From positions 1-64,000 of the forward strand of contig BDTD01000004.1 in the NCBI GenBank assembly GCA_002897635.1: a stretch of 64,000 bases of DNA, in the 5' to 3' direction. This document shows, in pieces, positions 1-64,000 of this stretch. Both the position numbers and the translations under genes were made by a program. The notes beneath the pieces were generated by a model, which worked only from the letters and a program-made list of their open reading frames with translations, searched no databases and was not told the DNA's origin. This stretch comes from a bacterium BMS3Abin11. GTDB lineage: Bacteria; Pseudomonadota; Gammaproteobacteria; BMS3Bbin11. Positions within the stretch are counted from its first letter, which is position 1. Each line of letters starts with the position of its first letter.

Positions 1-170
1 ACACATTGACAATTACTTACTGTAGTTGGTCCCAATATTCGGTTTCTAAGTATCACAAGAAAAAACGGTAAATACATCTAAACACCCTGTAGACACTTCA
101 AAACGGGGTTTAGAGGGCACACAGAAGAAACTGTGAAAACAGTGCTCATTCATTAATGAGGCACAAGATC
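1..170. other. Left window edge, inside an integrated element
   Basis: No convincing gene is seen in this AT-rich stretch. It lies upstream of the AlpA-like gene and integrase, so it belongs to the mobile element that ends at the tRNA-Arg gene. The GAGG at 157-160 serves as ribosome binding site for the AlpA-like gene. The other end of the element is outside the window. Confidence 0.5.
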
Positions 171-572
171 ATGGTTACTCAAGACATGAAAAAGCAGTTT
201 CAGCTGTTACCTCGGTTAATTCGCCTGCGAGATGCCCCCTACTACGTGGGCATGGACAAAAACAGATTTAACGCGGAGGTCCGTCCAGAAATAACAGAAA
301 TACCAATTGGTGAGCAAGGCATTGCATTTGACAGACTTGACCTCGACGACTGGATTGACGAGTATAAAGCTCGCAACGGACGTCCCGGTCTTTTGAAAGG
401 AGAAACGACATGGGACACAAAAGAACGCCAGGCCTCTACAAACGAAAAGGCATCTGGCATATCGACAAACAAATCCGAGGCCACCGACTTTGCGAAAGCA
501 CTGGTGAAGTCGACCTCAAAAAGGCGGAAGAGTATCTCGCCAAGAAAACGGAGGAAATTAGACAAGCAGTAG
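171..572 (+). CDS. AlpA/excisionase-like DNA-binding protein, overlapping the integrase
   Basis: Small predicted helix-turn-helix protein of about 133 residues. The segment RLRDAPYYVGMDKNRFNAEV resembles the MerR/AlpA-type helix that picks a recombination-directionality or regulatory site, and IAFDRLDLDDWIDEYKARNG resembles the end of that fold. Such genes usually sit just before a tyrosine integrase and control excision or integrase expression. ATG 171 is chosen because GAGG lies 10 bases before it; ATG 156 and 186 are alternatives. The last 163 bases are read in another frame by the integrase gene, and the C-terminal tail is basic and Ser/Lys rich. Helix identity is inferred from motif resemblance. 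Confidence 0.7.
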   Translation: MVTQDMKKQFQLLPRLIRLRDAPYYVGMDKNRFNAEVRPEITEIPIGEQGIAFDRLDLDDWIDEYKARNGRPGLLKGETTWDTKERQASTNEKASGISTNKSEATDFAKALVKSTSKRRKSISPRKRRKLDKQ

Positions 573-1498
573 TATATGGCGTCAGGCCGAAACGAACATT
601 TCGGCAAGCTGCCACGAAGTACCTGAACGAGAACCAGTACAAACGCCGAATCTGTGATGAGGCACTGCACCTGAAACAATTGGATCCGTATATTGGCGAC
701 TTAACGCTGGAATCAGTCCACATTGGCACACTGCAGTATTTTATTAATGCTCGGCGTAAGCAAGGGATCAAAACCAAGTCCATCAATCTGGCCTTGGGGA
801 TTGTTCGGCACATTCTTAATGTAGCTGCATCAGAATGGCTCGACGGCAGTAATCTGACGTGGCTGCAATCGCCACCGAAGATTAAGTTGCTAAAGGTCAC
901 CGATGCGAGGAAGCCGTACCCACTTTCCTGGGATGAGCAAAGGTTACTCTTTAGTGAACTACCTCCTCACCTGGCCCGCATGGCGCTTTTCAAGGTCAAT
1001 ACGGGTACCAGAGATCAGGAAGTGTGCAACCTTCGCTGGGACTGGGAAGTTGAAGTACCTGAGTTAGAAACCAGTGTTTTCATCATACCGGATGATTTCG
1101 TAAAAAACGGCGATGAACGTTTGGTCATTCTCAACCGGGTGGCAAAATCGGTAATTGATCAAATTCGGGATAATCACCCTGAATTTGTATTTACCTACCG
1201 AGGCCGGCCGATTACGGGGATGAATAACAGTGGTTGGAAAAATGCACGGAAGCGCGCTGATCTGACGCAGGTACGGGTACATGACCTCAAACACACATTC
1301 GGTCGCCGGTTACGGGCAGCGGGTGTGAGCTTTGAGGATCGTCAGGATCTACTGGGACACAAGTCGGGAAGGATCACCACACACTACTCGGAAGCCGAAT
1401 TATCGAACTTGATTAAGGCGGCAAACAGGGTGTGCGGGGAAAAGTCCCGCAAAAGTCCCGCACTGGTCTTGCTAAAAAGAAAAGCGGCTACCAGATAA
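410..1498 (+). CDS. Tyrosine recombinase/phage-type integrase
   Basis: Site-specific recombinase of 362 residues. The catalytic C-terminal domain shows the first Arg in NTGTRDQEV, the box II segment VHDLKHTFGRRLRAAG (His-x-x-Arg region), LLGHKSGR, and the tyrosine nucleophile in TTHYSEAE. The N-terminal part is the core-binding domain (GTLQYFINARRKQGIKTKSI). ATG 410 follows GGAG with good spacing. The gene ends 32 bases before the 3' end of tRNA-Arg(ACG), the usual arrangement for an island that uses the tRNA 3' end as attachment site. The element therefore extends leftwards out of the window. Confidence 0.93.
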   Translation: MGHKRTPGLYKRKGIWHIDKQIRGHRLCESTGEVDLKKAEEYLAKKTEEIRQAVVYGVRPKRTFRQAATKYLNENQYKRRICDEALHLKQLDPYIGDLTLESVHIGTLQYFINARRKQGIKTKSINLALGIVRHILNVAASEWLDGSNLTWLQSPPKIKLLKVTDARKPYPLSWDEQRLLFSELPPHLARMALFKVNTGTRDQEVCNLRWDWEVEVPELETSVFIIPDDFVKNGDERLVILNRVAKSVIDQIRDNHPEFVFTYRGRPITGMNNSGWKNARKRADLTQVRVHDLKHTFGRRLRAAGVSFEDRQDLLGHKSGRITTHYSEAELSNLIKAANRVCGEKSRKSPALVLLKRKAATR

Positions 1499-1518
1499 GC
1501 TGATAACCGCTTGTTTTT
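1482..1518 (+). terminator. Rho-independent terminator after the integrase
   Basis: AAGCGG at 1482-1487 pairs with CCGCTT at 1507-1512, with an inner CAG/CTG pair, followed by a T run at 1514-1518. It overlaps the integrase stop codon and separates the gene from the convergent tRNA-Arg. Confidence 0.7.
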
Positions 1519-1530
1519 ACTACTAATATT

Positions 1531-1607
1531 TGGCGCGCCCGGAGCGATTCGAACGCCCGACCGCCTGGTTCGTAGCCAGGTACTCTATCCAGCTGAGCTA
1601 CGGGCGC
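1531..1607 (-). tRNA. tRNA-Arg(ACG)
   Basis: Complete 77-nt cloverleaf with encoded CCA. The acceptor GCGCCCG pairs with CGGGCGC, and the anticodon stem CCUGG/CCAGG holds loop CUACGAA with anticodon ACG. The T-loop GUUCGAAUC is canonical. It follows tRNA-Ser(GCU) on the same strand as in many gammaproteobacteria. Its 3' end faces the integrase at 410-1498 and is the likely attachment site. Confidence 0.96.
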
Positions 1608-1942
1608 TTTGAGGTTGCGTATTATCGTGGTTGTGTAGCGATGAATCAACTGTATTTTGTGAGTTTTTTGCAATAATTTCGACAAAAACTTTTCCACAGA
1701 AGCTGTGGATAAGTTTGTGTATATCACATCAGATTTTACCCAGAAGATAACAGGCCTTAGACATTATATTAGATTGCCTGTATTTTAATCAAACTGTAAT
1801 ATAACTGTTATATCAATAACTTATAAATCACTATTAATGTATTTCATATGGAAGCTTGTGCATTTTCGGGTTATAGCGTGATTTTCTAGCTTTTGTGAAC
1901 AATTCAGATTTGTTTGAATAAAATTTAACTCTGATGTTGATC
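1608..1942. other. AT-rich gap between tRNA-Arg and the REP-like repeat
   Basis: No gene is supported over about 330 bases; the only open frames are short and lack ribosome sites. The one recognisable feature is the DnaA-box-like dyad at 1690-1712. Confidence 0.5.
1690..1712. promoter_or_regulatory. Head-to-head DnaA-box-like pair
   Basis: TTTTCCACA at 1690-1698 and TGTGGATAA at 1704-1712 form an inverted pair around CAG-AAG-CTG. The second is an exact match to the DnaA consensus TTATCCACA read on the minus strand; the first differs by one base. No AT-rich unwinding element with further boxes or replication gene lies nearby, so an origin is not claimed. It could be a titration or regulatory site, or the upstream dyad of the tRNA-Arg promoter. 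Confidence 0.4.
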
Positions 1943-1966
1943 TTGTGCGAATAAGTTCGCATACAT
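1943..1966. repeat. Degenerate REP-like palindrome
   Basis: TTGTGCGAATAAGTTCGCAT with trailing ACATA matches the REP-like family found at 11452-11672 and 44275-44429 (core TGTGCGAATGAATTCGCA, then CCTACA), with a few substitutions. It lies alone between tRNA genes. Confidence 0.5.
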
Positions 1967-1994
1967 AGAGATATATCGTATTTCGTCATGCCAT

Positions 1995-2020
1995 AAAAGA
2001 GCCACCCAAATGGATGGCTC
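1995..2020 (-). terminator. Rho-independent terminator after tRNA-Ser
   Basis: On the minus strand TGAGCCATCC pairs with the GGTGGCTC arm around a TTT loop, followed by TTTTA. It lies 12 bases past the tRNA-Ser 3' end and matches transcription from csrA/tRNA-Ser leftwards. Confidence 0.75.
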
Positions 2021-2031
2021 ATTTAATGTTA

Positions 2032-2123
2032 TGGCGGAGAAGGAGGGATTCGAACCCTCGATAGGAGTTAAAGCCTATACTCCCTTAGCAGGGGAGCGCC
2101 TTCAGCCGCTCGGCCACCTCTCC
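2032..2123 (-). tRNA. tRNA-Ser(GCU)
   Basis: A 92-nt class II tRNA with long variable arm and encoded CCA. The acceptor GGAGAGG pairs with CUUCUCC, and the anticodon stem CUCCC/GGGAG holds loop CUGCUAA with anticodon GCU. The variable arm begins UAUAGGC and the T-arm loop is UUCGAAU. Position next to csrA matches the csrA-serV order known in enteric bacteria. Confidence 0.96.
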
Positions 2124-2154
2124 GAAGAAATTTGAAGCCGGATTCTAACAGACT

Positions 2155-2349
2155 CTAACGCTGACTGTCGTCTTGATCTTCAAATTCTTCATGTTTGATT
2201 TTTTCGTAGATTTCTTCCCGATGGACCGGGATATCTTTTGGTGCGTCGATTCCTATACGCACCTGATTCCCCTTAATCCCCAGGACAGTTACCTGGATAC
2301 TGTCTCCAATATTCAATGTCTCACCTGTACGTCTTGTTAGTATAAGCAC
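2155..2349 (-). CDS. csrA: Carbon storage regulator CsrA (GTG start)
   Basis: Global post-transcriptional regulator that binds GGA motifs in mRNA leaders. The 64-residue product starts with (M/V)[18 protein letters not shown], followed by the conserved [20 protein letters not shown] that contains the RNA-binding Arg near residue 44. A longer open frame reaches 2427, but GTG 2349 is preceded by AAGGAG at the right distance and gives the family length and N-terminus, so the extra 26 residues are rejected. It lies downstream of lysC and upstream of tRNA-Ser, in the conserved alaS-csrA neighbourhood. Confidence 0.95.
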
Positions 2350-2465
2350 TGTGTCATCTCCTTGATCGCTATATTTCAGCCATTTTGGCTCTTCCGTGAA
2401 GCTTTCGCCCCCCATCTTCGCCCCCATCCTTAAAGATAATCAATATTTTAGAAAAAACCAGTTTT

Positions 2466-3689
2466 TTATTGTTTCTGATCAAGTTTGAAGGCTTTGTGCA
2501 GCGCGCGCACGGCCAATTCTGTGTACTTGTCATCAATAATGACTGATACTTTAATCTCTGATGTGGAAATCATTCGAATATTGATACCTTCCTCTGCTAA
2601 TGTTGCAAACATCAGGTCTGCAATGCCTGTATGTGAACGCATACCCATTCCAACGATTGAGACCTTGGCAATAGTGTTGTCCCCGGTGACACCTCTGGCA
2701 CCAAGTTCTGCTGACACATTTTCCAAAATGGTCTTTGCGTTCTCATATTCTGTCCTGGGAACGGTGAAGGTGAAATCTGTTGTTTCATCCGCTGCAACAT
2801 TCTGAATGATCATATCGACATTGATCTCCTTCTTCGCAATCCGCCCCAGTATTGTGTGGGCGACACCCGGATGATCAGGCACGCCTGTGATGGTCAGTTT
2901 AGCCTCGTCCGCATTGTGTGCAATACCTGCAATAACTGCCCTTTCCATATTTCTTTTCACCTCATAACTAATCAGTGTACCCGGTCCGTCCTCAAATGAA
3001 CTCAACACCCGTAATGGTACTTTATATTTTCCAGCAAATTCAACTGAACGAATCTGCAATACCTTTGCTCCCAGGCTAGACAGCTCAAGCATTTCCTCGA
3101 AGGTAACTTCATCCATTCTACTTGCTTCTGGAACAATGCGCGGGTCAGCCGTGTATACCCCATCAACATCGGTATAAATACGACACTCATCGGCCTTTAG
3201 AGCAACTGCCAGTGCAACTGCAGAGATATCGGAACCGCCACGTCCAAGAGTGGTGATATTACCATTAGTATCCACACCCTGAAAACCAGCTACAACGATG
3301 ATTTTTCCGTCATCCAGGTCTCTTCTTATACGGCTGTCGTCAATATTGCGTATACGTGCCCGGCCATGAGATGTATCCGTTTCGATTCGAACCTGGCCAC
3401 CGGTGTAGGATCGGGCCTGATGGCCGCGTTTTATCAGGGCCATACATAACAGTGCAATGGTCACCTGTTCCCCGGTAGAAACCAGAACATCGGCTTCTCT
3501 TGGGGGTAAATGAGAGCTAATTTCGTATGCCATTTCAAGCAAGCGGTTGGTTTCACCGCTCATTGCGGAGACAACGATTACCATCTGATCTCCTGCAGTA
3601 TGACTTTTTGATACTTTATCGGCTACAGCATTGATGCGCTCAATACTGCCAACGGATGTTCCGCCGTATTTTTCAACGATGATTGGCAT
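2466..3689 (-). CDS. lysC: Aspartate kinase
   Basis: Phosphorylates aspartate, the first step towards lysine, threonine, methionine and diaminopimelate. The N-terminal kinase domain starts PIIVEKYGGTSVGS, the KxGGTS signature, and GRGGSDISAVALAVALKA marks the nucleotide-binding region. Two tandem ACT domains fill the last 150 residues (TITGVPDHPGVAHTILGRIA and VSIVGMGMRSHTGIA) and give allosteric control. ATG 3689 gives 407 residues and matches homologue starts; an in-frame GTG at 3704 adds five residues. The internal mini-subunit made by some lysC genes cannot be judged here. It follows alaS after 29 bases, probably in the same operon. Confidence 0.95.
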   Translation of the reverse strand: MPIIVEKYGGTSVGSIERINAVADKVSKSHTAGDQMVIVVSAMSGETNRLLEMAYEISSHLPPREADVLVSTGEQVTIALLCMALIKRGHQARSYTGGQVRIETDTSHGRARIRNIDDSRIRRDLDDGKIIVVAGFQGVDTNGNITTLGRGGSDISAVALAVALKADECRIYTDVDGVYTADPRIVPEASRMDEVTFEEMLELSSLGAKVLQIRSVEFAGKYKVPLRVLSSFEDGPGTLISYEVKRNMERAVIAGIAHNADEAKLTITGVPDHPGVAHTILGRIAKKEINVDMIIQNVAADETTDFTFTVPRTEYENAKTILENVSAELGARGVTGDNTIAKVSIVGMGMRSHTGIADLMFATLAEEGINIRMISTSEIKVSVIIDDKYTELAVRALHKAFKLDQKQ

Positions 3690-3733
3690 TTTATCTATTT
3701 GCACCCTGTTAATACTTGTCTGTTGTCTGCAAT

Positions 3734-6337
3734 TCAGGACTGTAGCTGAGCGGCAACCAGCTCTTTCACCGTTGCTATGGCTTCATTGAGTTTTTCAGGT
3801 TTGTTGGCGCCTGCCTGAGCCATATCAGGTCTGCCACCCCCACGTCCTCCGGCGATTTCTGCAACGGCACGAATCAGGTTTCCTGCATGGACACGATCTG
3901 TCAAATCAGGTGATACACCTGCAATAAAACTTACCTTTTCTCCATTGCTTGCGCCCAGTACAACAACAACGCTGCCAAGCTTACTGCGCAGCTGATCGAT
4001 TGTTTTGCGCATGGTATCGGCATTTGCATTTTCCATGATACTGGCCACTACCGGTACCCCTTCGACTTCGATGGCAGTTGAAGCTATGTCATCACCCCTG
4101 GATGAGGCTAGTTTATCATTTAGCCGGTTGTTCTCTTTCTCAAGCCCACGAAGCTTATCGAGCAGGTTATGTACTTTCTCTTCGGTATTTGTGTTATTGC
4201 CTTTAACCATTGCAGAAATTTTATTAAGCGTGTCAATCCGCTCAGAAAAATACTGTATTGCAGCATTACCTGTTAGTGCTTCAATACGCCGTATACCGGC
4301 AGCAACACCGGATTCGCTACGAATGACAAAAAGGCCAATATCACCAGTACGGGAAACATGCGTGCCACCGCATAATTCCATGGAAAAATCCCCCATACAG
4401 ACAACTCTTACCTTATCACCATATTTTTCTCCGAACAGGGCTACGGCCCCTGCTGCTTTTGCCTCATCAATTGTCATCACATCGGTATGCACATCCCGGT
4501 TTGCCCGAATCTCTGCATTCACCAGGTTCTCAATCTGCTTGATTTCACCTTCACTGAGGGGACTGAAATGTGAAAAATCAAAACGCAGATAATCACTGTT
4601 TACCAGAGATCCTTTCTGCTCAACATGCTCACTAAGTACCGATTTCAGTGCAGCATGCATCAGGTGTGTAGCTGAGTGGTTAAGTGCAGTTTCAAGCCGC
4701 AGTTTTTCGTTCACCTCTGCAAGCACGGGACTGTTTACTTTTAATACACCTGAGCGTAATCGCCCAATGTGCCCAAAGATATTCCCATTAAGTTTCTTTG
4801 TATCTTCAATGTCAAAAATCGCTTTACCCGCTAAAATCTGACCCGTATCACCGACCTGACCACCGCTCTCTGCATAAAAAGGTGTTTTATCGAGGATAAT
4901 GATGGCTCTATCGCCTTCTTTTATCTCTCTTACTGCATCGCTATCCTGAAATATCGCAGTAATATTTGCTGTACCTTCAAGCTGATTGTAACCGGTAAAT
5001 TCAGTACACCCCTCGATCTGTATCCGGCTGGTTTCTGCTGTTGAAAATTGACTTGAAGAACGCGCCTGCTGACGTTGCTTCTCCATTTCATTTTCAAAGC
5101 CCTGCTGATCAACTGTCAACCCTCTTTCTCTGGCAATATCTGCGGTCAGATCAAATGGAAAGCCATGGGTATCATAGAGACGAAAGGCTGTAGTTCCATC
5201 GATGACATCACCCTGCATCTCAGCAATGGCCTGGTTGAGGATGTTCATCCCTGTCTCCAGGGTTTCAGCGAAACGCTCTTCTTCAGTTTTCAGTACGGAT
5301 TCGATAGTCGCCTGTGCTTTCGCAAGCTCCGGGTAGGCCGCACCCATTTCATCTACTAAAGGTTCGACCAGTTTATAGAAAAAAGCACCCTTTGTACCAA
5401 GCATGTGGCCATGCCTGACGGCACGCCGTATTATACGTCGCAGCACATATCCTCGCCCTTCGTTTGACGGCAGTACACCATCAAGGATGAGAAATGAAGT
5501 GGAGCGTATGTGATCCGCTATGACACGCAATGACTTGTTGTCCAGTACATCGCAGGAAGTGACTTTTCCTGCTGCCGCGACAAGATGCTTAAACAGATCG
5601 ATGTCATAGTTATTGCTAACACCCTGCTGTACCGCTGCCAGGCGCTCCAGGCCCATACCTGTATCTACTGAGGGTCTAGGCAAATCTTTTAGCGAGCCAT
5701 CAGCAGCTCTGTCATACTGCATGAAGACCAGGTTCCAGATTTCGACATATCGATCACTGTCTTCATCCGGTGAACCAGGGGGGCCACCTTCTATCCCAGG
5801 CCCATGGTCATAAAATATTTCAGTGCAGGGCCCACAGGGGCCAGTATCCCCCATTGACCAGAAGTTGTCTTTAGCTCCGATGCGCAGGCATCGCTCCGGA
5901 TTGATTCCAATCTCATTCAACCAGATGTTTTCTGCTGCTTCATCTTCCTCGAAGACGGTGACCCAAAGTCTATCTTTCGAGATTCCCATCACCTCGGTTA
6001 AAAAATCCCAGGCATAGACAATCGCATCCTTTTTGAAATAATCACCGAAGCTAAAGTTTCCGAGCATTTCGAAGAAGGTGTGATGGCGAGCGGTGTAGCC
6101 AACATTTTCGAGGTCGTTGTGTTTGCCGCCAGCACGTACACAACGCTGCGAACTGGCAGCACGGTGATAAGGTCTTGTTTCGTTGCCAAGGAAGACATCC
6201 TTGAACTGCACCATACCAGCATTTGTAAATAACAACGAGGGGTCATTGCCGGGCACAAGCGAACTGCTTGCTACGATTTCATGTCCCTTTGATGCAAAAT
6301 ACTCAAGAAACTGGTTTCTTATTTCACTGCTTGTCAT
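3734..6337 (-). CDS. alaS: Alanyl-tRNA synthetase
   Basis: Class II synthetase charging tRNA-Ala, full length at 867 residues. The catalytic core opens with [23 protein letters not shown] (quoted in part: [17 protein letters not shown]). The editing domain zinc site is seen in [12 protein letters not shown] near residue 553 and [13 protein letters not shown] near 656. The C-Ala domain ends with [15 protein letters not shown]. It starts 17 bases after recX and is followed by lysC, so recA-recX-alaS-lysC likely share transcripts. Confidence 0.97.
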
Positions 6338-6354
6338 ATCCTGGCAGAGTCACC

Positions 6355-6876
6355 CTAATCCTGATCAAAACCCGCATCCCGCATTGCAAAAAATATCATA
6401 TCCTGCGGGAAACCTCTGGAAGAGAGGAATCTTACCTTTTTTGCGCGTTCTGCGGGAGTCCCAGATAGGCTGCCAGCATACTTTTTTTTAATTAAATCTA
6501 CCAGTACCTGCTGCCAGTCGGGCGCCAGTTCGCCCATCACCCCCTCTATAATTTGGTCCGCTATGCCTTTGCTGCGTAATTCATAGCGTACTTTGACAGG
6601 TCCATGACCTCGATTAAAGCGGGAGTGGATCATGCTTTCACAAAAACGTTGGTCGGAAACAAGATTGTCGTTAACCAGCTCCTGAATGACTTCATCGACC
6701 AGTTCAGGGTCAAAACCTTTTGTTTTTAGTTTGCGAGAAAGTTCGGTAATGCCATGTTCACGACGTGCCAGCAAGTCCATGGCACGCCGTCTGACGTCTT
6801 TAAGGGCAGGAGTATAAGGCCGTTTATTCAGCTTCTGCTGCCTCTGCCACCTCAGCCACTTCTTCTTCAATGTCAT
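6355..6876 (-). CDS. recX: RecA modulator RecX
   Basis: Regulatory protein that binds RecA filaments and limits their extension. Three helical repeats of the RecX fold are visible: [38 protein letters not shown] and the C-terminal [20 protein letters not shown]. The start is uncertain. ATG 6876 lies inside the recA 3' end; CTG 6831 gives the N-terminus most like homologues and is preceded by GAGG; ATG 6780 would cut conserved residues. In any version the gene overlaps or abuts the recA stop at 6824, as is usual for this pair. Confidence 0.9.
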
Positions 6877-7897
6877 CTGATTCAATGATACCCATGGCAA
6901 CACGAAGCTTATCTTCTATCTCTGCTGCCATTTCAGGATGATCTTTCAGATACTGGCGGGCATTATCCTTGCCCTGCCCGATACGTTCCTTGCCATAGCC
7001 ATACCAGGCCCCCGCTTTATCGACAATGTTGTGTAAAACACCAATATCAATCAGCTCACCTTCATGTGAGATGCCTTCATCATAAAGAATATCGAATTCA
7101 CACTGCTTGAAAGGCGGTGCAACCTTGTTTTTTACAACTTTGACGCGGGTCAGGTTGCCAAGTATCTCATCGGCCTTCTTGATCGCCCCGATTCGGCGGA
7201 TATCAAGCCGTACTGATGAGTAAAACTTAAGGGCATTACCCCCTGTCGTGGTTTCTGGATTACCGAACATAACACCGATTTTCATCCGGATCTGGTTAAT
7301 GAAAATCACCAGGGTATTGGATCGCTTGATATTGGCCGTCAGCTTGCGTAGAGCCTGTGACATCAATCTGGCCTGTAGGCCAACGTGGTGATCGCCCATA
7401 TCGCCTTCAATTTCTGCCTTTGGTGTCAGTGCGGCAACGGAATCGATGACAACGATATCAATCGCTGCAGAACGAACCAGCATATCGGTGATCTCCAGCG
7501 CCTGTTCACCGGTGTCGGGCTGAGATACCAGAAGATTGTCAACATCCACACCGATTTTTTGAGCATAGGATGGATCCATTGCATGCTCGGCATCAATAAA
7601 AGCACAGGTGCCACCCAGTTTTTGTGCCTCTGCAACTACCTGCAAGGTCAGGGTTGTTTTGCCTGAGGATTCCGGGCCATAAATTTCCACCACTCTACCG
7701 CGTGGCAAGCCACCTATGCCCAGCGCATTGTCCAGTGCCAACGAACCCGTAGGTATCGCTTCAATATTCTGTACTGCGCCATCGCCCAGCCGCATAACGG
7801 CTCCCTTGCCAAACTGGCGTTCTATCTGACTCAGTGCGGCGCTTAGGGCCTTTGTTTTGTTATCGTCCATTTTGATACTCGTTGTTGGTTGATCCAT
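6824..7897 (-). CDS. recA: Recombinase RecA
   Basis: Forms nucleoprotein filaments for homologous recombination and stimulates LexA self-cleavage. Walker A GPESSGKT lies near residues 66-73, Walker [10 protein letters not shown], and loop L2 region [20 protein letters not shown] is intact. The C-terminal tail is acidic ([17 protein letters not shown]). ATG 7897 is chosen because AGGAG lies seven bases upstream; the longer frame to 7933 adds an unconserved leader. Only 50 bases separate it from thpR, so transcription from the pncC promoter is likely in addition to any promoter inside thpR. Confidence 0.98.
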
Positions 7898-7947
7898 GTT
7901 ATTACTCCTCACGATTATGACATACACGCCCACTCACATGGACATAA

Positions 7948-8514
7948 TTAGCTAGCTTTTTCATCTGCTGGCGGAAATTCCTCTATGATTTTGTATTCCA
8001 CGCCGCCTCTTTTTTGCCTTGATTCAATCAGGTAGAATCTGTTCACTTTCCATTGCACGGGCTTCATAACGTGCTCGGCTTCGCTGTGGCAATTTCGTAG
8101 CAAGCTGATATGGGGACGGTAAGCTCGCTGATCGCTATGAAAACCTAATTCGCGGCTGATTCGTTTCAGCACAGAATGCAGTTCTTTCAAGCCCTGCGGC
8201 ACAATGGAGGGGCCTATCCAGTTTATTCTGCAGTGTGTGAAACTGCCCGCCTGATCAAGTTCCAGCTCAAATTGCTTTATGTCCAGCAATCGCAGTCGTT
8301 GCCGCAACTGCTGCTCTTTTTCCCGGTGTACCTGACCGAGAAACACCAGGGTGAGATGAATGTTTTCTCTTTCAGTCCTTCGTCCACCGTGCTTTAGCTG
8401 TAAACGACGTGCCAGGTCATACAACAATTCCTGCAGGGATTGATCCGGCCAGCAGGCAAGAAACAATCGCCTGCCTGAATCTGATTTAATATTTATTTCA
8501 CCTGTTTCAACCAT
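7948..8514 (-). CDS. thpR: RNA 2',3'-cyclic phosphodiesterase (2'-5' RNA ligase family)
   Basis: Member of the 2H phosphoesterase family, which hydrolyses 2',3'-cyclic phosphates on RNA ends. The two catalytic histidine motifs are NIHLTLVFLGQV and RPHISLLRNC, separated by the usual distance. ATG 8514 overlaps the end of pncC by a few bases; an in-frame TTG at 8532 is less likely. It is the middle gene between pncC and recA, a frequent arrangement in this class. Cellular role is not well established for the family. Confidence 0.9.
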   Translation of the reverse strand: MVETGEINIKSDSGRRLFLACWPDQSLQELLYDLARRLQLKHGGRRTERENIHLTLVFLGQVHREKEQQLRQRLRLLDIKQFELELDQAGSFTHCRINWIGPSIVPQGLKELHSVLKRISRELGFHSDQRAYRPHISLLRNCHSEAEHVMKPVQWKVNRFYLIESRQKRGGVEYKIIEEFPPADEKAS

Positions 8515-9019
8515 GACCACTTTCTCTTTCAAGCAGGGCGAGCATTCCTGTCAACACATGGCGCACAGATTGTTCTCTTATCTCTTCACGATCACCTGAA
8601 AAATGGCAGGTCTCTGTTGCACACTGGCCATCAAGCCACCAGCCAAAACAGACTGTGCCCACTGGCTTCTCGGCACTGCCCCCGCTCGGGCCGGCAATCC
8701 CGGTAACAGACAAACCTGCCTGTGCATGACTGTTTTTTACCGCACCCTGTACCATATATAGGGCTGTCTCTTCACTGACAGCACCATGTATTTCAATAAC
8801 CTCGCTGTCGATAGCAAGCATTTCCTGCTTGGCTTCATTGCTGTAGGTGACAAAGCCCCGATCAAACCAGGCCGAACTTCCAACAATGGAAGTGACCAGC
8901 ATAGATACCCATCCACCGGTACAGGATTCTGCCGTTACCAGCATTTCACTGCGGGATAACAGTCTATCTCCAATTTTTGCCGCTAACGCTTCCAATGTTA
9001 TATCTGCTGTATTTTTCAT
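8507..9019 (-). CDS. pncC: Nicotinamide-nucleotide amidohydrolase (CinA C-terminal family)
   Basis: Deamidates nicotinamide mononucleotide to nicotinate mononucleotide in pyridine nucleotide recycling. The single-domain, 170-residue form shows the family signatures LVTAESCTGGWVSMLVT with the catalytic Ser-Cys region, RGFVTYSNEAKQEML, and SVTGIAGPSGGSAEKPVGTV. In many gammaproteobacteria it precedes recA and is co-induced with it. Here it is divergent from lexA with an 87-base gap holding an SOS-like direct repeat. Confidence 0.94.
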   Translation of the reverse strand: MKNTADITLEALAAKIGDRLLSRSEMLVTAESCTGGWVSMLVTSIVGSSAWFDRGFVTYSNEAKQEMLAIDSEVIEIHGAVSEETALYMVQGAVKNSHAQAGLSVTGIAGPSGGSAEKPVGTVCFGWWLDGQCATETCHFSGDREEIREQSVRHVLTGMLALLERESGHG

Positions 9020-9051
9020 GATTATAAGAACTATGTAATCTTGATGTTTTC

Positions 9052-9101
9052 TTGCAATTTCCTTCGCTTTGCCGTATTCTGCATGAGAACAGAGTGAGAA
9101 C
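9052..9101 (+). promoter_or_regulatory. lexA promoter with GAAC-N7-GAAC operator
   Basis: TTGCAA at 9052-9057 and TATTCT at 9075-9080 are spaced by 17 bases, a good sigma-70 promoter for lexA. GAAC at 9087-9090 and 9098-9101, seven bases apart, form a direct repeat at the expected transcription start and next to the ATG at 9107. GTTC-N7-GTTC is the known LexA box of alphaproteobacteria. The enteric CTG-N10-CAG pattern is absent. Position makes it a likely LexA operator that could also govern the divergent pncC-thpR-recA genes. Confidence 0.6.
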
Positions 9102-9106
9102 AGTAT

Positions 9107-9712
9107 ATGCTAACTGACCGACAACGGCAAACCCTTAATTTCATCCGCAGTTTTATTGATGAAAATGGCTACCCGCCTAAGCTGAAGGAAATTGGTGACC
9201 ACCTGGGAATAACCTCCCGTGGCACAGTGCACCGTTATATCCGGGCACTGGAGGATGAAAATCTAATTCAGGTGACTACTGGTCGCTCTCGTGGCATTGT
9301 GATGGTAGATAATGAAGCAACTACCCGTATTGACGAGGATTCGCTACCACTGGCTGGAACCATCGCAGCCGGCATGCCGATAGAAGCCATCGAAGACCAG
9401 GAAACCATCAACCTGAATGAATTTTTTGTGCGGCCCGGTCGCTTTGTGCTGCGTGTACAGGGCGATTCAATGATCGAAGATGGTATCTTTGATGGTGACA
9501 TGGTGATCATGGAAAGCTGTCAGACTGCTCGGGACAACGAAATCGTCGTGGCACTGATAGATAGGGAAGAAGCCACCCTGAAGCGTATTAAAAATAATCA
9601 GGATGGCAGTATTAGCCTGATACCGGCCAACCAGTCCATGCAGGTGTTTCGATACAGTGCAGATCGCGTTAGCATACAGGGCAGAATTGTCGGACAGTTC
9701 AGAGCGTATTAA
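9107..9712 (+). CDS. lexA: SOS repressor LexA
   Basis: Repressor that self-cleaves on contact with RecA filaments. The N-terminal winged helix spans residues 1-65 with GYPPKLKEIGDHLGITSRGT (positions 21-40) and recognition helix region SRGTVHRYIRAL, unlike the enteric SPNAAEEHLKAL. The cleavage site is Ala88-Gly89 in GTIAAGMP, the catalytic Ser is 121 in GDSMIEDG and Lys is 159 in EEATLKR. The 201-residue length is normal. It is divergent from pncC and followed after 75 bases by a rhodanese gene. Confidence 0.96.
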   Translation: MLTDRQRQTLNFIRSFIDENGYPPKLKEIGDHLGITSRGTVHRYIRALEDENLIQVTTGRSRGIVMVDNEATTRIDEDSLPLAGTIAAGMPIEAIEDQETINLNEFFVRPGRFVLRVQGDSMIEDGIFDGDMVIMESCQTARDNEIVVALIDREEATLKRIKNNQDGSISLIPANQSMQVFRYSADRVSIQGRIVGQFRAY

Positions 9713-9787
9713 TCGGAATAATTCCCCCCATCTATCACTTAGAGCTGATATATTCGATAGAAATATCTAGATAAAGAAGGTTACACT

Positions 9788-10216
9788 GTGAAAAGCAGCG
9801 AAGTTAAACCACTCAGCCCGAAAGAAACCGCCAGGATGCTGGATGATGACCCCCGAGCTCTGTTAATTGATGTTCGAAGCAGCATGGAATACCTGTTTGT
9901 CGGTCACCCGGAAGGGGCAGTGCATGTGTCCTGGATTGATGAACCGGACTGGAAGGTTAATGAAAACTTTACGACAGATATACGAAAGTTATTGCTCGGC
10001 GGCGTCATCCGCAGTGATGAACTGCATAGTGCACCAATAATACTGATCTGCCGCAGTGGCATACGCTCCCTTGAAGCCGGACGAAAATTAATCGAAGACG
10101 GTATGACCAACGTCTACCATGTCAAAAGTGGCTTCGAAGGAGATCTCGATGACAAACATAAACGCAGCAGCCTGAATGGCTGGCGGTTTGATGGCTTGCC
10201 GTGGGAGCAATGCTAG
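9788..10216 (+). CDS. Single-domain rhodanese-like protein
   Basis: Probable cytoplasmic sulfurtransferase of 142 residues. It starts ALLIDVRSSMEYLFVGHPEGA, the typical rhodanese beginning, and holds Cys88 in LICRSGIRSLEAG, the six-residue active loop of single-domain rhodaneses. It ends with NGWRFDGLPWEQ, found in a group of such proteins. The GTG start at 9788 is preceded by AGAAGG. It lies downstream of lexA, perhaps in the same transcript. Donor and acceptor are unknown; thiosulfate, persulfide or TusA-like partners are possible. Confidence 0.88.
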   Translation: MKSSEVKPLSPKETARMLDDDPRALLIDVRSSMEYLFVGHPEGAVHVSWIDEPDWKVNENFTTDIRKLLLGGVIRSDELHSAPIILICRSGIRSLEAGRKLIEDGMTNVYHVKSGFEGDLDDKHKRSSLNGWRFDGLPWEQC

Positions 10217-10311
10217 ACCGACAGATTCTAAACCTGCCAAACCTGTTCAGGCTCAGATATCCAGGGTTTACTTTGGTGAAAGGCAATGTTTTTTCTCAGT
10301 TCAGCGTGGTT

Positions 10312-10818
10312 TTACAGGTCACGGGGTCTTATCATCAGGCCTATGTTACCTTCTGATATTGGCAAGTCTACCCAATCCTCACATTCAAACAGTAACTGCA
10401 CGACACAACAGGTTGGCATAGGATCAATTGCCTGTTCAGCCAGGCTGTTGGCCAGATCTTCCATGCCGGGATTATGCCCAATCAGTGCCAGATGATGGAT
10501 GCTTGAAGGCTGGGCAGATATACATGAATAGAGGTGATCAGCACTGGCAGCGTAGAGATCATGGCGATACTCAATGATTTGTTCATCGATCTCTATGCCC
10601 TGTCTTAATAACGACAGGGTTTGTTGGGCACGCCTGGCATCACTACATAATATCCGATCAAAGCCCAAACCTGCTTCTGCCAGAGCAGCCCCTACTTTGG
10701 GTGCATCACCAATACCTCGTTTGTTCAATGGGCGTTCAAGATCTGTAAGGGAAGGATCGTTCCATGATGACTTGGCGTGTCGGATCAGCGTAAGCGTACG
10801 CTTTCTATTATTTGTCAT
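10312..10818 (-). CDS. sixA: Phosphohistidine phosphatase SixA-like
   Basis: Histidine phosphatase superfamily member of 168 residues. The catalytic motif LTLIRHAKSSW begins at residue 10 with Arg13-His14, and the second conserved His is in HLALIGHNPGMEDL. SixA removes phosphate from histidine phosphotransfer proteins such as ArcB or the nitrogen phosphotransferase system; which substrate applies here is unknown. ATG 10818 is chosen because it lies five bases past the tag stop; a longer frame to 10866 overlaps tag and adds an unconserved leader. Confidence 0.88.
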   Translation of the reverse strand: MTNNRKRTLTLIRHAKSSWNDPSLTDLERPLNKRGIGDAPKVGAALAEAGLGFDRILCSDARRAQQTLSLLRQGIEIDEQIIEYRHDLYAASADHLYSCISAQPSSIHHLALIGHNPGMEDLANSLAEQAIDPMPTCCVVQLLFECEDWVDLPISEGNIGLMIRPRDL

Positions 10819-10822
10819 GGCT

Positions 10823-11398
10823 TCAGCATAACCTGGAATGACGATAACAGTCGATAGTATGATCATTAATCATACCTGTTGCCTGCATAAAGGCGTAACA
10901 GATAGTGGTGCCAACAAAACGAAAACCTCGTTTTTTAAGGTCTTTACTCATAGCATCTGATTCAGCGGAATTTGCGGGGATCTCTGACATTGACTGCCAT
11001 CGATTATGTATCGCTTTGCCATCTGTGAACTGCCAGATGTAGGAGTCAAAGCTGCCGAACTCTGCCTGAACTTCAAGAAAAATACGGGCATTACTGACCG
11101 CTGATGAAACCTTAAGCCGGTTACGAATTATTCCGGGATCGAGCAGTAATTTCTCAATTTTTTTATCGGAGTATTTAGCTACCCGAACAGGGTCAAACTG
11201 ATCGAAAACCTTACGGTAGTGGACTCTTTTTTTCAGAACAGTTATCCAGCTCAGGCCTGCCTGCGCACCTTCGAGAATGAGAAACTCGAATAATTTCCTG
11301 TCCTCATGCAATGGTACACCCCATTCATCATCGTGGTAGGCCCTGTAGATTTCTGAGCCGGTGCACCATTCGCATCTTGTTCTTTCTTTCTTCATCAT
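10823..11398 (-). CDS. tag: DNA-3-methyladenine glycosylase I
   Basis: Removes 3-methyladenine from alkylated DNA in base-excision repair. The 191-residue protein starts RCEWCTGSEIYRAYHDDEWG, with the zinc ligands in CxxC region and YHDDEWG, and ends NDHTIDCYRH with the His and Cys zinc ligands. QAGLSWITVLKKR forms part of the base pocket. The start follows normal family length. It is upstream of sixA with a five-base gap, so the two are probably co-transcribed. Confidence 0.95.
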   Translation of the reverse strand: MMKKERTRCEWCTGSEIYRAYHDDEWGVPLHEDRKLFEFLILEGAQAGLSWITVLKKRVHYRKVFDQFDPVRVAKYSDKKIEKLLLDPGIIRNRLKVSSAVSNARIFLEVQAEFGSFDSYIWQFTDGKAIHNRWQSMSEIPANSAESDAMSKDLKKRGFRFVGTTICYAFMQATGMINDHTIDCYRHSRLC

Positions 11399-11451
11399 AA
11401 CTCACTACTTCACAATCTTATGGATAATACAGAAAATGAAGCCTTTGCCTT

Positions 11452-11672
11452 TGTAGGTGCGAATTTATTCGCACAGACCTTGTCCGAATGAATTCGAACC
11501 TACAATTATTTCTTTCCTCAGTGTTATATTGAACCTGTAGGTGCGAATTTATTCGCACAGCTTTTGCCCGAATGAATTCGAACCTACAATTATTTCTTTC
11601 CTCAGTGTTATATTGAACCTGTAGGTGCGAATTTATTCGCACAGCTTTTGCCCGAATGAATTCGAACCTACA
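11452..11672. repeat. Three tandem REP-like palindrome pairs, 84-bp period
   Basis: Each unit (11452-11504, 11536-11588, 11620-11672) is 53 bp: a palindrome starting TGTAGGTGCGAATTTATTCG, a short linker, and a second ending CGAATGAATTCGAACCTACA. Spacers of 31 bp are nearly identical, so the period is exactly 84 bp. The array lies between tag and the lipoprotein gene, which diverge. The same motif recurs at 44275-44429. An open frame across the array is an artefact of the repeat. Confidence 0.9.
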
Positions 11673-11731
11673 GTATTTCTAAACAGCAGGCTATAGGAAT
11701 TTTGCCGGTTAGCCTGTGCTAACATTCAATA

Positions 11732-12208
11732 ATGCTCAGAAAACCCATCTTAAAGTTGCTTGGTATTAGCCTTTTTCTTCTTTCTGCCTGCAGCCAGGAA
11801 ACAAACAACCCCGAAGAGCAGATACACAACCTGGTTTCGGCAATGGAAACTGCTGTCAAACAGCGATCACTGGAAAGCGTAAAAGAACTGGTTGACAGTG
11901 AATATAGCGATGAATGGAATGGTAGCAGGCGCGCAGCCCTGCGGGCTCTGATGCTCTATTTTCAGGGACATCAGTCCATCTATCTACTGACACGCATCAG
12001 CAGCATTAAACTCAATGATGAGGCAACCGCTGCCAGCGTTACTGTCTATGTCGGTATGGCCGGGGATCCGGTTGAAAAGTCGGAATCTCTGATTGACCTG
12101 AATGCGGATCTTTATCGTTTTGATATTAATCTGGTTTTAGATGGTAACGACTGGCTGGTGAGCAGTGCTAAATGGGAAAGAGCCAGACTGGAGAATTTTG
12201 GGTTTTAA
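11732..12208 (+). CDS. Predicted lipoprotein of unknown function
   Basis: A 158-residue protein with a lipoprotein signal: basic MLRKPILK, a hydrophobic stretch, and lipobox LSAC with Cys20. The mature part, about 138 residues, looks like a cystatin/NTF2-type fold by pattern (helix VSAMETAVKQRSLESVKELV, then strands IYLLTRISSIKLNDEATAASV and DLYRFDINLVLDGNDWLV), but no family is recognised with confidence. It should sit in the inner or outer membrane facing the periplasm. The gene is convergent with rlmB across a heptamer array. Confidence 0.75.
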   Translation: MLRKPILKLLGISLFLLSACSQETNNPEEQIHNLVSAMETAVKQRSLESVKELVDSEYSDEWNGSRRAALRALMLYFQGHQSIYLLTRISSIKLNDEATAASVTVYVGMAGDPVEKSESLIDLNADLYRFDINLVLDGNDWLVSSAKWERARLENFGF

Positions 12209-12245
12209 CTGTAGGAACGTCGCCCGGCGCGATAAATAAAGATTC

Positions 12246-12301
12246 CGTATTACGATTTAGGATTTAGGTTTTACGTAACACCTAAAACGTAATACCTAAA
12301 A
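12246..12301. repeat. Degenerate heptamer array 1
   Basis: Eight consecutive 7-mers in exact register (cgtatta, cgattta, ggattta, ggtttta, cgtaaca, cctaaaa, cgtaata, cctaaaa). The last four are roughly reverse complements of the first four, so the array can fold as a hairpin. It fills the gap between the convergent lipoprotein and rlmB genes and ends eight bases from the rlmB stop codon. Confidence 0.8.
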
Positions 12302-12309
12302 CAATGTTT

Positions 12310-13053
12310 CTACAAATGCCTTTGCCGTAAGGCCTCATAACAACAAACACCTGCGGCAACAGACACATTCAGACTGTTGACTGAACCTTTCATTGGAATA
12401 GTCAGCAGCTCATCACAATGTTCGGTTACCAACCGCCGCATGCCTTTACCTTCTGCGCCGAGCACCAGCGCAAAAGGAACCGTGAAATCTGCCTGGTAGA
12501 GATTGTTCTCAGCTTTGTCGCTGGTACCGAATATCCACAGACCGCAGTCTTCCCTCAGCTGCTGCAGGGTACGGGAAAGATTGGTTACCGTATAAACTGG
12601 TGTCGTTTCCATCGCACCACTGGCGGTCTTGTGGACAACGGGGGTCACAGGTGTGGAACGGTCTTTGGGAATAATGATGGCATCGCCGCCAGCACTGTTG
12701 AGTGTACGCACACATGCACCGAGATTGTGCGGATCCTGGACCCCATCCAGAACCAGCAACATAGCTGGATGGTCCAATGCCTTTACGTCCCAAAGTAATT
12801 CGGCTTCGGCTCGTGCCGGTAGCATTTCGCAACGTGCGATGATGCCCTGATGGTTTTGATTGTCAGCCAGTCGATCCAGTTTATCGCGTGATACTTCTTT
12901 TAGTGGTATTCTTAGTCCTTTTACCGACTGAAGAATCGGGTCCAGCCGTTTATTCCGGCGCTTCTCATTGACGTAGATCTGACGCACGCGGCCGGGATTC
13001 AAAGACAACACCGCCGCCACAGCATGGATACCCGTCAGTATTTCCTCTGCCAT
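12310..13053 (-). CDS. rlmB: 23S rRNA (guanosine-2'-O-)-methyltransferase RlmB
   Basis: SpoU-class knotted methyltransferase that modifies G2251 in the peptidyl-transferase P loop. The N-terminal L30e-like substrate domain is followed by motif 1 NLGACVRTLNSAGGDA, motif 2 LVLGAEGKGMRRL and motif 3 IPMKGSVNSLNVSVAAG, which form the trefoil knot and AdoMet site. Length 247 is usual. The start codon overlaps the rnr stop, so the genes are translationally coupled, a conserved pair in gammaproteobacteria. Confidence 0.96.
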   Translation of the reverse strand: MAEEILTGIHAVAAVLSLNPGRVRQIYVNEKRRNKRLDPILQSVKGLRIPLKEVSRDKLDRLADNQNHQGIIARCEMLPARAEAELLWDVKALDHPAMLLVLDGVQDPHNLGACVRTLNSAGGDAIIIPKDRSTPVTPVVHKTASGAMETTPVYTVTNLSRTLQQLREDCGLWIFGTSDKAENNLYQADFTVPFALVLGAEGKGMRRLVTEHCDELLTIPMKGSVNSLNVSVAAGVCCYEALRQRHL

Positions 13054-15416
13054 TAAGATGGTTTCCTGTTCTTCTTCCCACGCCTGGCCTGCTTAGTAGA
13101 ATTCTTTTTACCCCCCTTATTTCGGGAGAGCGTTTTCCCGCGTTTGCCTGTTCCGTGTTTATTTGTGCCTTTTGTCTTACTCTTCTTTGTTCTGGGTTTC
13201 CTTCTTCTATTATCCTTATTTTCAGAGCCGGCCTTTGCACCGCCATCTTTGCCGACAAGCTCAAGATCAATCCTGCCTTCATCGACATCAACACGGACTA
13301 CCATAACCTGTAGACGGTTGCCCAGTCGATAAGTCTTGCGTGTGCGTTCGCCGGTAAGGCGGCTCTTCGCCGCATCAAACTGAAAATAATCGTTGCCAAG
13401 TGCCGTAATATGAATCAGTCCGTCGATATAAATATCATCCAGTGTGACGAACAGGCCAAAACCCGTTACACCGCTGACGGTACCGGGGAACTCCTCACCC
13501 ACATGATCAACCATGTATTCGGCCTTCAGCCAGCGCATGACATCGCGCGTGGCATCATCTGCCCTGCGCTCTGTCATTGAGCAGTGCTCACCCAGTTCGA
13601 CCAGTTCAAGTTCAGTATAGGGTGAGGTTCTATTATACAGTATGGCTTTCAGCGTACGGTGAACCTGCAGGTCAGGATAACGGCGTATGGGCGAGGTGAA
13701 ATGGGTGTAATGCGTGAAACCCAGCGCGAAATGGCCATCACAATCGGGTGTATACCGCGCCTGACTAAGAGAACGCAATATCATCGGCTTGATGACCTCA
13801 GCATCCGCCCGCTGTGATATATCGGCCAATAATCGAGCATAGTCCTGTACGCCCGGTTCATCGCCCCCGCCGAGGCTTAAGCCAATCTCAAACAGGAACT
13901 TGCGTAGATTATCGCGTTTTTCTTCAGTTGGCCCTTCATGCACGCGATAAAGGCCGGGATAGTTGGCATCAGATATTGTTTTTGCGGCACAGACATTGGC
14001 GGCAAGCATAAACTCCTCGATCAGCCGATGTGCCTCATTTCGTATCTGCGGTACGATCGCCTCGATCTTGCGCTCATCATTAAAGATGATACGGGTCTCG
14101 GGCATATCAAGATCCATCGCACCCTGTCGTTGGCGCCATTGGTAACGTAGCTGATACAGGTCATAAAGATTTTGCAGGGCTTCGAATACTGAGGAATATT
14201 CCTGTATCAAATTCGGATCACCATCCACCAGAATAGATGCTACCTTTGTATAAGTCAGTCGCGCCTGAGAGCGCATCACCGCATTGTCAAATCGCCAGTC
14301 GGAGATTTCCCCATCGTGGTCAATCTCCATGATACATACCATGCACAGACGATCGACATCGGGGTTTAACGAACACAGACCATTGGACAGTTTCTCCGGT
14401 AACATAGGTATCACCTGTTCCGGGAAATACACGGAATTCCCCCGCTTAACGGCTTCCTTATCAAGCGGCTGACCCTTTTTGACATAGGAGGCAACATCCG
14501 CAATGGCGACAATTAACTGCCAGCCCGTATCTATCTTGCGGCTAAGTACGGCATCATCAAAATCACGTGCATCTTCACCATCTATGGTCACCAGCGGTTG
14601 GTCCCGGAGATCCAGACGCCCCTGAGTCTGCTCTTCCTGCACCTCAGATGGCAGGCTTTTTGCTTTATGGCTAACCTCATCAGGCCAGATGTAGGGTAGC
14701 TCATATTTTCGGGTAGCAATCTCAATCTCCATGCCGGGTGCCATGTGTTCACCCAGCACTTCGGAGATATGCCCGACCGGTCGACTATGCTTGTCAGGTT
14801 GCCGGTCAATTACAGCGACAACGATCTGCCCCTGTCTGGCGTCCGCAGACTTTTCCTGCGGAATCAGAATATCCTGTCCAATTCTTCTATCATCGGGGAT
14901 CACATAACCAATACCCGCATCCACATGGTAGTGGCCCAGTACCGTATGATTATTTCGCTGCAGCACCTCAACAATACTACCCTCCAGCTTGCCACGAGGT
15001 CCTTCCATGGATCGCACCATAACCTTATCGCCGTGCAGAACCTGGCGCATTTCTTTCGCACTGAGAAAAACATCTTCTCCGCCCGCTTCTGGAATAACAA
15101 AGCCATAACCATCAGGATGACCCTGGATCAGACCACAGGTCATTCCCATCTGCTGTGCCAGGCCATACATGTTCTTGCGATTCCGCAATAACTGGCCATC
15201 GCGTACCATCGCCTTGAGACGACGGCGTATCGCTACCTTGCTCTCCTCATCATCGATATTCAGTGCCCCGAGGATCTTCTTCAGCGACAATAGCTGACCG
15301 GCCTGCTTCAGCAGTAACAGAATCGCTTCACGACTGGGCACAGGGTTTTCATATTTTTCCGCTTCACGTTCTGCAAAGGGGTCTTCAGTATATTTTTTCG
15401 ATTTCGTCATTGACAT
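13053..15416 (-). CDS. rnr: Ribonuclease R
   Basis: Processive 3'-5' exoribonuclease that degrades structured RNA. Domains in order: N-terminal helix-turn-helix-like region, two cold-shock domains, the RNB catalytic domain with TIDGEDARDFDDAVLSRK supplying the metal-binding aspartates, an S1 domain (FPGTVSGVTGFGLFVTLDDI) and a Lys-rich tail of about 60 residues. ATG 15416 or 15410 is preferred to the upstream TTG at 15428. The gene is divergent from tRNA-Leu(CAG), and rlmB follows directly. Confidence 0.96.
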   Translation of the reverse strand: MSMTKSKKYTEDPFAEREAEKYENPVPSREAILLLLKQAGQLLSLKKILGALNIDDEESKVAIRRRLKAMVRDGQLLRNRKNMYGLAQQMGMTCGLIQGHPDGYGFVIPEAGGEDVFLSAKEMRQVLHGDKVMVRSMEGPRGKLEGSIVEVLQRNNHTVLGHYHVDAGIGYVIPDDRRIGQDILIPQEKSADARQGQIVVAVIDRQPDKHSRPVGHISEVLGEHMAPGMEIEIATRKYELPYIWPDEVSHKAKSLPSEVQEEQTQGRLDLRDQPLVTIDGEDARDFDDAVLSRKIDTGWQLIVAIADVASYVKKGQPLDKEAVKRGNSVYFPEQVIPMLPEKLSNGLCSLNPDVDRLCMVCIMEIDHDGEISDWRFDNAVMRSQARLTYTKVASILVDGDPNLIQEYSSVFEALQNLYDLYQLRYQWRQRQGAMDLDMPETRIIFNDERKIEAIVPQIRNEAHRLIEEFMLAANVCAAKTISDANYPGLYRVHEGPTEEKRDNLRKFLFEIGLSLGGGDEPGVQDYARLLADISQRADAEVIKPMILRSLSQARYTPDCDGHFALGFTHYTHFTSPIRRYPDLQVHRTLKAILYNRTSPYTELELVELGEHCSMTERRADDATRDVMRWLKAEYMVDHVGEEFPGTVSGVTGFGLFVTLDDIYIDGLIHITALGNDYFQFDAAKSRLTGERTRKTYRLGNRLQVMVVRVDVDEGRIDLELVGKDGGAKAGSENKDNRRRKPRTKKSKTKGTNKHGTGKRGKTLSRNKGGKKNSTKQARRGKKNRKPS

Positions 15417-15438
15417 CAACTCATTCAATCGTCAGAAT
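15410..15438 (+). promoter_or_regulatory. Candidate promoter of tRNA-Leu
   Basis: TTGACA at 15410-15415 and CAGAAT at 15433-15438 are spaced by 17 bases and lie about 27 bases before the tRNA. They overlap the rnr start region on the other strand. The -35 is perfect, the -10 weak. Confidence 0.4.
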
Positions 15439-15464
15439 TCACGCGCTTAATAGATAGCATCCAT

Positions 15465-15551
15465 GCCGAGGTGGCGGAATTGGTAGACGCGCTAGCTTCA
15501 GGTGCTAGTTGGGGCAACCCAGTGAAGGTTCAAGTCCTTTCCTCGGTACCA
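15465..15551 (+). tRNA. tRNA-Leu(CAG)
   Basis: An 87-nt class II tRNA with CCA encoded. GCCGAGG pairs with CCUCGGU (a G-U first pair). The D-arm GGUGGCGGAAUUGGUAGACG is typical of Leu, and anticodon stem CUAGC/GCUAG holds loop UUCAGGU with anticodon CAG. The T-arm contains GGUUCAAGUCC. Its last 22 bases recur at 30165-30187, marking an island insertion. The G-U pair at the acceptor end could reflect replacement of the 3' end by integration. Confidence 0.95.
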
Positions 15552-15552
15552 T
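15530..15552 (+). repeat. Attachment-site repeat, left copy (tRNA-Leu 3' end)
   Basis: A 23-base stretch starting TCAAGTCCTTTCCTCGG and ending ACCAT covers the T-arm, acceptor strand and CCA of tRNA-Leu. The copy at 30165-30187 is identical at 22 of 23 positions. This is the expected att structure for an element inserted at a tRNA 3' end. Confidence 0.8.
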
Positions 15553-15970
15553 TTTTTCAAACTATCACAGACCACAATAAATCCTATCACGTATTATTTT
15601 AAAGAACTTTTTGACACAGTCTTTATTTCCCACTTTGTCTATCATGGTCTCTGATAACTCCCTTCTTTGGAACACCAGTGGAACGTGAGTAAAATGCAGA
15701 TTCATCTTGTTTTTCTGTTTCTGAATCATTTTTCCATCAGCATTTATATCACGGATAGGACCTGCTAGTTGAATTCTGGTTCTCTATAAAAAACATTCAC
15801 TTTCCAACTTCCAGCAGTGAATTATGCCACACCATACCTCGCGGTATTCAACTTTCGATTCTCAACAAAGGCCTTAATTAAAATCTACAGATAATCGGGG
15901 ACAGATCATAAATAATCGAAATAACCGTGAAAATAATCGTGGCCTGTCCTCTATACGCTGTCAGACGCCT
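15553..15970. other. Left end of the tRNA-Leu island, no clear gene
   Basis: About 420 bases without a recognised gene. A minus-strand open frame of roughly 68 codons (approximately 15575-15780) containing MNLHFTHVPLVFQRRELSET has no clear ribosome site and no family I recognise. Bases 15891-15955 contain a decayed palindrome of the type AATCGGGGACAGA ... GGCCTGTCC, related to the GGGGTCAGA elements at 20407 and 24483. Confidence 0.45.
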
Positions 15971-16798
15971 TTAGGCCATCAACTTCTTGCCATGTACTTG
16001 CAGCTTCCGCAAATATTCGAGCAATAGCTCATCCGACTGATCGGATGCAACTATCGTTGAATAAGGCAATATCGCACCGCTCCAGCCTTCAGTATGCCAG
16101 TAAGCACCTTCCGGCAGCGCCAGATCCGTCCATTTGTCTGGCATTGGGTAAGCAGTGATGTAGAAGTAGGCATCGGAGATTGAATCATCGCCAGTGACAA
16201 AACCGAAATTCATCTGTTCGTCTGCGCTCTCCTCATCTGCAGGGTCGATGCCCGGCACCAGACGACCGGAGAACCAGTTCATGGATACATCCATGTGATG
16301 AGGGAATATCTGCACGGGACCGGTTTCCTCGCGCAACCCGCCCTTGAATGTCTTGAAAGCAGCATCCACCCAACTGATAACCTGACGAAAACGGCCGATC
16401 GCCGTGGCGTCGTAAGGCAGGATATCTTCAGCGTCGAAACTGGCCAGTAGATCCGGCTCCAGCTCTATGCCTATCGCCGTGAACATTGCACTTATTTGAC
16501 GGCACAATCCAGCCGTGCTTTGCCCGACTAACGGTATGGCGATGCTCCTGCCATCGCTGCTATCAATCACCAACTGGTGGGTTGACAGATCCAGGGTGAG
16601 CTCCAGGCTCTGCCCTGCAACAGGAAACGGTGTCGTGGTGAGTCCGCGGGCAGAGATACTGAGAGTAATGTGCCACCAATGCTTGAGCCTGGGCATATAC
16701 CGCCTGCGTATCTTGCCGATGATTCTTGCATACTGATGGAGCGTATCCCGAGTCGGATTCCAGTCAGTGAGACTCAGCGTGGGTAGCTGTTGCGGCAT
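15971..16798 (-). CDS. DUF5996 family protein
   Basis: A 275-residue soluble protein. The opening LPTLSLTDWNPTRDTLHQYARIIGKIR and later KHWWHITLSISARGLTT plus FPHHMDVSMNWFSG are the recurring blocks of the DUF5996 family, whose function is unknown. His and Trp residues in these blocks are conserved in members I know. ATG 16798 follows GGAG. No signal peptide or membrane segment is seen. First gene of the tRNA-Leu island, transcribed towards the tRNA. Assignment rests on motif memory. Confidence 0.75.
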   Translation of the reverse strand: MPQQLPTLSLTDWNPTRDTLHQYARIIGKIRRRYMPRLKHWWHITLSISARGLTTTPFPVAGQSLELTLDLSTHQLVIDSSDGRSIAIPLVGQSTAGLCRQISAMFTAIGIELEPDLLASFDAEDILPYDATAIGRFRQVISWVDAAFKTFKGGLREETGPVQIFPHHMDVSMNWFSGRLVPGIDPADEESADEQMNFGFVTGDDSISDAYFYITAYPMPDKWTDLALPEGAYWHTEGWSGAILPYSTIVASDQSDELLLEYLRKLQVHGKKLMA

Positions 16799-17094
16799 GG
16801 GTTTACTCCTTTTTTATTATCAAACATTAATGTTACCCGGGTCCTTACCTTTTATCGACCACGCATAATTACTAATCCGAGCCATAATTAGGCGACACTC
16901 AAAGGACCCAAAATAATTCAGATCAAGACGCGGCTCGCAGGCAATGGCTGCCCCTTGTCAAGAGTCGCAACGCAGAGCTGGATCATTTTAGGGCCCTCCC
17001 TTTGGGCTTAGCTGTGCTTCACCCAAGGACATCGTTATTGAAACTTACTGTAGAATGATTACAGCGGCGTTCCGGTACCTCTGGCATGTACCGG
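16799..17094. other. Spacer with a MITE-like remnant
   Basis: No gene. Bases about 16920-17030 contain GTCGCAACGCAGAGCTGGATC and related imperfect palindromes (quoted core CGCAACGCAGAG) shared with the interior of the inverted-repeat element at 31607-31865. It is probably a decayed relative lacking intact ends. Confidence 0.35.
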
Positions 17095-18720
17095 TTAGTG
17101 TAAGTCCAGGGACAGCCCACCGTAGGCAATGCCCGTCAGGTGGGTCATCTCGCGATCCCAGGCAGTCAGATCATCGATACAGAACTTATTCAGATGATCA
17201 TGACCGCAGGCCCGGGCCATCACCTGCATCAGTTCGGTAGAAGCACGGAAGAAATTGTTTAGTTGCTCTGCGCCTTTTTCGATCTTCAGGCGCTGGCGCA
17301 GATGGGGCTTCTGGGTGGCGATACCTACCGGGCAGTTGTTGGTGTGGCAGGCCCGCATACCCAGGCAACCGATTGCCTGGATCGCCGAGTTGGAAACCGC
17401 GATGGCGTCGGCACCCAATGCCATGGCTTTGATAAAATCAGCCGGCAAACGAAGCCCACCGGTGATCACCAGCGTCACATCGTTGCGGCCCTTTTTGTCC
17501 AGATAGCGGCGCGCGCGCGCCAGGGCCGGGATAGTGGGCACCGAGATGTTGTCGCGGAAGATCAACGGCGCAGCGCCGGTACCACCGCCACGACCGTCCA
17601 GAATGATGTAGTCCACACCGATCTGCAGGGCGGCCTCGATATCCCGTTCAATGTGCTGGGCGGAAAGTTTGACGCCGATGGGAATACCGCCTGTTGCTTC
17701 GCGCACCTCATCAGCAAAGCGCCTATACTCATCTATATTGTCCCAGTCCGGGAAGCGGGGCGGCGAAATAGCGGCTTCACCTTCGTCAAGCCCACGCACC
17801 CTGGCAATCTTGCCTTTTACCTTGTTACCAGGCAGGTGGCCACCAGTGCCCGTCTTGGCGCCCTGACCACATTTAAAATGAAAGGCCTGGCACTTCTTAA
17901 TCCTGTCCATGGAGTAGCCGAAACGGGCTGATGCCAGTTCGTACAGATAGCGTGAGTTAGCACCCTGCTCTTCCGGCAACATACCGCCCTCGCCAGAACA
18001 GATGCCAGTTCCCGCCAGCTCGGCACCCATCGCGAGCGATACCTTGGCCTCCTCTGACAAGGCACCAAAACTCATGTCCGAAACAAACAATGGGCGCTCC
18101 AGCAACAATGGCCTGGCGGCGTTGGGCCCGATAATGACCTCGGTACCAACAGCATCCTCATCCAGCAGGGGGACTTTGTGTAGCTGGGCCGTCACTAGCT
18201 GAATCTGCTCCCACCTGGGTAACTCATCCCGCGGAACGCCCATCGCGCTAACCCGCCCATGGTGCCCCACCTTCGACAGGCCATGTTCCGCCAGGTGCTG
18301 GATGTACTGGGTGTGCGGCTCTTCCGGTCCGCCGTGGATATCCTTGTACAAACCCTGGTAGGTGTCTCGATCATAGGGTTGGGGGTTGTCCACGGCCCAG
18401 GCCTCGATCTCATCTTCATCGACCCATACCTTGCCGTCCTCCACCCAGGCATTGAAACGCTGCAACCGTTCCGAAGAATTGTAGGAACTCACCCCCGATT
18501 TGTAGCAGTAGTCCCAGTTGTGCACACCGCAAACCAGATTCCCTCCTTCGATATGTCCGTCCGCCATCAGGGCACCGCGGTGAGCGCAACGGCCATAGAG
18601 TACTGAGACCTCGTTTTCTTCCTCTAAACGAATCACGACGAGATCGACATCCGCGACAAGGGCGTAGGTGGGTTTCAATATTTCCAGGTCAGGCCAGTTA
18701 GCAATAACGGTTTTGTGCAT
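17095..18720 (-). CDS. Rieske ferredoxin-glutamate synthase domain fusion
   Basis: Fusion of two redox modules in 541 residues. Residues 1-105 are a Rieske [2Fe-2S] domain with CAHRG (Cys45, His47) and CGVH (Cys64, His67). The rest is the FMN-binding synthase domain of glutamate synthase: SFGALSEEAKVSLAMGAELAG, KVKGKIARVRGLDEGEAAISP, LDGRGGGTGAAP, and the iron-sulfur Cys motif MRACHTNNCPVGIATQ. The glutaminase domain of true GltB is absent, so ammonia or another substrate must be used. Family members are called glutamate synthase-related and their reaction is not settled. The Rieske domain may bring electrons directly to FMN or the 3Fe-4S cluster. Confidence 0.88.
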   Translation of the reverse strand: MHKTVIANWPDLEILKPTYALVADVDLVVIRLEEENEVSVLYGRCAHRGALMADGHIEGGNLVCGVHNWDYCYKSGVSSYNSSERLQRFNAWVEDGKVWVDEDEIEAWAVDNPQPYDRDTYQGLYKDIHGGPEEPHTQYIQHLAEHGLSKVGHHGRVSAMGVPRDELPRWEQIQLVTAQLHKVPLLDEDAVGTEVIIGPNAARPLLLERPLFVSDMSFGALSEEAKVSLAMGAELAGTGICSGEGGMLPEEQGANSRYLYELASARFGYSMDRIKKCQAFHFKCGQGAKTGTGGHLPGNKVKGKIARVRGLDEGEAAISPPRFPDWDNIDEYRRFADEVREATGGIPIGVKLSAQHIERDIEAALQIGVDYIILDGRGGGTGAAPLIFRDNISVPTIPALARARRYLDKKGRNDVTLVITGGLRLPADFIKAMALGADAIAVSNSAIQAIGCLGMRACHTNNCPVGIATQKPHLRQRLKIEKGAEQLNNFFRASTELMQVMARACGHDHLNKFCIDDLTAWDREMTHLTGIAYGGLSLDLH

Positions 18721-18828
18721 TAGTGCTGCTCCACAATTATATGTTTTTTTGAAAGGTTATGTTCACTGACTTGGTGCCGGAGGATCCCTACAATCGTGAA
18801 TCCCCCCTGCCGTCCACCAATATCATTT

Positions 18829-18987
18829 TTATGCACAGCAGCAGCTCCACCACAACCCCATAGGGGCCGCCAATACTAAATCAGTTAGCGATTGATTCAA
18901 AGCAATTTGATTAGGGTTTTTGTGAGAAAGCCTGATGACAATCAGCGTGATTGCCGTTGCCGTAGACGCATAGGTGGCCAGCCGCAT
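18829..18987 (-). pseudogene. Remnant of a cation-diffusion-facilitator transporter N-terminus
   Basis: The frame MRLATYASTATAITLIVIRL matches the first membrane helix region of CDF (FieF-type) metal transporters, which often read LATYASVATALTLIVIKL. The sequence after it (SHKNPNQIALNQSLTDLVLA) has lost the usual GSVSLLASLVDS block and stops after 52 codons. This fits a decayed gene inside the island. The rest of the 300-base gap (18721-19024) shows nothing else. Confidence 0.4.
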
Positions 18988-19024
18988 CTAACGGGCATTT
19001 TTCAGTTGTGCCGGATTCCGCTAG

Positions 19025-19969
19025 CTAAATGAACGTCGAATGGAGTTGAAGAATAGTTTCCAATTGGGCCTCCGCTGCCACTTTGCCCGCAGTGATGGCA
19101 TCTTCAGCCCGATAGAATTCCAGCGAGCCAATTTCGCTGATATCGGGTTTTAATAGCAAGTCGGGCGGCAAAATGTGCATGCGCAGGCGCATGATTATGT
19201 CCTGGACAATCAATTGGGACTGGTTCATAACCGAACTGACGCCGAGACTGCTTTCCTTATGGAACGGAAAATGGTGCTTTCGTCTGAACCCCTGGAACCA
19301 TTCGCTAAGATGTTGCGGCATGTTCGGCCAGACATCAACCAACAACTCTTTCAGCCTCTTATCCCATTCCGGCGCTTCTTTTTCACGGTGTGCGGCATGC
19401 ATCTCAACACTCGGGTGGACCTGTACCGCAAGAACCGGACCACCAAAGAGCGTCCTTGCGGAATCAAAGGGTACGGGATTAACCATTCCGCCATCAATCA
19501 GCGTTCGGCCATCTTTCTGGAAGGGAGTAAGCAGACCCGGATAGGAAATGCTGGCACGCACGGCGTCGAGTAGATTGCCTTTGCGAATGACGACCTGTGC
19601 TCCGGTGGAGAGATCAGTGGCAATAGCAGCGAATGCAGTGGGTAAATTTTCAATTTTCTTGTCCGCCATGTATGGCGTTAGATATTCGCGGATACCCTTG
19701 TCGGTGGAAACACCGGGCTCACTGGAATCGGGCGTGAACAGGTGCATGGTGGATACCCAGTCCATACGACAGGCGAGTTCTCGTATTTCTTTAATCGGGG
19801 TTCCCGTCGCAAAGAAAGCGCCGATTTCCGCGCCAATGCTGGTACCGACGATAGCCCGGACGGGAATCTTTTCACGCACAAGCACTTCGATGACACCGAT
19901 GTGGGCCAATCCACGGGCACCACCGCCGCCAAGGGCAAGCACAAGTCCCCGATCTCTCACTCTATTCAT
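19025..19969 (-). CDS. Patatin-like phospholipase, RssA type
   Basis: Predicted acyl hydrolase of 314 residues. It has the oxyanion motif GGGGARG at residues 14-20, the nucleophile elbow GTSIG with Ser44, and the catalytic Asp in LIDGGMVNPVP. The C-terminal region WSEWFQGFRRKHHFPFHKE-like segment (in part LSEWFQGFRRKHHF) is basic and could touch membranes. ATG 19969 after GGGCGAG gives the family N-terminus; the longer frame to 20089 is not conserved. No signal peptide, so it should be cytoplasmic. Substrate unknown. Confidence 0.88.
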   Translation of the reverse strand: MNRVRDRGLVLALGGGGARGLAHIGVIEVLVREKIPVRAIVGTSIGAEIGAFFATGTPIKEIRELACRMDWVSTMHLFTPDSSEPGVSTDKGIREYLTPYMADKKIENLPTAFAAIATDLSTGAQVVIRKGNLLDAVRASISYPGLLTPFQKDGRTLIDGGMVNPVPFDSARTLFGGPVLAVQVHPSVEMHAAHREKEAPEWDKRLKELLVDVWPNMPQHLSEWFQGFRRKHHFPFHKESSLGVSSVMNQSQLIVQDIIMRLRMHILPPDLLLKPDISEIGSLEFYRAEDAITAGKVAAEAQLETILQLHSTFI

Positions 19970-20199
19970 GGACTCGCCCTGCTCTCGGGCAGGGAATGAA
20001 TGTCGGCACCCGCTGCTGGTAGCCGACGTATTCAGGATGAATGGTTCGCATGCGTTGATCCTCGAATCGGAGCCAATGATAAAATACAAAATGGGGTGTA
20101 GGAAGAATAAACGCCCTTTTTCCCTAAGTCCACGGATAGCTCAATAAAACCCGTCATTACACCTTTCGGGTATTTCCTGTGGTCACGAGCTCCGAAGCG

Positions 20200-20390
20200 C
20201 GGCAACCTCTAGTAAGGAAACATATCACAGCCACACGCCACCCCTGCTTCTTTAGCTGCTCCAGCACACGTTGATCACGCTGCTGATTATCACAGAACTT
20301 CTTTTCCCATTTATCTGAGTAGCTACGATCTGAATACGCAAGCCTACAACCTTTATGCTGATGCCAGTAACGGCCATGGGTAAATATCGA
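20200..20390 (-). pseudogene. Remnant of a Vsr-type mismatch endonuclease
   Basis: The frame SIFTHGRYWHQHKGCRLAYS followed by DKWEKKFCDNQQRDQRVLEQ and LKKQGWRVAVI reproduces the central to C-terminal blocks of very-short-patch repair endonucleases (H-G-x-x-W-H-x-H-x-x-C, then W-x-x-K...N-x-x-R-D, then GWRVxVxWE). The N-terminus is missing, replaced by a 52-bp palindrome at 20407, and the final WE is lost. No cytosine methyltransferase is present nearby. It is a dead fragment. Confidence 0.7.
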
Positions 20391-20406
20391 ATAATCGCGA
20401 ATAATC

Positions 20407-20458
20407 GGGGTCAGATACCAGTTCCTTCTAATATAAGCATTAACTGTGATCTGACCCC
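20407..20458. repeat. 52-bp GGGGTCAGA palindrome, copy 1
   Basis: GGGGTCAGAT at 20407 pairs with ATCTGACCCC ending at 20458 around an AT-rich centre (CTTCTAATATAAGC). A second copy of identical length lies at 24483-24534. It joins the Vsr remnant to the 3' end of the HEPN gene and supplies that gene's stop codon and last residues. Confidence 0.8.
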
Positions 20459-20889
20459 ACATTTCGCACATTTCGTAGTGACTCAACCAGCTTCACAAGC
20501 TCGTTAGTAATATCTATTAACTCCTTAAGTAACTGCGCAGATATTTCCATATGCCCTTCATACTCAGCAAGATTACGTGCACTATGGCATTTATCCAGCA
20601 CGCGCCACTTAACCTTGTCGAGGCCAGCAGTCTGTTCTAAACATTGAAACACTAAATATCGATTCTCAGATCGATAACCATGCCAACGCATTGCTGCAAG
20701 CGCAATAGCATGAGCGGCACCGTATGCTAATAAAAACCGACTTTCTTCAGATAAACCTTCTACCTCTGAATCCTGCAGTTGCCGCTTTGCAGAGGCCACC
20801 ATAACATCAAATTCCTTCTGGTCTGGTGGCTCTAATTTGAGCTTGTTAATCTTTACTAAATTATCCAGTTTCCCCAAAGTCATTTTCAT
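20440..20889 (-). CDS. HEPN-domain protein, putative toxin of an MNT/HEPN pair
   Basis: All-helical protein of up to 149 residues. The segment WRVLDKCHSARNLAEYEGHM contains the R-x-x-x-x-x-H pattern and the H-x-x-RN-x-x-EY block common in HEPN RNases and related toxins. FLLAYGAAHAIALAAMRWHGYR is a typical preceding helix. It overlaps the end of the nucleotidyltransferase gene by 29 bases, a coupling typical of toxin-antitoxin pairs. The last residues VGSDHS come from the inserted GGGGTCAGA palindrome, so the C-terminus may be altered. Toxicity is inferred. Confidence 0.72.
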   Translation of the reverse strand: MKMTLGKLDNLVKINKLKLEPPDQKEFDVMVASAKRQLQDSEVEGLSEESRFLLAYGAAHAIALAAMRWHGYRSENRYLVFQCLEQTAGLDKVKWRVLDKCHSARNLAEYEGHMEISAQLLKELIDITNELVKLVESLRNVRNVGSDHS

Positions 20890-21460
20890 CTCCCTTGATT
20901 AGTATTTTTGGTTGCTCCATTACCCGTTTGACAAAACTGTTACCTGCTTTTAGTTTGGCTACAAAATCACTCTTCTCATATAAGGTCGGGTTGATTGAAC
21001 GTTGCAGTGATTCCTCTAGCGGCAGAAGTAGCTCCACAACATCGCCATAGCTTAACTCCTTACCAATAATCATCAGGTCAATATCGCTGGATTTTGATTC
21101 CGTGCCTTTTGAAATCGAGCCATAGATAAATGCTACATCAATACTATCATCCAGGGGTTTAAGCGCAGCCTTAATTTGATCAGCAATCCCAAAGGTTTTT
21201 TTAACGATGCTGACAAATTCTGAATAAACCGGGCTGTTCTTATTGGCCTGATAATGGTTTTGATTGCCTTCCTTTGAAACAACCAGCAAACCGGCGCCGA
21301 CAAGACGCTCAAGCTCACGACTTACCGTACCCCGCCCCATATCAGCCCAACGCATAATTTCATTCGTGTAAAAGCTCCTGTCCGGCTTACCGAATAGCAG
21401 CCCCAGAACCTTTTGCTGAGTTTTGGTGAATAAAGCATCACCTATGGAAGTTGCTTGCAT
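20861..21460 (-). CDS. Nucleotidyltransferase with N-terminal winged helix, putative antitoxin (MntA-like)
   Basis: A 199-residue two-domain protein. Residues 10-70 form a winged helix-turn-helix (FYTNEIMRWADMGRGTVSRE, then LERLVGAGLLVVSKEGNQNH). Residues 105-160 are a minimal nucleotidyltransferase with GSISKG at 114-119 and the metal Asp pair in SSDIDLMI (126 and 128). In MNT/HEPN systems the transferase neutralises the HEPN toxin, in some cases by AMPylating it. Here the fused DNA-binding domain suggests direct autoregulation through the dyad at 21474-21513. It is first in the two-gene operon. Confidence 0.85.
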   Translation of the reverse strand: MQATSIGDALFTKTQQKVLGLLFGKPDRSFYTNEIMRWADMGRGTVSRELERLVGAGLLVVSKEGNQNHYQANKNSPVYSEFVSIVKKTFGIADQIKAALKPLDDSIDVAFIYGSISKGTESKSSDIDLMIIGKELSYGDVVELLLPLEESLQRSINPTLYEKSDFVAKLKAGNSFVKRVMEQPKILIKGDENDFGETG

Positions 21461-21473
21461 ATCACTTTCTTAA

Positions 21474-21518
21474 AATCCCCAATATGGGGACTATAGTACC
21501 CTTTTTGGGGATTATCAA
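21474..21518 (-). promoter_or_regulatory. Promoter with 40-bp dyad for the MNT/HEPN operon
   Basis: On the minus strand TTGATA (21518-21513) and TATAGT (21495-21490) are spaced by exactly 17 bases. A dyad of about 40 bp runs from AATCCCC (21474) to GGGGATT (21513), with inner arms GTACCC and GTCCCC around a central TATA. The dyad covers the spacer, the -10 and the start region, so a bound repressor would block the promoter. No gene is seen between this site and 21802. Confidence 0.75.
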
Positions 21519-21802
21519 GCAGTAATTCACGGGATATTGCGTGCGACCAGGAAAATCGGGTGGTAATCCCCCCACTAATAATGGAGGCGGATTCGAACGT
21601 GCTACGGCCGGCAGATTTACACCGTGTCACCCGCATCTGAGTCTATTCTAATAGCAACTTGAATTCGTTTCAAAAGAGTAAAGGGTCATGTTTTTTTTGA
21701 CTTAATTACCATGGGGGGAAATCAGCAGCTATCAAAAGACAAGACCCCTTCTTCCACTTAACTTAGTGCATTCGGGTCAGTACCCTTTTAAAGTAAGGAT
21801 GC

Positions 21803-22750
21803 TTAGACTTCGAGCAATCCCAGTTCTTCCAGCCGAATGGCCATAGCCTCGACCGAAACATTAAACTGCTCTGCTAGCGAACGAAAATACTGGCCATTAT
21901 AGCTGTCAGCACTTGCAAGTATGCGTGCCAGCTCGCGTACTGTTTTCTTACATTCATGCAACATCATTGATTCGGCTGGATCGAGGGCAAATATCGTTTG
22001 TTCATTGAGCGAGAATTTGTCACACAAGAAATATTGTTGGAACCGTGTTCTTAATAGGTTTTTCGGCATAAGGAAGAGGCTGGCGAATTTGTCAGCCTCT
22101 TTTTCGATCTTCTCGCGAGCAACATGCCCTAACCCTGATCCATCAAGGGGTCGATCGCGGTGCATACGAATGTTATCGTGAAGAACAGCGTGCCCCAGCT
22201 CATGTGCAGCTGTAAAATGTTGCGTGTTGAAGGGCAATTGCCGCGAGATGCGCACACGCTTCTCGGGTCGTTCTATTATCCCTGCGACCTCTAAAATCGT
22301 ACCACCATTGGAGTATTGGCCGAGTGTGTCAACCATATTGAACTCGAAACCGATAAATCCCAAGGCGATCGAGGGTTCGAGCAACTCGACTGGATCATTG
22401 GGAACTCCGTCAGGCCAGAGTTCCCGACGTCGCCTCCAGATTGTTTTTTGCAGATTTCTAGCGGCCTGTTCAATCCCTCGATAACCCAAACCATTCGGTT
22501 TTGGCGACTGAATCTTTTCTGAACCATAACTACGATTCGAAGATCCTGAGGGAAGCTTTGCACTCAGGTGACTTGTGCCATCATCAAAAGCATATTGGTT
22601 TTTTAAAAGCAGGCGGTTGGCTGAGATTTGTTCGGCCGATGCCTCTATATCTAACGCAGCAGAGAAATTGCCCTCCTCATCGAGAAACGCATAAGGGTTC
22701 TGTAATAATCGACGGTTTTCAGATATTTGTCTTTTCGATGGGGTTGTCAC
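21803..22750 (-). CDS. ImmA/IrrE-family metallopeptidase with duplicated N-terminal motif
   Basis: Predicted zinc peptidase of 315 residues. The catalytic HELGH spans residues 183-187 in FTAAHELGHAVLHDN, with a downstream glutamate in KIEKEADKFASLFLMP as third ligand. Family members cleave repressors in mobile elements or stress systems. Unusually there is no helix-turn-helix; instead residues 9-33 (ISENRRLLQNPYAFLDEEG...) and 42-66 (ISANRLLLKNQYAFDDGTS...) repeat the same 25-residue block. The C-terminal 100 residues are helical. No partner repressor gene is adjacent. The stop is followed by a 280-base spacer. Confidence 0.85.
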   Translation of the reverse strand: MTTPSKRQISENRRLLQNPYAFLDEEGNFSAALDIEASAEQISANRLLLKNQYAFDDGTSHLSAKLPSGSSNRSYGSEKIQSPKPNGLGYRGIEQAARNLQKTIWRRRRELWPDGVPNDPVELLEPSIALGFIGFEFNMVDTLGQYSNGGTILEVAGIIERPEKRVRISRQLPFNTQHFTAAHELGHAVLHDNIRMHRDRPLDGSGLGHVAREKIEKEADKFASLFLMPKNLLRTRFQQYFLCDKFSLNEQTIFALDPAESMMLHECKKTVRELARILASADSYNGQYFRSLAEQFNVSVEAMAIRLEELGLLEV

Positions 22751-23086
22751 AATATCCCTGACCCTCAGGTTGGTGTTGTACTCAAATCACAAAAACGCAC
22801 AGCCAGTCTGGAACGCCAATGGGAAGATTCACTTGACCAATTTCGTGTTGTTCCCAAAATAATTCTGCTTTTTATCCTTGAAAATCCTCAGCTTCAGACA
22901 CAGAAACACATTATATTCTATTTTTTGAGATATACAACCACAACATATGGTGTTTAGAGCTATATCCCCATCCCCACCGAACTCCGACGTATCGAACTCT
23001 CAGATTCCCTTCCTCAGAAACCTGACGGGGTCAAAACCTGACGGCTGACGGGGTCTTGCGATTTGCCTAGTATTAACCTTTCAGTC
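22751..23086. other. Spacer between ImmA-like gene and RAYT remnant
   Basis: About 336 bases without a supported gene. It holds the presumed promoter region of the ImmA-like gene (AT-rich tract near 22900-22950). Towards the right end two partial GACGGGGTC repeats (near 23027-23055) precede the transposase remnant. Confidence 0.5.
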
Positions 23087-23190
23087 ATGTCCAGACCTCC
23101 CCGAATTGAATATAAAGGAGCGTTTCATCATGTAATGAACTACGGTCGAGATCGCAGAGCCATCTTTCATTCGGCTTCATTTAGAAACAT
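23087..23190 (+). pseudogene. N-terminal remnant of a RAYT (REP-associated) transposase
   Basis: MSRPPRIEYKGAFHHVMNYG followed by RDRRAIF matches the start of TnpA_REP/Y1 transposases (typically MARPxRIEFPGAxYHVxxRGNRRxxIF). The frame is lost after about 30 codons, close to the end of the Fic gene. GACGGGGTC repeats lie just upstream. Such single-strand transposases mobilise short palindromes, so this fragment explains the GGGGTCAGA elements nearby. Confidence 0.75.
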
Positions 23191-23194
23191 TTTG

Positions 23195-24346
23195 CTAACC
23201 TGCGGGCGGCTCCAGTCCTTCATTCAAGATATTCATATAGGACGCATACTGATACAGGCGATTTCGTTGCCGGCCAGTTATTTCTTCAACGATATTCATT
23301 TCCTCCAGTTTCCGCAAACTCTTGTTGACGGCGGGGTGAGTCAGTTCCAGTGCCTTGCAGGCTGCCTTAATGGAAATGATCGGTCGTTGTTGCAGTAAAT
23401 CGTGTACTCGCAGAGCTGTACCGGCAATTTTGCCCTGCTCCTGAATCCTCCGCCGATCCTGATCAAACAAGGCCCACAGTTTTTGCGCTGCATCGGTTGC
23501 TTCCGTCGCAGTTTCAGTCACTCCGGTAAGAAAGAACCGCAACCAGCCTTCCCAGTCACCATCGATTCGTACCCGTTGCAGGTGATCGTAATAGTCTGTG
23601 CGGTGAATTTTAAAATACAGGCTGAGATAAAGGGATGGTTCACGAAGCACCTTGTCATGACAAAGTAATAGAGTGATCAGCATGCGTCCCAGGCGGCCGT
23701 TGCCGTCGAGGAACGGATGAATAGTCTCGAATTGCACGTGGGCAAGCGCCGACTTGATGAGTGACGGCATGGGCTCCGGTTCATCGTGCAGAAAATGTTC
23801 AAATGGGTCGAGGCAGTCCATCAACCGTTCCGGTGGCGGCGGTACGAACACGGCATTCCCCGGACGGGTACCACCGAGCCAGTTCTGGCTGCGGCGGAAC
23901 TCTCCGGGTGTCTTGTCGGCCCCGCGACCTTTGGCCAGCAGGATGCCGTGGATTTCCCGGAGCAAGCGCAGGCTCAAAGGAAAACCCTCGTGTAATCGGG
24001 TCAGCCCATGAGTCAGTGCAGCGACATAGCTGGAAACTTCCTGAACATCATCCAGCGACACACCGGGTGTTTCTTCAAGTTCATAGAGCAACAGGTCGGA
24101 AAGTGAAGACTGGGTACCCTCGATCTGGGAAGACAGGACAGCTTCCTTGCGAACATACTGGTACAAGAGCTGATTGAGAAATTGGCCGGAATTCGGCCAG
24201 ACCTGACTGATGCCATCCAGTCGGCCCAGGGCCCGGTTGGCCTGGTCCATCCGTTGCAGCAACTCGGTATCTAAGGCCAGGGACGGATCCGGTGGCAGGG
24301 GGGCGGGTAAATATGCTTTGTAACTCTCGCCGGTTACCGTTTGCAT
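23195..24346 (-). CDS. Fic family protein (class II, self-inhibited)
   Basis: Predicted AMP-transferase. The active site HPFLDGNGRLGR starts at His219 (counting from the longest frame at 24373), matching HPFx(D/E)GNGRxxR. The inhibitory helix SSQIEG at residues 81-86 fits (S/T)xxxE(G/N), so activity is probably restrained in cis. The N-terminal YLPAPLPPDP and Fic_N region are typical of the chromosomal Fic group, and residues 320-385 form a winged helix (HPAVNKSLRKLEEMNIV). GTG/ATG at 24346 has GGGGGA upstream and is preferred to ATG 24373. Target unknown. Confidence 0.88.
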   Translation of the reverse strand: MQTVTGESYKAYLPAPLPPDPSLALDTELLQRMDQANRALGRLDGISQVWPNSGQFLNQLLYQYVRKEAVLSSQIEGTQSSLSDLLLYELEETPGVSLDDVQEVSSYVAALTHGLTRLHEGFPLSLRLLREIHGILLAKGRGADKTPGEFRRSQNWLGGTRPGNAVFVPPPPERLMDCLDPFEHFLHDEPEPMPSLIKSALAHVQFETIHPFLDGNGRLGRMLITLLLCHDKVLREPSLYLSLYFKIHRTDYYDHLQRVRIDGDWEGWLRFFLTGVTETATEATDAAQKLWALFDQDRRRIQEQGKIAGTALRVHDLLQQRPIISIKAACKALELTHPAVNKSLRKLEEMNIVEEITGRQRNRLYQYASYMNILNEGLEPPAG

Positions 24347-24482
24347 CACGTAATCCCCCGCCTTGCGTTTCATAATTCTTCAGGCACCTGCTTGTTATGT
24401 AAGGATCCTTTCATTAAGGTCGTGATTGGCCTTATAATGAAACGATAACGCCGTATCACTTAATAAGCAAGTCTGAAGAATC

Positions 24483-24534
24483 GGGGTCAGATCACAGTTT
24501 CTTCTAATATTAGTATTTTCTGTGTTCTGACCCC
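24483..24534. repeat. 52-bp GGGGTCAGA palindrome, copy 2
   Basis: GGGGTCAGATCACAG pairs with CTGTGTTCTGACCCC around CTTCTAATATTAG. Same length and centre as the copy at 20407-20458. It lies between the Fic gene and the beta-barrel gene and could act as a terminator hairpin for the latter, though no T run follows. Confidence 0.8.
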
Positions 24535-24573
24535 GGTTTTGAGCGTGTCTTCGATAAAAATATTTAGAAATAT

Positions 24574-25728
24574 TCAGAAAAACAACTGCCATTGAGCATA
24601 CAACATATTTTCAAAGGAACCGTACTCACTGCCTGTGATGCCGCTGTATATCTGGATGCCCAGCGCTAATTCATTGTTCTGTGTTATTGCGTAAGAGATT
24701 TCCGGGGCATAAAAAAAGCTCTTATCGTCCAGGTTGTTGATGTAGTAGTTTTTCCACTTTATTAGCGGCGTGATGTCATAACCCAGATACAGGCCCAGAT
24801 ACCGTTGCGCTAGACTCTGAATCTCGCCACTCAATAGCCTGGAGAAATCATAGGCGCTGGTATCGGTCGCGCCCTGTCCGTTAAAATAGAATTCGCCATT
24901 GATGGTGAGCGTATTCAAAAAAGTATAATCCGCCCCCAGTACGAAGCGCGTATAGAAACCATCAACCGGTGATTTTGTTCGAGTGAGCTCGCTCCGCACG
25001 CCAATCTTGCCAATCTGCCCGGCCAGGTCGACTCCTGCCATGTCATCGTTACGGAACCTGCCTGCAGTGACACCCCAGTCGTATCCGTATTTATTTGTAC
25101 GCCAGCGTACCGCGGTACTGGCGCGAACAGGCGAGGCGTGGACCGCATACAGCACGCTTACCCGGGACAGATCAGAGTAGTCCGCATCCAGTACGACGGC
25201 ATCCACACCCGTACGTCGATCACGCTCTAGCGCCGTGGGGTCGATCGGATTGAGAATATCCACTGGACTCCAGAACAGGGCACTGCCCCAGGCAACACGT
25301 TGACGGCCGATGCGTAGATCCGCATTTCCAATACGAGTATCGAGATACGCGCGATAGAAACCATGACGTCCGAACACCGACTGCTTGTCTGTATAGGTGC
25401 TGCGCAAGTTTAAGTAAGTGTCCAGGGGAATGTTCTTTTGTACCTGGAACTGCTTTGTTTTCAGGTAGTCGCCCAGGAAGATTTCATTGTCGTACTGCAC
25501 ATTGAATACTGTGTTCTCGCCGAGGTCTCCCCACAACTCCAGGTGCAAACGATTAAGGTCGACCGTGTAGTCTGTTGCTGGCAAAAAGGCGGGAAAGCCC
25601 AATGTGCGGGAACTGACCAGCAAATTCTTGTAATAACCACTGACCTCGATCTGCGCATCCGTAGCTTGCCAAAAACCTCCAGTAATCAGACCAAACGCAA
25701 GTAGCGGCCAGATTTTTTTGTCAGACAT
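24574..25728 (-). CDS. Outer-membrane beta-barrel protein (DUF1302/porin-like)
   Basis: About 384 residues with a signal peptide (MSDKKIWPLLAFGLITGGFW, cleavage likely after QATDA). The mature part alternates short amphipathic strands and ends with the aromatic QWQLFF, the C-terminal signature read by the BAM machinery. LRIGRQRVAWGSALFWSPVDILNP resembles DUF1302-type porins. ATG 25728 overlaps the permease stop by eight bases, so it is coupled to the ABC transporter. It is the probable outer-membrane part of the export cluster 24574-29744. Confidence 0.82.
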   Translation of the reverse strand: MSDKKIWPLLAFGLITGGFWQATDAQIEVSGYYKNLLVSSRTLGFPAFLPATDYTVDLNRLHLELWGDLGENTVFNVQYDNEIFLGDYLKTKQFQVQKNIPLDTYLNLRSTYTDKQSVFGRHGFYRAYLDTRIGNADLRIGRQRVAWGSALFWSPVDILNPIDPTALERDRRTGVDAVVLDADYSDLSRVSVLYAVHASPVRASTAVRWRTNKYGYDWGVTAGRFRNDDMAGVDLAGQIGKIGVRSELTRTKSPVDGFYTRFVLGADYTFLNTLTINGEFYFNGQGATDTSAYDFSRLLSGEIQSLAQRYLGLYLGYDITPLIKWKNYYINNLDDKSFFYAPEISYAITQNNELALGIQIYSGITGSEYGSFENMLYAQWQLFF

Positions 25729-28228
25729 GCCGGATAGCCGCGACAGGTTCCAGGTGCGCAGCACGGGTAGCAGGATAAATAGCCGTTACTGCTCCGGTGG
25801 CAAACAGGGCAATGGCCGCCCACCATAAACTTCCGATTATGAGTATCGGTTTAAGGATGGGTGTCATGCCCGGTATCGCCTCGGTCGCCTGCATCAAGCT
25901 GGTAAGATCTATACCCACATTGTGATAGTAGGCCGTCACCACAATTCCGAGAATCGTACCAACAACAATACCGATTGCCGATAGCGCCAGTGATTCATAA
26001 ATGACTATACGCAATACCTGTCCGGGTTCTGTCCCCAGCGCCATCATGACGCCAAACTCGCGCGTGCGCTCAAGCACCGACATCAACAAGGTGTTCATTA
26101 TGCCCATGGCAATCACGAACAGCACAATAGCCAGAATGATGTAGAAGAACACATCGCTGAATTCAATCATTTGTACAACGACTGGCATCAGCGTTTCCCA
26201 TGGCAGGGCTTCGAGTCCATTGTTGTCCATGCTGCTATTCAAACCACTTGCAAATACACGACTATCCCGACGATCTTTTAGTGATATGGCAATGGTGGAG
26301 ATACTGTTGTCCAGTCCTAACAACTCCTGTCCCGCCGAAAGCGGAATCAGGCCCATCAAGCCATCAAAGAATTCATTGCCTGTTTCAAATATGCCCGCAA
26401 CACGGTAAGCGGCAGAACCCAGGTCGCCATTTACCTGTTGTGCGGTAACAACTACTTTCTCGCCGATACGGATGCCAAGCTTTTTCGCCACTTTTTTTCC
26501 AAGGACGATACTGTTTTTCTCGTTGGCATCAAGATAAGTACCCTTGACAATTACCTTCTGCAACTGTGTAACCTGCTGTTCCCTCTGTGTGTCAATACCC
26601 AGTATCAGCAAGGGTTCCGATGCCATCGGGCTGCTGACCATAGCGCGGGTCTGTACCCGGGGAGACGCCTGCAGAACGCGTGGATCCTGCTTTACTTTCT
26701 GCAGGATCTGCTCATAACCGTCAATGCGCAGACCCGGTTCCATGTCCAGACGGAATCCCTGGCGTTCTATTTGTACATGGGCGCTAAAGTAGCGGGTCGA
26801 GTTTTCCACTAATTGCCCATACCAACCTTCGATCAAGGCATATAAAACAATAAAGGCCGCCAGCCCAAACGCTGTGGCACCGGCGGTCAGCAAGGCACGA
26901 CGCGGGTTACGCGCCATACCACGACTGGCGATGGCCCAGAATACGGCGCGTGTGCGCTGCTGAGTTTTATGCTCGCGTGCCATATGCCGGCCCGCTTTTC
27001 GTGTGCGTATTCCACGGATAGCCTCGACCGGCTCAATACTCGCCGCGCGCCAGGCAGGATAAAGCGCCGGCACGATGCTGATAAAGAAGACGATGGCAGA
27101 CAACTCCGCAATATGATCCCAACGTGAAACCGGATAGACAATCGCAGTAAGGCCCGGCATGCTTTCCAGGGCCGCGGTAAATTGTTCAAGATTCAGCCCT
27201 GTGCTGGCGAGGTAGAAATTGATACCGAGTCCAATGATATTGCCGACGATTATTCCCGCAATTCCAAGCAACATCGACTCCAGAATCACCAACCCGACAA
27301 TTTGGGAACGTGTGGTTCCCATGGCCATCATGACGCCAAACTCACGGGTGCGCTCCATCACTGCCATCAATATGGTATTGGCAATCCCCACCGCCACCAC
27401 CACAAACATAATACCCAGAATGATATAGGTCATGGCCTCGTGGAATAACACCGCCTGCACCACCGATGGCAGTAGCTTGCGCCACCCCAGTACTTCATAC
27501 TCCGGCCCCAGCTCGCGCGATAGTGCTTCCGCCACCTGGGCCGATTGTTGGCGCTGATTCAGCCGTATCGCCCACGCCGTGGCCCGTCCCCACATGGCAT
27601 ACAAATCGCGCGCGGCCTCCAGGGTAAGAAAGACATAACTGGTATCGATGGCATCAATTCCGGTTTTATATATACCCACAATACGATAACGTCCAGCGCC
27701 AATTGATCCGTCTGCCGCCTGTGTTATCAGCACGGTCTCTTCACCCTGTTTGGCGCCGAGTATCTTTGCCATTTTATCGCCGATCAGTATTCCATCTTTA
27801 TCATTCGGGCGCAGGTAGCGGCCTGCAATAATAGTCTTGTTAATCGTGGTAACCTTAACTTCATTCTCGGGTTCGACGCCGACCACTATGACACCACGAC
27901 TCTTGTCCGTGCCGCTTATCATGGCCTTTCCTTCCAGGCGCGCGGACAACGCTTTGACATTGCTATTTTTCAGAATCTCTGCCCGAATTGCCGGATCATC
28001 GGTGATAGCCCGATGTAATTTCCTGTCATCGTGATAACCTTTCCCATGTACTTTTAAATGACCTGTCAAATAGCTCGTGCTGTTTTCGATCATCTGCTCG
28101 TTCATTCCATCGATGAGCCCCCAAAGAAACACCAGCGACGCCAGGCCAACGCTAATCGCGACTACCGTAATCAGGGAACGCCTGACGTTGCGCAGCACAT
28201 TCCGCCAGGCCAGACGCAGCAGTATCAT
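25721..28228 (-). CDS. Duplicated FtsX/MacB-type ABC transporter permease
   Basis: An 835-residue permease made of two homologous halves, each with an N-terminal helix (LAWRNVLRNVRRSLITVVAI; GMARNPRRALLTAGATAFGL), a periplasmic MacB-like domain, and three C-terminal helices containing LERTREFGVMMALGTEPGQV or the matching MERTREFGVMMAMGTTRSQI. The duplication puts eight membrane segments in one chain where LolC and LolE are separate. The type normally moves lipids or lipoproteins out of the inner membrane without crossing the cytoplasm. It lies between its ATPase and the beta-barrel gene. Confidence 0.92.
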   Translation of the reverse strand: MILLRLAWRNVLRNVRRSLITVVAISVGLASLVFLWGLIDGMNEQMIENSTSYLTGHLKVHGKGYHDDRKLHRAITDDPAIRAEILKNSNVKALSARLEGKAMISGTDKSRGVIVVGVEPENEVKVTTINKTIIAGRYLRPNDKDGILIGDKMAKILGAKQGEETVLITQAADGSIGAGRYRIVGIYKTGIDAIDTSYVFLTLEAARDLYAMWGRATAWAIRLNQRQQSAQVAEALSRELGPEYEVLGWRKLLPSVVQAVLFHEAMTYIILGIMFVVVAVGIANTILMAVMERTREFGVMMAMGTTRSQIVGLVILESMLLGIAGIIVGNIIGLGINFYLASTGLNLEQFTAALESMPGLTAIVYPVSRWDHIAELSAIVFFISIVPALYPAWRAASIEPVEAIRGIRTRKAGRHMAREHKTQQRTRAVFWAIASRGMARNPRRALLTAGATAFGLAAFIVLYALIEGWYGQLVENSTRYFSAHVQIERQGFRLDMEPGLRIDGYEQILQKVKQDPRVLQASPRVQTRAMVSSPMASEPLLILGIDTQREQQVTQLQKVIVKGTYLDANEKNSIVLGKKVAKKLGIRIGEKVVVTAQQVNGDLGSAAYRVAGIFETGNEFFDGLMGLIPLSAGQELLGLDNSISTIAISLKDRRDSRVFASGLNSSMDNNGLEALPWETLMPVVVQMIEFSDVFFYIILAIVLFVIAMGIMNTLLMSVLERTREFGVMMALGTEPGQVLRIVIYESLALSAIGIVVGTILGIVVTAYYHNVGIDLTSLMQATEAIPGMTPILKPILIIGSLWWAAIALFATGAVTAIYPATRAAHLEPVAAIRHV

Positions 28229-28917
28229 TTTTTCGCTCCGGTTTGCGTGCGATCATCGATAATTTTTCCGTCATGTAATGTGACGATGCGGCGTGCACGT
28301 TCCATCACCATGGGATCATGGGTGGCAAAGATGAAGGTGGTCTTGTGGCGCTCATTGAGATCGCGCATCAAATCCAGCAAGGCGGCGCCGGTGCGGGAAT
28401 CCAGGTTGGCAGTGGGTTCATCTGCCAGCACAATGGCGGGTTTCGACGCAATGGCACGGGCCACGGCGACCCGTTGTTGTTGTCCACCGGATAGTTGTGA
28501 TGGCCGCCGGTTTATGTATTGCTCGAGACCCACTTCGCCCAATATCCCTTCGGCTCGCTCACGCCGCTCCTTGTCCGGCACGCCCTGTAACAACATCACG
28601 TATTCAACGTTCTCGACGGCACTCAGCACCGGGATCAAATTATATTCCTGGAAAATAAAGCCAATTTCCCGTAATCGCAGGCGAGAGAGCTGACTCTTTG
28701 ACAGGCGACCAATTTCCTGCTCACGAATCCACACCTGCCCGCTGGTGGGCACGTCCAGCCCGCCGATGATGTTCAGCAGCGTGGTCTTGCCGGATCCCGA
28801 AGGCCCCACCAGGGACATGAACTCGCCACCGTTCACAACCAGATCCACACTATCCAGCGCATTGACAACGATGCTGTCCTGCTGGTACTGCTTGCTGACT
28901 TGTTTAACTGTTACCAG
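28225..28917 (-). CDS. ABC transporter ATPase, LolD/MacB type
   Basis: Drives the neighbouring permease. Walker A is GPSGSGKTTLLN, the Q-loop FIFQEYNLIPVLSAVENVE, the signature LSGGQQQRVAVARAI, Walker B IVLADEPTANLD and the switch His in FATHDP. The GTG at 28848 would drop the A-loop tyrosine, but the frame stays open upstream and encodes LVTVKQVSKQYQQDS with that residue. No ATG, GTG or TTG serves this longer frame: CTG 28917 or ATA 28923 follow GGGGG, while ATG 28928 is in another frame. Four bases overlap the permease start. Confidence 0.88.
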   Translation of the reverse strand: MVTVKQVSKQYQQDSIVVNALDSVDLVVNGGEFMSLVGPSGSGKTTLLNIIGGLDVPTSGQVWIREQEIGRLSKSQLSRLRLREIGFIFQEYNLIPVLSAVENVEYVMLLQGVPDKERRERAEGILGEVGLEQYINRRPSQLSGGQQQRVAVARAIASKPAIVLADEPTANLDSRTGAALLDLMRDLNERHKTTFIFATHDPMVMERARRIVTLHDGKIIDDRTQTGAKK

Positions 28918-28934
28918 CGGTATGACATACCCCC

Positions 28935-29744
28935 TTAGCGCCAGCGGCGCAGGTTGCGGAGCGTAAAAATAGAATCTTTTATCGGTTTGTTGAAGACCAC
29001 GTCGACTACGCGTATACGGGTGAAGTTACCGGGTTTCCGCGTGGGCCGCATTTCCCATTGCGAGGGTAATTCACGGTCGCCAAACTTACGGATATCAGAG
29101 AAAGTGAGGACCTTGATGATTTGGCCGCGTTCGTCAATGTACTCCTGCCGCACAGGCATTAAATCTGACTTGCGCACCAGATAGACGATGCTGCCCCAGA
29201 TCACGGCCGCTTCGGGTTTGGGAGTGGAGACAACGCGATAAACTTCGGTGCCATTGACATTTTCAGTGCCAGTGACTTTGTGAGTATAGTCGTTGACCAT
29301 GCTGCTTTCCTTCACCAGGTCATCGTTGGAGAAATCCGATCCCATCCAGGGCTGCAACATCATGGAGGGCGGGATTTTGATAACCCGTTCGACCTTTGGC
29401 AGGTAGTTCCACATCTCGCTCTTGATTCGCAATGAACCGATGCCGGCTTCCTTGGCCGGTGACAGGATACGGACGAAACTTTTATTCGGGCGTCGCATCC
29501 ACATGTTCAACTTGAGCGTACGTTTCCAGTAGGGTGTGGTAATGCTCATCTCATACTTCCCTGAAGCCGTGCTACCCCACAGCCGACTTTCAACAGCTAC
29601 CACGATTTCCCTGCCAGTTTTGACCTCACTCGCTAACACTGTCCCGTGATAGAGGGAAATCATGAGAAATACGCCAGTCATCAGGGCGCTATAAGTCAGG
29701 TGCCACCCCGTTCCAGGTCCCACTCGATTTGAGATAACTTTCAT
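28935..29744 (-). CDS. LolA-like outer-membrane lipoprotein-sorting protein
   Basis: Periplasmic carrier-like protein of 269 residues. The N-terminal basic and hydrophobic segment (LTYSALMTGVFLMISLYHG) is a signal peptide ending near VLASE. The mature part has the half-barrel strands of the LolA-like family: SGKYEMSITTPYWKRTLKLN, SLRIKSEMWNYLPKVERVIK, and PVRQEYIDERGQIIKVLTFS. GGAG precedes ATG 29744. First gene of the LolA-like, ATPase, permease, beta-barrel cluster, which suggests extraction, periplasmic shuttling and outer-membrane delivery of a lipid or lipoprotein. Cargo unknown. Confidence 0.85.
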   Translation of the reverse strand: MKVISNRVGPGTGWHLTYSALMTGVFLMISLYHGTVLASEVKTGREIVVAVESRLWGSTASGKYEMSITTPYWKRTLKLNMWMRRPNKSFVRILSPAKEAGIGSLRIKSEMWNYLPKVERVIKIPPSMMLQPWMGSDFSNDDLVKESSMVNDYTHKVTGTENVNGTEVYRVVSTPKPEAAVIWGSIVYLVRKSDLMPVRQEYIDERGQIIKVLTFSDIRKFGDRELPSQWEMRPTRKPGNFTRIRVVDVVFNKPIKDSIFTLRNLRRWR

Positions 29745-29983
29745 TGCAAAACTCCTTTTGACCGGGCGTGCCTTTCCAGTGTCATTTTAATACAACCTTG
29801 CATCAGGCAAACAGCTGAAACATTTTCCTCTCGCAGAATCAGGGAAGGGAATATGGTTAATTCGTCTGGCCAGTACTTTGGGGAAATACCCATCCTTTGT
29901 AATGACGGCCATTTACCTGGATGCATCAATGTGTATTAGTTCAAATCAAATCTAAGCTACTACATACTGTTACAGGTTAGATA

Positions 29984-30085
29984 CTATTCGGCTTTCTCAT
30001 AGAGATCCGCATTTATAGCCTTGAGTCCTGCCCGTGCGCAGGCTTCATCCAATTTACCACCGGGCGCCCCGCCTACGCCAATTCC
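29984..30085 (-). pseudogene. C-terminal remnant of a GlcG/HbpS-family protein
   Basis: The frame GIGVGGAPGGKLDEACARAG followed by LKAINADLYEKAE and a stop matches the conserved end of the GlcG/HbpS heme-binding family (GAIGVSGAPGGxxDxxCAxAG). No upstream part is found. It sits 80 bases inside the right boundary of the tRNA-Leu island. The remaining spacer 29745-30230 holds only this fragment and the attachment repeat. Confidence 0.65.
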
Positions 30086-30164
30086 TCATGGACACCACGA
30101 AGCGGGTCTACAATCTGTATTGTGGCTTATTGATTAATATATATAATAGTGCTGCAAAGGTGGC

Positions 30165-30187
30165 TCAAGTCCTTTTCTCGGTACCAT
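30165..30187 (+). repeat. Attachment-site repeat, right copy
   Basis: Twenty-two of 23 bases match the tRNA-Leu(CAG) 3' end at 15530-15552 (start TCAAGTCCTTTTCTCGG, end ACCAT), and TTTCAAA follows nearby in both. No tRNA body precedes it. This is the outer att site left by insertion of the 14.6-kb island. Confidence 0.8.
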
Positions 30188-30230
30188 ACATTTCAAATGC
30201 TTACGTTTAGCCGTTAACGTACCCTGATAA

Positions 30231-31370
30231 TCACGATACGGAATGATCATCACATGAACGACACCAGACACATTCACAATCGGTATGCCTGCAGTCAGTA
30301 TCGCTGCGCAATTTTTTTACCGAGCGACTGGCCCATGGATACAACAGGGTTTTAACAAACCCTGGGTGATATTGTCCATACAATGACTTCCTTAGATCCT
30401 GTTTACCACTGATACGTTTCAGGAAAAAACGGTAACCACGATTACCCAGCTTATTGTACAGGGCACGATTCACAATAGAGACTTTTAACTGTTCTTTAAA
30501 CTCTGCCGTCCACAATGCTGCGTAATCGGCTTCTTCCAACAAACTCCTTGCCGCCAATATGCCTGATGTAACGGCATGGCGTATACCAAAACCCCAGAGC
30601 GCATCCTGAAAACCGGCCTGTTCACCAACGACAGGTCGTTTACCTGCATAGGCTCGTAACGGAACATAGAAATTTCCTACACCACCATGGTGGATGGGAT
30701 TTTTCATCTCAAGTCCTACCAGCCGTTTAAAAGCTGCCACTGTTTTTTCGACATGCAGTTTTTCCTGTTTGAAACCGGAAAACATACAGGTTTTTACTGT
30801 TCCCTTACCATTCCATACCAGCAAATAGGCATAGCCTCCGGGTGCGAGAGTATTGTCGCAAATCACCCAGAATCCATCTTCCATACCCGTATCAAAGAGA
30901 TAGCCCACAGCGATTGCATCAACTGCCTTTGGCCCTGTCGCCAAAATGGAAGGAAATGGCAGTTTTTTAACTCGGCTCTTGAATCGCACGTCGACACCAA
31001 GCTCCTGTGCCTGTTGCAATAAGGCATGGTCAAGTGATCCGGGGCCAGGTCCACGCACCACCAGATAGAAGAACGGGGTTTTAGTTTGTATGGGATAACC
31101 CTGTCCCCAGCCATCATAGGCCATACCCTTTTTGCCGGGTAAAACATCAAAGTCGGTAGTAATGCCATCATCAGCAAGTACCTGCAGGACATCACGTTGC
31201 GTCGTCCAGTTTTCCAGACCCTGAAAATCATGTTTAAAGCGCCAGCCAACCTTCGCCTGTGCTTCATGGACAATTACCTGCGTCCCTGCCCGTGCAAGGG
31301 TAATAGCCGCTGACAAACCGGCGGGGCCTGCACCTGCAATTTGTATAGGCTTATCCTGCTGTGTTGCCAT
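30231..31370 (-). CDS. FAD-dependent oxidoreductase, geranylgeranyl-reductase-like, with Cys-rich tail
   Basis: Flavoprotein of 379 residues. It begins with the FAD dinucleotide motif IQIAGAGPAGLSAAITLARAG and later has GDQAGF-type segment VVGEQAGFQDALWGFGIRHA, which places the flavin ribityl site as in the geranylgeranyl reductase/halogenase superfamily. The C-terminus DTDCRHTDCECVWCRSCDDH carries five closely spaced cysteines, suited to bind zinc or an iron-sulfur cluster. First backbone gene right of the island. Substrate is not predictable; lipid or isoprenoid reduction is possible. Confidence 0.75.
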   Translation of the reverse strand: MATQQDKPIQIAGAGPAGLSAAITLARAGTQVIVHEAQAKVGWRFKHDFQGLENWTTQRDVLQVLADDGITTDFDVLPGKKGMAYDGWGQGYPIQTKTPFFYLVVRGPGPGSLDHALLQQAQELGVDVRFKSRVKKLPFPSILATGPKAVDAIAVGYLFDTGMEDGFWVICDNTLAPGGYAYLLVWNGKGTVKTCMFSGFKQEKLHVEKTVAAFKRLVGLEMKNPIHHGGVGNFYVPLRAYAGKRPVVGEQAGFQDALWGFGIRHAVTSGILAARSLLEEADYAALWTAEFKEQLKVSIVNRALYNKLGNRGYRFFLKRISGKQDLRKSLYGQYHPGFVKTLLYPWASRSVKKLRSDTDCRHTDCECVWCRSCDDHSVS

Positions 31371-31606
31371 TTTTTCTTTATATCCAGAATTGATTATTCG
31401 TTACAAAACATGAGTGATGAGAAAAAATTAACAAGAGCAATGCCAGCTAAAAATATTTCAAATAACACAGACAAGGCTTTTCAAACATATTAATAATTAT
31501 GGAAACATATGGCTCACTGACTTCATAGTAGTTTTTTTATTGGGTATATTGTGACTGATCACAACAAGCACATCAACACAATGGGCTTAACATGCATCTA
31601 AGTTAG

Positions 31607-31865
31607 GGAACCTCTGATTAATTATGCCATATCTCTGGCTTACAGGCTGATTCACAATCAAGGCGCAGCTTTGAAGGCATGCCTGGGCCTGGAGAAAAGC
31701 TGCAACGCAGAGTGTGAATCAGCCTGTAAGCCCCGAAGGGCGAGGCCTGAAGCGCACATCTACGGCATTGTTCTTGCAAAGGACTGGGCCATTCGCTGCG
31801 AAGCACGCTTTGTAGCTGTACGCTTCAGGTCTCGCAGAGACATGGCATAATTAATCAGAGGTTCC
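31607..31865. mobile_element. MITE-like element with TTAG target duplication
   Basis: A 259-bp element bounded by inverted repeats GGAACCTCTGATTAATTATG and its complement CATAATTAATCAGAGGTTCC, flanked on both sides by TTAG (31603-31606 and 31866-31869). The interior has further dyads (CAGGCTGATTCACA ... GTGTGAATCAGCCTG) and no transposase. Its right end supplies the last codons and stop of the glycosyltransferase gene. Confidence 0.85.
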
Positions 31866-33018
31866 TTAGTTTATTGTCATACACAATATCCATGATCCAC
31901 ACCACACCACCTGATGTAAACAGAAGAATCAAGGGTAATACCACCTCCAGGTGACGACTATCCCAGTCCGCAAAAGTAAATGAGACTACCAGCGCTTGCA
32001 AGAATATTACTATTGCTGCGAATCCCCATCTTACAAATTCCCTCCCACCTCGAAACCAGGCAATAATTGCTAATGTATATACTGGTAACAAAAAAAGTAA
32101 AACAATCACATTATGGGGAACAGAATAATATGGACGGGCAAGCAGAAAAAAATAAAACAACTTCATCCCCACAAGTTTAATAAAATATAACGGTTTTGCC
32201 ACAACAAAGCAGGCTATTTCAAACAATGGACTTGCTTTAGATTGTGAGCAATCCGGTATTGACCCTGGCATGGTTAGCGTAGACTCAGGATGACCCCAGA
32301 TTACCGTACCTTCAATGTAATGATCGAGAACGTGCTCTTTAGACAACATTCCTCCAATCCAGATACTTGCCACTGATAGCATAATTACGGCTACCACTAT
32401 AATCCCTACCACCAAGTGACGTTTTCCATCCTGCCACAACCAGACCAAAACATACAAAAATAATGCTAATGGCACAATGAAACCATTGGGACGCAAGAAG
32501 GTTGCAAGCAATACCAACAACCCACCGAATAAAATTCGCTGCCAACCTGTACGAGCCAGGATTACATAGCTTGTAAGTATTAGGGTGGCAATAAATAGGG
32601 ATTCAGTGAGAATATAAAAATTCCATTTCTGCAGATCTGGAAACCCTGCGTAAAGGAAGGCAGCCACGAATCCTGCTCGCCAATCATAAAGGTGTGTGCC
32701 CAACAAATATAAAGTATAAGCAGCGACACCGCTCACTAGAACCTGGATGAGAATTACTCCCGCCTGACCCCAGCCCAAACCTAATATTATCGCAATAAAA
32801 CCATCGTATGCCAGATAGGACATTGCCTTGCCGCTAGTTGGCAGGTGGCCGGATAGTAATACTTCTGCAGCACCTATGTAACGACCGGCATCCCCAGCCG
32901 GTCGGATACCTCCTGTGTAGAATAACCAAAGTTGCATCGTGGCCCACAAAGCCACTAGCCCAATCATCAGTGTCTGTTGGTTAACTACACTAAAATCGAA
33001 CTTACTTAATCTTTTCAT
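31855..33018 (-). CDS. Membrane glycosyltransferase, GT39/ArnT-like
   Basis: Integral membrane protein of 387 residues with about ten hydrophobic segments. The first periplasmic loop GGIRPAGDAGRYIGAAEVLL contains the acidic DAGRY typical of polyprenyl-phosphate-sugar-dependent transferases, and the loop LYAGFPDLQKWNFYILTESL resembles the family's second signature. It would transfer a sugar to lipid or protein on the periplasmic face. The stop codon lies inside the MITE-like element, so the original C-terminus may have been slightly different. Neighbours give no hint of the acceptor. Confidence 0.78.
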   Translation of the reverse strand: MKRLSKFDFSVVNQQTLMIGLVALWATMQLWLFYTGGIRPAGDAGRYIGAAEVLLSGHLPTSGKAMSYLAYDGFIAIILGLGWGQAGVILIQVLVSGVAAYTLYLLGTHLYDWRAGFVAAFLYAGFPDLQKWNFYILTESLFIATLILTSYVILARTGWQRILFGGLLVLLATFLRPNGFIVPLALFLYVLVWLWQDGKRHLVVGIIVVAVIMLSVASIWIGGMLSKEHVLDHYIEGTVIWGHPESTLTMPGSIPDCSQSKASPLFEIACFVVAKPLYFIKLVGMKLFYFFLLARPYYSVPHNVIVLLFLLPVYTLAIIAWFRGGREFVRWGFAAIVIFLQALVVSFTFADWDSRHLEVVLPLILLFTSGGVVWIMDIVYDNKLRNL

Positions 33019-33077
33019 TCTTAGGCCTCTTAGTTATATCGCTGCAAAACTAAGCCAGTCCATATAAACTCATTTGA

Positions 33078-33219
33078 AGCTTCATGGCATGAAAACAAAC
33101 AACTCGAAGAATACAAGCAGATTGCCCATAAATATTTAGCTATCAATGATTTGCAGCAACATCCTGAGCTGAAAAATACCTTACTTGAAGACTACCGACA
33201 GGGTACGAAAACTCAGTAG
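33078..33219 (+). pseudogene. Possible C-terminal gene fragment, unrecognised
   Basis: An open frame without start codon reads SFEASWHENKQLEEYKQIAH and continues KYLAINDLQQHPELKNTLLED to a stop at 33219. The amino-acid composition looks coding and helical, but I do not recognise the family. It fills much of the gap 33019-33332. It could be chance. Confidence 0.3.
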
Positions 33220-33332
33220 CCTGAAAAAATATTTACCCGGATAACATCAATAACGAATATCGTGTAATATGATAGGGCACCTCTATGGTTCCCACCACAT
33301 AAATAAATGAATCAAAGCAAAAAGGTGAAACT

Positions 33333-33587
33333 ATGCACTACTCAAAAGAGCAAATCGCTGAAATCGACATTCTCATTCGCTACAATCTGGCTACAACCCA
33401 GCAAGGCATCAAAGTGCACTCAAACGCGAACACAGGGCACGTAGAAGCTGTAGAACGTTTATTTGAAAAAGGCCTGGTTACACAAATCGATGGTGGCTAT
33501 CTAACCGACCTCGGCAGAAAAGCAGCAGAACACGCACAAGCGCTAATTCTAATGCTGGCTCCAAATGACCAGAGTATTGCGAGTTAA
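33333..33587 (+). CDS. TIGR02647 family small DNA-binding-like protein
   Basis: An 84-residue protein matching the gammaproteobacterial TIGR02647 pattern: IAEIDILIRYNLATTQQGIK, VHSNANTGHVEAVERLFEKG and the winged-helix-like end LVTQIDGGYLTDLGRKAAEH. Homologues in Pseudomonas have the same length and are uncharacterised. AAAAGGTGAAAC precedes the ATG. A DNA-binding role is suggested only by the fold-like pattern. It stands alone between MITE-like sequences. Confidence 0.82.
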   Translation: MHYSKEQIAEIDILIRYNLATTQQGIKVHSNANTGHVEAVERLFEKGLVTQIDGGYLTDLGRKAAEHAQALILMLAPNDQSIAS

Positions 33588-33676
33588 TAGACTCTCAGAC
33601 AGCTATTAAGTACGAGTCTTCATTAAAAAGTAACAAAATCCCGCCTTTTCTCGAAAACACCCTTAAAATCCACGTG

Positions 33677-33858
33677 TAACCTCTATTAATTCTGGAGATG
33701 TCAGATTGTATTAAAAATCTGTCCAGGGCAGGAGTCGCAACGTTCGCTCAATGACATCCTGTCAGCACATCCACATACTTCGTAACAGCTTGCGAATGCG
33801 CAGCGATGGCTGGTTCCGGATTCATTATGATTATTCATGAATTATTAGAGAGGTCCTT
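33677..33858. mobile_element. Decayed MITE-like element
   Basis: Left end GTAACCTCTATTAATTCTGG and right end (reverse) GGACCTCTCTAATAATTCAT are imperfect inverted repeats. The interior CAGGGCAGGAGTCGCAACG aligns with CAAGGCAAGGATCGCACG of the element at 51755-51912. No clear target duplication remains. Confidence 0.6.
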
Positions 33859-33861
33859 TTG

Positions 33862-34317
33862 CTAATCACATTTACGCGTAATCACTGCCTTCCCCAACAC
33901 AGTTACACCCTGTTCTTTTTCGTCCTTAGCCAAAACAGCCAGGCCATCCTTAGTTGTTGCGAGATGTGCTTTGCAGTTAAGAATGATCTCTGTTTTTGAC
34001 ATAACATTCACCTTGTTATGAATGCAGTACCATCCGTTCGGGTTCATCAGATACATTCTTGCTACTGACATAACACTAACATTTGGTTTTATTAAAACCA
34101 GTTCAGGATTTTTTGATACCTTTGTATCATTTATATTCCCACCAATGCCAAAAACCTTAACTTTCTTGCCAATAACTCGATATTTCGGTTTACTGGCATT
34201 GAAAGGATGTGTGTCCCAGTTATTCAGACACAAACGGATGGCTTCATATTCATCAGCCCTGGCTGTAGATGTTGCTATTAGAAAAATGAAAGTGATTACT
34301 GTTATTCGTTTGAACAT
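33862..34317 (-). CDS. Secreted protein of unknown function
   Basis: A 151-residue protein with a clear signal peptide (MFKRITVITFIFLIATSTARA). The mature part contains four cysteines (in AIRLCLNNW, GWYCIHNK, ILNCKAHL and TRKCD) that could form two disulfides in the periplasm, and a strand pattern NPELVLIKPNVSVMSVARMY. I do not recognise a family. It lies convergent-free between the TIGR02647 gene and the OmpA-like gene, on its own transcript upstream of the MITE at 33677. Confidence 0.65.
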   Translation of the reverse strand: MFKRITVITFIFLIATSTARADEYEAIRLCLNNWDTHPFNASKPKYRVIGKKVKVFGIGGNINDTKVSKNPELVLIKPNVSVMSVARMYLMNPNGWYCIHNKVNVMSKTEIILNCKAHLATTKDGLAVLAKDEKEQGVTVLGKAVITRKCD

Positions 34318-34350
34318 GTGGCCACTACTCTGTTAGCACAAATTCAGGTA

Positions 34351-34380
34351 AAAAAACGGCCCGTAAAAACGGGCCTTTTT
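34351..34380 (-). terminator. Terminator after the OmpA-like gene
   Basis: GGCCCGT and ACGGGCC pair around AAAA, with A-run on one side and T-run on the other, so it can work in both directions. It lies 22 bases past the OmpA-like stop codon. Confidence 0.9.
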
Positions 34381-34401
34381 TATCTGAACTGGAAAAACGA
34401 C

Positions 34402-35025
34402 TTAGTCTTGAATCACATCGAGTTCTACGCGACGGTTTTTGATACGACCAGCATGTGTAGCATTATCGGCGATCGGGTTAGCTTCTCCCATGCCTTTAAC
34501 AACCATGCGACCTCGATCTATACCTTTAGCCGCCATGTAATCAGCAACAGTATTCGCACGGCGCTCAGACAGTTTCAGGTTATAGGCTTCAGGACCAGAT
34601 GTATCCGTGTAGCCCGTAATTTCAATGTGGCTGAGTCCTTTTTGCATGAGTTCTTTATAAGGCGCCAAACGTGTATAGGCGTCATCAAGAATTGCTTTAT
34701 CATCAGCTGTCAGTGCGGCGCTATCAAATTTGAACTGAATGTTGTTAATAACAACATGTTCCAGCACAGTACCTTTTTCTACTACGGCAATTTCAACCTT
34801 CGCTGGCTCCTTCTTCACAACAACCTTTACTTTATAACCACATTCTGGCAGAAGTACTGTGGTTGTGTCAGCAGACCGCACGCACCCTCCTTCACTATCC
34901 CTAACGAGGGAACCATCACTGCTTCTGACATACTTATTTACTTTTTTCTCACCAGCATGTGCAGGCATTGCACCGATAACCAGTGAACCTATAGCTGCTA
35001 CTAATACTATTATTGAACGTTTCAT
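34402..35025 (-). CDS. OmpA-family peptidoglycan-binding protein
   Basis: A 207-residue periplasmic or outer-membrane-associated protein. Signal peptide MKRSIIVLVAAIGSLVIGAM ends at AHA. The C-terminal OmpA domain (residues about 95-205) shows IQFKFDSAALTADDKAILDD, ITGYTDTSGPEAYNLKLSER, VVKGMGEANPIADNATHAGR and RRVELDV, with the Asp and Arg that bind diaminopimelate. There is no eight-strand barrel; the short Lys-rich middle may be a linker. The AT-rich 5' region has a good promoter at 35141-35171, and expression may be high. Confidence 0.92.
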   Translation of the reverse strand: MKRSIIVLVAAIGSLVIGAMPAHAGEKKVNKYVRSSDGSLVRDSEGGCVRSADTTTVLLPECGYKVKVVVKKEPAKVEIAVVEKGTVLEHVVINNIQFKFDSAALTADDKAILDDAYTRLAPYKELMQKGLSHIEITGYTDTSGPEAYNLKLSERRANTVADYMAAKGIDRGRMVVKGMGEANPIADNATHAGRIKNRRVELDVIQD

Positions 35026-35140
35026 GGGCTTCCCTTGTTAATTGATAATATACGATTATTAATAATGAATGCTTTAGTTTAAATCTATTGTTATATTTGT
35101 TTACAAAAACCTGGTTATTCCCTGTACAGATACTAGCATC

Positions 35141-35171
35141 ATTATAGACTGGCTTTAAGTGCAAGTGTCAA
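35141..35171 (-). promoter_or_regulatory. Candidate promoter of the OmpA-like gene
   Basis: On the minus strand TTGACA (35171-35166) and TATAAT (35146-35141) are both perfect, with a 19-base spacer, longer than optimal. The predicted leader is about 110 bases and AT rich. The rest of 35026-35430 shows nothing else I can support. Confidence 0.5.
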
Positions 35172-35429
35172 TTTGCCGTGATGTATTTCTTTCTTAATCA
35201 GGGTTGAATGCAGTAATACCATATCAACGAATTTAAAATATCCATAATTCAAAATATATTTAATAAAACTCGTTTAATTCTAACATGAAAATAATACACT
35301 TCAAACCATACTTTCATTCAAAAGGATTCTCTCTAACTTATTGTTTATATTAAATAATAGATTATTTACTTTTTCCGGCAAGCTACTTTTTAACTCTTTT
35401 CAATTGAAATTGTCGCGATCTATCTCAAG

Positions 35430-35537
35430 TTAATAGCACCTTAATTTATTCTGGATACATTTAGATAGTGATTCAAAAACTGTTATCTCAAGGCAAGGAT
35501 CGCATGTAATAGCTAGCTATTACGAAGATTCAGAACG
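35430..35537. mobile_element. Truncated MITE-like element
   Basis: CTCAAGGCAAGGATCGCATG and GTAATAGCTAGCTATTACGA match the interior of the element at 51755-51912 almost base for base, and the left side ACCTTAATTTATTCTGGATA aligns with its left end. The right half is missing; an HTH gene fragment follows directly. Confidence 0.7.
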
Positions 35538-35549
35538 TACTCAATATGT

Positions 35550-35678
35550 AACGGCAATCGCTCACGCGCAGCAGAAATGCTGGGTGTGAGCGAAAGAACC
35601 CTTAATCATCAGATGAATAAACTGACATCTGACTTCTGTGCCGTAGGCAGAAAACTGGCGGCACCTATCCAGTCCTGA
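35550..35678 (+). pseudogene. Remnant of a Fis-type helix-turn-helix regulator
   Basis: The frame NGNRSRAAEMLGVSERTLNH followed by QMNKL is a textbook HTH_8 (Fis-family) C-terminus as found in sigma-54-dependent activators and some response regulators. No upstream activator domain exists; the fragment begins where the truncated MITE-like element ends. Its 3' part is antisense to the last residues of the DsrE gene. Confidence 0.6.
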
Positions 35679-36211
35679 ATCTCAGGAATAAATTCACTTT
35701 GATCCATACTGAATAAATCAACCGTCATCTGACAGGCCACCAGCTTTACATCAGCTTCAATGCACAGAGAACGCAGCTCTTCGATAGTCGCCACACCCTT
35801 GTCTTTCATCGTCTTTTTCATCATGCCGCTGGCCATCTTTTCAAAACCCGGCACATTCGCCATGACGATATTTGGAATATTCATATTCATCTTCCGCAGC
35901 CATTCCGGACCCACCGGCATTTTCATTGGCATAGCTGGATTACCAAGCGGGCTAATCTCAAGATCCAGGTCTTTTTTTAGCAGATTTAGACCATAGAAGG
36001 TAAAAAATACCGACACATCCCAGCCCAGGGCGGCGGCTGTTGAAGATAGGATAAACGGTGGATAGGCCATATCCAACGTCCCCTTGGTTGCAATGATAGT
36101 CATTGACGGCACATGCGCTGCTTCGCGCTCTGCCATACGTTCATCAAACCAGTCATTAAACAGATTTCTGTCCATCACCGGTTCCTGTATTACTTTCGCT
36201 GTATTTCCCAT
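35609..36211 (-). CDS. DsrE/DsrF-like sulfur-relay family protein
   Basis: A 200-residue member of the DsrE/F/H-like superfamily. The central part reads MTIIATKGTLDMAYPPFILS, ALGWDVSVFFTFYGLNLLKK, then SLCIEADVKLVACQMTVDLF, which contains two cysteines at the position where DsrE-type persulfide carriers hold sulfur. It ends IGAASFLPTAQKSDVSLFI, typical of the family. GGAG lies before ATG 36211. The gene follows tusA after 12 bases, so the two probably pass persulfide sulfur between them in the cytoplasm. Confidence 0.88.
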   Translation of the reverse strand: MGNTAKVIQEPVMDRNLFNDWFDERMAEREAAHVPSMTIIATKGTLDMAYPPFILSSTAAALGWDVSVFFTFYGLNLLKKDLDLEISPLGNPAMPMKMPVGPEWLRKMNMNIPNIVMANVPGFEKMASGMMKKTMKDKGVATIEELRSLCIEADVKLVACQMTVDLFSMDQSEFIPEIQDWIGAASFLPTAQKSDVSLFI

Positions 36212-36223
36212 GATTGTCTCCTT

Positions 36224-36457
36224 TCAAATTTTACGAATAACAAATTTGTACTCACCACTTTCGGTAAAATTTTCCAACAATTCATTACCCGTTTGTTTAC
36301 AAAATGAATCGATATCTTTGACAGATCCCGGATCAGATGAAATCAAATGCAGGGTATCACCTGATTGCAGACCATTAAGTGCTTTCCTGGTTCTGAGGAT
36401 AGGCAGTGGGCAATTCAATCCACGTGTATCAAGTGTTGCGGTAGCCTCAACATTCAT
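36224..36457 (-). CDS. tusA: Sulfur carrier protein TusA
   Basis: Small persulfide carrier of about 77 residues. TLDTRGLNCPLPILRTRKAL contains the catalytic Cys in the CPxP motif, and the rest (LHLISSDPGSVKDIDSFCKQ) matches the two-layer TusA fold. ATG 36457 follows GAGGTG by six bases; GTG 36466 is possible. In sulfur oxidisers tusA-dsrE pairs supply sulfur to Hdr- or Dsr-type oxidation, elsewhere TusA serves tRNA thiolation. The adjacent TetR operator suggests inducible use. Confidence 0.94.
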   Translation of the reverse strand: MNVEATATLDTRGLNCPLPILRTRKALNGLQSGDTLHLISSDPGSVKDIDSFCKQTGNELLENFTESGEYKFVIRKI

Positions 36458-36480
36458 ATTGTTCACCTCATTATATTAGA

Positions 36481-36494
36481 TGACCGGTCGGTCA
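36481..36494. promoter_or_regulatory. TetR-type operator upstream of tusA
   Basis: TGACCGGTCGGTCA is an imperfect palindrome 23 bases upstream of the tusA start. The same core occurs at 37254-37265 before the tetR gene and, less exactly, at 36578-36589. Confidence 0.75.
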
Positions 36495-36577
36495 ATTACA
36501 TACTCAAATAAAAGGACTCGAAAGCCCTGCCTTGATCGAACACTTAATACGTTTGTCTCTCCCTGCACAAGTAATAG

Positions 36578-36589
36578 ACTGGTCGGCCA
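36578..36589. promoter_or_regulatory. Second, weaker TetR-type site
   Basis: GACTGGTCGGCC differs from the core GACCGGTCGGTC at two positions. It lies between the tetR stop and tusA, about 120 bases upstream of tusA. Confidence 0.5.
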
Positions 36590-36632
36590 TTAATGTAGAC
36601 AAAATTTTGACTAAGTAATTCATTACATATAA

Positions 36633-37238
36633 TTAATGTGTGTTTAATTCAATGCGAATATTTTTTAGCGCAGACCCGAGGCGATAAATCACTTCAGGAT
36701 CGTTTTCTGTCTTGGCAAGCAGGATCATGCCTTCAAGGTATGCGAGCATTGCTTCAGCAGTAAGCTCACTGTTTAGTGGTGTGATAACGCCCTGCTCTAT
36801 CGCCTCATCCAGTGTGACCTTGAAACGGTCTTTTGCTGAAGTAAATACAGCATTGAGTTTAGAGCGCAAGATGTCATCCTGGGTACTAATTTCAAGCGCC
36901 AGGTTACCAAATAGACAACCCGGAATATGGCCATTCAGCTCTTTACTGGATCTCTGCCAGAAATACGCAGCATCGATAACATAGTCAATGCGTTCCATTG
37001 GTGGCAATGAAGGATCAAATGCCTCTGCGACAAAGCCGTTGGCCCAGTCTTCAGCAAACTCATCTATAACGGCCAGCACCAGGTCTCTTTTAGACGGGAA
37101 AAAATGATAAAAGCTACCCTTCTGGATGGATGCCATATCACAGATTTCCTTAATGCCGACATCGGCATAGCTGCGATTATGAAAACGTGACTTGGCGACC
37201 ACAATGATGCGTTCGCGCGTGTCGTTGGTATTGCTCAT
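36633..37238 (-). CDS. TetR/AcrR-family regulator
   Basis: A 201-residue repressor. The N-terminal helix-turn-helix is VGIKEICDMASIQKGSFYHF at residues about 22-41, followed by FPSKRDLVLAVIDEF. The C-terminal ligand domain contains NGHIPGCLFGNLALEIS, the GCLxGNL block seen in a YcdC/AefR-like subgroup. Palindromes with the core GACCGGTCGGTC lie at its own start and at tusA, so it likely represses itself and tusA-dsrE. The Cys in GCLFG could sense a thiol or sulfur species; that is speculation. Confidence 0.9.
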   Translation of the reverse strand: MSNTNDTRERIIVVAKSRFHNRSYADVGIKEICDMASIQKGSFYHFFPSKRDLVLAVIDEFAEDWANGFVAEAFDPSLPPMERIDYVIDAAYFWQRSSKELNGHIPGCLFGNLALEISTQDDILRSKLNAVFTSAKDRFKVTLDEAIEQGVITPLNSELTAEAMLAYLEGMILLAKTENDPEVIYRLGSALKNIRIELNTH

Positions 37239-37253
37239 GTAACGAGTATAGTT

Positions 37254-37265
37254 GACCGGTCGGTC
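37254..37265. promoter_or_regulatory. TetR-type operator at the tetR gene
   Basis: GACCGGTCGGTC lies 16-27 bases upstream of the tetR start codon, where a bound dimer would block transcription or the ribosome site. Confidence 0.75.
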
Positions 37266-37289
37266 TAATGCAATGGGGGAGTAAATTAA

Positions 37290-37331
37290 GGCCTAAGGAC
37301 GAAGGACGAAAGACGAAGGATAAAGGACTTA
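37290..37331. repeat. Degenerate heptamer array 2, left arm
   Basis: Six 7-mers in register (ggcctaa, ggacgaa, ggacgaa, agacgaa, ggataaa, ggactta). It is the reverse-complement counterpart of the array at 37454-37509, about 120 bases away, so the pair can form a long imperfect stem. Confidence 0.8.
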
Positions 37332-37453
37332 AGGATATCCGCCATTCTGCATATTTTTAGCTTGAACCTTGCAAGTTGAGCATGTTTTGAGGTCGGCATA
37401 TGCCGGCACTACGAAATCAAATTCAAGAATGCTTTGCATGGTTGCAACGTCCA

Positions 37454-38339
<886 letters not shown>

Positions 38340-40463
38340 CTAATGTTTTTCACGCAGCGCCAGGGTATCCAGCAGATATTGCTGAGCAGAAAACCCTTCT
38401 TCACCCTTTGCCGGCTCCACGCGACTAAAGCTTCCATCTTCATCGAGTTGCCATGCATCAATATTATCTTTCAGATAGACCTCGAGTCCATGCCGGTAGA
38501 CTAGAGACTTCAGTTCCTCATCCTCTATTGGTGTACAGGTTTCCACGCGTCGAAAAAAGTTTCTGTCCAGCCAGTCTGAACTGGAGATATACAATTCCCT
38601 GTTACCGTCATTCTCAAAACAGAAGATTCGATGGTGTTCGAGAAAACGGCCAACGATCGAACGCACCCGGATATTTTCAGACAAACCCTTGATGCCCGGT
38701 CGTATACCGCATATCCCTCTTACAATGAGGTCTATGCTGACGCCAGCCATAGACGCTTCATAGAGAGCCTTCATGACATTGAATTCCTGTAGTGAATTCA
38801 TTTTTGCGATGATCACAGCCGACTTCCCCTGCCTCGCATTTTCAGCTTCACGATCAATTTTAGCAATAATATTCTCATGCAGGGTAAACGGTGCCTGTAG
38901 TATTTTGTTCAGTCCCGAAAACTTACCCAGCCCGGTAAGCTGTAGAAATATTCTCTGAACATCTTCGGCGATTTCTGGGCGCGCGCTAATAATACCGAAG
39001 TCTGTGTAGGTTCGAGCAGTGCCTGCATGGTAATTTCCTGTTCCGAGATGGGTGTAATTACGCAGACCATCCGCTTCCTTACGTACCACTAGAATCATCT
39101 TGGCGTGGGTTTTATGTCCGACTACACCATAGACCACCTGCACGCCGGCCCGCAGCATGCGGTTGGCTACCTTGATGTTGGCGTCTTCATCAAAACGTGC
39201 TTTCAGCTCAACAACTGCCGTGACATCTTTACCCGCTAATGCGGCATTGATCAGGGCCTGGACTATCTCTGAATCCCTGTCGGTTCGATACAAGGTCTGT
39301 TTGATGGATAATACTTTGGGGTCTTTTGATGCCTCCCGCACAAAATCAATGACTGGCACAAAACTCTGATAGGGGTGATGCAGCAACAGATCCTTCTTTC
39401 TAATAGCATCAAACAGGCTCGGTTTACTATGCGTTTTTTGATTCGGTTTGAGCACCCGAAAAAATGAATCTGATACCGGGGTCTCGAACACATTGCCCGG
39501 GGTAAAGTTACGATATTTCAATTCTGGACGATCGATCATTGCCGGTACCGCAATTAACCGATTAAGATTCACAGGGCCGTTAACCCTGTACAAATCATCA
39601 TCATTCAGTAAAAATTTTTCCTGCAGTAATTTGACCAGTTCATCTGAACAATTATCTGCCACTTCCAGGCGTACGCTATCACCGAAATTACGGGTCGGCA
39701 ACTCACCTTCCAGTGCATCCATCAGGTCATTGGACTCTTCCTCATCGACAAACAGATTGCTGTTGCGGGTTACTCTGAACTGAAAACAGCCGGTGACTTC
39801 CATGCCAGGAAATAAGGAATCAACATGCTGATGCAATATTGATGACAAAAATACCAGATCGGTATCCCCGCTGGCTACCTCGGCAGGAAAATGGATAACA
39901 CGGGGCAGAGATCGTGGTGCTGTAACAATCGCATGATCCGTATCGCGGCCAAAGGCATCCAGTCCTTCCAGTGAAACGATGAAGTTCAAACTTTTATTAA
40001 TAACAGGAGGAAAAGGGTGTGAGGGGTCAAGACCCACCGGGCTTAACACAGGAAACATCTCATTAGTAAAAAAATCCTTTACCCACTTTCGCTGTGTACC
40101 CGTCCAGTGATCCCTGCGAATGAAATTTATGCCTTCCTTCGACAGTGCCGGTACCAGCTCTTTATTCAGTACACAATACTGCATCCTGACCAGATGATGT
40201 GCTTCTTCGGTGATCTTTTGCAGCGCATCCTTCGGCAACAAACCATCAGCACCTGTGGTGGTGATACCATGCTTTGAAAATTCTTTTAAGCGGGCAACCC
40301 TGACCTCAAAGAACTCATCCAGATTGCTGCATGAAATGCAGAGAAACCTGAGACGCTCCAACAACGGCGTATCTGTATTCCGGGCCTGTTCAAGTACACG
40401 GTAATTGAACTGCAGCAGACTAAGTTCACGATTTATGTAGTATTTTGGATCATTGATATCCAT
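38340..40463 (-). CDS. ppk: Polyphosphate kinase 1
   Basis: Makes long-chain polyphosphate from ATP at the membrane. The N-terminal domain contains NRELSLLQFNYRVLEQARN and LRFLCISCSNLDEFFEVRVA. The catalytic part has the autophosphorylated His in YGVVGHKTHAKMILVVRKE, the second conserved His region LEHHRIFCFENDGNRELYIS, and NFFRRVETCTPI. ATG 40463 directly follows an in-frame GTG at 40466. Length about 707 is normal. No exopolyphosphatase gene is adjacent. Confidence 0.96.
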   Translation of the reverse strand: MDINDPKYYINRELSLLQFNYRVLEQARNTDTPLLERLRFLCISCSNLDEFFEVRVARLKEFSKHGITTTGADGLLPKDALQKITEEAHHLVRMQYCVLNKELVPALSKEGINFIRRDHWTGTQRKWVKDFFTNEMFPVLSPVGLDPSHPFPPVINKSLNFIVSLEGLDAFGRDTDHAIVTAPRSLPRVIHFPAEVASGDTDLVFLSSILHQHVDSLFPGMEVTGCFQFRVTRNSNLFVDEEESNDLMDALEGELPTRNFGDSVRLEVADNCSDELVKLLQEKFLLNDDDLYRVNGPVNLNRLIAVPAMIDRPELKYRNFTPGNVFETPVSDSFFRVLKPNQKTHSKPSLFDAIRKKDLLLHHPYQSFVPVIDFVREASKDPKVLSIKQTLYRTDRDSEIVQALINAALAGKDVTAVVELKARFDEDANIKVANRMLRAGVQVVYGVVGHKTHAKMILVVRKEADGLRNYTHLGTGNYHAGTARTYTDFGIISARPEIAEDVQRIFLQLTGLGKFSGLNKILQAPFTLHENIIAKIDREAENARQGKSAVIIAKMNSLQEFNVMKALYEASMAGVSIDLIVRGICGIRPGIKGLSENIRVRSIVGRFLEHHRIFCFENDGNRELYISSSDWLDRNFFRRVETCTPIEDEELKSLVYRHGLEVYLKDNIDAWQLDEDGSFSRVEPAKGEEGFSAQQYLLDTLALREKH

Positions 40464-40607
40464 CACGATACGGGGTCACAAGCAGGTAAGAATAATAGAG
40501 ATGCCCACATGGTATCACAGGTTTTTTAAGGAACCTCTAAACAGGTCTCACGCATCCTTGTGGTCATCTTTTTTTTCTTCTGAGAACTGTTTCAGTGAGG
40601 TGCACAC

Positions 40608-40757
40608 TCACGCATTAAAACTGCCTGCGGGAAATTCACGATTATCATCTTCTGTTCCTGCATTGGCGGGCATCAGTTCATAACTGGTTTTGAAATCAAA
40701 CAGGCGGTCATCCGTAAGCTTCTGCAGTTGCTCAGGCTTGAGTTTTTCGATAGACAT
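40608..40757 (-). pseudogene. N-terminal fragment of a Lon-like AAA protease (LonB type)
   Basis: A 49-codon frame, MSIEKLKPEQLQKLTDDRLF then DFKTSYELMP, resembles the first residues of the large Lon-related AAA_32 proteases (LxPExLxxxCDPxxFDFETTxEL). GGAG precedes it. The frame then leaves the family and stops. The remaining spacer 40467-40607 includes AAGGAACCTCTAAACAGG, similar to the MITE ends, so an insertion/deletion event is likely. It might instead be a short expressed protein. Confidence 0.45.
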
Positions 40758-40763
40758 TTTTTA

Positions 40764-42677
40764 TTAACTCCTCTCCAGAAATGCTGATACTTCTGCAAAA
40801 TCACGGGTTCGTTTCATAGCAGGCAGGCTACTGGTAAAGATTTTACCGTAGGATTTGCTAACCAGCCGGCTATCGCACAGGATAAAGACACCCTGATCAT
40901 CCACTGATCGTATCAAACGACCAGCCCCCTGCCGCAGGGCCACGACTGCCTGTGGTAATTGCAATGTCATGAAGGGATTCAGACCGGCACTCCTGGCTGC
41001 CTTGCTACGGGCCTGTAGTACAGGGTCATCCGGTACGGCAAAGGGAAATTTATCAATTAACACGACTGTCAGGGCATCGCCCTTAACGTCCACCCCCTCC
41101 CAGAAACTACCTGTACCAAGCAGCACGGCATCACCGGCATCGCGAAAGCGTTCCAGCAATACATGCCTGGGGGCCTCACCCTGCACCAGCAATGGATAGT
41201 CACATCGGCCTTCCAGCATACTCGCCGCCTCATTCAGGGCACGATAACTGGTGAATAGCATAAAAACCCTGCCACGAGATATTTTTATCAGCTTCTCAGC
41301 AAGTTCAACCACACTGGCTGTATGGTCAGAATCACCGGGCTCTGGTAGACCTTCAGGCAGATAAAACAATGCCTGTTCAGCATAATTGAAGGGCCCGGGC
41401 CAGATGCCAGAGCACGCATCTTCAAGTCCGAGCTGCTGCTGGTAATGGGTAAAGCTTCCGGAAATTGCCAGTGTGGCCGAGGTGAAGATCACCGACCTGT
41501 CCTGTTCGCATACCAGTTCCCTGAATTTGTCGGCAATACTCAGTGGCGTACTGTGAAATCGAAAACCGGTTTTACTGGTCTCATACCAGCGAATAAATTC
41601 TTCGTTGCTGTCTATGCCCAGTGCCGCCAGCCTGTCAACTAGCACCTGTGTGCGCTCGTAACAGTTCTCCAGCTGATCACCCGTTACAGCAGCAGATTTC
41701 AGTAGTTCCAGCATCTGCTGCAGGCCCTGCTTTAATGATTCAAGAGCATCAGTGAAACCGGAAACAGCTTCAAGTTGCGACCAACTACCTTTGCTTACGG
41801 ATGTTCCCATCGCAAGCCGGCATTCTTTGGCCAGCTTTTCCAGTTCGTCGACACGTATCTCAAAACCCGCAATTCCACTTTTTTCCGCCACCTCAGCCAG
41901 TTGTGCATCACGGCAAAGATCCAGTATCTGTCGTTGGCTGACTCCGGTACTAAAATACATGCTGGCGGTATCCGGTATCTGATGGGCTTCATCAAATATG
42001 ACCACCTCGACCTTTGGCAGTAGTTGGCCATAGCCTTCTTCTTTTAGCGCAACATCAGCAAGAAAAAGATGATGATTGACGACAAGAATATCGGCCTCCA
42101 TAGCATCCTTACGCGCCGTATTGACGAAACAGTCATCATAATGCCGGCATTTCGTGCCGATACAGTTGTCCACAGTAGAGGTGACATCAGACCAGACTCT
42201 GGATTGCTCAGGTACCCCACTAACTTCCGCGACATCGCCATGCAATGTAATCAGCGACCATTTGCTGATCACAGCAAGATCCACATGAGGATAAGGACGA
42301 TAACCGGACTGATCCAGTTCAGCCTGCTCCAGACGTAAGCGGCAGAGATAATTGGAGCGACCCTTTAATAAAGCCATGCTGGCAGGCACTTCCAGGGCGC
42401 GCCGAACCAGTGGTAGATCCTGTTTATACAACTGATCCTGAAGATGTCGGGTACCGGTTGATACCAGCACCTTTTTCCCGGACAGCAAGGCGGGTACCAG
42501 ATAGGCCAGGGTTTTACCTGTCCCTGTACCTGACTCGGCAATCAGGATTTCTTTATCTGCTATGGCCTGTTCAATACGCGATGCCATTTGCTGCTGCGAT
42601 TCGCGAACACGAAAATTATCCAGCAGACGAGTAAAGGGCCCGTCTGTTCCGAGCAGTGAGGATGCGTCAGTAAGAAT
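40764..42677 (-). CDS. DinG/YoaA-type iron-sulfur DNA helicase (non-canonical start)
   Basis: XPD-like superfamily 2 helicase of DNA repair. Walker A is ESGTGTGKTLAYLVPALL, the DEAH box VVIFDEAHQIPD, motif VI region VVALRQGAGRLIRSVDDQG, and the [4Fe-4S] domain shows CIGTKCRHYDDCF. ATG 42587 would remove the conserved N-terminal Q-motif region, but the frame runs on upstream as TRLLDNFRVRESQQQMASRI. There the only start candidates are ATT 42677, nine bases after GGAAGAG, or CTG 42683 directly after the rmlD stop codon, which is in the same frame. Translation is probably coupled to rmlD. Confidence 0.9.
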   Translation of the reverse strand: MLTDASSLLGTDGPFTRLLDNFRVRESQQQMASRIEQAIADKEILIAESGTGTGKTLAYLVPALLSGKKVLVSTGTRHLQDQLYKQDLPLVRRALEVPASMALLKGRSNYLCRLRLEQAELDQSGYRPYPHVDLAVISKWSLITLHGDVAEVSGVPEQSRVWSDVTSTVDNCIGTKCRHYDDCFVNTARKDAMEADILVVNHHLFLADVALKEEGYGQLLPKVEVVIFDEAHQIPDTASMYFSTGVSQRQILDLCRDAQLAEVAEKSGIAGFEIRVDELEKLAKECRLAMGTSVSKGSWSQLEAVSGFTDALESLKQGLQQMLELLKSAAVTGDQLENCYERTQVLVDRLAALGIDSNEEFIRWYETSKTGFRFHSTPLSIADKFRELVCEQDRSVIFTSATLAISGSFTHYQQQLGLEDACSGIWPGPFNYAEQALFYLPEGLPEPGDSDHTASVVELAEKLIKISRGRVFMLFTSYRALNEAASMLEGRCDYPLLVQGEAPRHVLLERFRDAGDAVLLGTGSFWEGVDVKGDALTVVLIDKFPFAVPDDPVLQARSKAARSAGLNPFMTLQLPQAVVALRQGAGRLIRSVDDQGVFILCDSRLVSKSYGKIFTSSLPAMKRTRDFAEVSAFLERS

Positions 42678-42683
42678 GGTCAG

Positions 42684-43559
42684 CTACTCTTCCTGCATAC
42701 ATTCACTAAGGGCCGCTTCCCAGTCAGGCAGGCGAATACCGAATGTATCGAAAAGTTTTTTATTCGATAACACCGTATAAGCCGGTCGTTTTGCCGGCGT
42801 AGGGTAATCTGCAGTAGGAATATCAAGCACGCGGGTATCGGAAAATTCTGACGCGGCAACGATTGCTCTGGCAAACCCACACCAGCTGGTTTCACCACCG
42901 CAGGTCATATGATAAACCCCGCTAATTGTTTCGGAAAACCCGTCATTTAGCATGAAGTATTGCACCAGCTTCAGAGTAGCATCGGTCAGGGCGCGTGTGG
43001 TAGTCGGTGCACCTATCTGATCACCAACAACTTTTAACTCATCGCGCTCCGCCGCCAGCCGCAGCATGGTGCGAAGGAAGTTCTGCCCATGCATGGAGTA
43101 AACCCAGCTGGTTCGTAAAATCAGAGAGTTTCTACAATGCGTCAGTACAGCATTCTCCCCATCCAGCTTGGTTGAACCGTAAACAGATTCAGGATTTGGC
43201 TGGTCGTCTTCAGAATAGGACTCAGTTGCCGTACCATCAAAGACGTAATCAGTAGAATAATGAATAATTCCAGCATTCAGGGCTGTTGCTGCTTTGGCCA
43301 TTACAGAAGGAGCTTCAGCATTTACTTTTGCCGCCAGTTCCACTTCTGATTCTGCCCTGTCGACCGCTGTGTAGGCAGCGGCATTGATGATCAGGTTTGG
43401 CTTCTCATCATTTATTACTTGCCGAAGGCGTTCAAGATAAGAAAGATCAAGATCATCGATTCCATATCCTGATAACTGCTCAACTCCAGCAACATCCGCT
43501 AAGGATTCATTCAAATGTGTCCCTAGCTGGCCGTCACGCCCGAATAGTAGAATCTTCAT
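42684..43559 (-). CDS. rfbD: dTDP-4-dehydrorhamnose reductase
   Basis: Last enzyme of dTDP-L-rhamnose synthesis. The Rossmann motif KILLFGRDGQLGTHL opens the 291-residue protein; STDYVFDG and the catalytic YGSTKLDGE with Tyr and Lys follow; DLSYLERLRQVINDEKPNLI belongs to the cofactor domain. It is nine bases downstream of rfbC. The rmlA and rmlB partners are not in the window, so the operon is split or they lie elsewhere. Confidence 0.93.
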   Translation of the reverse strand: MKILLFGRDGQLGTHLNESLADVAGVEQLSGYGIDDLDLSYLERLRQVINDEKPNLIINAAAYTAVDRAESEVELAAKVNAEAPSVMAKAATALNAGIIHYSTDYVFDGTATESYSEDDQPNPESVYGSTKLDGENAVLTHCRNSLILRTSWVYSMHGQNFLRTMLRLAAERDELKVVGDQIGAPTTTRALTDATLKLVQYFMLNDGFSETISGVYHMTCGGETSWCGFARAIVAASEFSDTRVLDIPTADYPTPAKRPAYTVLSNKKLFDTFGIRLPDWEAALSECMQEE

Positions 43560-43567
43560 AGCTATAC

Positions 43568-44110
43568 TCAGTCCTGTGCGAGAACTATGTTTTTCAATAA
43601 AGGTGCTTTACGGTCTTTTTCTGACACCAGCGGATCACTGATCGGCCAGTCTATGCCAATATCGGGATCATCCCAACGTATGCCAGCATCTTCGGCAGGT
43701 GTGTACAACGCTGTACATTTATAGGTCACATCAACAGTATCACTGAGTACGCAAAAACCATGTGCATATCCGGGTGGAATATAGAGTTGGTGCTTGTTCT
43801 TTTCACTCAGCACCACACCATACCACTGTCCATATGTAACGGACTCAGGACGAATATCAACAGCCACATCAAAAATCTCGCCCGTTACCACTCGCACCAG
43901 TTTGCCCTGCCATGTTGGGAACTGATAGTGCAGACCACGCAACACTCCACGACTGGAGCGTGAGTGATTATCCTGCACGAAATTTGTTGGCAGGCCATTT
44001 TCTTCAAAAATGGCTGAATTAAAAGTCTCGAGAAAAAACCCCCGCTCATCTTCAAAGACGCGCGGGATAATCAATCGCACACCTTTTAGATGGGTATCGT
44101 GGACTTCCAA
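43568..44110 (-). CDS. rfbC: dTDP-4-dehydrorhamnose 3,5-epimerase
   Basis: Epimerase of the dTDP-L-rhamnose pathway, a cupin of 180 residues. FEDERGFFLETFN, FVQDNHSRSSRGVLRGLHYQ with the active-site His, and YIPPGYAHGFCVLSDTVDVTYKC with the Tyr/Asp pair are characteristic. The start agrees with homologues. It leads a two-gene unit with rfbD, downstream of a REP-rich spacer. Confidence 0.95.
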   Translation of the reverse strand: MEVHDTHLKGVRLIIPRVFEDERGFFLETFNSAIFEENGLPTNFVQDNHSRSSRGVLRGLHYQFPTWQGKLVRVVTGEIFDVAVDIRPESVTYGQWYGVVLSEKNKHQLYIPPGYAHGFCVLSDTVDVTYKCTALYTPAEDAGIRWDDPDIGIDWPISDPLVSEKDRKAPLLKNIVLAQD

Positions 44111-44274
44111 TAGACTCTCCTTATTTTCCAGCCAAATAGTCTGCCGGATGATGTCTGAATTATAGAGGCCATCCTCTGAGCTCAGTGTTATTGCGTAGTA
44201 TACCAGCCGTGGGTTCAGGTAAAAGAGCCTTCGTGGATATTTCTCATACTAGAACACCAGGCTGTTATAATATC

Positions 44275-44429
44275 TGTGCGAATGAATTCGCACCTACAGA
44301 AACCGTCACAAGTCACCAATTTCTGTGATTTGCCCGGAAGAAAACAATTGTAGGTCCGAATTCATTCGGACAATATCGTAAAGATGAATTCCTTTTTAAC
44401 AGTCTTGTGCGAATGAATTCGCACCTACA
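44275..44429. repeat. Three REP-like palindromes, second cluster
   Basis: Copies at 44275-44298 and 44406-44429 have the core TGTGCGAATGAATTCGCA and end CCTACA; an inverted variant at 44349-44372 starts TGTAGGTCCGAATTCATT. They are the same family as 11452-11672 but here alternate in orientation. They lie between rfbC and the alpha/beta hydrolase; the other part of the spacer (44111-44274) shows nothing I can name. Confidence 0.9.
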
Positions 44430-44447
44430 GATACATCGTTCACTGAG

Positions 44448-45092
44448 TTAGAGATTTTGTAGAAAATCATCACAGAGCGATCGCAGATCAAGCAATTTGC
44501 CATGGAAAAAGTGACTGGCACCATGCATGATCTCTAATTGTGGCGGATTCTCCAGACTACGAACCCAGTTGACCACTGAATTAGCATCAACGACCTCATC
44601 CTCATCACCCTGTATCAGCAGCCAGGGGCAGCCTATGAATGACAAATTCTTAAAGTCAAACATACGTACCGGTGGGGCTACCGTGATCAGAGCTGCAGGT
44701 TTAGCCTGTACGGCTGCCTGTAAAGCGACAAATGAACCAAAAGAGAAACCGGCAAGAATCACCGGCAAACCGGTTTGATGAGAGCTTAGCCAGTTAAGCA
44801 CAGCCAGCGCGTCATCTGTTTCACCTGCACCTTCATCATATTCTCCCGCACTGGCACCGACACCTCTAAAATTAAATCGGACTGCAGTACGATTATTTGC
44901 CGCCAGAGATTTAGCCAGAGTATGCACCACCTTGTTCTGCATAGCGCCACCGTAGAGCGGATGCGGATGACAAATGACTGCCCCGCCCTGTGGTTCATCC
45001 GCAGCACAGTCTACTATTCCTTCAAGATCGCCTGATGGACCAGGGATAGTAACAGGGAATGACGAGAATCCTTCTGTGCAACGATCAAGCAT
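44448..45092 (-). CDS. Alpha/beta hydrolase, CocE/dienelactone-like
   Basis: A 214-residue serine hydrolase. AVICHPHPLYGGAMQNKVVH is the hallmark opening of this small alpha/beta hydrolase group, followed by NFRGVGASAGEYDEGAGETD. The nucleophile elbow is LAGFSFGSFVAL with Ser, the acid lies in IQGDEDEVVD, and the His in HGASHFFHGKL. No signal peptide. Substrate unknown. The ATG lies three bases from a 112-bp heptamer array and has no Shine-Dalgarno, so translation may be unusual. Confidence 0.85.
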   Translation of the reverse strand: MLDRCTEGFSSFPVTIPGPSGDLEGIVDCAADEPQGGAVICHPHPLYGGAMQNKVVHTLAKSLAANNRTAVRFNFRGVGASAGEYDEGAGETDDALAVLNWLSSHQTGLPVILAGFSFGSFVALQAAVQAKPAALITVAPPVRMFDFKNLSFIGCPWLLIQGDEDEVVDANSVVNWVRSLENPPQLEIMHGASHFFHGKLLDLRSLCDDFLQNL

Positions 45093-45094
45093 TT

Positions 45095-45206
45095 GGTTTA
45101 CGGGTTACGGGTTACGAGCTACGACTTGGGACTTGGAACTTGGAGCTTGGAACTTGGAACTTGCAGTTTAGACGTTACGTAAACCGTAAATCGTAAAACG
45201 TAAATC
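45095..45206. repeat. Degenerate heptamer array 3
   Basis: Sixteen consecutive 7-mers without a break: ggtttac, gggttac (twice), gagctac, gacttgg (twice), aacttgg, agcttgg, aacttgg, aacttgc, agtttag, acgttac, gtaaacc, gtaaatc, gtaaaac, gtaaatc. The last units are reverse complements of the first type, so the ends can pair. It fills the whole space between the fumC stop codon and the hydrolase start codon. Confidence 0.88.
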
Positions 45207-46593
45207 ATTTAGTTAATCCTCCCAATGTTAGTTTGTACGGATCAAGCAAACGATCAAGCTCAGCCTCGCCGAGGTCTGTCATTTCCAGTGCGATATCTTT
45301 TACAGCGCGGTTTTCTGCATAGGCACGTTTAGCAATTTTCGCGCCAAGCTCATAGCCAATAACCGGATTGAGTGCCGTCACCAGTATTGGGTTACGTTCA
45401 AGCGACTCATTTAGTACGGCCTCGTTTACGACAAAACCATCAATAGCCTTTTCAGCCAGCACAGTACATGCATTGCTCAGTAGCTCGATGCTGGCACTCA
45501 GGTTTTTTGCTAGAACAGGCAGCATGACGTTGAGCTGGAAGTTTCCTGACTGCCCAGCCAGGGTAATTGTTGTGTCGTTGCCTATTACTTCAGCACAGAC
45601 CATCGCTACGGCCTCTGGAATGACCGGATTGATTTTCCCGGGCATTATACTGCTGCCCGGCTGCAGTGCTGGCAGAGTAATCTCTCCCAGGCCCGCCAGT
45701 GGACCGGAATTCATCCATCGCAGGTCATTGGCAATCTTCATCATTGCCACTGCCAGTGATTTCAGCTGGCCGCTGAGTGCAACGGCATCATCCTGACCGG
45801 ACAGTCCGGAGAAAAAGTTATCACGTACCCTGAAGTTAAGTCCGGTCAAATCGTTCAGGGCCAACGCACACCCCTCAGCAAAACCTTCCGCTGCATTGAT
45901 ACCGGTACCAACGGCTGTGCCGCCCAGTGGCAGATCCAGCACGCCTGTGGCTGCCTGCTGGATTCGTGACTTTGCGCGGCCTATCTGATCACGCCAGCCG
46001 CTAATTTCCTGACCCAGAGTAACAGGCATTGCATCCATCAAATGAGTGCGGCCTGTCTTTACTACGCGACCCAGTTCATCAATCCGTCTGCTCAAACTCG
46101 ATTCCAGCTTGTTCAGTGCAGGTATCAATGCTTCATTTACCAGTAATGCAGCAGCCACGTGAATAGCGGCCGGGAACACATCGTTCGAGCTCTGCCCCAT
46201 GTTGACATGATCATTCGGATGCACTTGCATGCCTGATCCCCGGGATGCCAGGGTCGCGATAACCTCATTGGCATTCATATTTGAACTGGTGCCGGAACCG
46301 GTCTGAAAGACGTCGATGGGAAACTGATCATCATACCTGCCTTCAGCAACGGCGGCAGATGCCAGAGTAATCGCTACTGTTCTTGCTTCATCCAGCAATG
46401 CCAGATGGTGGTTAGTTGTCGCGCAGGCATGTTTTATCAGGCCCAATGCGCGAATCACTGGACGCGGTAGCATGCTGCCGGATATCGGGAAATTATTCAC
46501 CGCACGCTGTGTCTGTGCGCCATAGAGTGCATCTGCCGGCACCTCTATTTCTCCCATAGAATCTTTTTCAACGCGCGTTTGTTTATTATTCAT
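45205..46593 (-). CDS. fumC: Class II fumarate hydratase
   Basis: Iron-independent fumarase of the citric acid cycle, 462 residues. Conserved blocks: TGSGTSSNMNANEVIA, MGQSSNDVFPAAIH, KTGRTHLMDAMPVTLG with the catalytic His, and the superfamily signature PGSSIMPGKINPVIPE. Start agrees with homologues, though the DSMGEIEVPADALYGAQTQR region shows the usual N-terminus. The stop codon overlaps heptamer array 3. Convergent neighbours are absent; purU diverges on the right. Confidence 0.96.
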   Translation of the reverse strand: MNNKQTRVEKDSMGEIEVPADALYGAQTQRAVNNFPISGSMLPRPVIRALGLIKHACATTNHHLALLDEARTVAITLASAAVAEGRYDDQFPIDVFQTGSGTSSNMNANEVIATLASRGSGMQVHPNDHVNMGQSSNDVFPAAIHVAAALLVNEALIPALNKLESSLSRRIDELGRVVKTGRTHLMDAMPVTLGQEISGWRDQIGRAKSRIQQAATGVLDLPLGGTAVGTGINAAEGFAEGCALALNDLTGLNFRVRDNFFSGLSGQDDAVALSGQLKSLAVAMMKIANDLRWMNSGPLAGLGEITLPALQPGSSIMPGKINPVIPEAVAMVCAEVIGNDTTITLAGQSGNFQLNVMLPVLAKNLSASIELLSNACTVLAEKAIDGFVVNEAVLNESLERNPILVTALNPVIGYELGAKIAKRAYAENRAVKDIALEMTDLGEAELDRLLDPYKLTLGGLTK

Positions 46594-46687
46594 GAATACC
46601 TGCCTGTGAAGTCCAGTCTTCAGCTGATATGATCAATATCTACTTTTATGAATTATTCAGCTCATATAATACTGTACCCTTAAGATA

Positions 46688-47557
46688 ATGAATACTGAAA
46701 CCACAGCACGTCTGCTGATCAGCTGTGATGATAAACCCGGCATAGTCGCCACCGTCTCAAATTTTCTCTATCACCATGGCGCCAACATAACGGCGCTGGA
46801 TCAGCATTCCAGTGATCCTGAAGATGGAACCTTCCTGATGCGCCTGGAATTCCAGACACCGCACCTGAATACCAGCCAGTCGTTACTCGAGCAATCTTTC
46901 GCTGAAAGTGTAGCCAGGCCCTATAATATGGACTGGCAAATTAGCTATGCCGCACAGCGCAAACGCACAGCAATCCTGGTATCCAGACAGGATCATGCCC
47001 TGCTCGAACTGCTGTGGCGCTGGTCACGCGGTCAGTTGCCTATAGATATTACCCAGGTCATCAGTAACCACACTGATGCGGAAGCGGCTGTAAAGTCCTT
47101 TGGTGCCAGGTTCCATCATGTAGCCGTCAATGCCGGCAATAAAGCAGAAGCAGAAGATAAAATACTCGAATTACTGTCAGATAATACTGATCTGGTCGTG
47201 CTAGCCCGTTACATGCAGATACTGTCCGCCGATTTTGTCAGCCACTACCCGCAGCGCATCATCAACATCCATCATTCCTTCCTGCCGGCTTTCATCGGTG
47301 CAGATCCTTACCGCAGAGCTGCCGAACGCGGGGTAAAAATCATCGGCGCCACCGCCCATTACGTTACCGAAAACCTCGACGAAGGTCCAATAATTGAACA
47401 GGATGTCAAACGCGTATCACACCGCCATGATGTTGAAGAACTAAAAGAAATTGGCCGAGATATAGAACGCAATGTGCTGGCCCGCGCCGTGCAGTGGCAT
47501 GCAGAAGACAGAATACTCCTGCATCAGAACCGAACCGTGGTGTTTGCTGAGTGGTAG
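46688..47557 (+). CDS. purU: Formyltetrahydrofolate deformylase
   Basis: Hydrolyses 10-formyl-tetrahydrofolate to formate and tetrahydrofolate, balancing one-carbon pools. The N-terminal ACT domain starts ARLLISCDDKPGIVATVSNF. The formyltransferase-like domain includes DLVVLARYMQILSADFVSHY, NIHHSFLPAFIGADPYRRA with catalytic Asn and His, and ATAHYVTENLDEGPIIEQD with Asp. Length 289 is usual. It converges with truD with a nine-base gap. Confidence 0.96.
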   Translation: MNTETTARLLISCDDKPGIVATVSNFLYHHGANITALDQHSSDPEDGTFLMRLEFQTPHLNTSQSLLEQSFAESVARPYNMDWQISYAAQRKRTAILVSRQDHALLELLWRWSRGQLPIDITQVISNHTDAEAAVKSFGARFHHVAVNAGNKAEAEDKILELLSDNTDLVVLARYMQILSADFVSHYPQRIINIHHSFLPAFIGADPYRRAAERGVKIIGATAHYVTENLDEGPIIEQDVKRVSHRHDVEELKEIGRDIERNVLARAVQWHAEDRILLHQNRTVVFAEW

Positions 47558-47566
47558 GCCTGAATG

Positions 47567-48625
47567 TCAAAAACTCTGTTTTCTTTCAGGCTCAGAAAAT
47601 TCCCCAAGCTCTCGCAATACTGCGGTGGCATAACACCCGGGCAGTAATGAGAACTTCAGTTCCAGCTGGTTCTCTTCCGGCCAGTTCCAGGATAAATCAG
47701 CTACAGGCATACGCAGGCTGCGGCGGGCCATTTGCTGGCCAGCTTTTTCCAGCCCCTCTTTCCAGCACTGCCAGTCGCTGAGGCTTGCCGTCTCTATTTC
47801 TGCTGCCTCGGCTGTCAGCATGGAACTTCCTCTGCCCCAGAGCGGTCCGGTTGGGCTGATGTCGAGTTCATCTACTCTTTTTCGTATCTCTTCATCAATG
47901 GTATCGATATGAAAACAGGAACGGGAACCGCTAAGCATCATGCTGTCACCCTGAATGGCTTTGTTCCAGGTATTACTGCGGATTCTCTCTGCCAGCAGCA
48001 GATTAAATAACCATGATCGTGCGGCTGAATAATAGATGTTTCGTTTAAATCTGTCTTTGATTCGCCTACCATTCATCAGCATCTCATCTGCGTGGTGAAG
48101 ATTATTGGCATTATGACCAAAACGCTGAGCGGTAAAATAATTCGGCACACCGCTGCTTTTTATTTGCGCCAACCTCTGTTCTGCCAGTTCACTATTGCCG
48201 TCAAATCCACGTAGCAGCAGCCGAAACGCATTTTTTTGCAGGCCACCACGCCTGATCTTCTTGCGGTGTCTATTAATTGAAAGAAACTCAAGCGACGAAT
48301 CAGCCATATCCTGCCAGTCCGGATCATTCTTGCCAGGCAGATGGACGCTGAAATACTGCGAGGTGACAGCATTTCTGTCCTTCAGGCCGGCGTAGCTAAC
48401 TGCTTTACGGGGTACATTGCTCTGACGGGCCAGGATCCGTGCTATGTCTTCTGTGTTCATGCCTCTTTTTCGTATATGTAAAAAGGCGTGTTCACCCTCA
48501 CCGGTGGGTGAAAAACCCAGTTCTTCATCGACAACAAAATCTTCCGGGACAGTGCGAATTTCAGCACTTATAGGGAGTTGCGGGAAGGCATGGGGTAATT
48601 CATCAATTTGATAAGAGGGGTTCAT
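47567..48625 (-). CDS. truD: tRNA pseudouridine synthase D
   Basis: Makes pseudouridine 13 in tRNA-Glu. The catalytic Asp lies in SYAGLKDRNAVTSQYFSVHL, and VPNYFTAQRFGHNANNLHHA is the second family block; a TRUD insertion domain lies in the C-terminal half. Length 352 is normal. The start at 48625 sits just past the terminator of iscU. Confidence 0.95.
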   Translation of the reverse strand: MNPSYQIDELPHAFPQLPISAEIRTVPEDFVVDEELGFSPTGEGEHAFLHIRKRGMNTEDIARILARQSNVPRKAVSYAGLKDRNAVTSQYFSVHLPGKNDPDWQDMADSSLEFLSINRHRKKIRRGGLQKNAFRLLLRGFDGNSELAEQRLAQIKSSGVPNYFTAQRFGHNANNLHHADEMLMNGRRIKDRFKRNIYYSAARSWLFNLLLAERIRSNTWNKAIQGDSMMLSGSRSCFHIDTIDEEIRKRVDELDISPTGPLWGRGSSMLTAEAAEIETASLSDWQCWKEGLEKAGQQMARRSLRMPVADLSWNWPEENQLELKFSLLPGCYATAVLRELGEFSEPERKQSF

Positions 48626-48634
48626 TCAATAGGC

Positions 48635-48667
48635 AAAAAAAAAGCCGCTGTATAAATTACAGCAGCC
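48635..48667 (-). terminator. Terminator after iscU
   Basis: On the minus strand GGCTGCTGTAATTTATACAGC and GGC form a hairpin (arms GGCTGCTGTA and TACAGCGGC) followed by nine T. It lies 23 bases past the iscU stop. Confidence 0.88.
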
Positions 48668-48690
48668 TTTATTCATTCCTGTTATGCAGA

Positions 48691-49086
48691 TCAGGCAGCT
48701 ACAGTTTTATCTGACTTTTCCTTCAGATCGGCTATAGCGGCAGTAATCGCATCTTCTGCCAGCACTGAGCAATGGATTTTGACTGGAGGCAGAGCCAGTT
48801 CTTCAGCAATCGCTGTATTCCTGATCTCACCCGCTTCATCCAGAGTTTTCCCTTTCATCCATTCTGTTACCAATGAACTCGAGGCAATGGCTGAACCACA
48901 GCCATAGGTCTTGAATTTGGCATCTTCAATCACACCGTTATCATCAATCTGGATTTGTAAACGCATGACATCACCACATGCAGGCGCGCCGACCATTCCG
49001 GTACCAACGTTTGGAGCATCCTTATCCAGCGTCCCAACGTTTCTGGGATTTTCATAATGATCCAGTACTTTTTCACTATAGGCCAT
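48691..49086 (-). CDS. iscU: Iron-sulfur cluster scaffold protein IscU
   Basis: Scaffold for [2Fe-2S] assembly, 131 residues. The three cluster cysteines are Cys37 in GAPACGDVMRL, Cys63 in YGCGSAIASSS and Cys106 in KIHCSVLAEDA, with Asp39 and His105 also present. ALPPVKIHC contains the LPPVK motif recognised by HscA. Unusually no iscS, iscA, hscB, hscA or fdx is adjacent: iscR precedes and truD follows. SD GGAG precedes the start. The missing partners must be elsewhere or replaced by SUF. Confidence 0.95.
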   Translation of the reverse strand: MAYSEKVLDHYENPRNVGTLDKDAPNVGTGMVGAPACGDVMRLQIQIDDNGVIEDAKFKTYGCGSAIASSSLVTEWMKGKTLDEAGEIRNTAIAEELALPPVKIHCSVLAEDAITAAIADLKEKSDKTVAA

Positions 49087-49170
49087 GATTTACTCCGTAT
49101 ACTCTCACTCTGACGTTTATAAGGTTTCGCTTATTATAGCAGTAATATTCAATATCTTCTGTATAATTTC

Positions 49171-49659
49171 TTAGCTGGCTTCTCTTAAATCTGTATAGGC
49201 CCCTGGCAGCGCTGTCTGCAGTATGCCTGCATGTACGTCACCAATAACATCGCCACCATTCGGCCGCTCAATGCAATCTTTCAGTGAGATACTGTGCAGA
49301 AACTGATAGATACTTCGACTCAATGAACTCCACATCATCTGGCTCAAGTAGCGAACATTGTCGCCATATTGCGGGATGATGGTTTCGCGCATCGTATAAG
49401 TACGGTCATCAACGGATGTAACAATGTCCGCCACAGAGATATCTTCAGCGTCTAAAGCCAGCCTGTAACCACCACCTGGTCCGCGCACACCCTCAATAAG
49501 CTTACTCTCTCTTAAATTTGCAAAAAGCTGTTCGATATATGAGACAGAAATACCCTGATCTGTTGCGATTTGAGCCGCTGTCATTGCTCGTCCTTTGCCA
49601 TTTATAGCAAGAAACATCATCCCTGAAATAGCTATCTGACCTTTTGACGATAATCTCAT
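49171..49659 (-). CDS. Rrf2-family regulator, IscR homologue lacking cluster cysteines
   Basis: A 162-residue winged-helix regulator. The N-terminus MRLSSKGQIAISGMMFLAIN, recognition region ISVSYIEQLFANLRESKLIE and wing GVRGPGGGYRLALDAEDISV are those of IscR, including the Glu that blocks type-1 site binding in the apo form. Where IscR has C-x5-C-x5-C plus His, this protein reads TYTMRETIIPQYGDNVRYLS then QMMW, without any cysteine or the His. The only Cys is in SLKDCIE. It therefore should not bind a [2Fe-2S] cluster. It precedes iscU after 84 bases. Confidence 0.88.
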   Translation of the reverse strand: MRLSSKGQIAISGMMFLAINGKGRAMTAAQIATDQGISVSYIEQLFANLRESKLIEGVRGPGGGYRLALDAEDISVADIVTSVDDRTYTMRETIIPQYGDNVRYLSQMMWSSLSRSIYQFLHSISLKDCIERPNGGDVIGDVHAGILQTALPGAYTDLREAS

Positions 49660-49687
49660 ATTGACTCTCCTGATGCTAAGCGCATCT

Positions 49688-49739
49688 ATACCTGACTTTT
49701 TAGGTGGGTTATTTTATTATAAGAATCTACTACTGTCAA
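49688..49739 (-). promoter_or_regulatory. iscR promoter with type-1-like IscR box
   Basis: On the minus strand TTGACA (49739-49734) and TAAAAT (49716-49711) have a 17-base spacer. A 25-base imperfect dyad at 49688-49712 has half-sites ATAACCCACCT and ATACCTGACT, close to the IscR type-1 consensus ATASYYGACTR ... YAGTCRRSTAT, and overlaps the start point. This is the expected place for autoregulation. Confidence 0.6.
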
Positions 49740-49839
49740 TAATCAGAATGATCAGACGGAAATTATTTTGTCTGGGTATTTTCAATAAAAGTAATATATA
49801 ACTTTATTATTCAATTACTTAATAAAGACATATTAATAA

Positions 49840-49860
49840 TTTACATCAATATGATGTAAA
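49840..49860. promoter_or_regulatory. Perfect 21-bp palindrome upstream of the CnoX-like gene
   Basis: TTTACATC and GATGTAAA are exact inverted arms around AATAT. It lies 40 bases before the start of the thioredoxin-like gene in an AT-rich divergent region with iscR. It resembles CRP/FNR-class or NsrR-like half-sites only loosely, so the regulator is not assigned. Confidence 0.55.
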
Positions 49861-49900
49861 CTATCTACCATTAATATTATTCATTATTACTTCTTCCCAA

Positions 49901-50770
49901 ATGACAATTTCGCCTTATATTTTCGACCTGAAAAGCACTGAATTCGATGAGCTGGTACTGGCGAATTCAGACAAAGGCCCCGTTCTGGTAAATTTCTGGT
50001 CTGCCAAAGCCGCACCCTGCGTGATGCTGATGCCACGTCTGGTTAAGCTATGCAGTGAATACCAGGGACGATTTCTTCTCGGCATGGTAAATACCGATGA
50101 AGAAACGGATCTCGTAAAACGGCTGGGTATAAGCAGCCTGCCCTATGTGCGGATCTATAAGAAAGGTGAGGTGGTTGAGACTATTCGTGGGGCCGAGTCT
50201 GAAAAGAGTCTGAGACAGATCCTGGAAAAACATATACCACAGGTACTTAGTCCATTACATACCCGGGCAATAAAACAGGTTCAAACAGGCAAAACTGAAG
50301 AGGCTTTGCAGCTAATGGCTGAGGCAGTTGTTGAAACTCCGAACGACGTACGTATCCCAGCTGACATGCTGAGACTACTGATACGGGAAGGGCGTTTTGT
50401 TGAGGCTGAAAAACTTGCCTATTCCATTCCACAGTCTATCCAGAATGACCCGTCAATTAGCCTGCTGATGACCCATCTGGAAATATTTAATGCCAGCCCC
50501 GAAGACGACGAATCATCAATCGAAGCAATAAATATTTTATATAAAAAACTAAACGAAGAAGAAGTGTGTTTGAATGTCCACCTTGAACTGGCTTCCCGCT
50601 TGCTCAAGATTGATGATATAGAGCGCTCGCTGGAGCAACTATATAAAATAAGACAAAAAGATCGTGCGTTCAGAAACAATTTAGGTCACCGTGGGATGCT
50701 TGCCCTTTTCAGCCTGCCAGGAAATAACGGTGAGGTGTATGAGACTTACCGAAAGAAAATAATGACCTGA
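49901..50770 (+). CDS. CnoX/YbbN-like thioredoxin-TPR protein
   Basis: A 289-residue protein with an N-terminal thioredoxin fold (residues 1-110: VLVNFWSAKAAPCVMLMPRL, and the cis-Pro loop ISSLPYVRIYKKGE) and C-terminal TPR repeats. The CxxC motif is reduced to a single Cys40 with Ala at the first position (AAPC), as in E. coli CnoX, which has SQHC. So it is a holdase or redox-quality-control chaperone rather than a disulfide reductase. It diverges from iscR and holds a perfect palindrome upstream. Confidence 0.88.
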   Translation: MTISPYIFDLKSTEFDELVLANSDKGPVLVNFWSAKAAPCVMLMPRLVKLCSEYQGRFLLGMVNTDEETDLVKRLGISSLPYVRIYKKGEVVETIRGAESEKSLRQILEKHIPQVLSPLHTRAIKQVQTGKTEEALQLMAEAVVETPNDVRIPADMLRLLIREGRFVEAEKLAYSIPQSIQNDPSISLLMTHLEIFNASPEDDESSIEAINILYKKLNEEEVCLNVHLELASRLLKIDDIERSLEQLYKIRQKDRAFRNNLGHRGMLALFSLPGNNGEVYETYRKKIMT

Positions 50771-50808
50771 CATGGCTTTCTTTGTCTTTTATCCTTTATC
50801 CCGGGTCT

Positions 50809-51717
50809 TCAGTCCCCGTACTTCCAGCACTTCAGAATCCGCTTAAGTTCCTCTATTAACACCACCGGTTGATCCAGCATGATGTGATGATATGCATCAG
50901 CGATTTCAATGAGATCCATAGCATTTCTGATTTCAGATCGCATATTTTCTGCTGTTTCTCTATCCAGTATCCTGCTACGTTGCCCATATATAATTGCTGT
51001 CGGGCATGCGATTTCTTTTAACTCATCAAATATTGACACCGGCTGTAGATCACGAAATGCATCTGGATCATATTTCCAGGTCCAGCCTTCATCAGTCTGG
51101 TGGATTGATTCAGCGGCAATATACTCTAGCAGCACTTCATTTTTGCAGGGCTGTGGAGGGATCAGGCGAAACCTTGCTAACGCCTGTTGACGACTTGCAT
51201 AGATTCTTTTCTGCCCCAGAAGATTTGAACCATTTCTTCTTTTTTGTGTATTTCCATCACCGGCATGATTGGCCTGGTGAGGACGAACAGATGAGTCGAT
51301 GATCACCAGTCCTGGCAATTCTTCAGCAAGTACTACCGCCGCTCTGATGCCAATCAGGCCGCCCATGCTATGGCCGATAATGACCGGAGGATCCATAAAA
51401 AGAGATCGCTCATGGACAAGTGCAAGCACTTCTTCGCTCCAAAGAACAGGGGTATATTCTGACCGCCTGGCACTATCACCATGGCCGCTAATATCAACCG
51501 CAATGCAATGATAGTCAGGAAGAAAAAAAGGCGCAATAAAACGCCACCATCCGACATGTGCCGCTCCACCATGTAAAAATAACAGGCCGGGCCGGGTCGG
51601 ATCACCCCATTCCAGGATATTCAGCTGCGTTCCTGCAAGCTTAACCAGCTTTTGCTGCGGTGGCTGTGACAAGCCTTTCATAAGCAAATCCGCAGCCGAC
51701 ATCTCAATCATAGTATT
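50809..51717 (-). CDS. Alpha/beta hydrolase
   Basis: A 302-residue serine hydrolase. The oxyanion region is LLFLHGGAAHVGWWRFIAPF, DISGHGDSARRSEY follows, the nucleophile elbow is VIIGHSMGGLIGIRAA, and the catalytic His lies in YHHIMLDQPVVLIEEL. ATG 51717 is preferred over 51744. No signal peptide. Esterases, haloalkane dehalogenase-like and carboxylesterase enzymes share this pattern; the substrate cannot be told. It converges with the CnoX-like gene. Confidence 0.85.
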   Translation of the reverse strand, partial: NTMIEMSAADLLMKGLSQPPQQKLVKLAGTQLNILEWGDPTRPGLLFLHGGAAHVGWWRFIAPFFLPDYHCIAVDISGHGDSARRSEYTPVLWSEEVLALVHERSLFMDPPVIIGHSMGGLIGIRAAVVLAEELPGLVIIDSSVRPHQANHAGDGNTQKRRNGSNLLGQKRIYASRQQALARFRLIPPQPCKNEVLLEYIAAESIHQTDEGWTWKYDPDAFRDLQPVSIFDELKEIACPTAIIYGQRSRILDRETAENMRSEIRNAMDLIEIADAYHHIMLDQPVVLIEELKRILKCWKYGD

Positions 51718-51754
51718 CATCCTTTTCTGACTGCCCGGGTACATTAAGTCTATA

Positions 51755-51912
51755 GGGTACCTCTATTAATTATGGATAGATCAGATTGCATGAAAAATTG
51801 TTTATATCAAGGCAAGGATCGCACGTAATAGCTAGCTATTGCGAAGATTCTTAACGCAGAGATAGACAATTTTGCATGTGAGATGAATATTCATTAATTA
51901 ATAGAGGTATCC
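51755..51912. mobile_element. MITE-like element with TATA target duplication
   Basis: A 158-bp element with ends GGGTACCTCTATTAATTATG and (reverse) GGATACCTCTATTAATTAAT, flanked by TATA at 51751-51754 and 51913-51916. The interior CAAGGCAAGGATCGCACG is shared with 33677-33858 and 35430-35537, and it contains the dyad AATAGCTAGCTATT. It sits directly before an ABC transporter operon and may supply its promoter. Confidence 0.82.
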
Positions 51913-51954
51913 TATAATAACCGCATCATGTTATACATTATCGTTAAATTCTGA

Positions 51955-52815
51955 ATGAAAGCACTGGTCACAGCCAAAGGTCTGACAAAAAACTATGGTC
52001 GTTTCCGCGCTGTGGATAATGTTGATTTTGAAATAAAACCCGGGCGTATCGTTGGGCTAGTCGGCCCCAATGGTGCGGGCAAATCTACTACACTGAAGGC
52101 AATCCTGGGATTGATCAATTACCGCGGCGAACTTGAGGTATTTGGACGCAATCCCCGTAATGAACGCGCCCAGCTAATGCATGACATCAGTTACATTTCT
52201 GATGTAGCCTCCTTACCGGAATGGATTCGTGTTGATCAGTTGCTTGATTTAATGGAATCTACACACCCATCCTATGATCTTCGCAAATCACTGAACTTTC
52301 TTGCCCGCACCGACATCAGTAAGTCGCAACGCGTCAAGCACCTTTCCAAGGGGATGAAAACACAATTGCATCTTGCCATCGTTATGGGTATCAATGCCCG
52401 CATGCTGGTTCTGGACGAGCCGACAATGGGCCTTGATATCATCTACCGTACTGAATTTTACGATCAGTTGATGAATGAATATTTTGACCAGCAGCGAACC
52501 ATACTTATCACCACCCACCAGATCGAAGAGATTGAGCACATCCTCACCGACATCATAATCATAAACAAGGGGAAAATCGTTATCAACATGCCTGTTGAGG
52601 AGATCGGCAACTACTATGTACAGTTAAAAACAGCAAAAGAAACGGCAGATCAGGCCCGTAAATTAAATCCAGTTTACGAAAGAGACCTGTTGGATGAAGC
52701 CCTGATGATTTTCGAGAATATTGGCAGGGACCGCCTACTTGAATTTGGTGAAGTGTCAACACCGCACCTGGCTGACCTGTTCGTTGCCGCGGTCAAAGGC
52801 CGTCATCATGCATAG
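51955..52815 (+). CDS. ABC-2 type transporter ATPase
   Basis: ATPase of 286 residues. Walker A GPNGAGKSTTLKAILGL, signature LSKGMKTQLHLAIVMG, Walker B MLVLDEPTMGLDI and switch His ITTHQIEEIEH are complete. The signature has LSKG in place of LSGG, as is common in NatA/YtrB-type exporters. Its last codons overlap the permease start (ATGCATAG), so the two are coupled. Substrate unknown; antibiotic, sodium or lipid export are all seen in the class. Confidence 0.9.
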   Translation: MKALVTAKGLTKNYGRFRAVDNVDFEIKPGRIVGLVGPNGAGKSTTLKAILGLINYRGELEVFGRNPRNERAQLMHDISYISDVASLPEWIRVDQLLDLMESTHPSYDLRKSLNFLARTDISKSQRVKHLSKGMKTQLHLAIVMGINARMLVLDEPTMGLDIIYRTEFYDQLMNEYFDQQRTILITTHQIEEIEHILTDIIIINKGKIVINMPVEEIGNYYVQLKTAKETADQARKLNPVYERDLLDEALMIFENIGRDRLLEFGEVSTPHLADLFVAAVKGRHHA

Positions 52816-53779
52816 CTTTACTACTTTAATACGTCGCGAACTGTGGGAGCATACCAGCCTGAAAGGAATACCATTAATTTTGCTCGCCTTTGTCCTGTTG
52901 GCTAATCTTGCCTTTATTTTTCTTTTGAGTAGTTCTGCCGGGATATTGAACATTAGCAATGGAGAAGAAGTCCGCTCGCTTAACAGTTATATCGGGGTTT
53001 TTACGCAAATGAAACCAGCTCAGCAAACGGCCATCATCAACAACACAATGATAACCACCGGTATGATCATTAATTCCGTACTTCTTATTGTGATGTTTTT
53101 CTATTTGCTCGATAGTCTATATGGAGAACGCAGGGATCGTACTATCCTGTTCTGGAAATCTCTGCCGGTTTCAAATATGGAGACCGTGCTCTCCAAACTT
53201 GCAATTGCTGTCATCATTATTCCAGCTATCATATTTTTTACCACAGCCCTGGCTAATATCATAACACTGGGATTACAAAGCCTGGTTTTTTATCGAAACC
53301 AATATGCTGCGAATATGATATGGCAGCAGACGGATGTAACCGGCTTATCCCTGTTTTCAATATTTTTACTTATACAGCAGACCATCTGGTATTTCCCGGT
53401 TATGGGCTGGTTATTGTTCTGCTCTGTCTGGTGCCGTAAACCACCTATAATCGTTGCTGTTCTGATACCCCTGACACTTGTTTTTATCGACAGCAGCTTC
53501 ATGCTTGGAACAGGTATTTCCGAGATCCTGCTGGAGCGACTACCATTGGGTCTTATGTCGATACAGCCTGGCAATGAGAGCAGTCTGATGGCTTATAATT
53601 ACAGTCTAAGTGCGCAGCAGCTACCGGGCTTCAATATGTCGGCTGGCATAGGTGTGCCCTCAATCGATGACATTCTCAGTTTCTTAATGAATGTGAAAGT
53701 ATGGATGGGTCTGCTGATCGGCTTCTTCTTTGTCAGCATGGCCATTTCACTGCGTCGCTGGCGTGATGACAGCCTTTAA
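52808..53779 (+). CDS. ABC-2 type transporter permease
   Basis: Membrane subunit of 323 residues with six hydrophobic segments (for example IPLILLAFVLLANLAFIFLL, LLIVMFFYLLDSLYGERRD, and VWMGLLIGFFFVSMAISLRR). LYGERRDRTILFWKSLPVS is the coupling region conserved in ABC-2 permeases. ATG 52808 overlaps the ATPase stop by eight bases and is preferred to the longer frame from 52721. It works with the ATPase at 51955. Confidence 0.88.
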   Translation: MHSFTTLIRRELWEHTSLKGIPLILLAFVLLANLAFIFLLSSSAGILNISNGEEVRSLNSYIGVFTQMKPAQQTAIINNTMITTGMIINSVLLIVMFFYLLDSLYGERRDRTILFWKSLPVSNMETVLSKLAIAVIIIPAIIFFTTALANIITLGLQSLVFYRNQYAANMIWQQTDVTGLSLFSIFLLIQQTIWYFPVMGWLLFCSVWCRKPPIIVAVLIPLTLVFIDSSFMLGTGISEILLERLPLGLMSIQPGNESSLMAYNYSLSAQQLPGFNMSAGIGVPSIDDILSFLMNVKVWMGLLIGFFFVSMAISLRRWRDDSL

Positions 53780-53792
53780 AGCCCCCCAACTA

Positions 53793-54734
53793 TCACGCTT
53801 TAAAACATGCCACAGATTGACTTGCTGAACTAATCACTGGTGGTTCTGATTCCCCGCAGATTTGATCTGCCAATGGGCATCTGTTCCTGTAAACACAGCC
53901 TGATCCTATTGAGGGGACAACAGCATCCGGAGAGGACAACTCTTCAATAAAATCCATGTCCAGTGAGACCCCCATCTTTGGCACACATTCCAGAAGTTTT
54001 CTGGTGTAAGGATGGAGCGGGTTTTCCAGCACATCTTTTACACTGCCTATTTCCATCACCTTGCCAGCATAGAGCACCATCACCCTGTCAGCGATAACAT
54101 TTACGACGCTAATATCATGCGTAATGAAAAGCCACGACATTCCCATTTCATCTTTCAAATCCAGTATCAAATTAAGGATCTGAGCCTGTACTGAGACATC
54201 CAGCGCAGAGACAGCTTCATCTGCCACAATGATTTCCGGGTTAAGAATGAGTGCCCTGGCGATAGTGATACGCTGACGCTGGCCTCCGGAAAACATATGC
54301 GGATAACGCGGAGTCAGGTCATTATCCAGTCCAACGTGTTCGAGGCTTTGCCTAATCCTGTTAGCACGTTCAGATTGGGACAACCCTGCATAATTGATTA
54401 AAGGTTCTTCAAGTTGTTGATAAATACGTTTGTGTGGATTTAATGAAGCAGCGGTGTTCTGGAAAATCATCCTTATATGCTGGTGCACGGTTGCTTCGGA
54501 CTGTAACGGCTTGCCATGAAGAAATATCTCACCGCTGTCCGGTTGTTCAAGCATCACAATCTGTCTGGCCAGGGTAGATTTACCCGACCCCGACTCACCG
54601 ACTACAGCAAGGATTTGTGCTGATTCAAGTTCGAAGCTGACTTTGCTCAGCACCTCTTTTTCGCGGGTACCGAGAAAACCTGTGCTTTCCCTGTAGGTCT
54701 TCGATACTTTACTGACACTGAGCAGAGATGGCAT
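53793..54734 (-). CDS. Dipeptide/oligopeptide ABC transporter ATPase (DppF/OppF type)
   Basis: A 313-residue ATPase with Walker [16 protein letters not shown], signature FSGGQRQRITIARALI, Walker B IIVADEAVSALDVSVQ and switch ITHDISVV. The C-terminal oligopeptide-binding extension ends with the cysteine set CVYRNRCPLADQICGE, which is typical of DppD/F-class proteins. It shares a base of overlap with the second ATPase gene and is last in the transporter operon. Confidence 0.93.
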   Translation of the reverse strand: MPSLLSVSKVSKTYRESTGFLGTREKEVLSKVSFELESAQILAVVGESGSGKSTLARQIVMLEQPDSGEIFLHGKPLQSEATVHQHIRMIFQNTAASLNPHKRIYQQLEEPLINYAGLSQSERANRIRQSLEHVGLDNDLTPRYPHMFSGGQRQRITIARALILNPEIIVADEAVSALDVSVQAQILNLILDLKDEMGMSWLFITHDISVVNVIADRVMVLYAGKVMEIGSVKDVLENPLHPYTRKLLECVPKMGVSLDMDFIEELSSPDAVVPSIGSGCVYRNRCPLADQICGESEPPVISSASQSVACFKA

Positions 54735-55735
54735 CAGGTAGTCCCAGAGTCGTTAACCAGTGGATAGAAGCACCGCACTTCACGTGGTGAAAACTCTTCG
54801 ATAGCATTCAGGACGGGCTTCTGCTGGCTGCATAGTTCGCGAGCATAGTTGCAGCGAGGCTGAAACCTGCATCCAGGAAGTGTTTCTCCTGCTGCTGGCT
54901 GAGTCCCTTTTATGCTGTCCATGCGTTTATTTAACGCGGAATAATTTTCAGGCAGGCTTTTCAGTAATGCTTCAGTATAGGGATGCAAGGCCAGCCGAAA
55001 CAGATCGTCAGTGTCACATACCTCTACTACCTGACCGGCATACATAACAATAATTTTATCCGCCATAGTTGATACAACAGACAGGTCATGAGTAATAAAG
55101 ATCATCCCCATATTATTTTCCTGCTGCAGCCTGCGCAGCAAAAGAAGGATCTGCTGCTGTACGGTAACATCTACGGCAGTGGTTGGCTCATCTGCAATCA
55201 ATAGCGAAGGATTGCAGGCGATTGCCATAGCAATCATAACGCGCTGATTCATACCGCCTGACAGCTGATGCGGCCATGAACGCAGGACCTTCTCTGGCTC
55301 CGGCATACCGACAATCTTCATCAATTCCAGTACACGGCCCTTTCGTTGCGCACGATCCATATTTCCATGTGCTTTAAATGCTTCGTCTATCTGCTGAGCA
55401 ATGGTGAAAACAGGGTTAAGGCTCTCTGTTGGCTCCTGAAAAATCATCGATATGACACTACCCAGATATTTTCTGCGCTGTCGACTGGTTAGCTTAAGCA
55501 TGTCCTCACCAAATATCCTGACCGCTCCCGAGCGAAGAAAGCCGGGCTCTTTGATCAAGCCCATGATGGCCAATGAGGTCACACTCTTACCAGATCCCGA
55601 TTCACCCACGATCCCCACTGTCTCACCTGCAGATACTTTTAGTGAGATAGATTGAATGGCGTTGACACTGACACCGCGTAGCTCAAAATCAACACTCAGG
55701 TCTTCGACCTCCAGCAGAACAGACTCTCCACTCAT
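54734..55735 (-). CDS. Dipeptide/oligopeptide ABC transporter ATPase (DppD/OppD type)
   Basis: A 333-residue partner ATPase. Walker [18 protein letters not shown], signature [16 protein letters not shown], Walker [17 protein letters not shown], and the C-terminal extension [20 protein letters not shown] with cysteines. It functions as a heterodimer with the neighbour. The four-base overlap with dppC-type permease and shared end with the other ATPase indicate tight coupling. Confidence 0.93.
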
Positions 55736-56628
55736 TGTACTTCCACCTTTGGATCCAGCGCATCGCGTAGACCATCACCGAGAATATTACTAGCCAGAAC
55801 TGTAATAAGTATCGCCAGGCCAGGTAAAGTCACCGTCCATGGAGCCACCTCTATTAGCTCACGCGATGATGATAATAAGCTGCCCCATTCCGGGATCGGT
55901 GGTTGTGCCCCCAGCCCCAGAAAACCCAATGCTGCAATATCCAGTATCGCACTGGAAAATGAAAGCGTTGCCAGAACGATTAATGGTGCCGAAATATTGG
56001 GCAGTATTGCCTGAAAAAACAGACGCCGTCCCTTGCTACCATCCAGTTGTGAAGCAAGTACATATTCCTGGTTCATTTCAGATATCACTGCAGCACGGGT
56101 AATCCTTACAAATTGCGGCAACAGTACTATGCTGACGGCTAATGCAGCGTTTGCCAGACTGGGCCCCAGTATCGCCACGATGACTATCGCCAGCAGAATA
56201 GCGGGAACTGCAAGCATGATGTCCATCAGACGCAGAATCACTGTTTCTGTCAGACCCCGCTTCATGCCAGCAACAGCACCAATCATCACCCCGCTAACAA
56301 GAGAGAAAACGACGATAGCGAAACCAAGAAACAATGAATATCGTGCACCATAGAGCAGTCGTGAAAACATGTCACGGCCCAGATCATCCGTCCCTAGCAG
56401 AAAGCCCGGTCTACTTTCTGCCGCTGGGTAGGGTGGTGCAAGCAGAGTATCGGTGAATTGTTCAAATGGATCATGAGTAGCAATTAACGGAGCCAATATG
56501 GCACCTGCGATCAAAAGCAGCAGTACTATAAGAGCCGTCATCGCACTGCGATTTGCGCGTAATTTATACCAGACCTCCTGACGAGGTGTTAGATCAGCCA
56601 ATATCTCAGATGGGCTAATTTCTTTCAT
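55732..56628 (-). CDS. Dipeptide/oligopeptide ABC transporter permease (DppC/OppC type)
   Basis: Inner-membrane subunit of 298 residues. LLGTDDLGRDMFSRLLYGAR is the family signature of the DppC type, and the coupling helix region EYVLASQLDGSKGRRLFFQAILPN matches EAA loops. Six membrane helices are expected. Second permease, 14 bases after the DppB-type gene. Confidence 0.92.
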   Translation of the reverse strand: MKEISPSEILADLTPRQEVWYKLRANRSAMTALIVLLLLIAGAILAPLIATHDPFEQFTDTLLAPPYPAAESRPGFLLGTDDLGRDMFSRLLYGARYSLFLGFAIVVFSLVSGVMIGAVAGMKRGLTETVILRLMDIMLAVPAILLAIVIVAILGPSLANAALAVSIVLLPQFVRITRAAVISEMNQEYVLASQLDGSKGRRLFFQAILPNISAPLIVLATLSFSSAILDIAALGFLGLGAQPPIPEWGSLLSSSRELIEVAPWTVTLPGLAILITVLASNILGDGLRDALDPKVEVQ

Positions 56629-56642
56629 TTTTGCAGACTTGT

Positions 56643-57650
56643 TCAGCGCTTTCTTAATACCGGATTGATCACGACATAAAGCAGATCAACAGTTGTATTC
56701 ACCAATATGACCAGTCCCGCTATCAACAGCACGCCACCCTGCACTACCGGATAGTCACGTCTATATACTGCCTCAAGTATCCACTTTCCGATGCCCGGCC
56801 AGGAAAAAATAATTTCGGTGAGTATTGCCCCGGTCAATAAAATACTGGTTTGCAGGCCGATAACTGTAATCACCGGGATAAGCGCATTTCTCAGTGCATG
56901 CTTAAAAATAACTGAGAATTCTGATAAACCTTTTGCTCTGGCGGTACGAATATAATCCTGTTTCAGCACCTCCAGCATGGAAGACCGGGTCATTCGTGTG
57001 ATCACTGCTAGCGGTATCGTTGCAAGAACGATAGCCGGCAAAACCAGGTGATGAAGTGCGTCAAAAAACGCATTCTTATCACCTGCCAGCAGGGTGTCTA
57101 TCAGCATGAATCCTGTGACACGATCGATGTCATAGATGAAGTTGATACGTCCGGCTACAGGCATCCATCCCAGGTTGACCGAGAATAACAGGATAAGTAA
57201 CAGGGCCCACCAGAAAATAGGCATGGAGTAACCAACCAGTGAAACCGCGGTAATGCTGTGATCGATAACCGTATTGCGCTTTACCGCTGCCAGTACGCCG
57301 GCAGGGATTCCGATAATGGTAGCAAAAATCATGGCGATAACGGCCAGTTCCAGTGTTGCAGGAAACAGTTTGCCAAATTCTTCAAGCACCGGTGTCTGTG
57401 TCACTACCGACGTGCCTAGATTGCCATTGAGCACCTGCCACAGATAATCTGTAAACTGGATGAGCAGGGGTTGGTCAAAGCCAAACTGGTGCTGCAATTC
57501 GGCATAACGTTCTGCAGATACGCCACGCTCCCCCGCCAGCAAAAGTATCGGATCACCCGGCGCCAGACGGATCAGAAAAAATGTCAGCGCAGTTATACCG
57601 AGAAACCCTGGAACTACAAGTAATAGTCGACGTAGCAATAGCTGAAGCAT
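56643..57650 (-). CDS. Dipeptide/oligopeptide ABC transporter permease (DppB/OppB type)
   Basis: Inner-membrane subunit of 335 residues. It begins LLRRLLLVVPGFLGITALTF, the usual DppB N-terminus, and has the EAA loop YIRTARAKGLSEFSVIFKHA. A hydrophobic C-terminal helix ends LYVVINPVLRKR. It follows the binding protein by 12 bases. Confidence 0.92.
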   Translation of the reverse strand: MLQLLLRRLLLVVPGFLGITALTFFLIRLAPGDPILLLAGERGVSAERYAELQHQFGFDQPLLIQFTDYLWQVLNGNLGTSVVTQTPVLEEFGKLFPATLELAVIAMIFATIIGIPAGVLAAVKRNTVIDHSITAVSLVGYSMPIFWWALLLILLFSVNLGWMPVAGRINFIYDIDRVTGFMLIDTLLAGDKNAFFDALHHLVLPAIVLATIPLAVITRMTRSSMLEVLKQDYIRTARAKGLSEFSVIFKHALRNALIPVITVIGLQTSILLTGAILTEIIFSWPGIGKWILEAVYRRDYPVVQGGVLLIAGLVILVNTTVDLLYVVINPVLRKR

Positions 57651-57662
57651 AGCTGGGATGAT

Positions 57663-59264
57663 CTATTTACTAAGCCGAACCCCTGAAAAATATATCCCAC
57701 CAAACGGATCCATCTTTAAACCCTGGACATTTTTCAGATAAGGTTGAAATCGAACTGAATGCGCTATCGTCACCCAGGGGGCCTCCTGCTTGAAAATAAC
57801 TTCAGCAAGTCTGTACAATTTCTTTCTTTTTCCCTGATCCTGTTCAATACGCGCCAAAGATATCAAATCATCGAACTTCCTGTTACACCAGAAGGATCTG
57901 TTATTACCCGTCTCGGCAGCTGCACAGCTTAACAGGGGTGAAAAAAAGTTATCCGGGTCGCCATTGTCACCGGTCCAGCCCAGTAGTATTGTCTGGTGCT
58001 CACCATCGCGTGACTTTTTCAAATAAGTACCCCATTCATACGTAACAATATTTGCCTTGATGCCAATCTTCGATAAATCCTGTTGAATCAATTCCGCCAT
58101 CTTCCGCGCATTCGGGTTGTAGGGGCGCTGTACAGGCATAGCCCAGATATCCATTTCAAAGCCTCCGGCAAGGCCTGCCTCGGCCAGTAGTTTTTTTGCC
58201 CGATCAGGATTGTAGACATAGACATTGTCAGGCGTTTTCCATGACCAGATGGTGGGTGGGATAACAGAGTCAGCAATTTCCCCGGTACCCTGGTAGATGA
58301 CATCCAGTATCGCCTGCCGGTTAATCGCATAATTCATCGCCTGCCTGACACGCGCCTGATCAAATGGAGGCTTACGTACATTAAAAGCCCAGTAGGCTGT
58401 ATTAAGGCCGGGTTGCTCAGCCACTTTGATAGCAGGATTTTTCTTCATCGACTTGATATCTGTCGGTAAAGGATAAGCCATCACCTGGCATTCCCCTGTT
58501 CTCAATCGTGCATAGCGCACCGATGGGTCAACAGTGATTGCAAAGACCAGATTATCGAGTGCTTCCCTGCCCCGCCAGTAGCCTGGATGAGCCTGATAAC
58601 GTATGAAGGCGTCTTTTTCATATTTAACGAACATAAAAGGGCCGGTACCGACCGGTTTTATATCAAGTTGTTCCGGTGTACCTGCCTTCATTAAGGAATC
58701 CGCATATTCTTTTGACAAAATTGAAGCGAAATCCATTGCCATATTGGAAAGGAACGGACTATCAGGTTTGTTGAGAACAATCTTGATCCGGTAGTCATCA
58801 AGCTTGATCACATCCCTGATCAGCTTATTAAACCCCATGTCATTAAAATATTTGTAGACACCACCGGAAACCTTATACCAGGGGTCGGAAGTTTTGCGCT
58901 GCCGATTAAAACTGTACAGAACATCATCAGCATTGAAATCCCGGCTTGGTGTGAAATATTTTGTGCTGTGGAAACTGACTTTCTGGCGTAGATAAAAGGT
59001 ATATTCCAGACCGTCTTCACTTATATCCCAGCGCAATGCCAGACCCGGAACGATTTCAGTCGTACCCAGTTTGAATTCAACCAGTCGGTTATAAATCTGC
59101 CGGGAAGAAGCATCAAAGGTAGTACCAGATGCGCTCAACTGTGGATTAAACGTCTCGGGGCTTCCTTCCGAGCAATAGACCAGAGTACTGGCCTCAGCCA
59201 GTTGCAAATTACCCGTAATGAAAATTAGAAATATTACTGTGATTGAATATGCTTTAAGTCTCAT
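57663..59264 (-). CDS. Periplasmic peptide-binding protein (DppA/SBP family 5)
   Basis: Solute-binding protein of 533 residues with a signal peptide ([20 protein letters not shown], cleaved near AEA). [40 protein letters not shown] and [17 protein letters not shown] are characteristic of DppA-type proteins that bind dipeptides, heme or nickel complexes. It would deliver ligand to the following permeases. Its start overlaps the queD stop by 11 bases, which couples it to queD. Ligand not predictable. Confidence 0.92.
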
Positions 59265-59625
59265 GGCTATCAGGCCCTTTGTAGATACAGCCAGCGGTAC
59301 AGGTTTCTCTTACTATAACGGTAGACAATAAAGGAAGATCGGGTTTCAGCTTCTGCCAGATCCATTTCGCCAGGTTTTCGCTGGTTGGGTTGCCAAGTCC
59401 ATCTACTTCATTTAAATAGTGGTGATCCAGCTGTTCATAAATCGGTTTGAAAACCTGCTTGATTTCAGCAAAATCCTGCACCCAGCCATACTCCTCATCA
59501 ACATCTCCGTTGACCCGTAGTTCTACCTCGAAGGAATGACCATGCAGTCGCGAACATTTGTGTTCAGGTGGCAAGTCTATCAACCGATGCGCGGCTTCTA
59601 TACTGAACTTTTTATATATTTCCAT
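59254..59625 (-). CDS. queD: 6-carboxytetrahydropterin synthase
   Basis: Second enzyme of queuosine (7-deazaguanine) biosynthesis. [20 protein letters not shown] and [16 protein letters not shown] contain the zinc His residues and the catalytic Cys of the T-fold family, and [20 protein letters not shown] holds the Asp/His/Glu active site. ATG 59625 follows GGAG at seven bases and gives 123 residues; the frame to 59649 is not conserved. It is the first gene of the unit leading into the peptide transporter. Confidence 0.93.
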
Positions 59626-59798
59626 ACTGACTCCATGAATCACCCTCAATGCGGCCAGATTATATCATGCGGTCATAATGGAGCCCTGTCCTTATAATCT
59701 ACAACATCCAAAGACCTTGCTCTCTTGAAGCAGCCATAACATAATTAATCGGAGACATCTTAAACTCACTCATACCACGATCCATGGAGGGAACCGGA

Positions 59799-60239
59799 AT
59801 GAGAAAAATAGCGCTATTTTTATTTCTATTTAGTTGTAATTCCGCTTTTTCTGACAGCATCCAGAAATGGACTGATGCTTCAGGGCAGATACACTACGGT
59901 GATACACCGCCACCATCCAGCGCCAGAATCAAACAGCGTATCGAGATTCATAGCAATTTTGATGAATTAGCCTATGAAGAGGCCATGAAAAGAAATTCTG
60001 CTCTGTACAAAGAAGTCAGACAGATCGAAAAGCGTGAGAAATCTCGGGCAAGAGCAGCGGAAAAAAGACTGGATGACTATTTCAAATCCCTTGATAAAAA
60101 AAGCAGAGAATTAGAGCGAGCGAAAGCAAAAATACGTCGTTCCCACGAATCAGAAAGAAACCGGGTGTCAATTAAGCTGAGGCGTAGCAAACCATCAAAG
60201 GCGTCAGCCAAAAAGCATAAGCCCTTAAGAATTAACTGA
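59799..60239 (+). CDS. DUF4124-domain secreted protein
   Basis: A 146-residue protein with signal peptide MRKIALFLFLFSCNSAF (cleavage near FSDS). The DUF4124 motif IQKWTDASGQIHYGDTPPPS follows, a common secreted domain of gammaproteobacteria. The C-terminal half is a charged coiled coil (EKRLDDYFKSLDKKSRELER) and a Lys/Arg-rich tail. ATG 59799 after GGAACC is chosen over 59784. Function unknown. Last backbone gene before the tRNA-Thr island. Confidence 0.82.
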   Translation: MRKIALFLFLFSCNSAFSDSIQKWTDASGQIHYGDTPPPSSARIKQRIEIHSNFDELAYEEAMKRNSALYKEVRQIEKREKSRARAAEKRLDDYFKSLDKKSRELERAKAKIRRSHESERNRVSIKLRRSKPSKASAKKHKPLRIN

Positions 60240-60285
60240 GGAGCCTTTGATCAATCCAGGTGAAAAAAATAAGAAACCTGTTGAA

Positions 60286-60334
60286 TGGTGCCGGGAGGCG
60301 GAATTGAACCGCCGACCTACTGATTACGAATCAG
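60286..60334 (-). pseudogene. 3' half of tRNA-Thr(CGU), attachment site
   Basis: Minus strand reads CUGAUUCGUAAUCAG (anticodon arm, anticodon CGU) then GUAGGUCGGCGGUUCAAUUC and CGCCUCCCGGCACCA, the 3' half of tRNA-Thr with encoded CCA. The 5' half (acceptor and D arm) is absent: the following sequence ATCTGAATATC does not pair. It is the outer att copy of an element whose integrase lies at 60498. The intact tRNA should lie at the far end, beyond the window. Confidence 0.82.
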
Positions 60335-60438
60335 ATATTCGTAGTTTTCTGTACTACTTCCCTCTACTCTACGCCCTTATTATTCAATTACTTATAACGC
60401 TTGCTTACTTTGCGCTACTCGCTTAAACTCTCTATGTT

Positions 60439-60473
60439 GGTAACTTATTGGTAACTTTTTATAAAGAGTTACC
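60439..60473. promoter_or_regulatory. Three GGTAACT sites before the integrase
   Basis: TTGGTAACTTA and TTGGTAACTTT form an 11-bp tandem repeat (60437-60458), and AGTTACC at 60467-60473 is in inverse orientation. They lie 25-60 bases upstream of the integrase start. They may be integrase arm sites or operators. Related GTAAC palindromes occur near 62990-63066. Confidence 0.45.
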
Positions 60474-60497
60474 ACATTTAATTTAGGTGAATACCGA

Positions 60498-61850
60498 ATG
60501 AAATTAACAAAGAAATCTGTTGATGCAGCCGTTTATGACCGCGAACCTGTAACTCGAAACGGTAAGACTACCTACCCTCAACAAATCCACTGGGATGATA
60601 AATTAACTGGCTTTGGCTTAAGAGTTTATCCCACCGGGAAGAAGTCATTTGTTATCAGCTATCGTACCAATGGTAGGAAGCGAATCATGACACTTACACG
60701 TTATGGTTTAAAGACACTAGAGCAAGCACGAAGCATGGCCAAAATAAAACTTGGACAGGCTGAAGATGGTGAAGATCCTTTAGAAGAAAAACAAAGGAAA
60801 GCAAAGGGCGAAACAGTAAAAGACTTGTGTACTGCCTATATGGATTTGTACGCAAAGGAACATAAAAAAGAAGCATCCTGGAAAGATGATGAGCGCCGAA
60901 TAAATAGGTATCTTCTACCAGCCTGGGGAAACATAAAAGCGGCTAACATCAAGCACAGTGATGTAGCTGCCCTTCATAGAAAGATAGGCAAGAAGGCGCC
61001 CTACTCAGCCAATCGATTAGCCGCCCTTATTTCAAAGATGTTTAATTTAGCCCGCAAGTGGGGCTTTGTTGAAGCAGATAGCAGTAACCCTGCTAGAGAC
61101 ATTGAACACTATAAGGAAGAAAAACGTGATAGATGGGTAACCCCTGAAGAATTGCCTTTTCTAATGGAAGCCGTTAATGAGGAAAGCAACGATTACGCCC
61201 GTCGTGGTTTATGGTTGTACTTACTAACTGGATTAAGAAAAAACGAACTGCTGTCCGCTAAATGGGAATACATAGACTGGGAACGTAAAGAATTAAGAGT
61301 CCCCAACACTAAAAGCGGAAAGGTTCACTACCTGCCATTAAGTGAAGCAGCAATATCTATGCTTGATGATGTCCCGCGTATAAAAAACAATCCATACATA
61401 CTGCCTGGCTTGAAAGAAGGCAGTCACCTGGTAAACATTGAGAAGCCCTGGCTGCGCACCAGAAAGAAAGCCACCATCAAGATATGGGCAGTGCATGATT
61501 CTACCGCTGACTTAATAGCAGACCTACGCAAAAAGCTAGACCGTGATCCAACCATCAAGGAAGTACAGAAAGCCACTGACTTTGACCTTCCTACTGGTGT
61601 ACTGGATGTCCGGCTGCATGACTTGAGGCGAACAGTGGGAAGCTGGCTGGCACAGTCCGGTAACAGTCTACACCTGATAGGCCGGGTTCTGAATCATAGC
61701 AATACATCAACAACGGCTATCTATGCGCGGTTTGCACAAGATCAGGTGCGTAATGCACTGGAACAGCACGGACAGAAGATTATGGGCATTGCCGGACAGA
61801 AACCCACAGCCAATGTAGTAAAGCTCAACAGTGGGAAAAGGAAGAAATAG
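60498..61850 (+). CDS. Tyrosine integrase with arm-binding DUF4102-type N-terminus
   Basis: A 450-residue recombinase of the P4/CP4-57 type. The N-terminal arm-binding domain reads DDKLTGFGLRVYPTGKKSFV and YRTNGRKRIMTLTRYGLKTL. The catalytic domain has Arg in LLTGLRKNELLSAKW, LDVRLHDLRRTVGSWLAQSG with His-x-x-Arg, LNHSNTSTTAIYARF with the tyrosine. AGGTGA precedes the start. It sits 160 bases from the tRNA-Thr half and reads away from it into the element. Confidence 0.95.
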   Translation: MKLTKKSVDAAVYDREPVTRNGKTTYPQQIHWDDKLTGFGLRVYPTGKKSFVISYRTNGRKRIMTLTRYGLKTLEQARSMAKIKLGQAEDGEDPLEEKQRKAKGETVKDLCTAYMDLYAKEHKKEASWKDDERRINRYLLPAWGNIKAANIKHSDVAALHRKIGKKAPYSANRLAALISKMFNLARKWGFVEADSSNPARDIEHYKEEKRDRWVTPEELPFLMEAVNEESNDYARRGLWLYLLTGLRKNELLSAKWEYIDWERKELRVPNTKSGKVHYLPLSEAAISMLDDVPRIKNNPYILPGLKEGSHLVNIEKPWLRTRKKATIKIWAVHDSTADLIADLRKKLDRDPTIKEVQKATDFDLPTGVLDVRLHDLRRTVGSWLAQSGNSLHLIGRVLNHSNTSTTAIYARFAQDQVRNALEQHGQKIMGIAGQKPTANVVKLNSGKRKK

Positions 61851-62002
61851 AGGATAAATGAATCAATTTTTTTACTTTAGATGATCGTGTTTTTTTACTA
61901 AGTAAGGGTTTACCAAACCTAGCCCGACAGGGCGAAAAAGCAGGCACCTTCCCTACCCTGGTTTGGTTTACATCATAGAAGGTTGACGCAGGAAGGAACG
62001 TT

Positions 62003-62983
62003 ATGGACATACGAGAGTGTTACGAAAAAGGAAGAGATACAAAAAGCATTCTTGATTTTATAAAAACAGAAAATCAAAACCTGAAGCTAGTCGAAGAGAG
62101 CGCCCATCAAGATATTGAATGGGAAAATGAGTACTGGGATAACTATATTGAATTGTACAATCTTGAAGCCATACTTGCCACACCAAGCTCCGGCCTTGAG
62201 CAACAACCCCTCTTTAAAGAAGGGAAGATCCAATACGAAAAGAAGATGGCTGAATCTGAGAAAACCTTAGATGACATTAATCTACGGACTATCAAAAAAC
62301 TAAAAGAATATCTGACTAATGCCAAGATTATTGGGATTGGATACATATTCCCTATTCTAGACAATAAAACCTCACCTCAACTTATAACCCCTGATTTCTG
62401 GCCTTATTTAACGATTGACCAGGAAGCGGACGAAGCCACTGGAGGGAATCTTACATTCAAGTCTGTCCGCTACTATGATTTTACAAAATCAACTAGCTCG
62501 GCGCGGAAAAAATTCATTGCTGCCACGAGAGAACGGTACGAGGCAGAGGTATCCAATAATTCATTTACCAACTTCTCAGATGTAACCATCACCCTCGAAC
62601 CACTTATTAGTATTCGATGGAATATTTCAGGGGACGACCGAAGACCAAAATTGAATCTAAACAACGCTAAACTAATAAAACAAGGCGGCGAATTTAACAA
62701 GCCTGGTGGTATTCTTTTATCGATGGCAAAAGGCGAGTACCCCAGCACAAAAGAAAGAAAGTACGTATCCGACCTAAGGAAGATCATTCAGGAGTGGTTT
62801 AAAACTGATGAAAACCCTTTCTATATAGATAAAAAGACTTACCGCCCAAAGTTTACTATTATCCTGAAAAGAGACGATGAACGCCAAAAGGACAGAGCTA
62901 CGTCCATGTCATATCGTGATGACATCAGAGCGGACTTTAAGAATGAAGATGACGATGCTGGCGAGTGGCTTAAAGGACAATAG
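62003..62983 (+). CDS. Island protein of unknown function
   Basis: A 326-residue soluble, highly charged protein. It has no signal peptide or membrane segment. The N-terminal part looks helical (SAHQDIEWENEYWDNYIELY, then NLRTIKKLKEYLTNAKIIGI), the middle mixed. It ends with an acidic tail NEDDDAGEWLKGQ. I do not recognise the family. GGAAGGAACG precedes ATG 62003. It follows the integrase after 152 bases and is closed by a strong terminator, so it forms its own transcript unit or ends that of the integrase. Confidence 0.65.
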   Translation: MDIRECYEKGRDTKSILDFIKTENQNLKLVEESAHQDIEWENEYWDNYIELYNLEAILATPSSGLEQQPLFKEGKIQYEKKMAESEKTLDDINLRTIKKLKEYLTNAKIIGIGYIFPILDNKTSPQLITPDFWPYLTIDQEADEATGGNLTFKSVRYYDFTKSTSSARKKFIAATRERYEAEVSNNSFTNFSDVTITLEPLISIRWNISGDDRRPKLNLNNAKLIKQGGEFNKPGGILLSMAKGEYPSTKERKYVSDLRKIIQEWFKTDENPFYIDKKTYRPKFTIILKRDDERQKDRATSMSYRDDIRADFKNEDDDAGEWLKGQ

Positions 62984-63020
62984 TTAAAATGTAACAAGTT
63001 AATCCGGTTACAATCAACAT

Positions 63021-63047
63021 AACCCGCTGATAAGGCGGGTTTTTTTA
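63021..63047 (+). terminator. Terminator after the unknown island gene
   Basis: AACCCGC and GCGGGTT pair around TGATAAG, followed by a T run. It lies 38 bases past the stop codon. GTAAC-type dyads (for example TGTAACAAGTTACA at 63054-63067) follow and may regulate the next gene. Confidence 0.85.
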
Positions 63048-63135
63048 TGTCTTTTGTAACAAGTTACACCTATTAGGTGAAGGCTCAAAAAAACGCGCCG
63101 TAACATTTAGTCACGATTTAAGGAGACATAAAACT

Positions 63136-63333
63136 ATGGACTACCACGATACAAAAGCAGCAGCAGGAAAACTTGGGATATCTCCACGAACACTAGAGAG
63201 ATGGAGGCTTATAGGCGAAGGCCCTGATTACTGTAAGTTTGGCAGCCGTGTGATGTATCCAGATACTGCGCTGGATGAATACGCACAACGAAGTATTCGC
63301 CGTTCCACTTCTGATACCGGCCAAGCCGCGTAA
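63136..63333 (+). CDS. MerR/AlpA-like helix-turn-helix protein (excisionase-like)
   Basis: A 65-residue protein consisting of one helix-turn-helix: YHDTKAAAGKLGISPRTLER then WRLIGEGPDYCKFGSRVMYP. This is the HTH_17 pattern of excisionases and AlpA-like regulators. AAGGAG precedes ATG 63136. In related islands it controls excision or integrase expression. Two small genes follow closely. Confidence 0.85.
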   Translation: MDYHDTKAAAGKLGISPRTLERWRLIGEGPDYCKFGSRVMYPDTALDEYAQRSIRRSTSDTGQAA

Positions 63334-63345
63334 GGGAGTGCTGTG

Positions 63346-63687
63346 ATGACGACAGTAAATAAAACCGCCGCTATGGTCGAAAATGAGGCCATACAGCCCG
63401 TTTTTTCAGAAGAACTACCTAGCTCTATGCAACTGGGCCTCCAACACGAAGAAATCACTAACACGGCCTCAAATAAACGCATTACAACCCCTTCAGTAAA
63501 GGAGATAGAAGCCAAAGTAGCACATATGGCATCTAAGCCAGGTCTCCGCAGTAAAGTAAATGCAAACTGCCTCTGGTGCTCATACGATCCTTTAGATATA
63601 GGGACATGGCGTCAACAGGTCGAACAATGCGGGGTTTCAAACTGCCCCCTTTTCAGCGTAAGACCAACAAGTAGGAGCAAGAAATGA
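63346..63687 (+). CDS. Small Cys4-motif protein of mobile elements
   Basis: A 113-residue protein. The C-terminal segment NANCLWCSYDPLDIGTWRQQ then VEQCGVSNCPLFSVRP has a C-x2-C ... C-x4-C arrangement that suggests a zinc ribbon; the same pattern (CxxCIYDPL...WRxQVxxC...CPLYxVRP) recurs in phage and plasmid proteins of unknown role. The first 60 residues are low in conserved features. ATG 63346 lies behind an in-frame GTG (63343) with GGAG upstream. Confidence 0.72.
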   Translation: MTTVNKTAAMVENEAIQPVFSEELPSSMQLGLQHEEITNTASNKRITTPSVKEIEAKVAHMASKPGLRSKVNANCLWCSYDPLDIGTWRQQVEQCGVSNCPLFSVRPTSRSKK

Positions 63688-63797
63688 TTCTACAAATAAA
63701 AAACGCCCTGATGGTTAGATCAAGGCGTCTTGTATTCATTGGCGTGAATACTTATACAAACGTTGAGGGTGTTTGTAATGAAGAATATATCACATAA
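63684..63797 (+). CDS. Possible coupled small protein, 37 residues
   Basis: ATG 63684 overlaps the stop of the Cys4 protein (ATGA) and is preceded by GGAG six bases upstream. The frame reads MILQIKNALMVRSRRLVFIG and stops at 63797, overlapping the next gene by 20 bases. The inner hairpin ACGCCCTGAT ... ATCAAGGCGT (about 63700-63727) may instead be regulatory. Coding status uncertain. Confidence 0.35.
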   Translation: MILQIKNALMVRSRRLVFIGVNTYTNVEGVCNEEYIT

Positions 63798-64000
63798 ACA
63801 TCTAAAGCGACCACCCTATTCAGCTTATCTATGCGCAGCACTATGTCACCCTGAAAAGTGGCCCCAGTATGCAGGTACTTCCGCTGATGGCTCATGCGTC
63901 AGCATCTTTTTAATCGTCGGATCGAAAGCATGGGAGAAAGCCAGCACTCTTGAAAACTCCCACCTGTTTCTGATGCTTCCACCTGGTGACGATCCATTAC
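63778..64000 (+). CDS. Unknown island gene, truncated by the window end
   Basis: An open frame starting MKNISHKHLKRPPYSAYLCA with GAGGGTG before the start. It continues through LCHPEKWPQYAGTSADGSCV and LIVGSKAWEKASTLENSHLF to the window edge, 74 codons. I do not recognise it. It lies in line with the previous small island genes. Confidence 0.6.
   Translation, partial: MKNISHKHLKRPPYSAYLCAALCHPEKWPQYAGTSADGSCVSIFLIVGSKAWEKASTLENSHLFLMLPPGDDPL

Follow-up and report, generated by a model that had tools for sequence, protein, structure and literature searches.

An IscR paralogue without cluster ligands precedes the only iscU gene found in a gammaproteobacterial genome

Introduction

Iron-sulfur clusters are assembled on the scaffold protein IscU, whose gene usually accompanies those of IscS and the other ISC components, inside the IscR feedback loop. 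The IscR proteins of Escherichia coli and Pseudomonas (profile TIGR02010) have the Rrf2 fold and carry the residues Ser40, Glu43, Gln44 and Arg59; their gene precedes an isc gene, and an IscR-type box lies over its own promoter. Type-2 sites are preferred by apo-IscR, which is kept off type-1 sites by Glu43 (PMC3899308). The crystal structure of apo-IscR with hyA shows Glu43 in contact with the C at position -8, where the methyl group of a T would clash (PMC9338935). Apo-locked IscR, a laboratory product of the replacements C92A or C92A/C98A/C104A, has the reading head with Glu43 and no cluster; its repression of the type-1 isc promoter is lost, whereas type-2 sites still work (PMC4055776, PMC12594620).

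The IscR of Rhodobacteraceae (Rhodobacter sphaeroides; Dinoroseobacter shibae, 7zpn) has lost ligands and has one C-terminal cysteine. In R. sphaeroides, the three classical cysteines are missing and the cluster needs the single C-terminal Cys142; its gene is the first of an isc-suf operon, and its DNA site is the Iron-Rhodo box (PMC4618611). CymR of Bacillus and Staphylococcus is a cluster-less Rrf2 regulator of cysteine metabolism that has CysK as its partner, and oxidation of a surface cysteine is described for the CymR of S. aureus (PMC9338935).

Here, an IscR-derived protein encoded in a 64-kb stretch of gammaproteobacterial DNA (the window) was compared with these systems. It is called IscR2, and the canonical IscR of the same genome is called IscR1. 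IscR2 shares with the IscR of E. coli and Pseudomonas the fold, the four DNA-reading residues, the position before an isc gene and a box over its own promoter, but it lacks the ligands, is followed only by iscU, has a hybrid box and coexists with a canonical IscR. As in the Rhodobacteraceae, ligands are lost and one C-terminal cysteine is left; however, IscR2 occurs in addition to a canonical IscR, and several similar proteins of other families lack even this cysteine. It resembles CymR in fold and in being a cluster-less Rrf2 protein, but falls far below the CymR profile cut-off. Whereas apo-locked IscR is engineered, the state of IscR2 is natural, its loop is rebuilt and conserved, and its operator-like box is modified. 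No description of a ligand-less IscR paired with iscU was found in the open-access papers searched.

Results

The iscR2 gene (49171-49659, minus strand) is an intact open reading frame encoding 162 amino acids. Its product exceeded the cut-offs of the Rrf2 superfamily profile TIGR00738 (101.3 bits against 73.3) and of PF02082 (101.5 against 30); it scored below those of the IscR equivalog profile TIGR02010 (115.5 against 207.55) and the CymR profile NF047409 (66.1 against 195). The alignment with E. coli IscR runs end to end. When IscR2 was aligned with this protein and with IscR1, Cys92, Cys98, Cys104 and His107 were all found to be replaced, as they are in all seven species of the genus sampled. 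Ser40, Glu43, Gln44 and Arg59 are retained in the seven orthologues, and the last three of these residues are invariant among 73 aligned relatives. The observation of the earlier note that the cluster ligands of this protein are gone while Glu43 remains was thus borne out. The segment that replaces the [2Fe-2S] ligand loop (codons 85-110; 49330-49407, minus strand) follows the pattern VDDRTY.MRET.IP.YGD.VR..SQ, with no cysteine or histidine at the ligand positions. The sole cysteine of IscR2, Cys129 (codon at 49273-49275, minus strand), is invariant in the genus and lies outside the classical cluster site. Because the ligands are replaced, the score stays below the IscR cut-off and the gene does not head an isc operon (iscS-iscU-iscA-hscBA-fdx) but is followed only by iscU, IscR2 is classified not as an IscR but as a cluster-less, IscR-derived paralogue of the Rrf2 family.

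The closest known fold to the AlphaFold monomer model of IscR2 was that of apo-IscR (4hf0, Z 17.9; entries within Z 1 are treated as ties), and CymR was among the closest (Z 16.8). The former cluster loop has low confidence in this model (pLDDT below 50 for residues 86-100); therefore, the model cannot discriminate between the apo-like and the holo-like form.

Six further species of the genus have orthologues of IscR2, with 79-88% identity, so that the gene is kept in all seven species sampled. Those members of the genus that have names in the GTDB set belong to uncultured Gammaproteobacteria; two carry the label Arenicellales. By pairwise Nei-Gojobori counts, IscR2 has a pN/pS ratio of 0.158 overall. 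The ratio is 0.094 for the DNA-binding domain, 0.098 for the loop (residues 85-110) and 0.090 for the helix that comes next, and the tail reaches 0.44. Considering that the value for the loop is close to that for the DNA-binding domain, neither decay nor an assembly error accounts for the loop; the loop has been rebuilt, and its new sequence is conserved. A frameshift or assembly error hiding the cysteines, which the earlier note had named as an outcome that would overturn its reading, is also excluded by the presence of the same replaced loop in seven genomes.

The iscU gene (48691-49086, minus strand) begins 84 bp downstream of iscR2, and no iscS adjoins. It was the only match to TIGR01999 in the genome (222.8 bits against a cut-off of 192.4), and its product keeps Cys37, Cys63, Cys106 and the LPPVK motif. 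Behind iscU, a terminator-like hairpin, identified by consensus match only (48640-48670, minus strand), closes the two-gene unit. The iscR2-iscU intergenic region contains, in all seven species, a -10-like TATAAT with a dyad ATAAG-N6-CTTAT (TATAATAAGCGAAACCTTATAAA; 49116-49138, minus strand), and the TATAAT is preceded by CTGC or by CTGT/TTGT. This element occurs once per genome in five genomes, except for one additional site with two mismatches in G001. Judging from its sequence, it is possibly a separate promoter of iscU or the operator of another regulator. It may transcribe iscU independently of the box upstream of iscR2, which would weaken strict control by that box.

The genome containing the window is 2.67 Mb long and 99.9% complete. 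On another of its contigs (C9), the gene order cysE-iscR-iscS-iscA-hscB-hscA-fdx was found, with a canonical IscR1 carrying the Cys-Cys-Cys-His ligands and with iscU absent. A search for a second iscR and for iscS, as the earlier note had suggested, thus located both. A canonical IscR with isc genes elsewhere is also one part of the second outcome that the note had named as overturning its reading, and this part has come true. Its statement that the locus keeps only iscR and iscU was correct insofar as no iscS stands beside them; however, the isc operon is intact elsewhere, and iscU is its missing part. The locus is therefore not the remnant of a degraded isc operon. All seven species of the genus have a canonical IscR1, a main operon without iscU and an iscU beside iscR2. 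Neither a second iscU nor a SUF back-up was found in the window genome; within the genus, four of the seven species were searched for sufB, and none was found. Because the only iscU is located in the iscR2-iscU unit and no sufB was found, the scaffold for the one Fe-S assembly system found here comes from that unit. In a genome of the sister genus (G007, 81% complete), iscU is likewise missing from the operon, where iscS runs directly into iscA; the IscR search gave no match in this genome.

Several further observations were made in these genomes. In six species, a conserved type-1 IscR box lies about 46-59 bp before a TusE/DsrC-like gene (G000:C18:171571-171897; orthologues L243-L248 and L250), and the genomes of the genus encode several further DsrC/TusE-like paralogues. 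Together, these boxes and paralogues suggest an IscR-linked sulfur relay. A type-1-like box with three mismatches (G000:C6:88096-88120, L226) is located about 280 bp before a gene that we take to encode an Mrp/ApbC-like Fe-S carrier. In the window, the gene divergent from iscR2 (49901-50770, plus strand) encodes a thioredoxin fold with a C-terminal extension, in which SAKAAPC replaces WCGPC; its product is presumably CnoX/YbbN-like. A thioredoxin-fold gene adjoins iscR2 in G000 and G003, with a partial match in G006, and no match was seen in the iscR2-flanking stretch examined for the other four members of the genus.

Upstream of iscR2, the promoter TTGACA-17-TAAAAT (49711-49739, minus strand) agrees with the sigma-70 consensus at 11 of 12 positions and is conserved in the seven species. 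The box ATAACCCACCTAAAAAGTCAGGTAT (49688-49712, minus strand) overlaps its -10 element and the expected start site; its distance from the ATG is 52-57 bp in the seven species. In the window, the box matches the type-1 consensus at 20 of 25 positions; since 0.38 sites with at least 20 matches were expected in 64 kb and one was seen, the match alone is within chance. The box is credible because of its position on a strong promoter, its conservation in all seven species and the type-1 half-site that its right arm places downstream of the -10 element, where no promoter element explains it. Among the seven species, 14 of the 25 box columns are invariant, compared with 19 of 97 in the rest of the upstream region.

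Across the genus, the iscR2 boxes match the full type-1 consensus at 19-22 of 25 positions, and the departures are systematic and located in the left arm. The iscR1 box is a perfect type-1 site (25/25) in six species, that of the window among them, and matches at 23 of 25 positions in one. The left arm reads ATAACCNA in the iscR2 box of all seven species, ATACTTGA in the iscR1 box and ATAGTTGA in the tusE box. Within the genus, position -8 is C in 13 half-sites and T in one for the iscR2 box, C in 5 and T in 9 for the iscR1 box, and T in all 12 for the tusE box; the right arm alone gives no separation at this position (6 C and 1 T for iscR2, 5 C and 2 T for iscR1). Conservation of the left arm, including its C at -8, may partly reflect promoter constraint because this arm overlaps the -10 element and the discriminator. 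The type-1-like box reported in the earlier note is therefore present over the promoter, but from its sequence it is better named a type-1/type-2 hybrid, with a type-1 core and C at -8. Such a box would presumably be read better than a plain type-1 site by a cluster-less IscR that carries Glu43.

When five genomes were searched with the box pattern of the genus, the iscR2 site was the best match. Apart from it and one tusE-like gene in G001, little else was matched; a wide IscR2 regulon was therefore rejected, and the near absence of other matches suits a local autoregulator.

To place the locus in a wider context, the neighbourhoods of IscR and IscU were compared in 369 genomes spread over the class. 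Units of iscR and iscU without iscS (modules) were found in seven further families (f53, f80, f153, f128, f151, f141 and f180). The recovered main operon lacks iscU in f53, f153, f180 and two of the three f80 genomes, and iscU is present in both operon and module in G313, G247, G362 and G259. The two IscU copies are identical over the compared residues in G313 (L137/L192; the end of a contig truncates the copy in the module) and in G362 (L143/L190), which is attributed to recent duplication or gene conversion. The ligands of the module IscR are intact in G360, partial in G259 and G362 and absent in the rest. Where the main isc locus of genomes with a cluster-less module was recovered with its iscR, the IscR encoded there carries the ligands. 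Cys129 is missing in the cluster-less module IscRs of f80, f153 and f128, and the module IscR of G364 has no cysteine at all.

Among IscRs sampled without regard to adjacency, iscU is the neighbour of 8 of the 32 cluster-less paralogues but of none of the 24 ligand-bearing proteins outside isc operons, by a hand count evaluated with a Fisher test that ignores relatedness; among the eight, one has iscS in between and one has two cysteines left. Cluster-less IscR paralogues also occur away from iscU. One clade of Cys-free IscR paralogues (L111, L112, L119, L098 and L152) is mostly followed by a gene for a small, apparently secreted protein, which in L098 gives a weak DsrE match.

When the ligand loop was excluded from the alignment, a single origin of the cluster-less iscR-iscU modules was rejected (AU test, p = 6e-5), whereas one origin of all cluster-less paralogues was not (p = 0.24); the IscR trees, with few columns and long branches, are weak guides to the deeper order. 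Because this test does not place the module IscRs in a single clade, the pairing of a cluster-less IscR with iscU appears to have been gained or retained on more than one occasion. The promoters of modules with cluster-less IscRs mostly bear near-canonical type-1 boxes in the various families, with up to 24 of 25 matches (G210). In the module boxes of the other lineages, 13 of 14 half-sites have T at -8; the operator change is therefore not general, and in other families the canonical IscR may, to judge by these boxes, read those of the modules.

Discussion

The three alternatives offered by the earlier note, namely constitutive reading of the box, response to another signal and a box that serves another IscR, are the appropriate ones, and each is still a candidate here. 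We favour cluster-independent autorepression of iscR2-iscU by IscR2, and give this reading about an even chance of being right. Because IscR2 keeps the reading head of IscR, including Glu43, and the Cys3-His cluster cannot form, the protein would be permanently in an apo-like DNA-binding state, in which C at -8 would be acceptable and T would not. Its operator would be the type-1 core in which both arms carry C at -8. Since the box lies on the -10 element and the start site, we infer that IscR2 bound there would block transcription and so cap expression of iscR2-iscU. The output of IscU would then be set by a homeostatic, Fe-S-independent autorepressor in place of Fe-S feedback. IscS, IscA, HscBA and Fdx would stay under Fe-S feedback exerted by IscR1 at its perfect type-1 box, and tusE would probably also be adjusted to cluster status by IscR1.

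It is also conceivable, but rather unlikely, that holo-IscR1 reads the iscR2 box. The split-off iscU would then stay in the Fe-S regulon, and IscR2 would act elsewhere or as a modulator, that is, as a competitor or heterodimer partner of IscR1. The presence of canonical IscR1 in all seven species, the type-1 half-site in the right arm and the near-canonical boxes that cluster-less modules of other families mostly keep beside ligand-bearing main IscRs are consistent with such control. However, the iscR2 box differs consistently from those of iscR1 and tusE, which are the expected targets of IscR1, and no role would be left for an IscR2 reading head that is under strong purifying selection.

Switching of IscR2 by a partner or a thiol instead of a cluster appears improbable. 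IscU would be the natural partner, with free apo-IscU signalling an excess of scaffold. CymR, which is among the closest folds to the model, offers precedents both in its partner CysK and in its oxidation in S. aureus. The conserved pairing with iscU, seen in a quarter of the cluster-less paralogues and in none of the ligand-bearing IscRs outside operons, its apparently repeated gain or retention, the conservation of the replaced loop and the invariance of Cys129 in the genus would all fit; yet the pairing could reflect co-transcription only, and a thiol switch cannot be general, given that Cys129 is absent from several module IscRs and that one of them is Cys-free. By analogy with CymR, one may go further and suppose that Gammaproteobacteria repeatedly freed IscU from Fe-S feedback by means of a cluster-less IscR that senses IscU through its rebuilt loop, but this generalisation, too, would be something of a long shot. 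If it held, IscR2 would be a sensor of scaffold level comparable to the CymR-CysK pair, and the two IscR paralogues would measure cluster status and scaffold supply, respectively.

We consider it very unlikely that IscR2 still holds an Fe-S cluster, through Cys129 with non-cysteine ligands or between protomers, and senses cluster status with it. The single invariant cysteine in its C-terminal part recalls Cys142 of R. sphaeroides IscR, but the cluster-less module proteins of three families lack it, and no other invariant cysteine or histidine that might serve as a ligand is evident in the loop within the genus, His97 not being conserved. That IscR2 is a decaying duplicate without a regulatory role, with iscU expressed only from the intergenic promoter, would accord with the -10-like element in all seven species but is hardly credible, since both domains are under purifying selection (pN/pS about 0.09) and the operator-like box is conserved.

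In this organism, then, a single and presumably essential scaffold, in a genome in which no sufB was found, is encoded behind a regulator unable to use the classical cluster, which suggests separate control of scaffold supply and of the other Fe-S assembly components. The other families show intermediates, with module ligands intact, partial or absent and with iscU in both places or in the module only. As natural apo-IscR proteins, IscR2 and its counterparts would make it possible to study without engineered mutants how the choice between type-1 and type-2 sites depends on the cluster and Glu43, a question of long standing.
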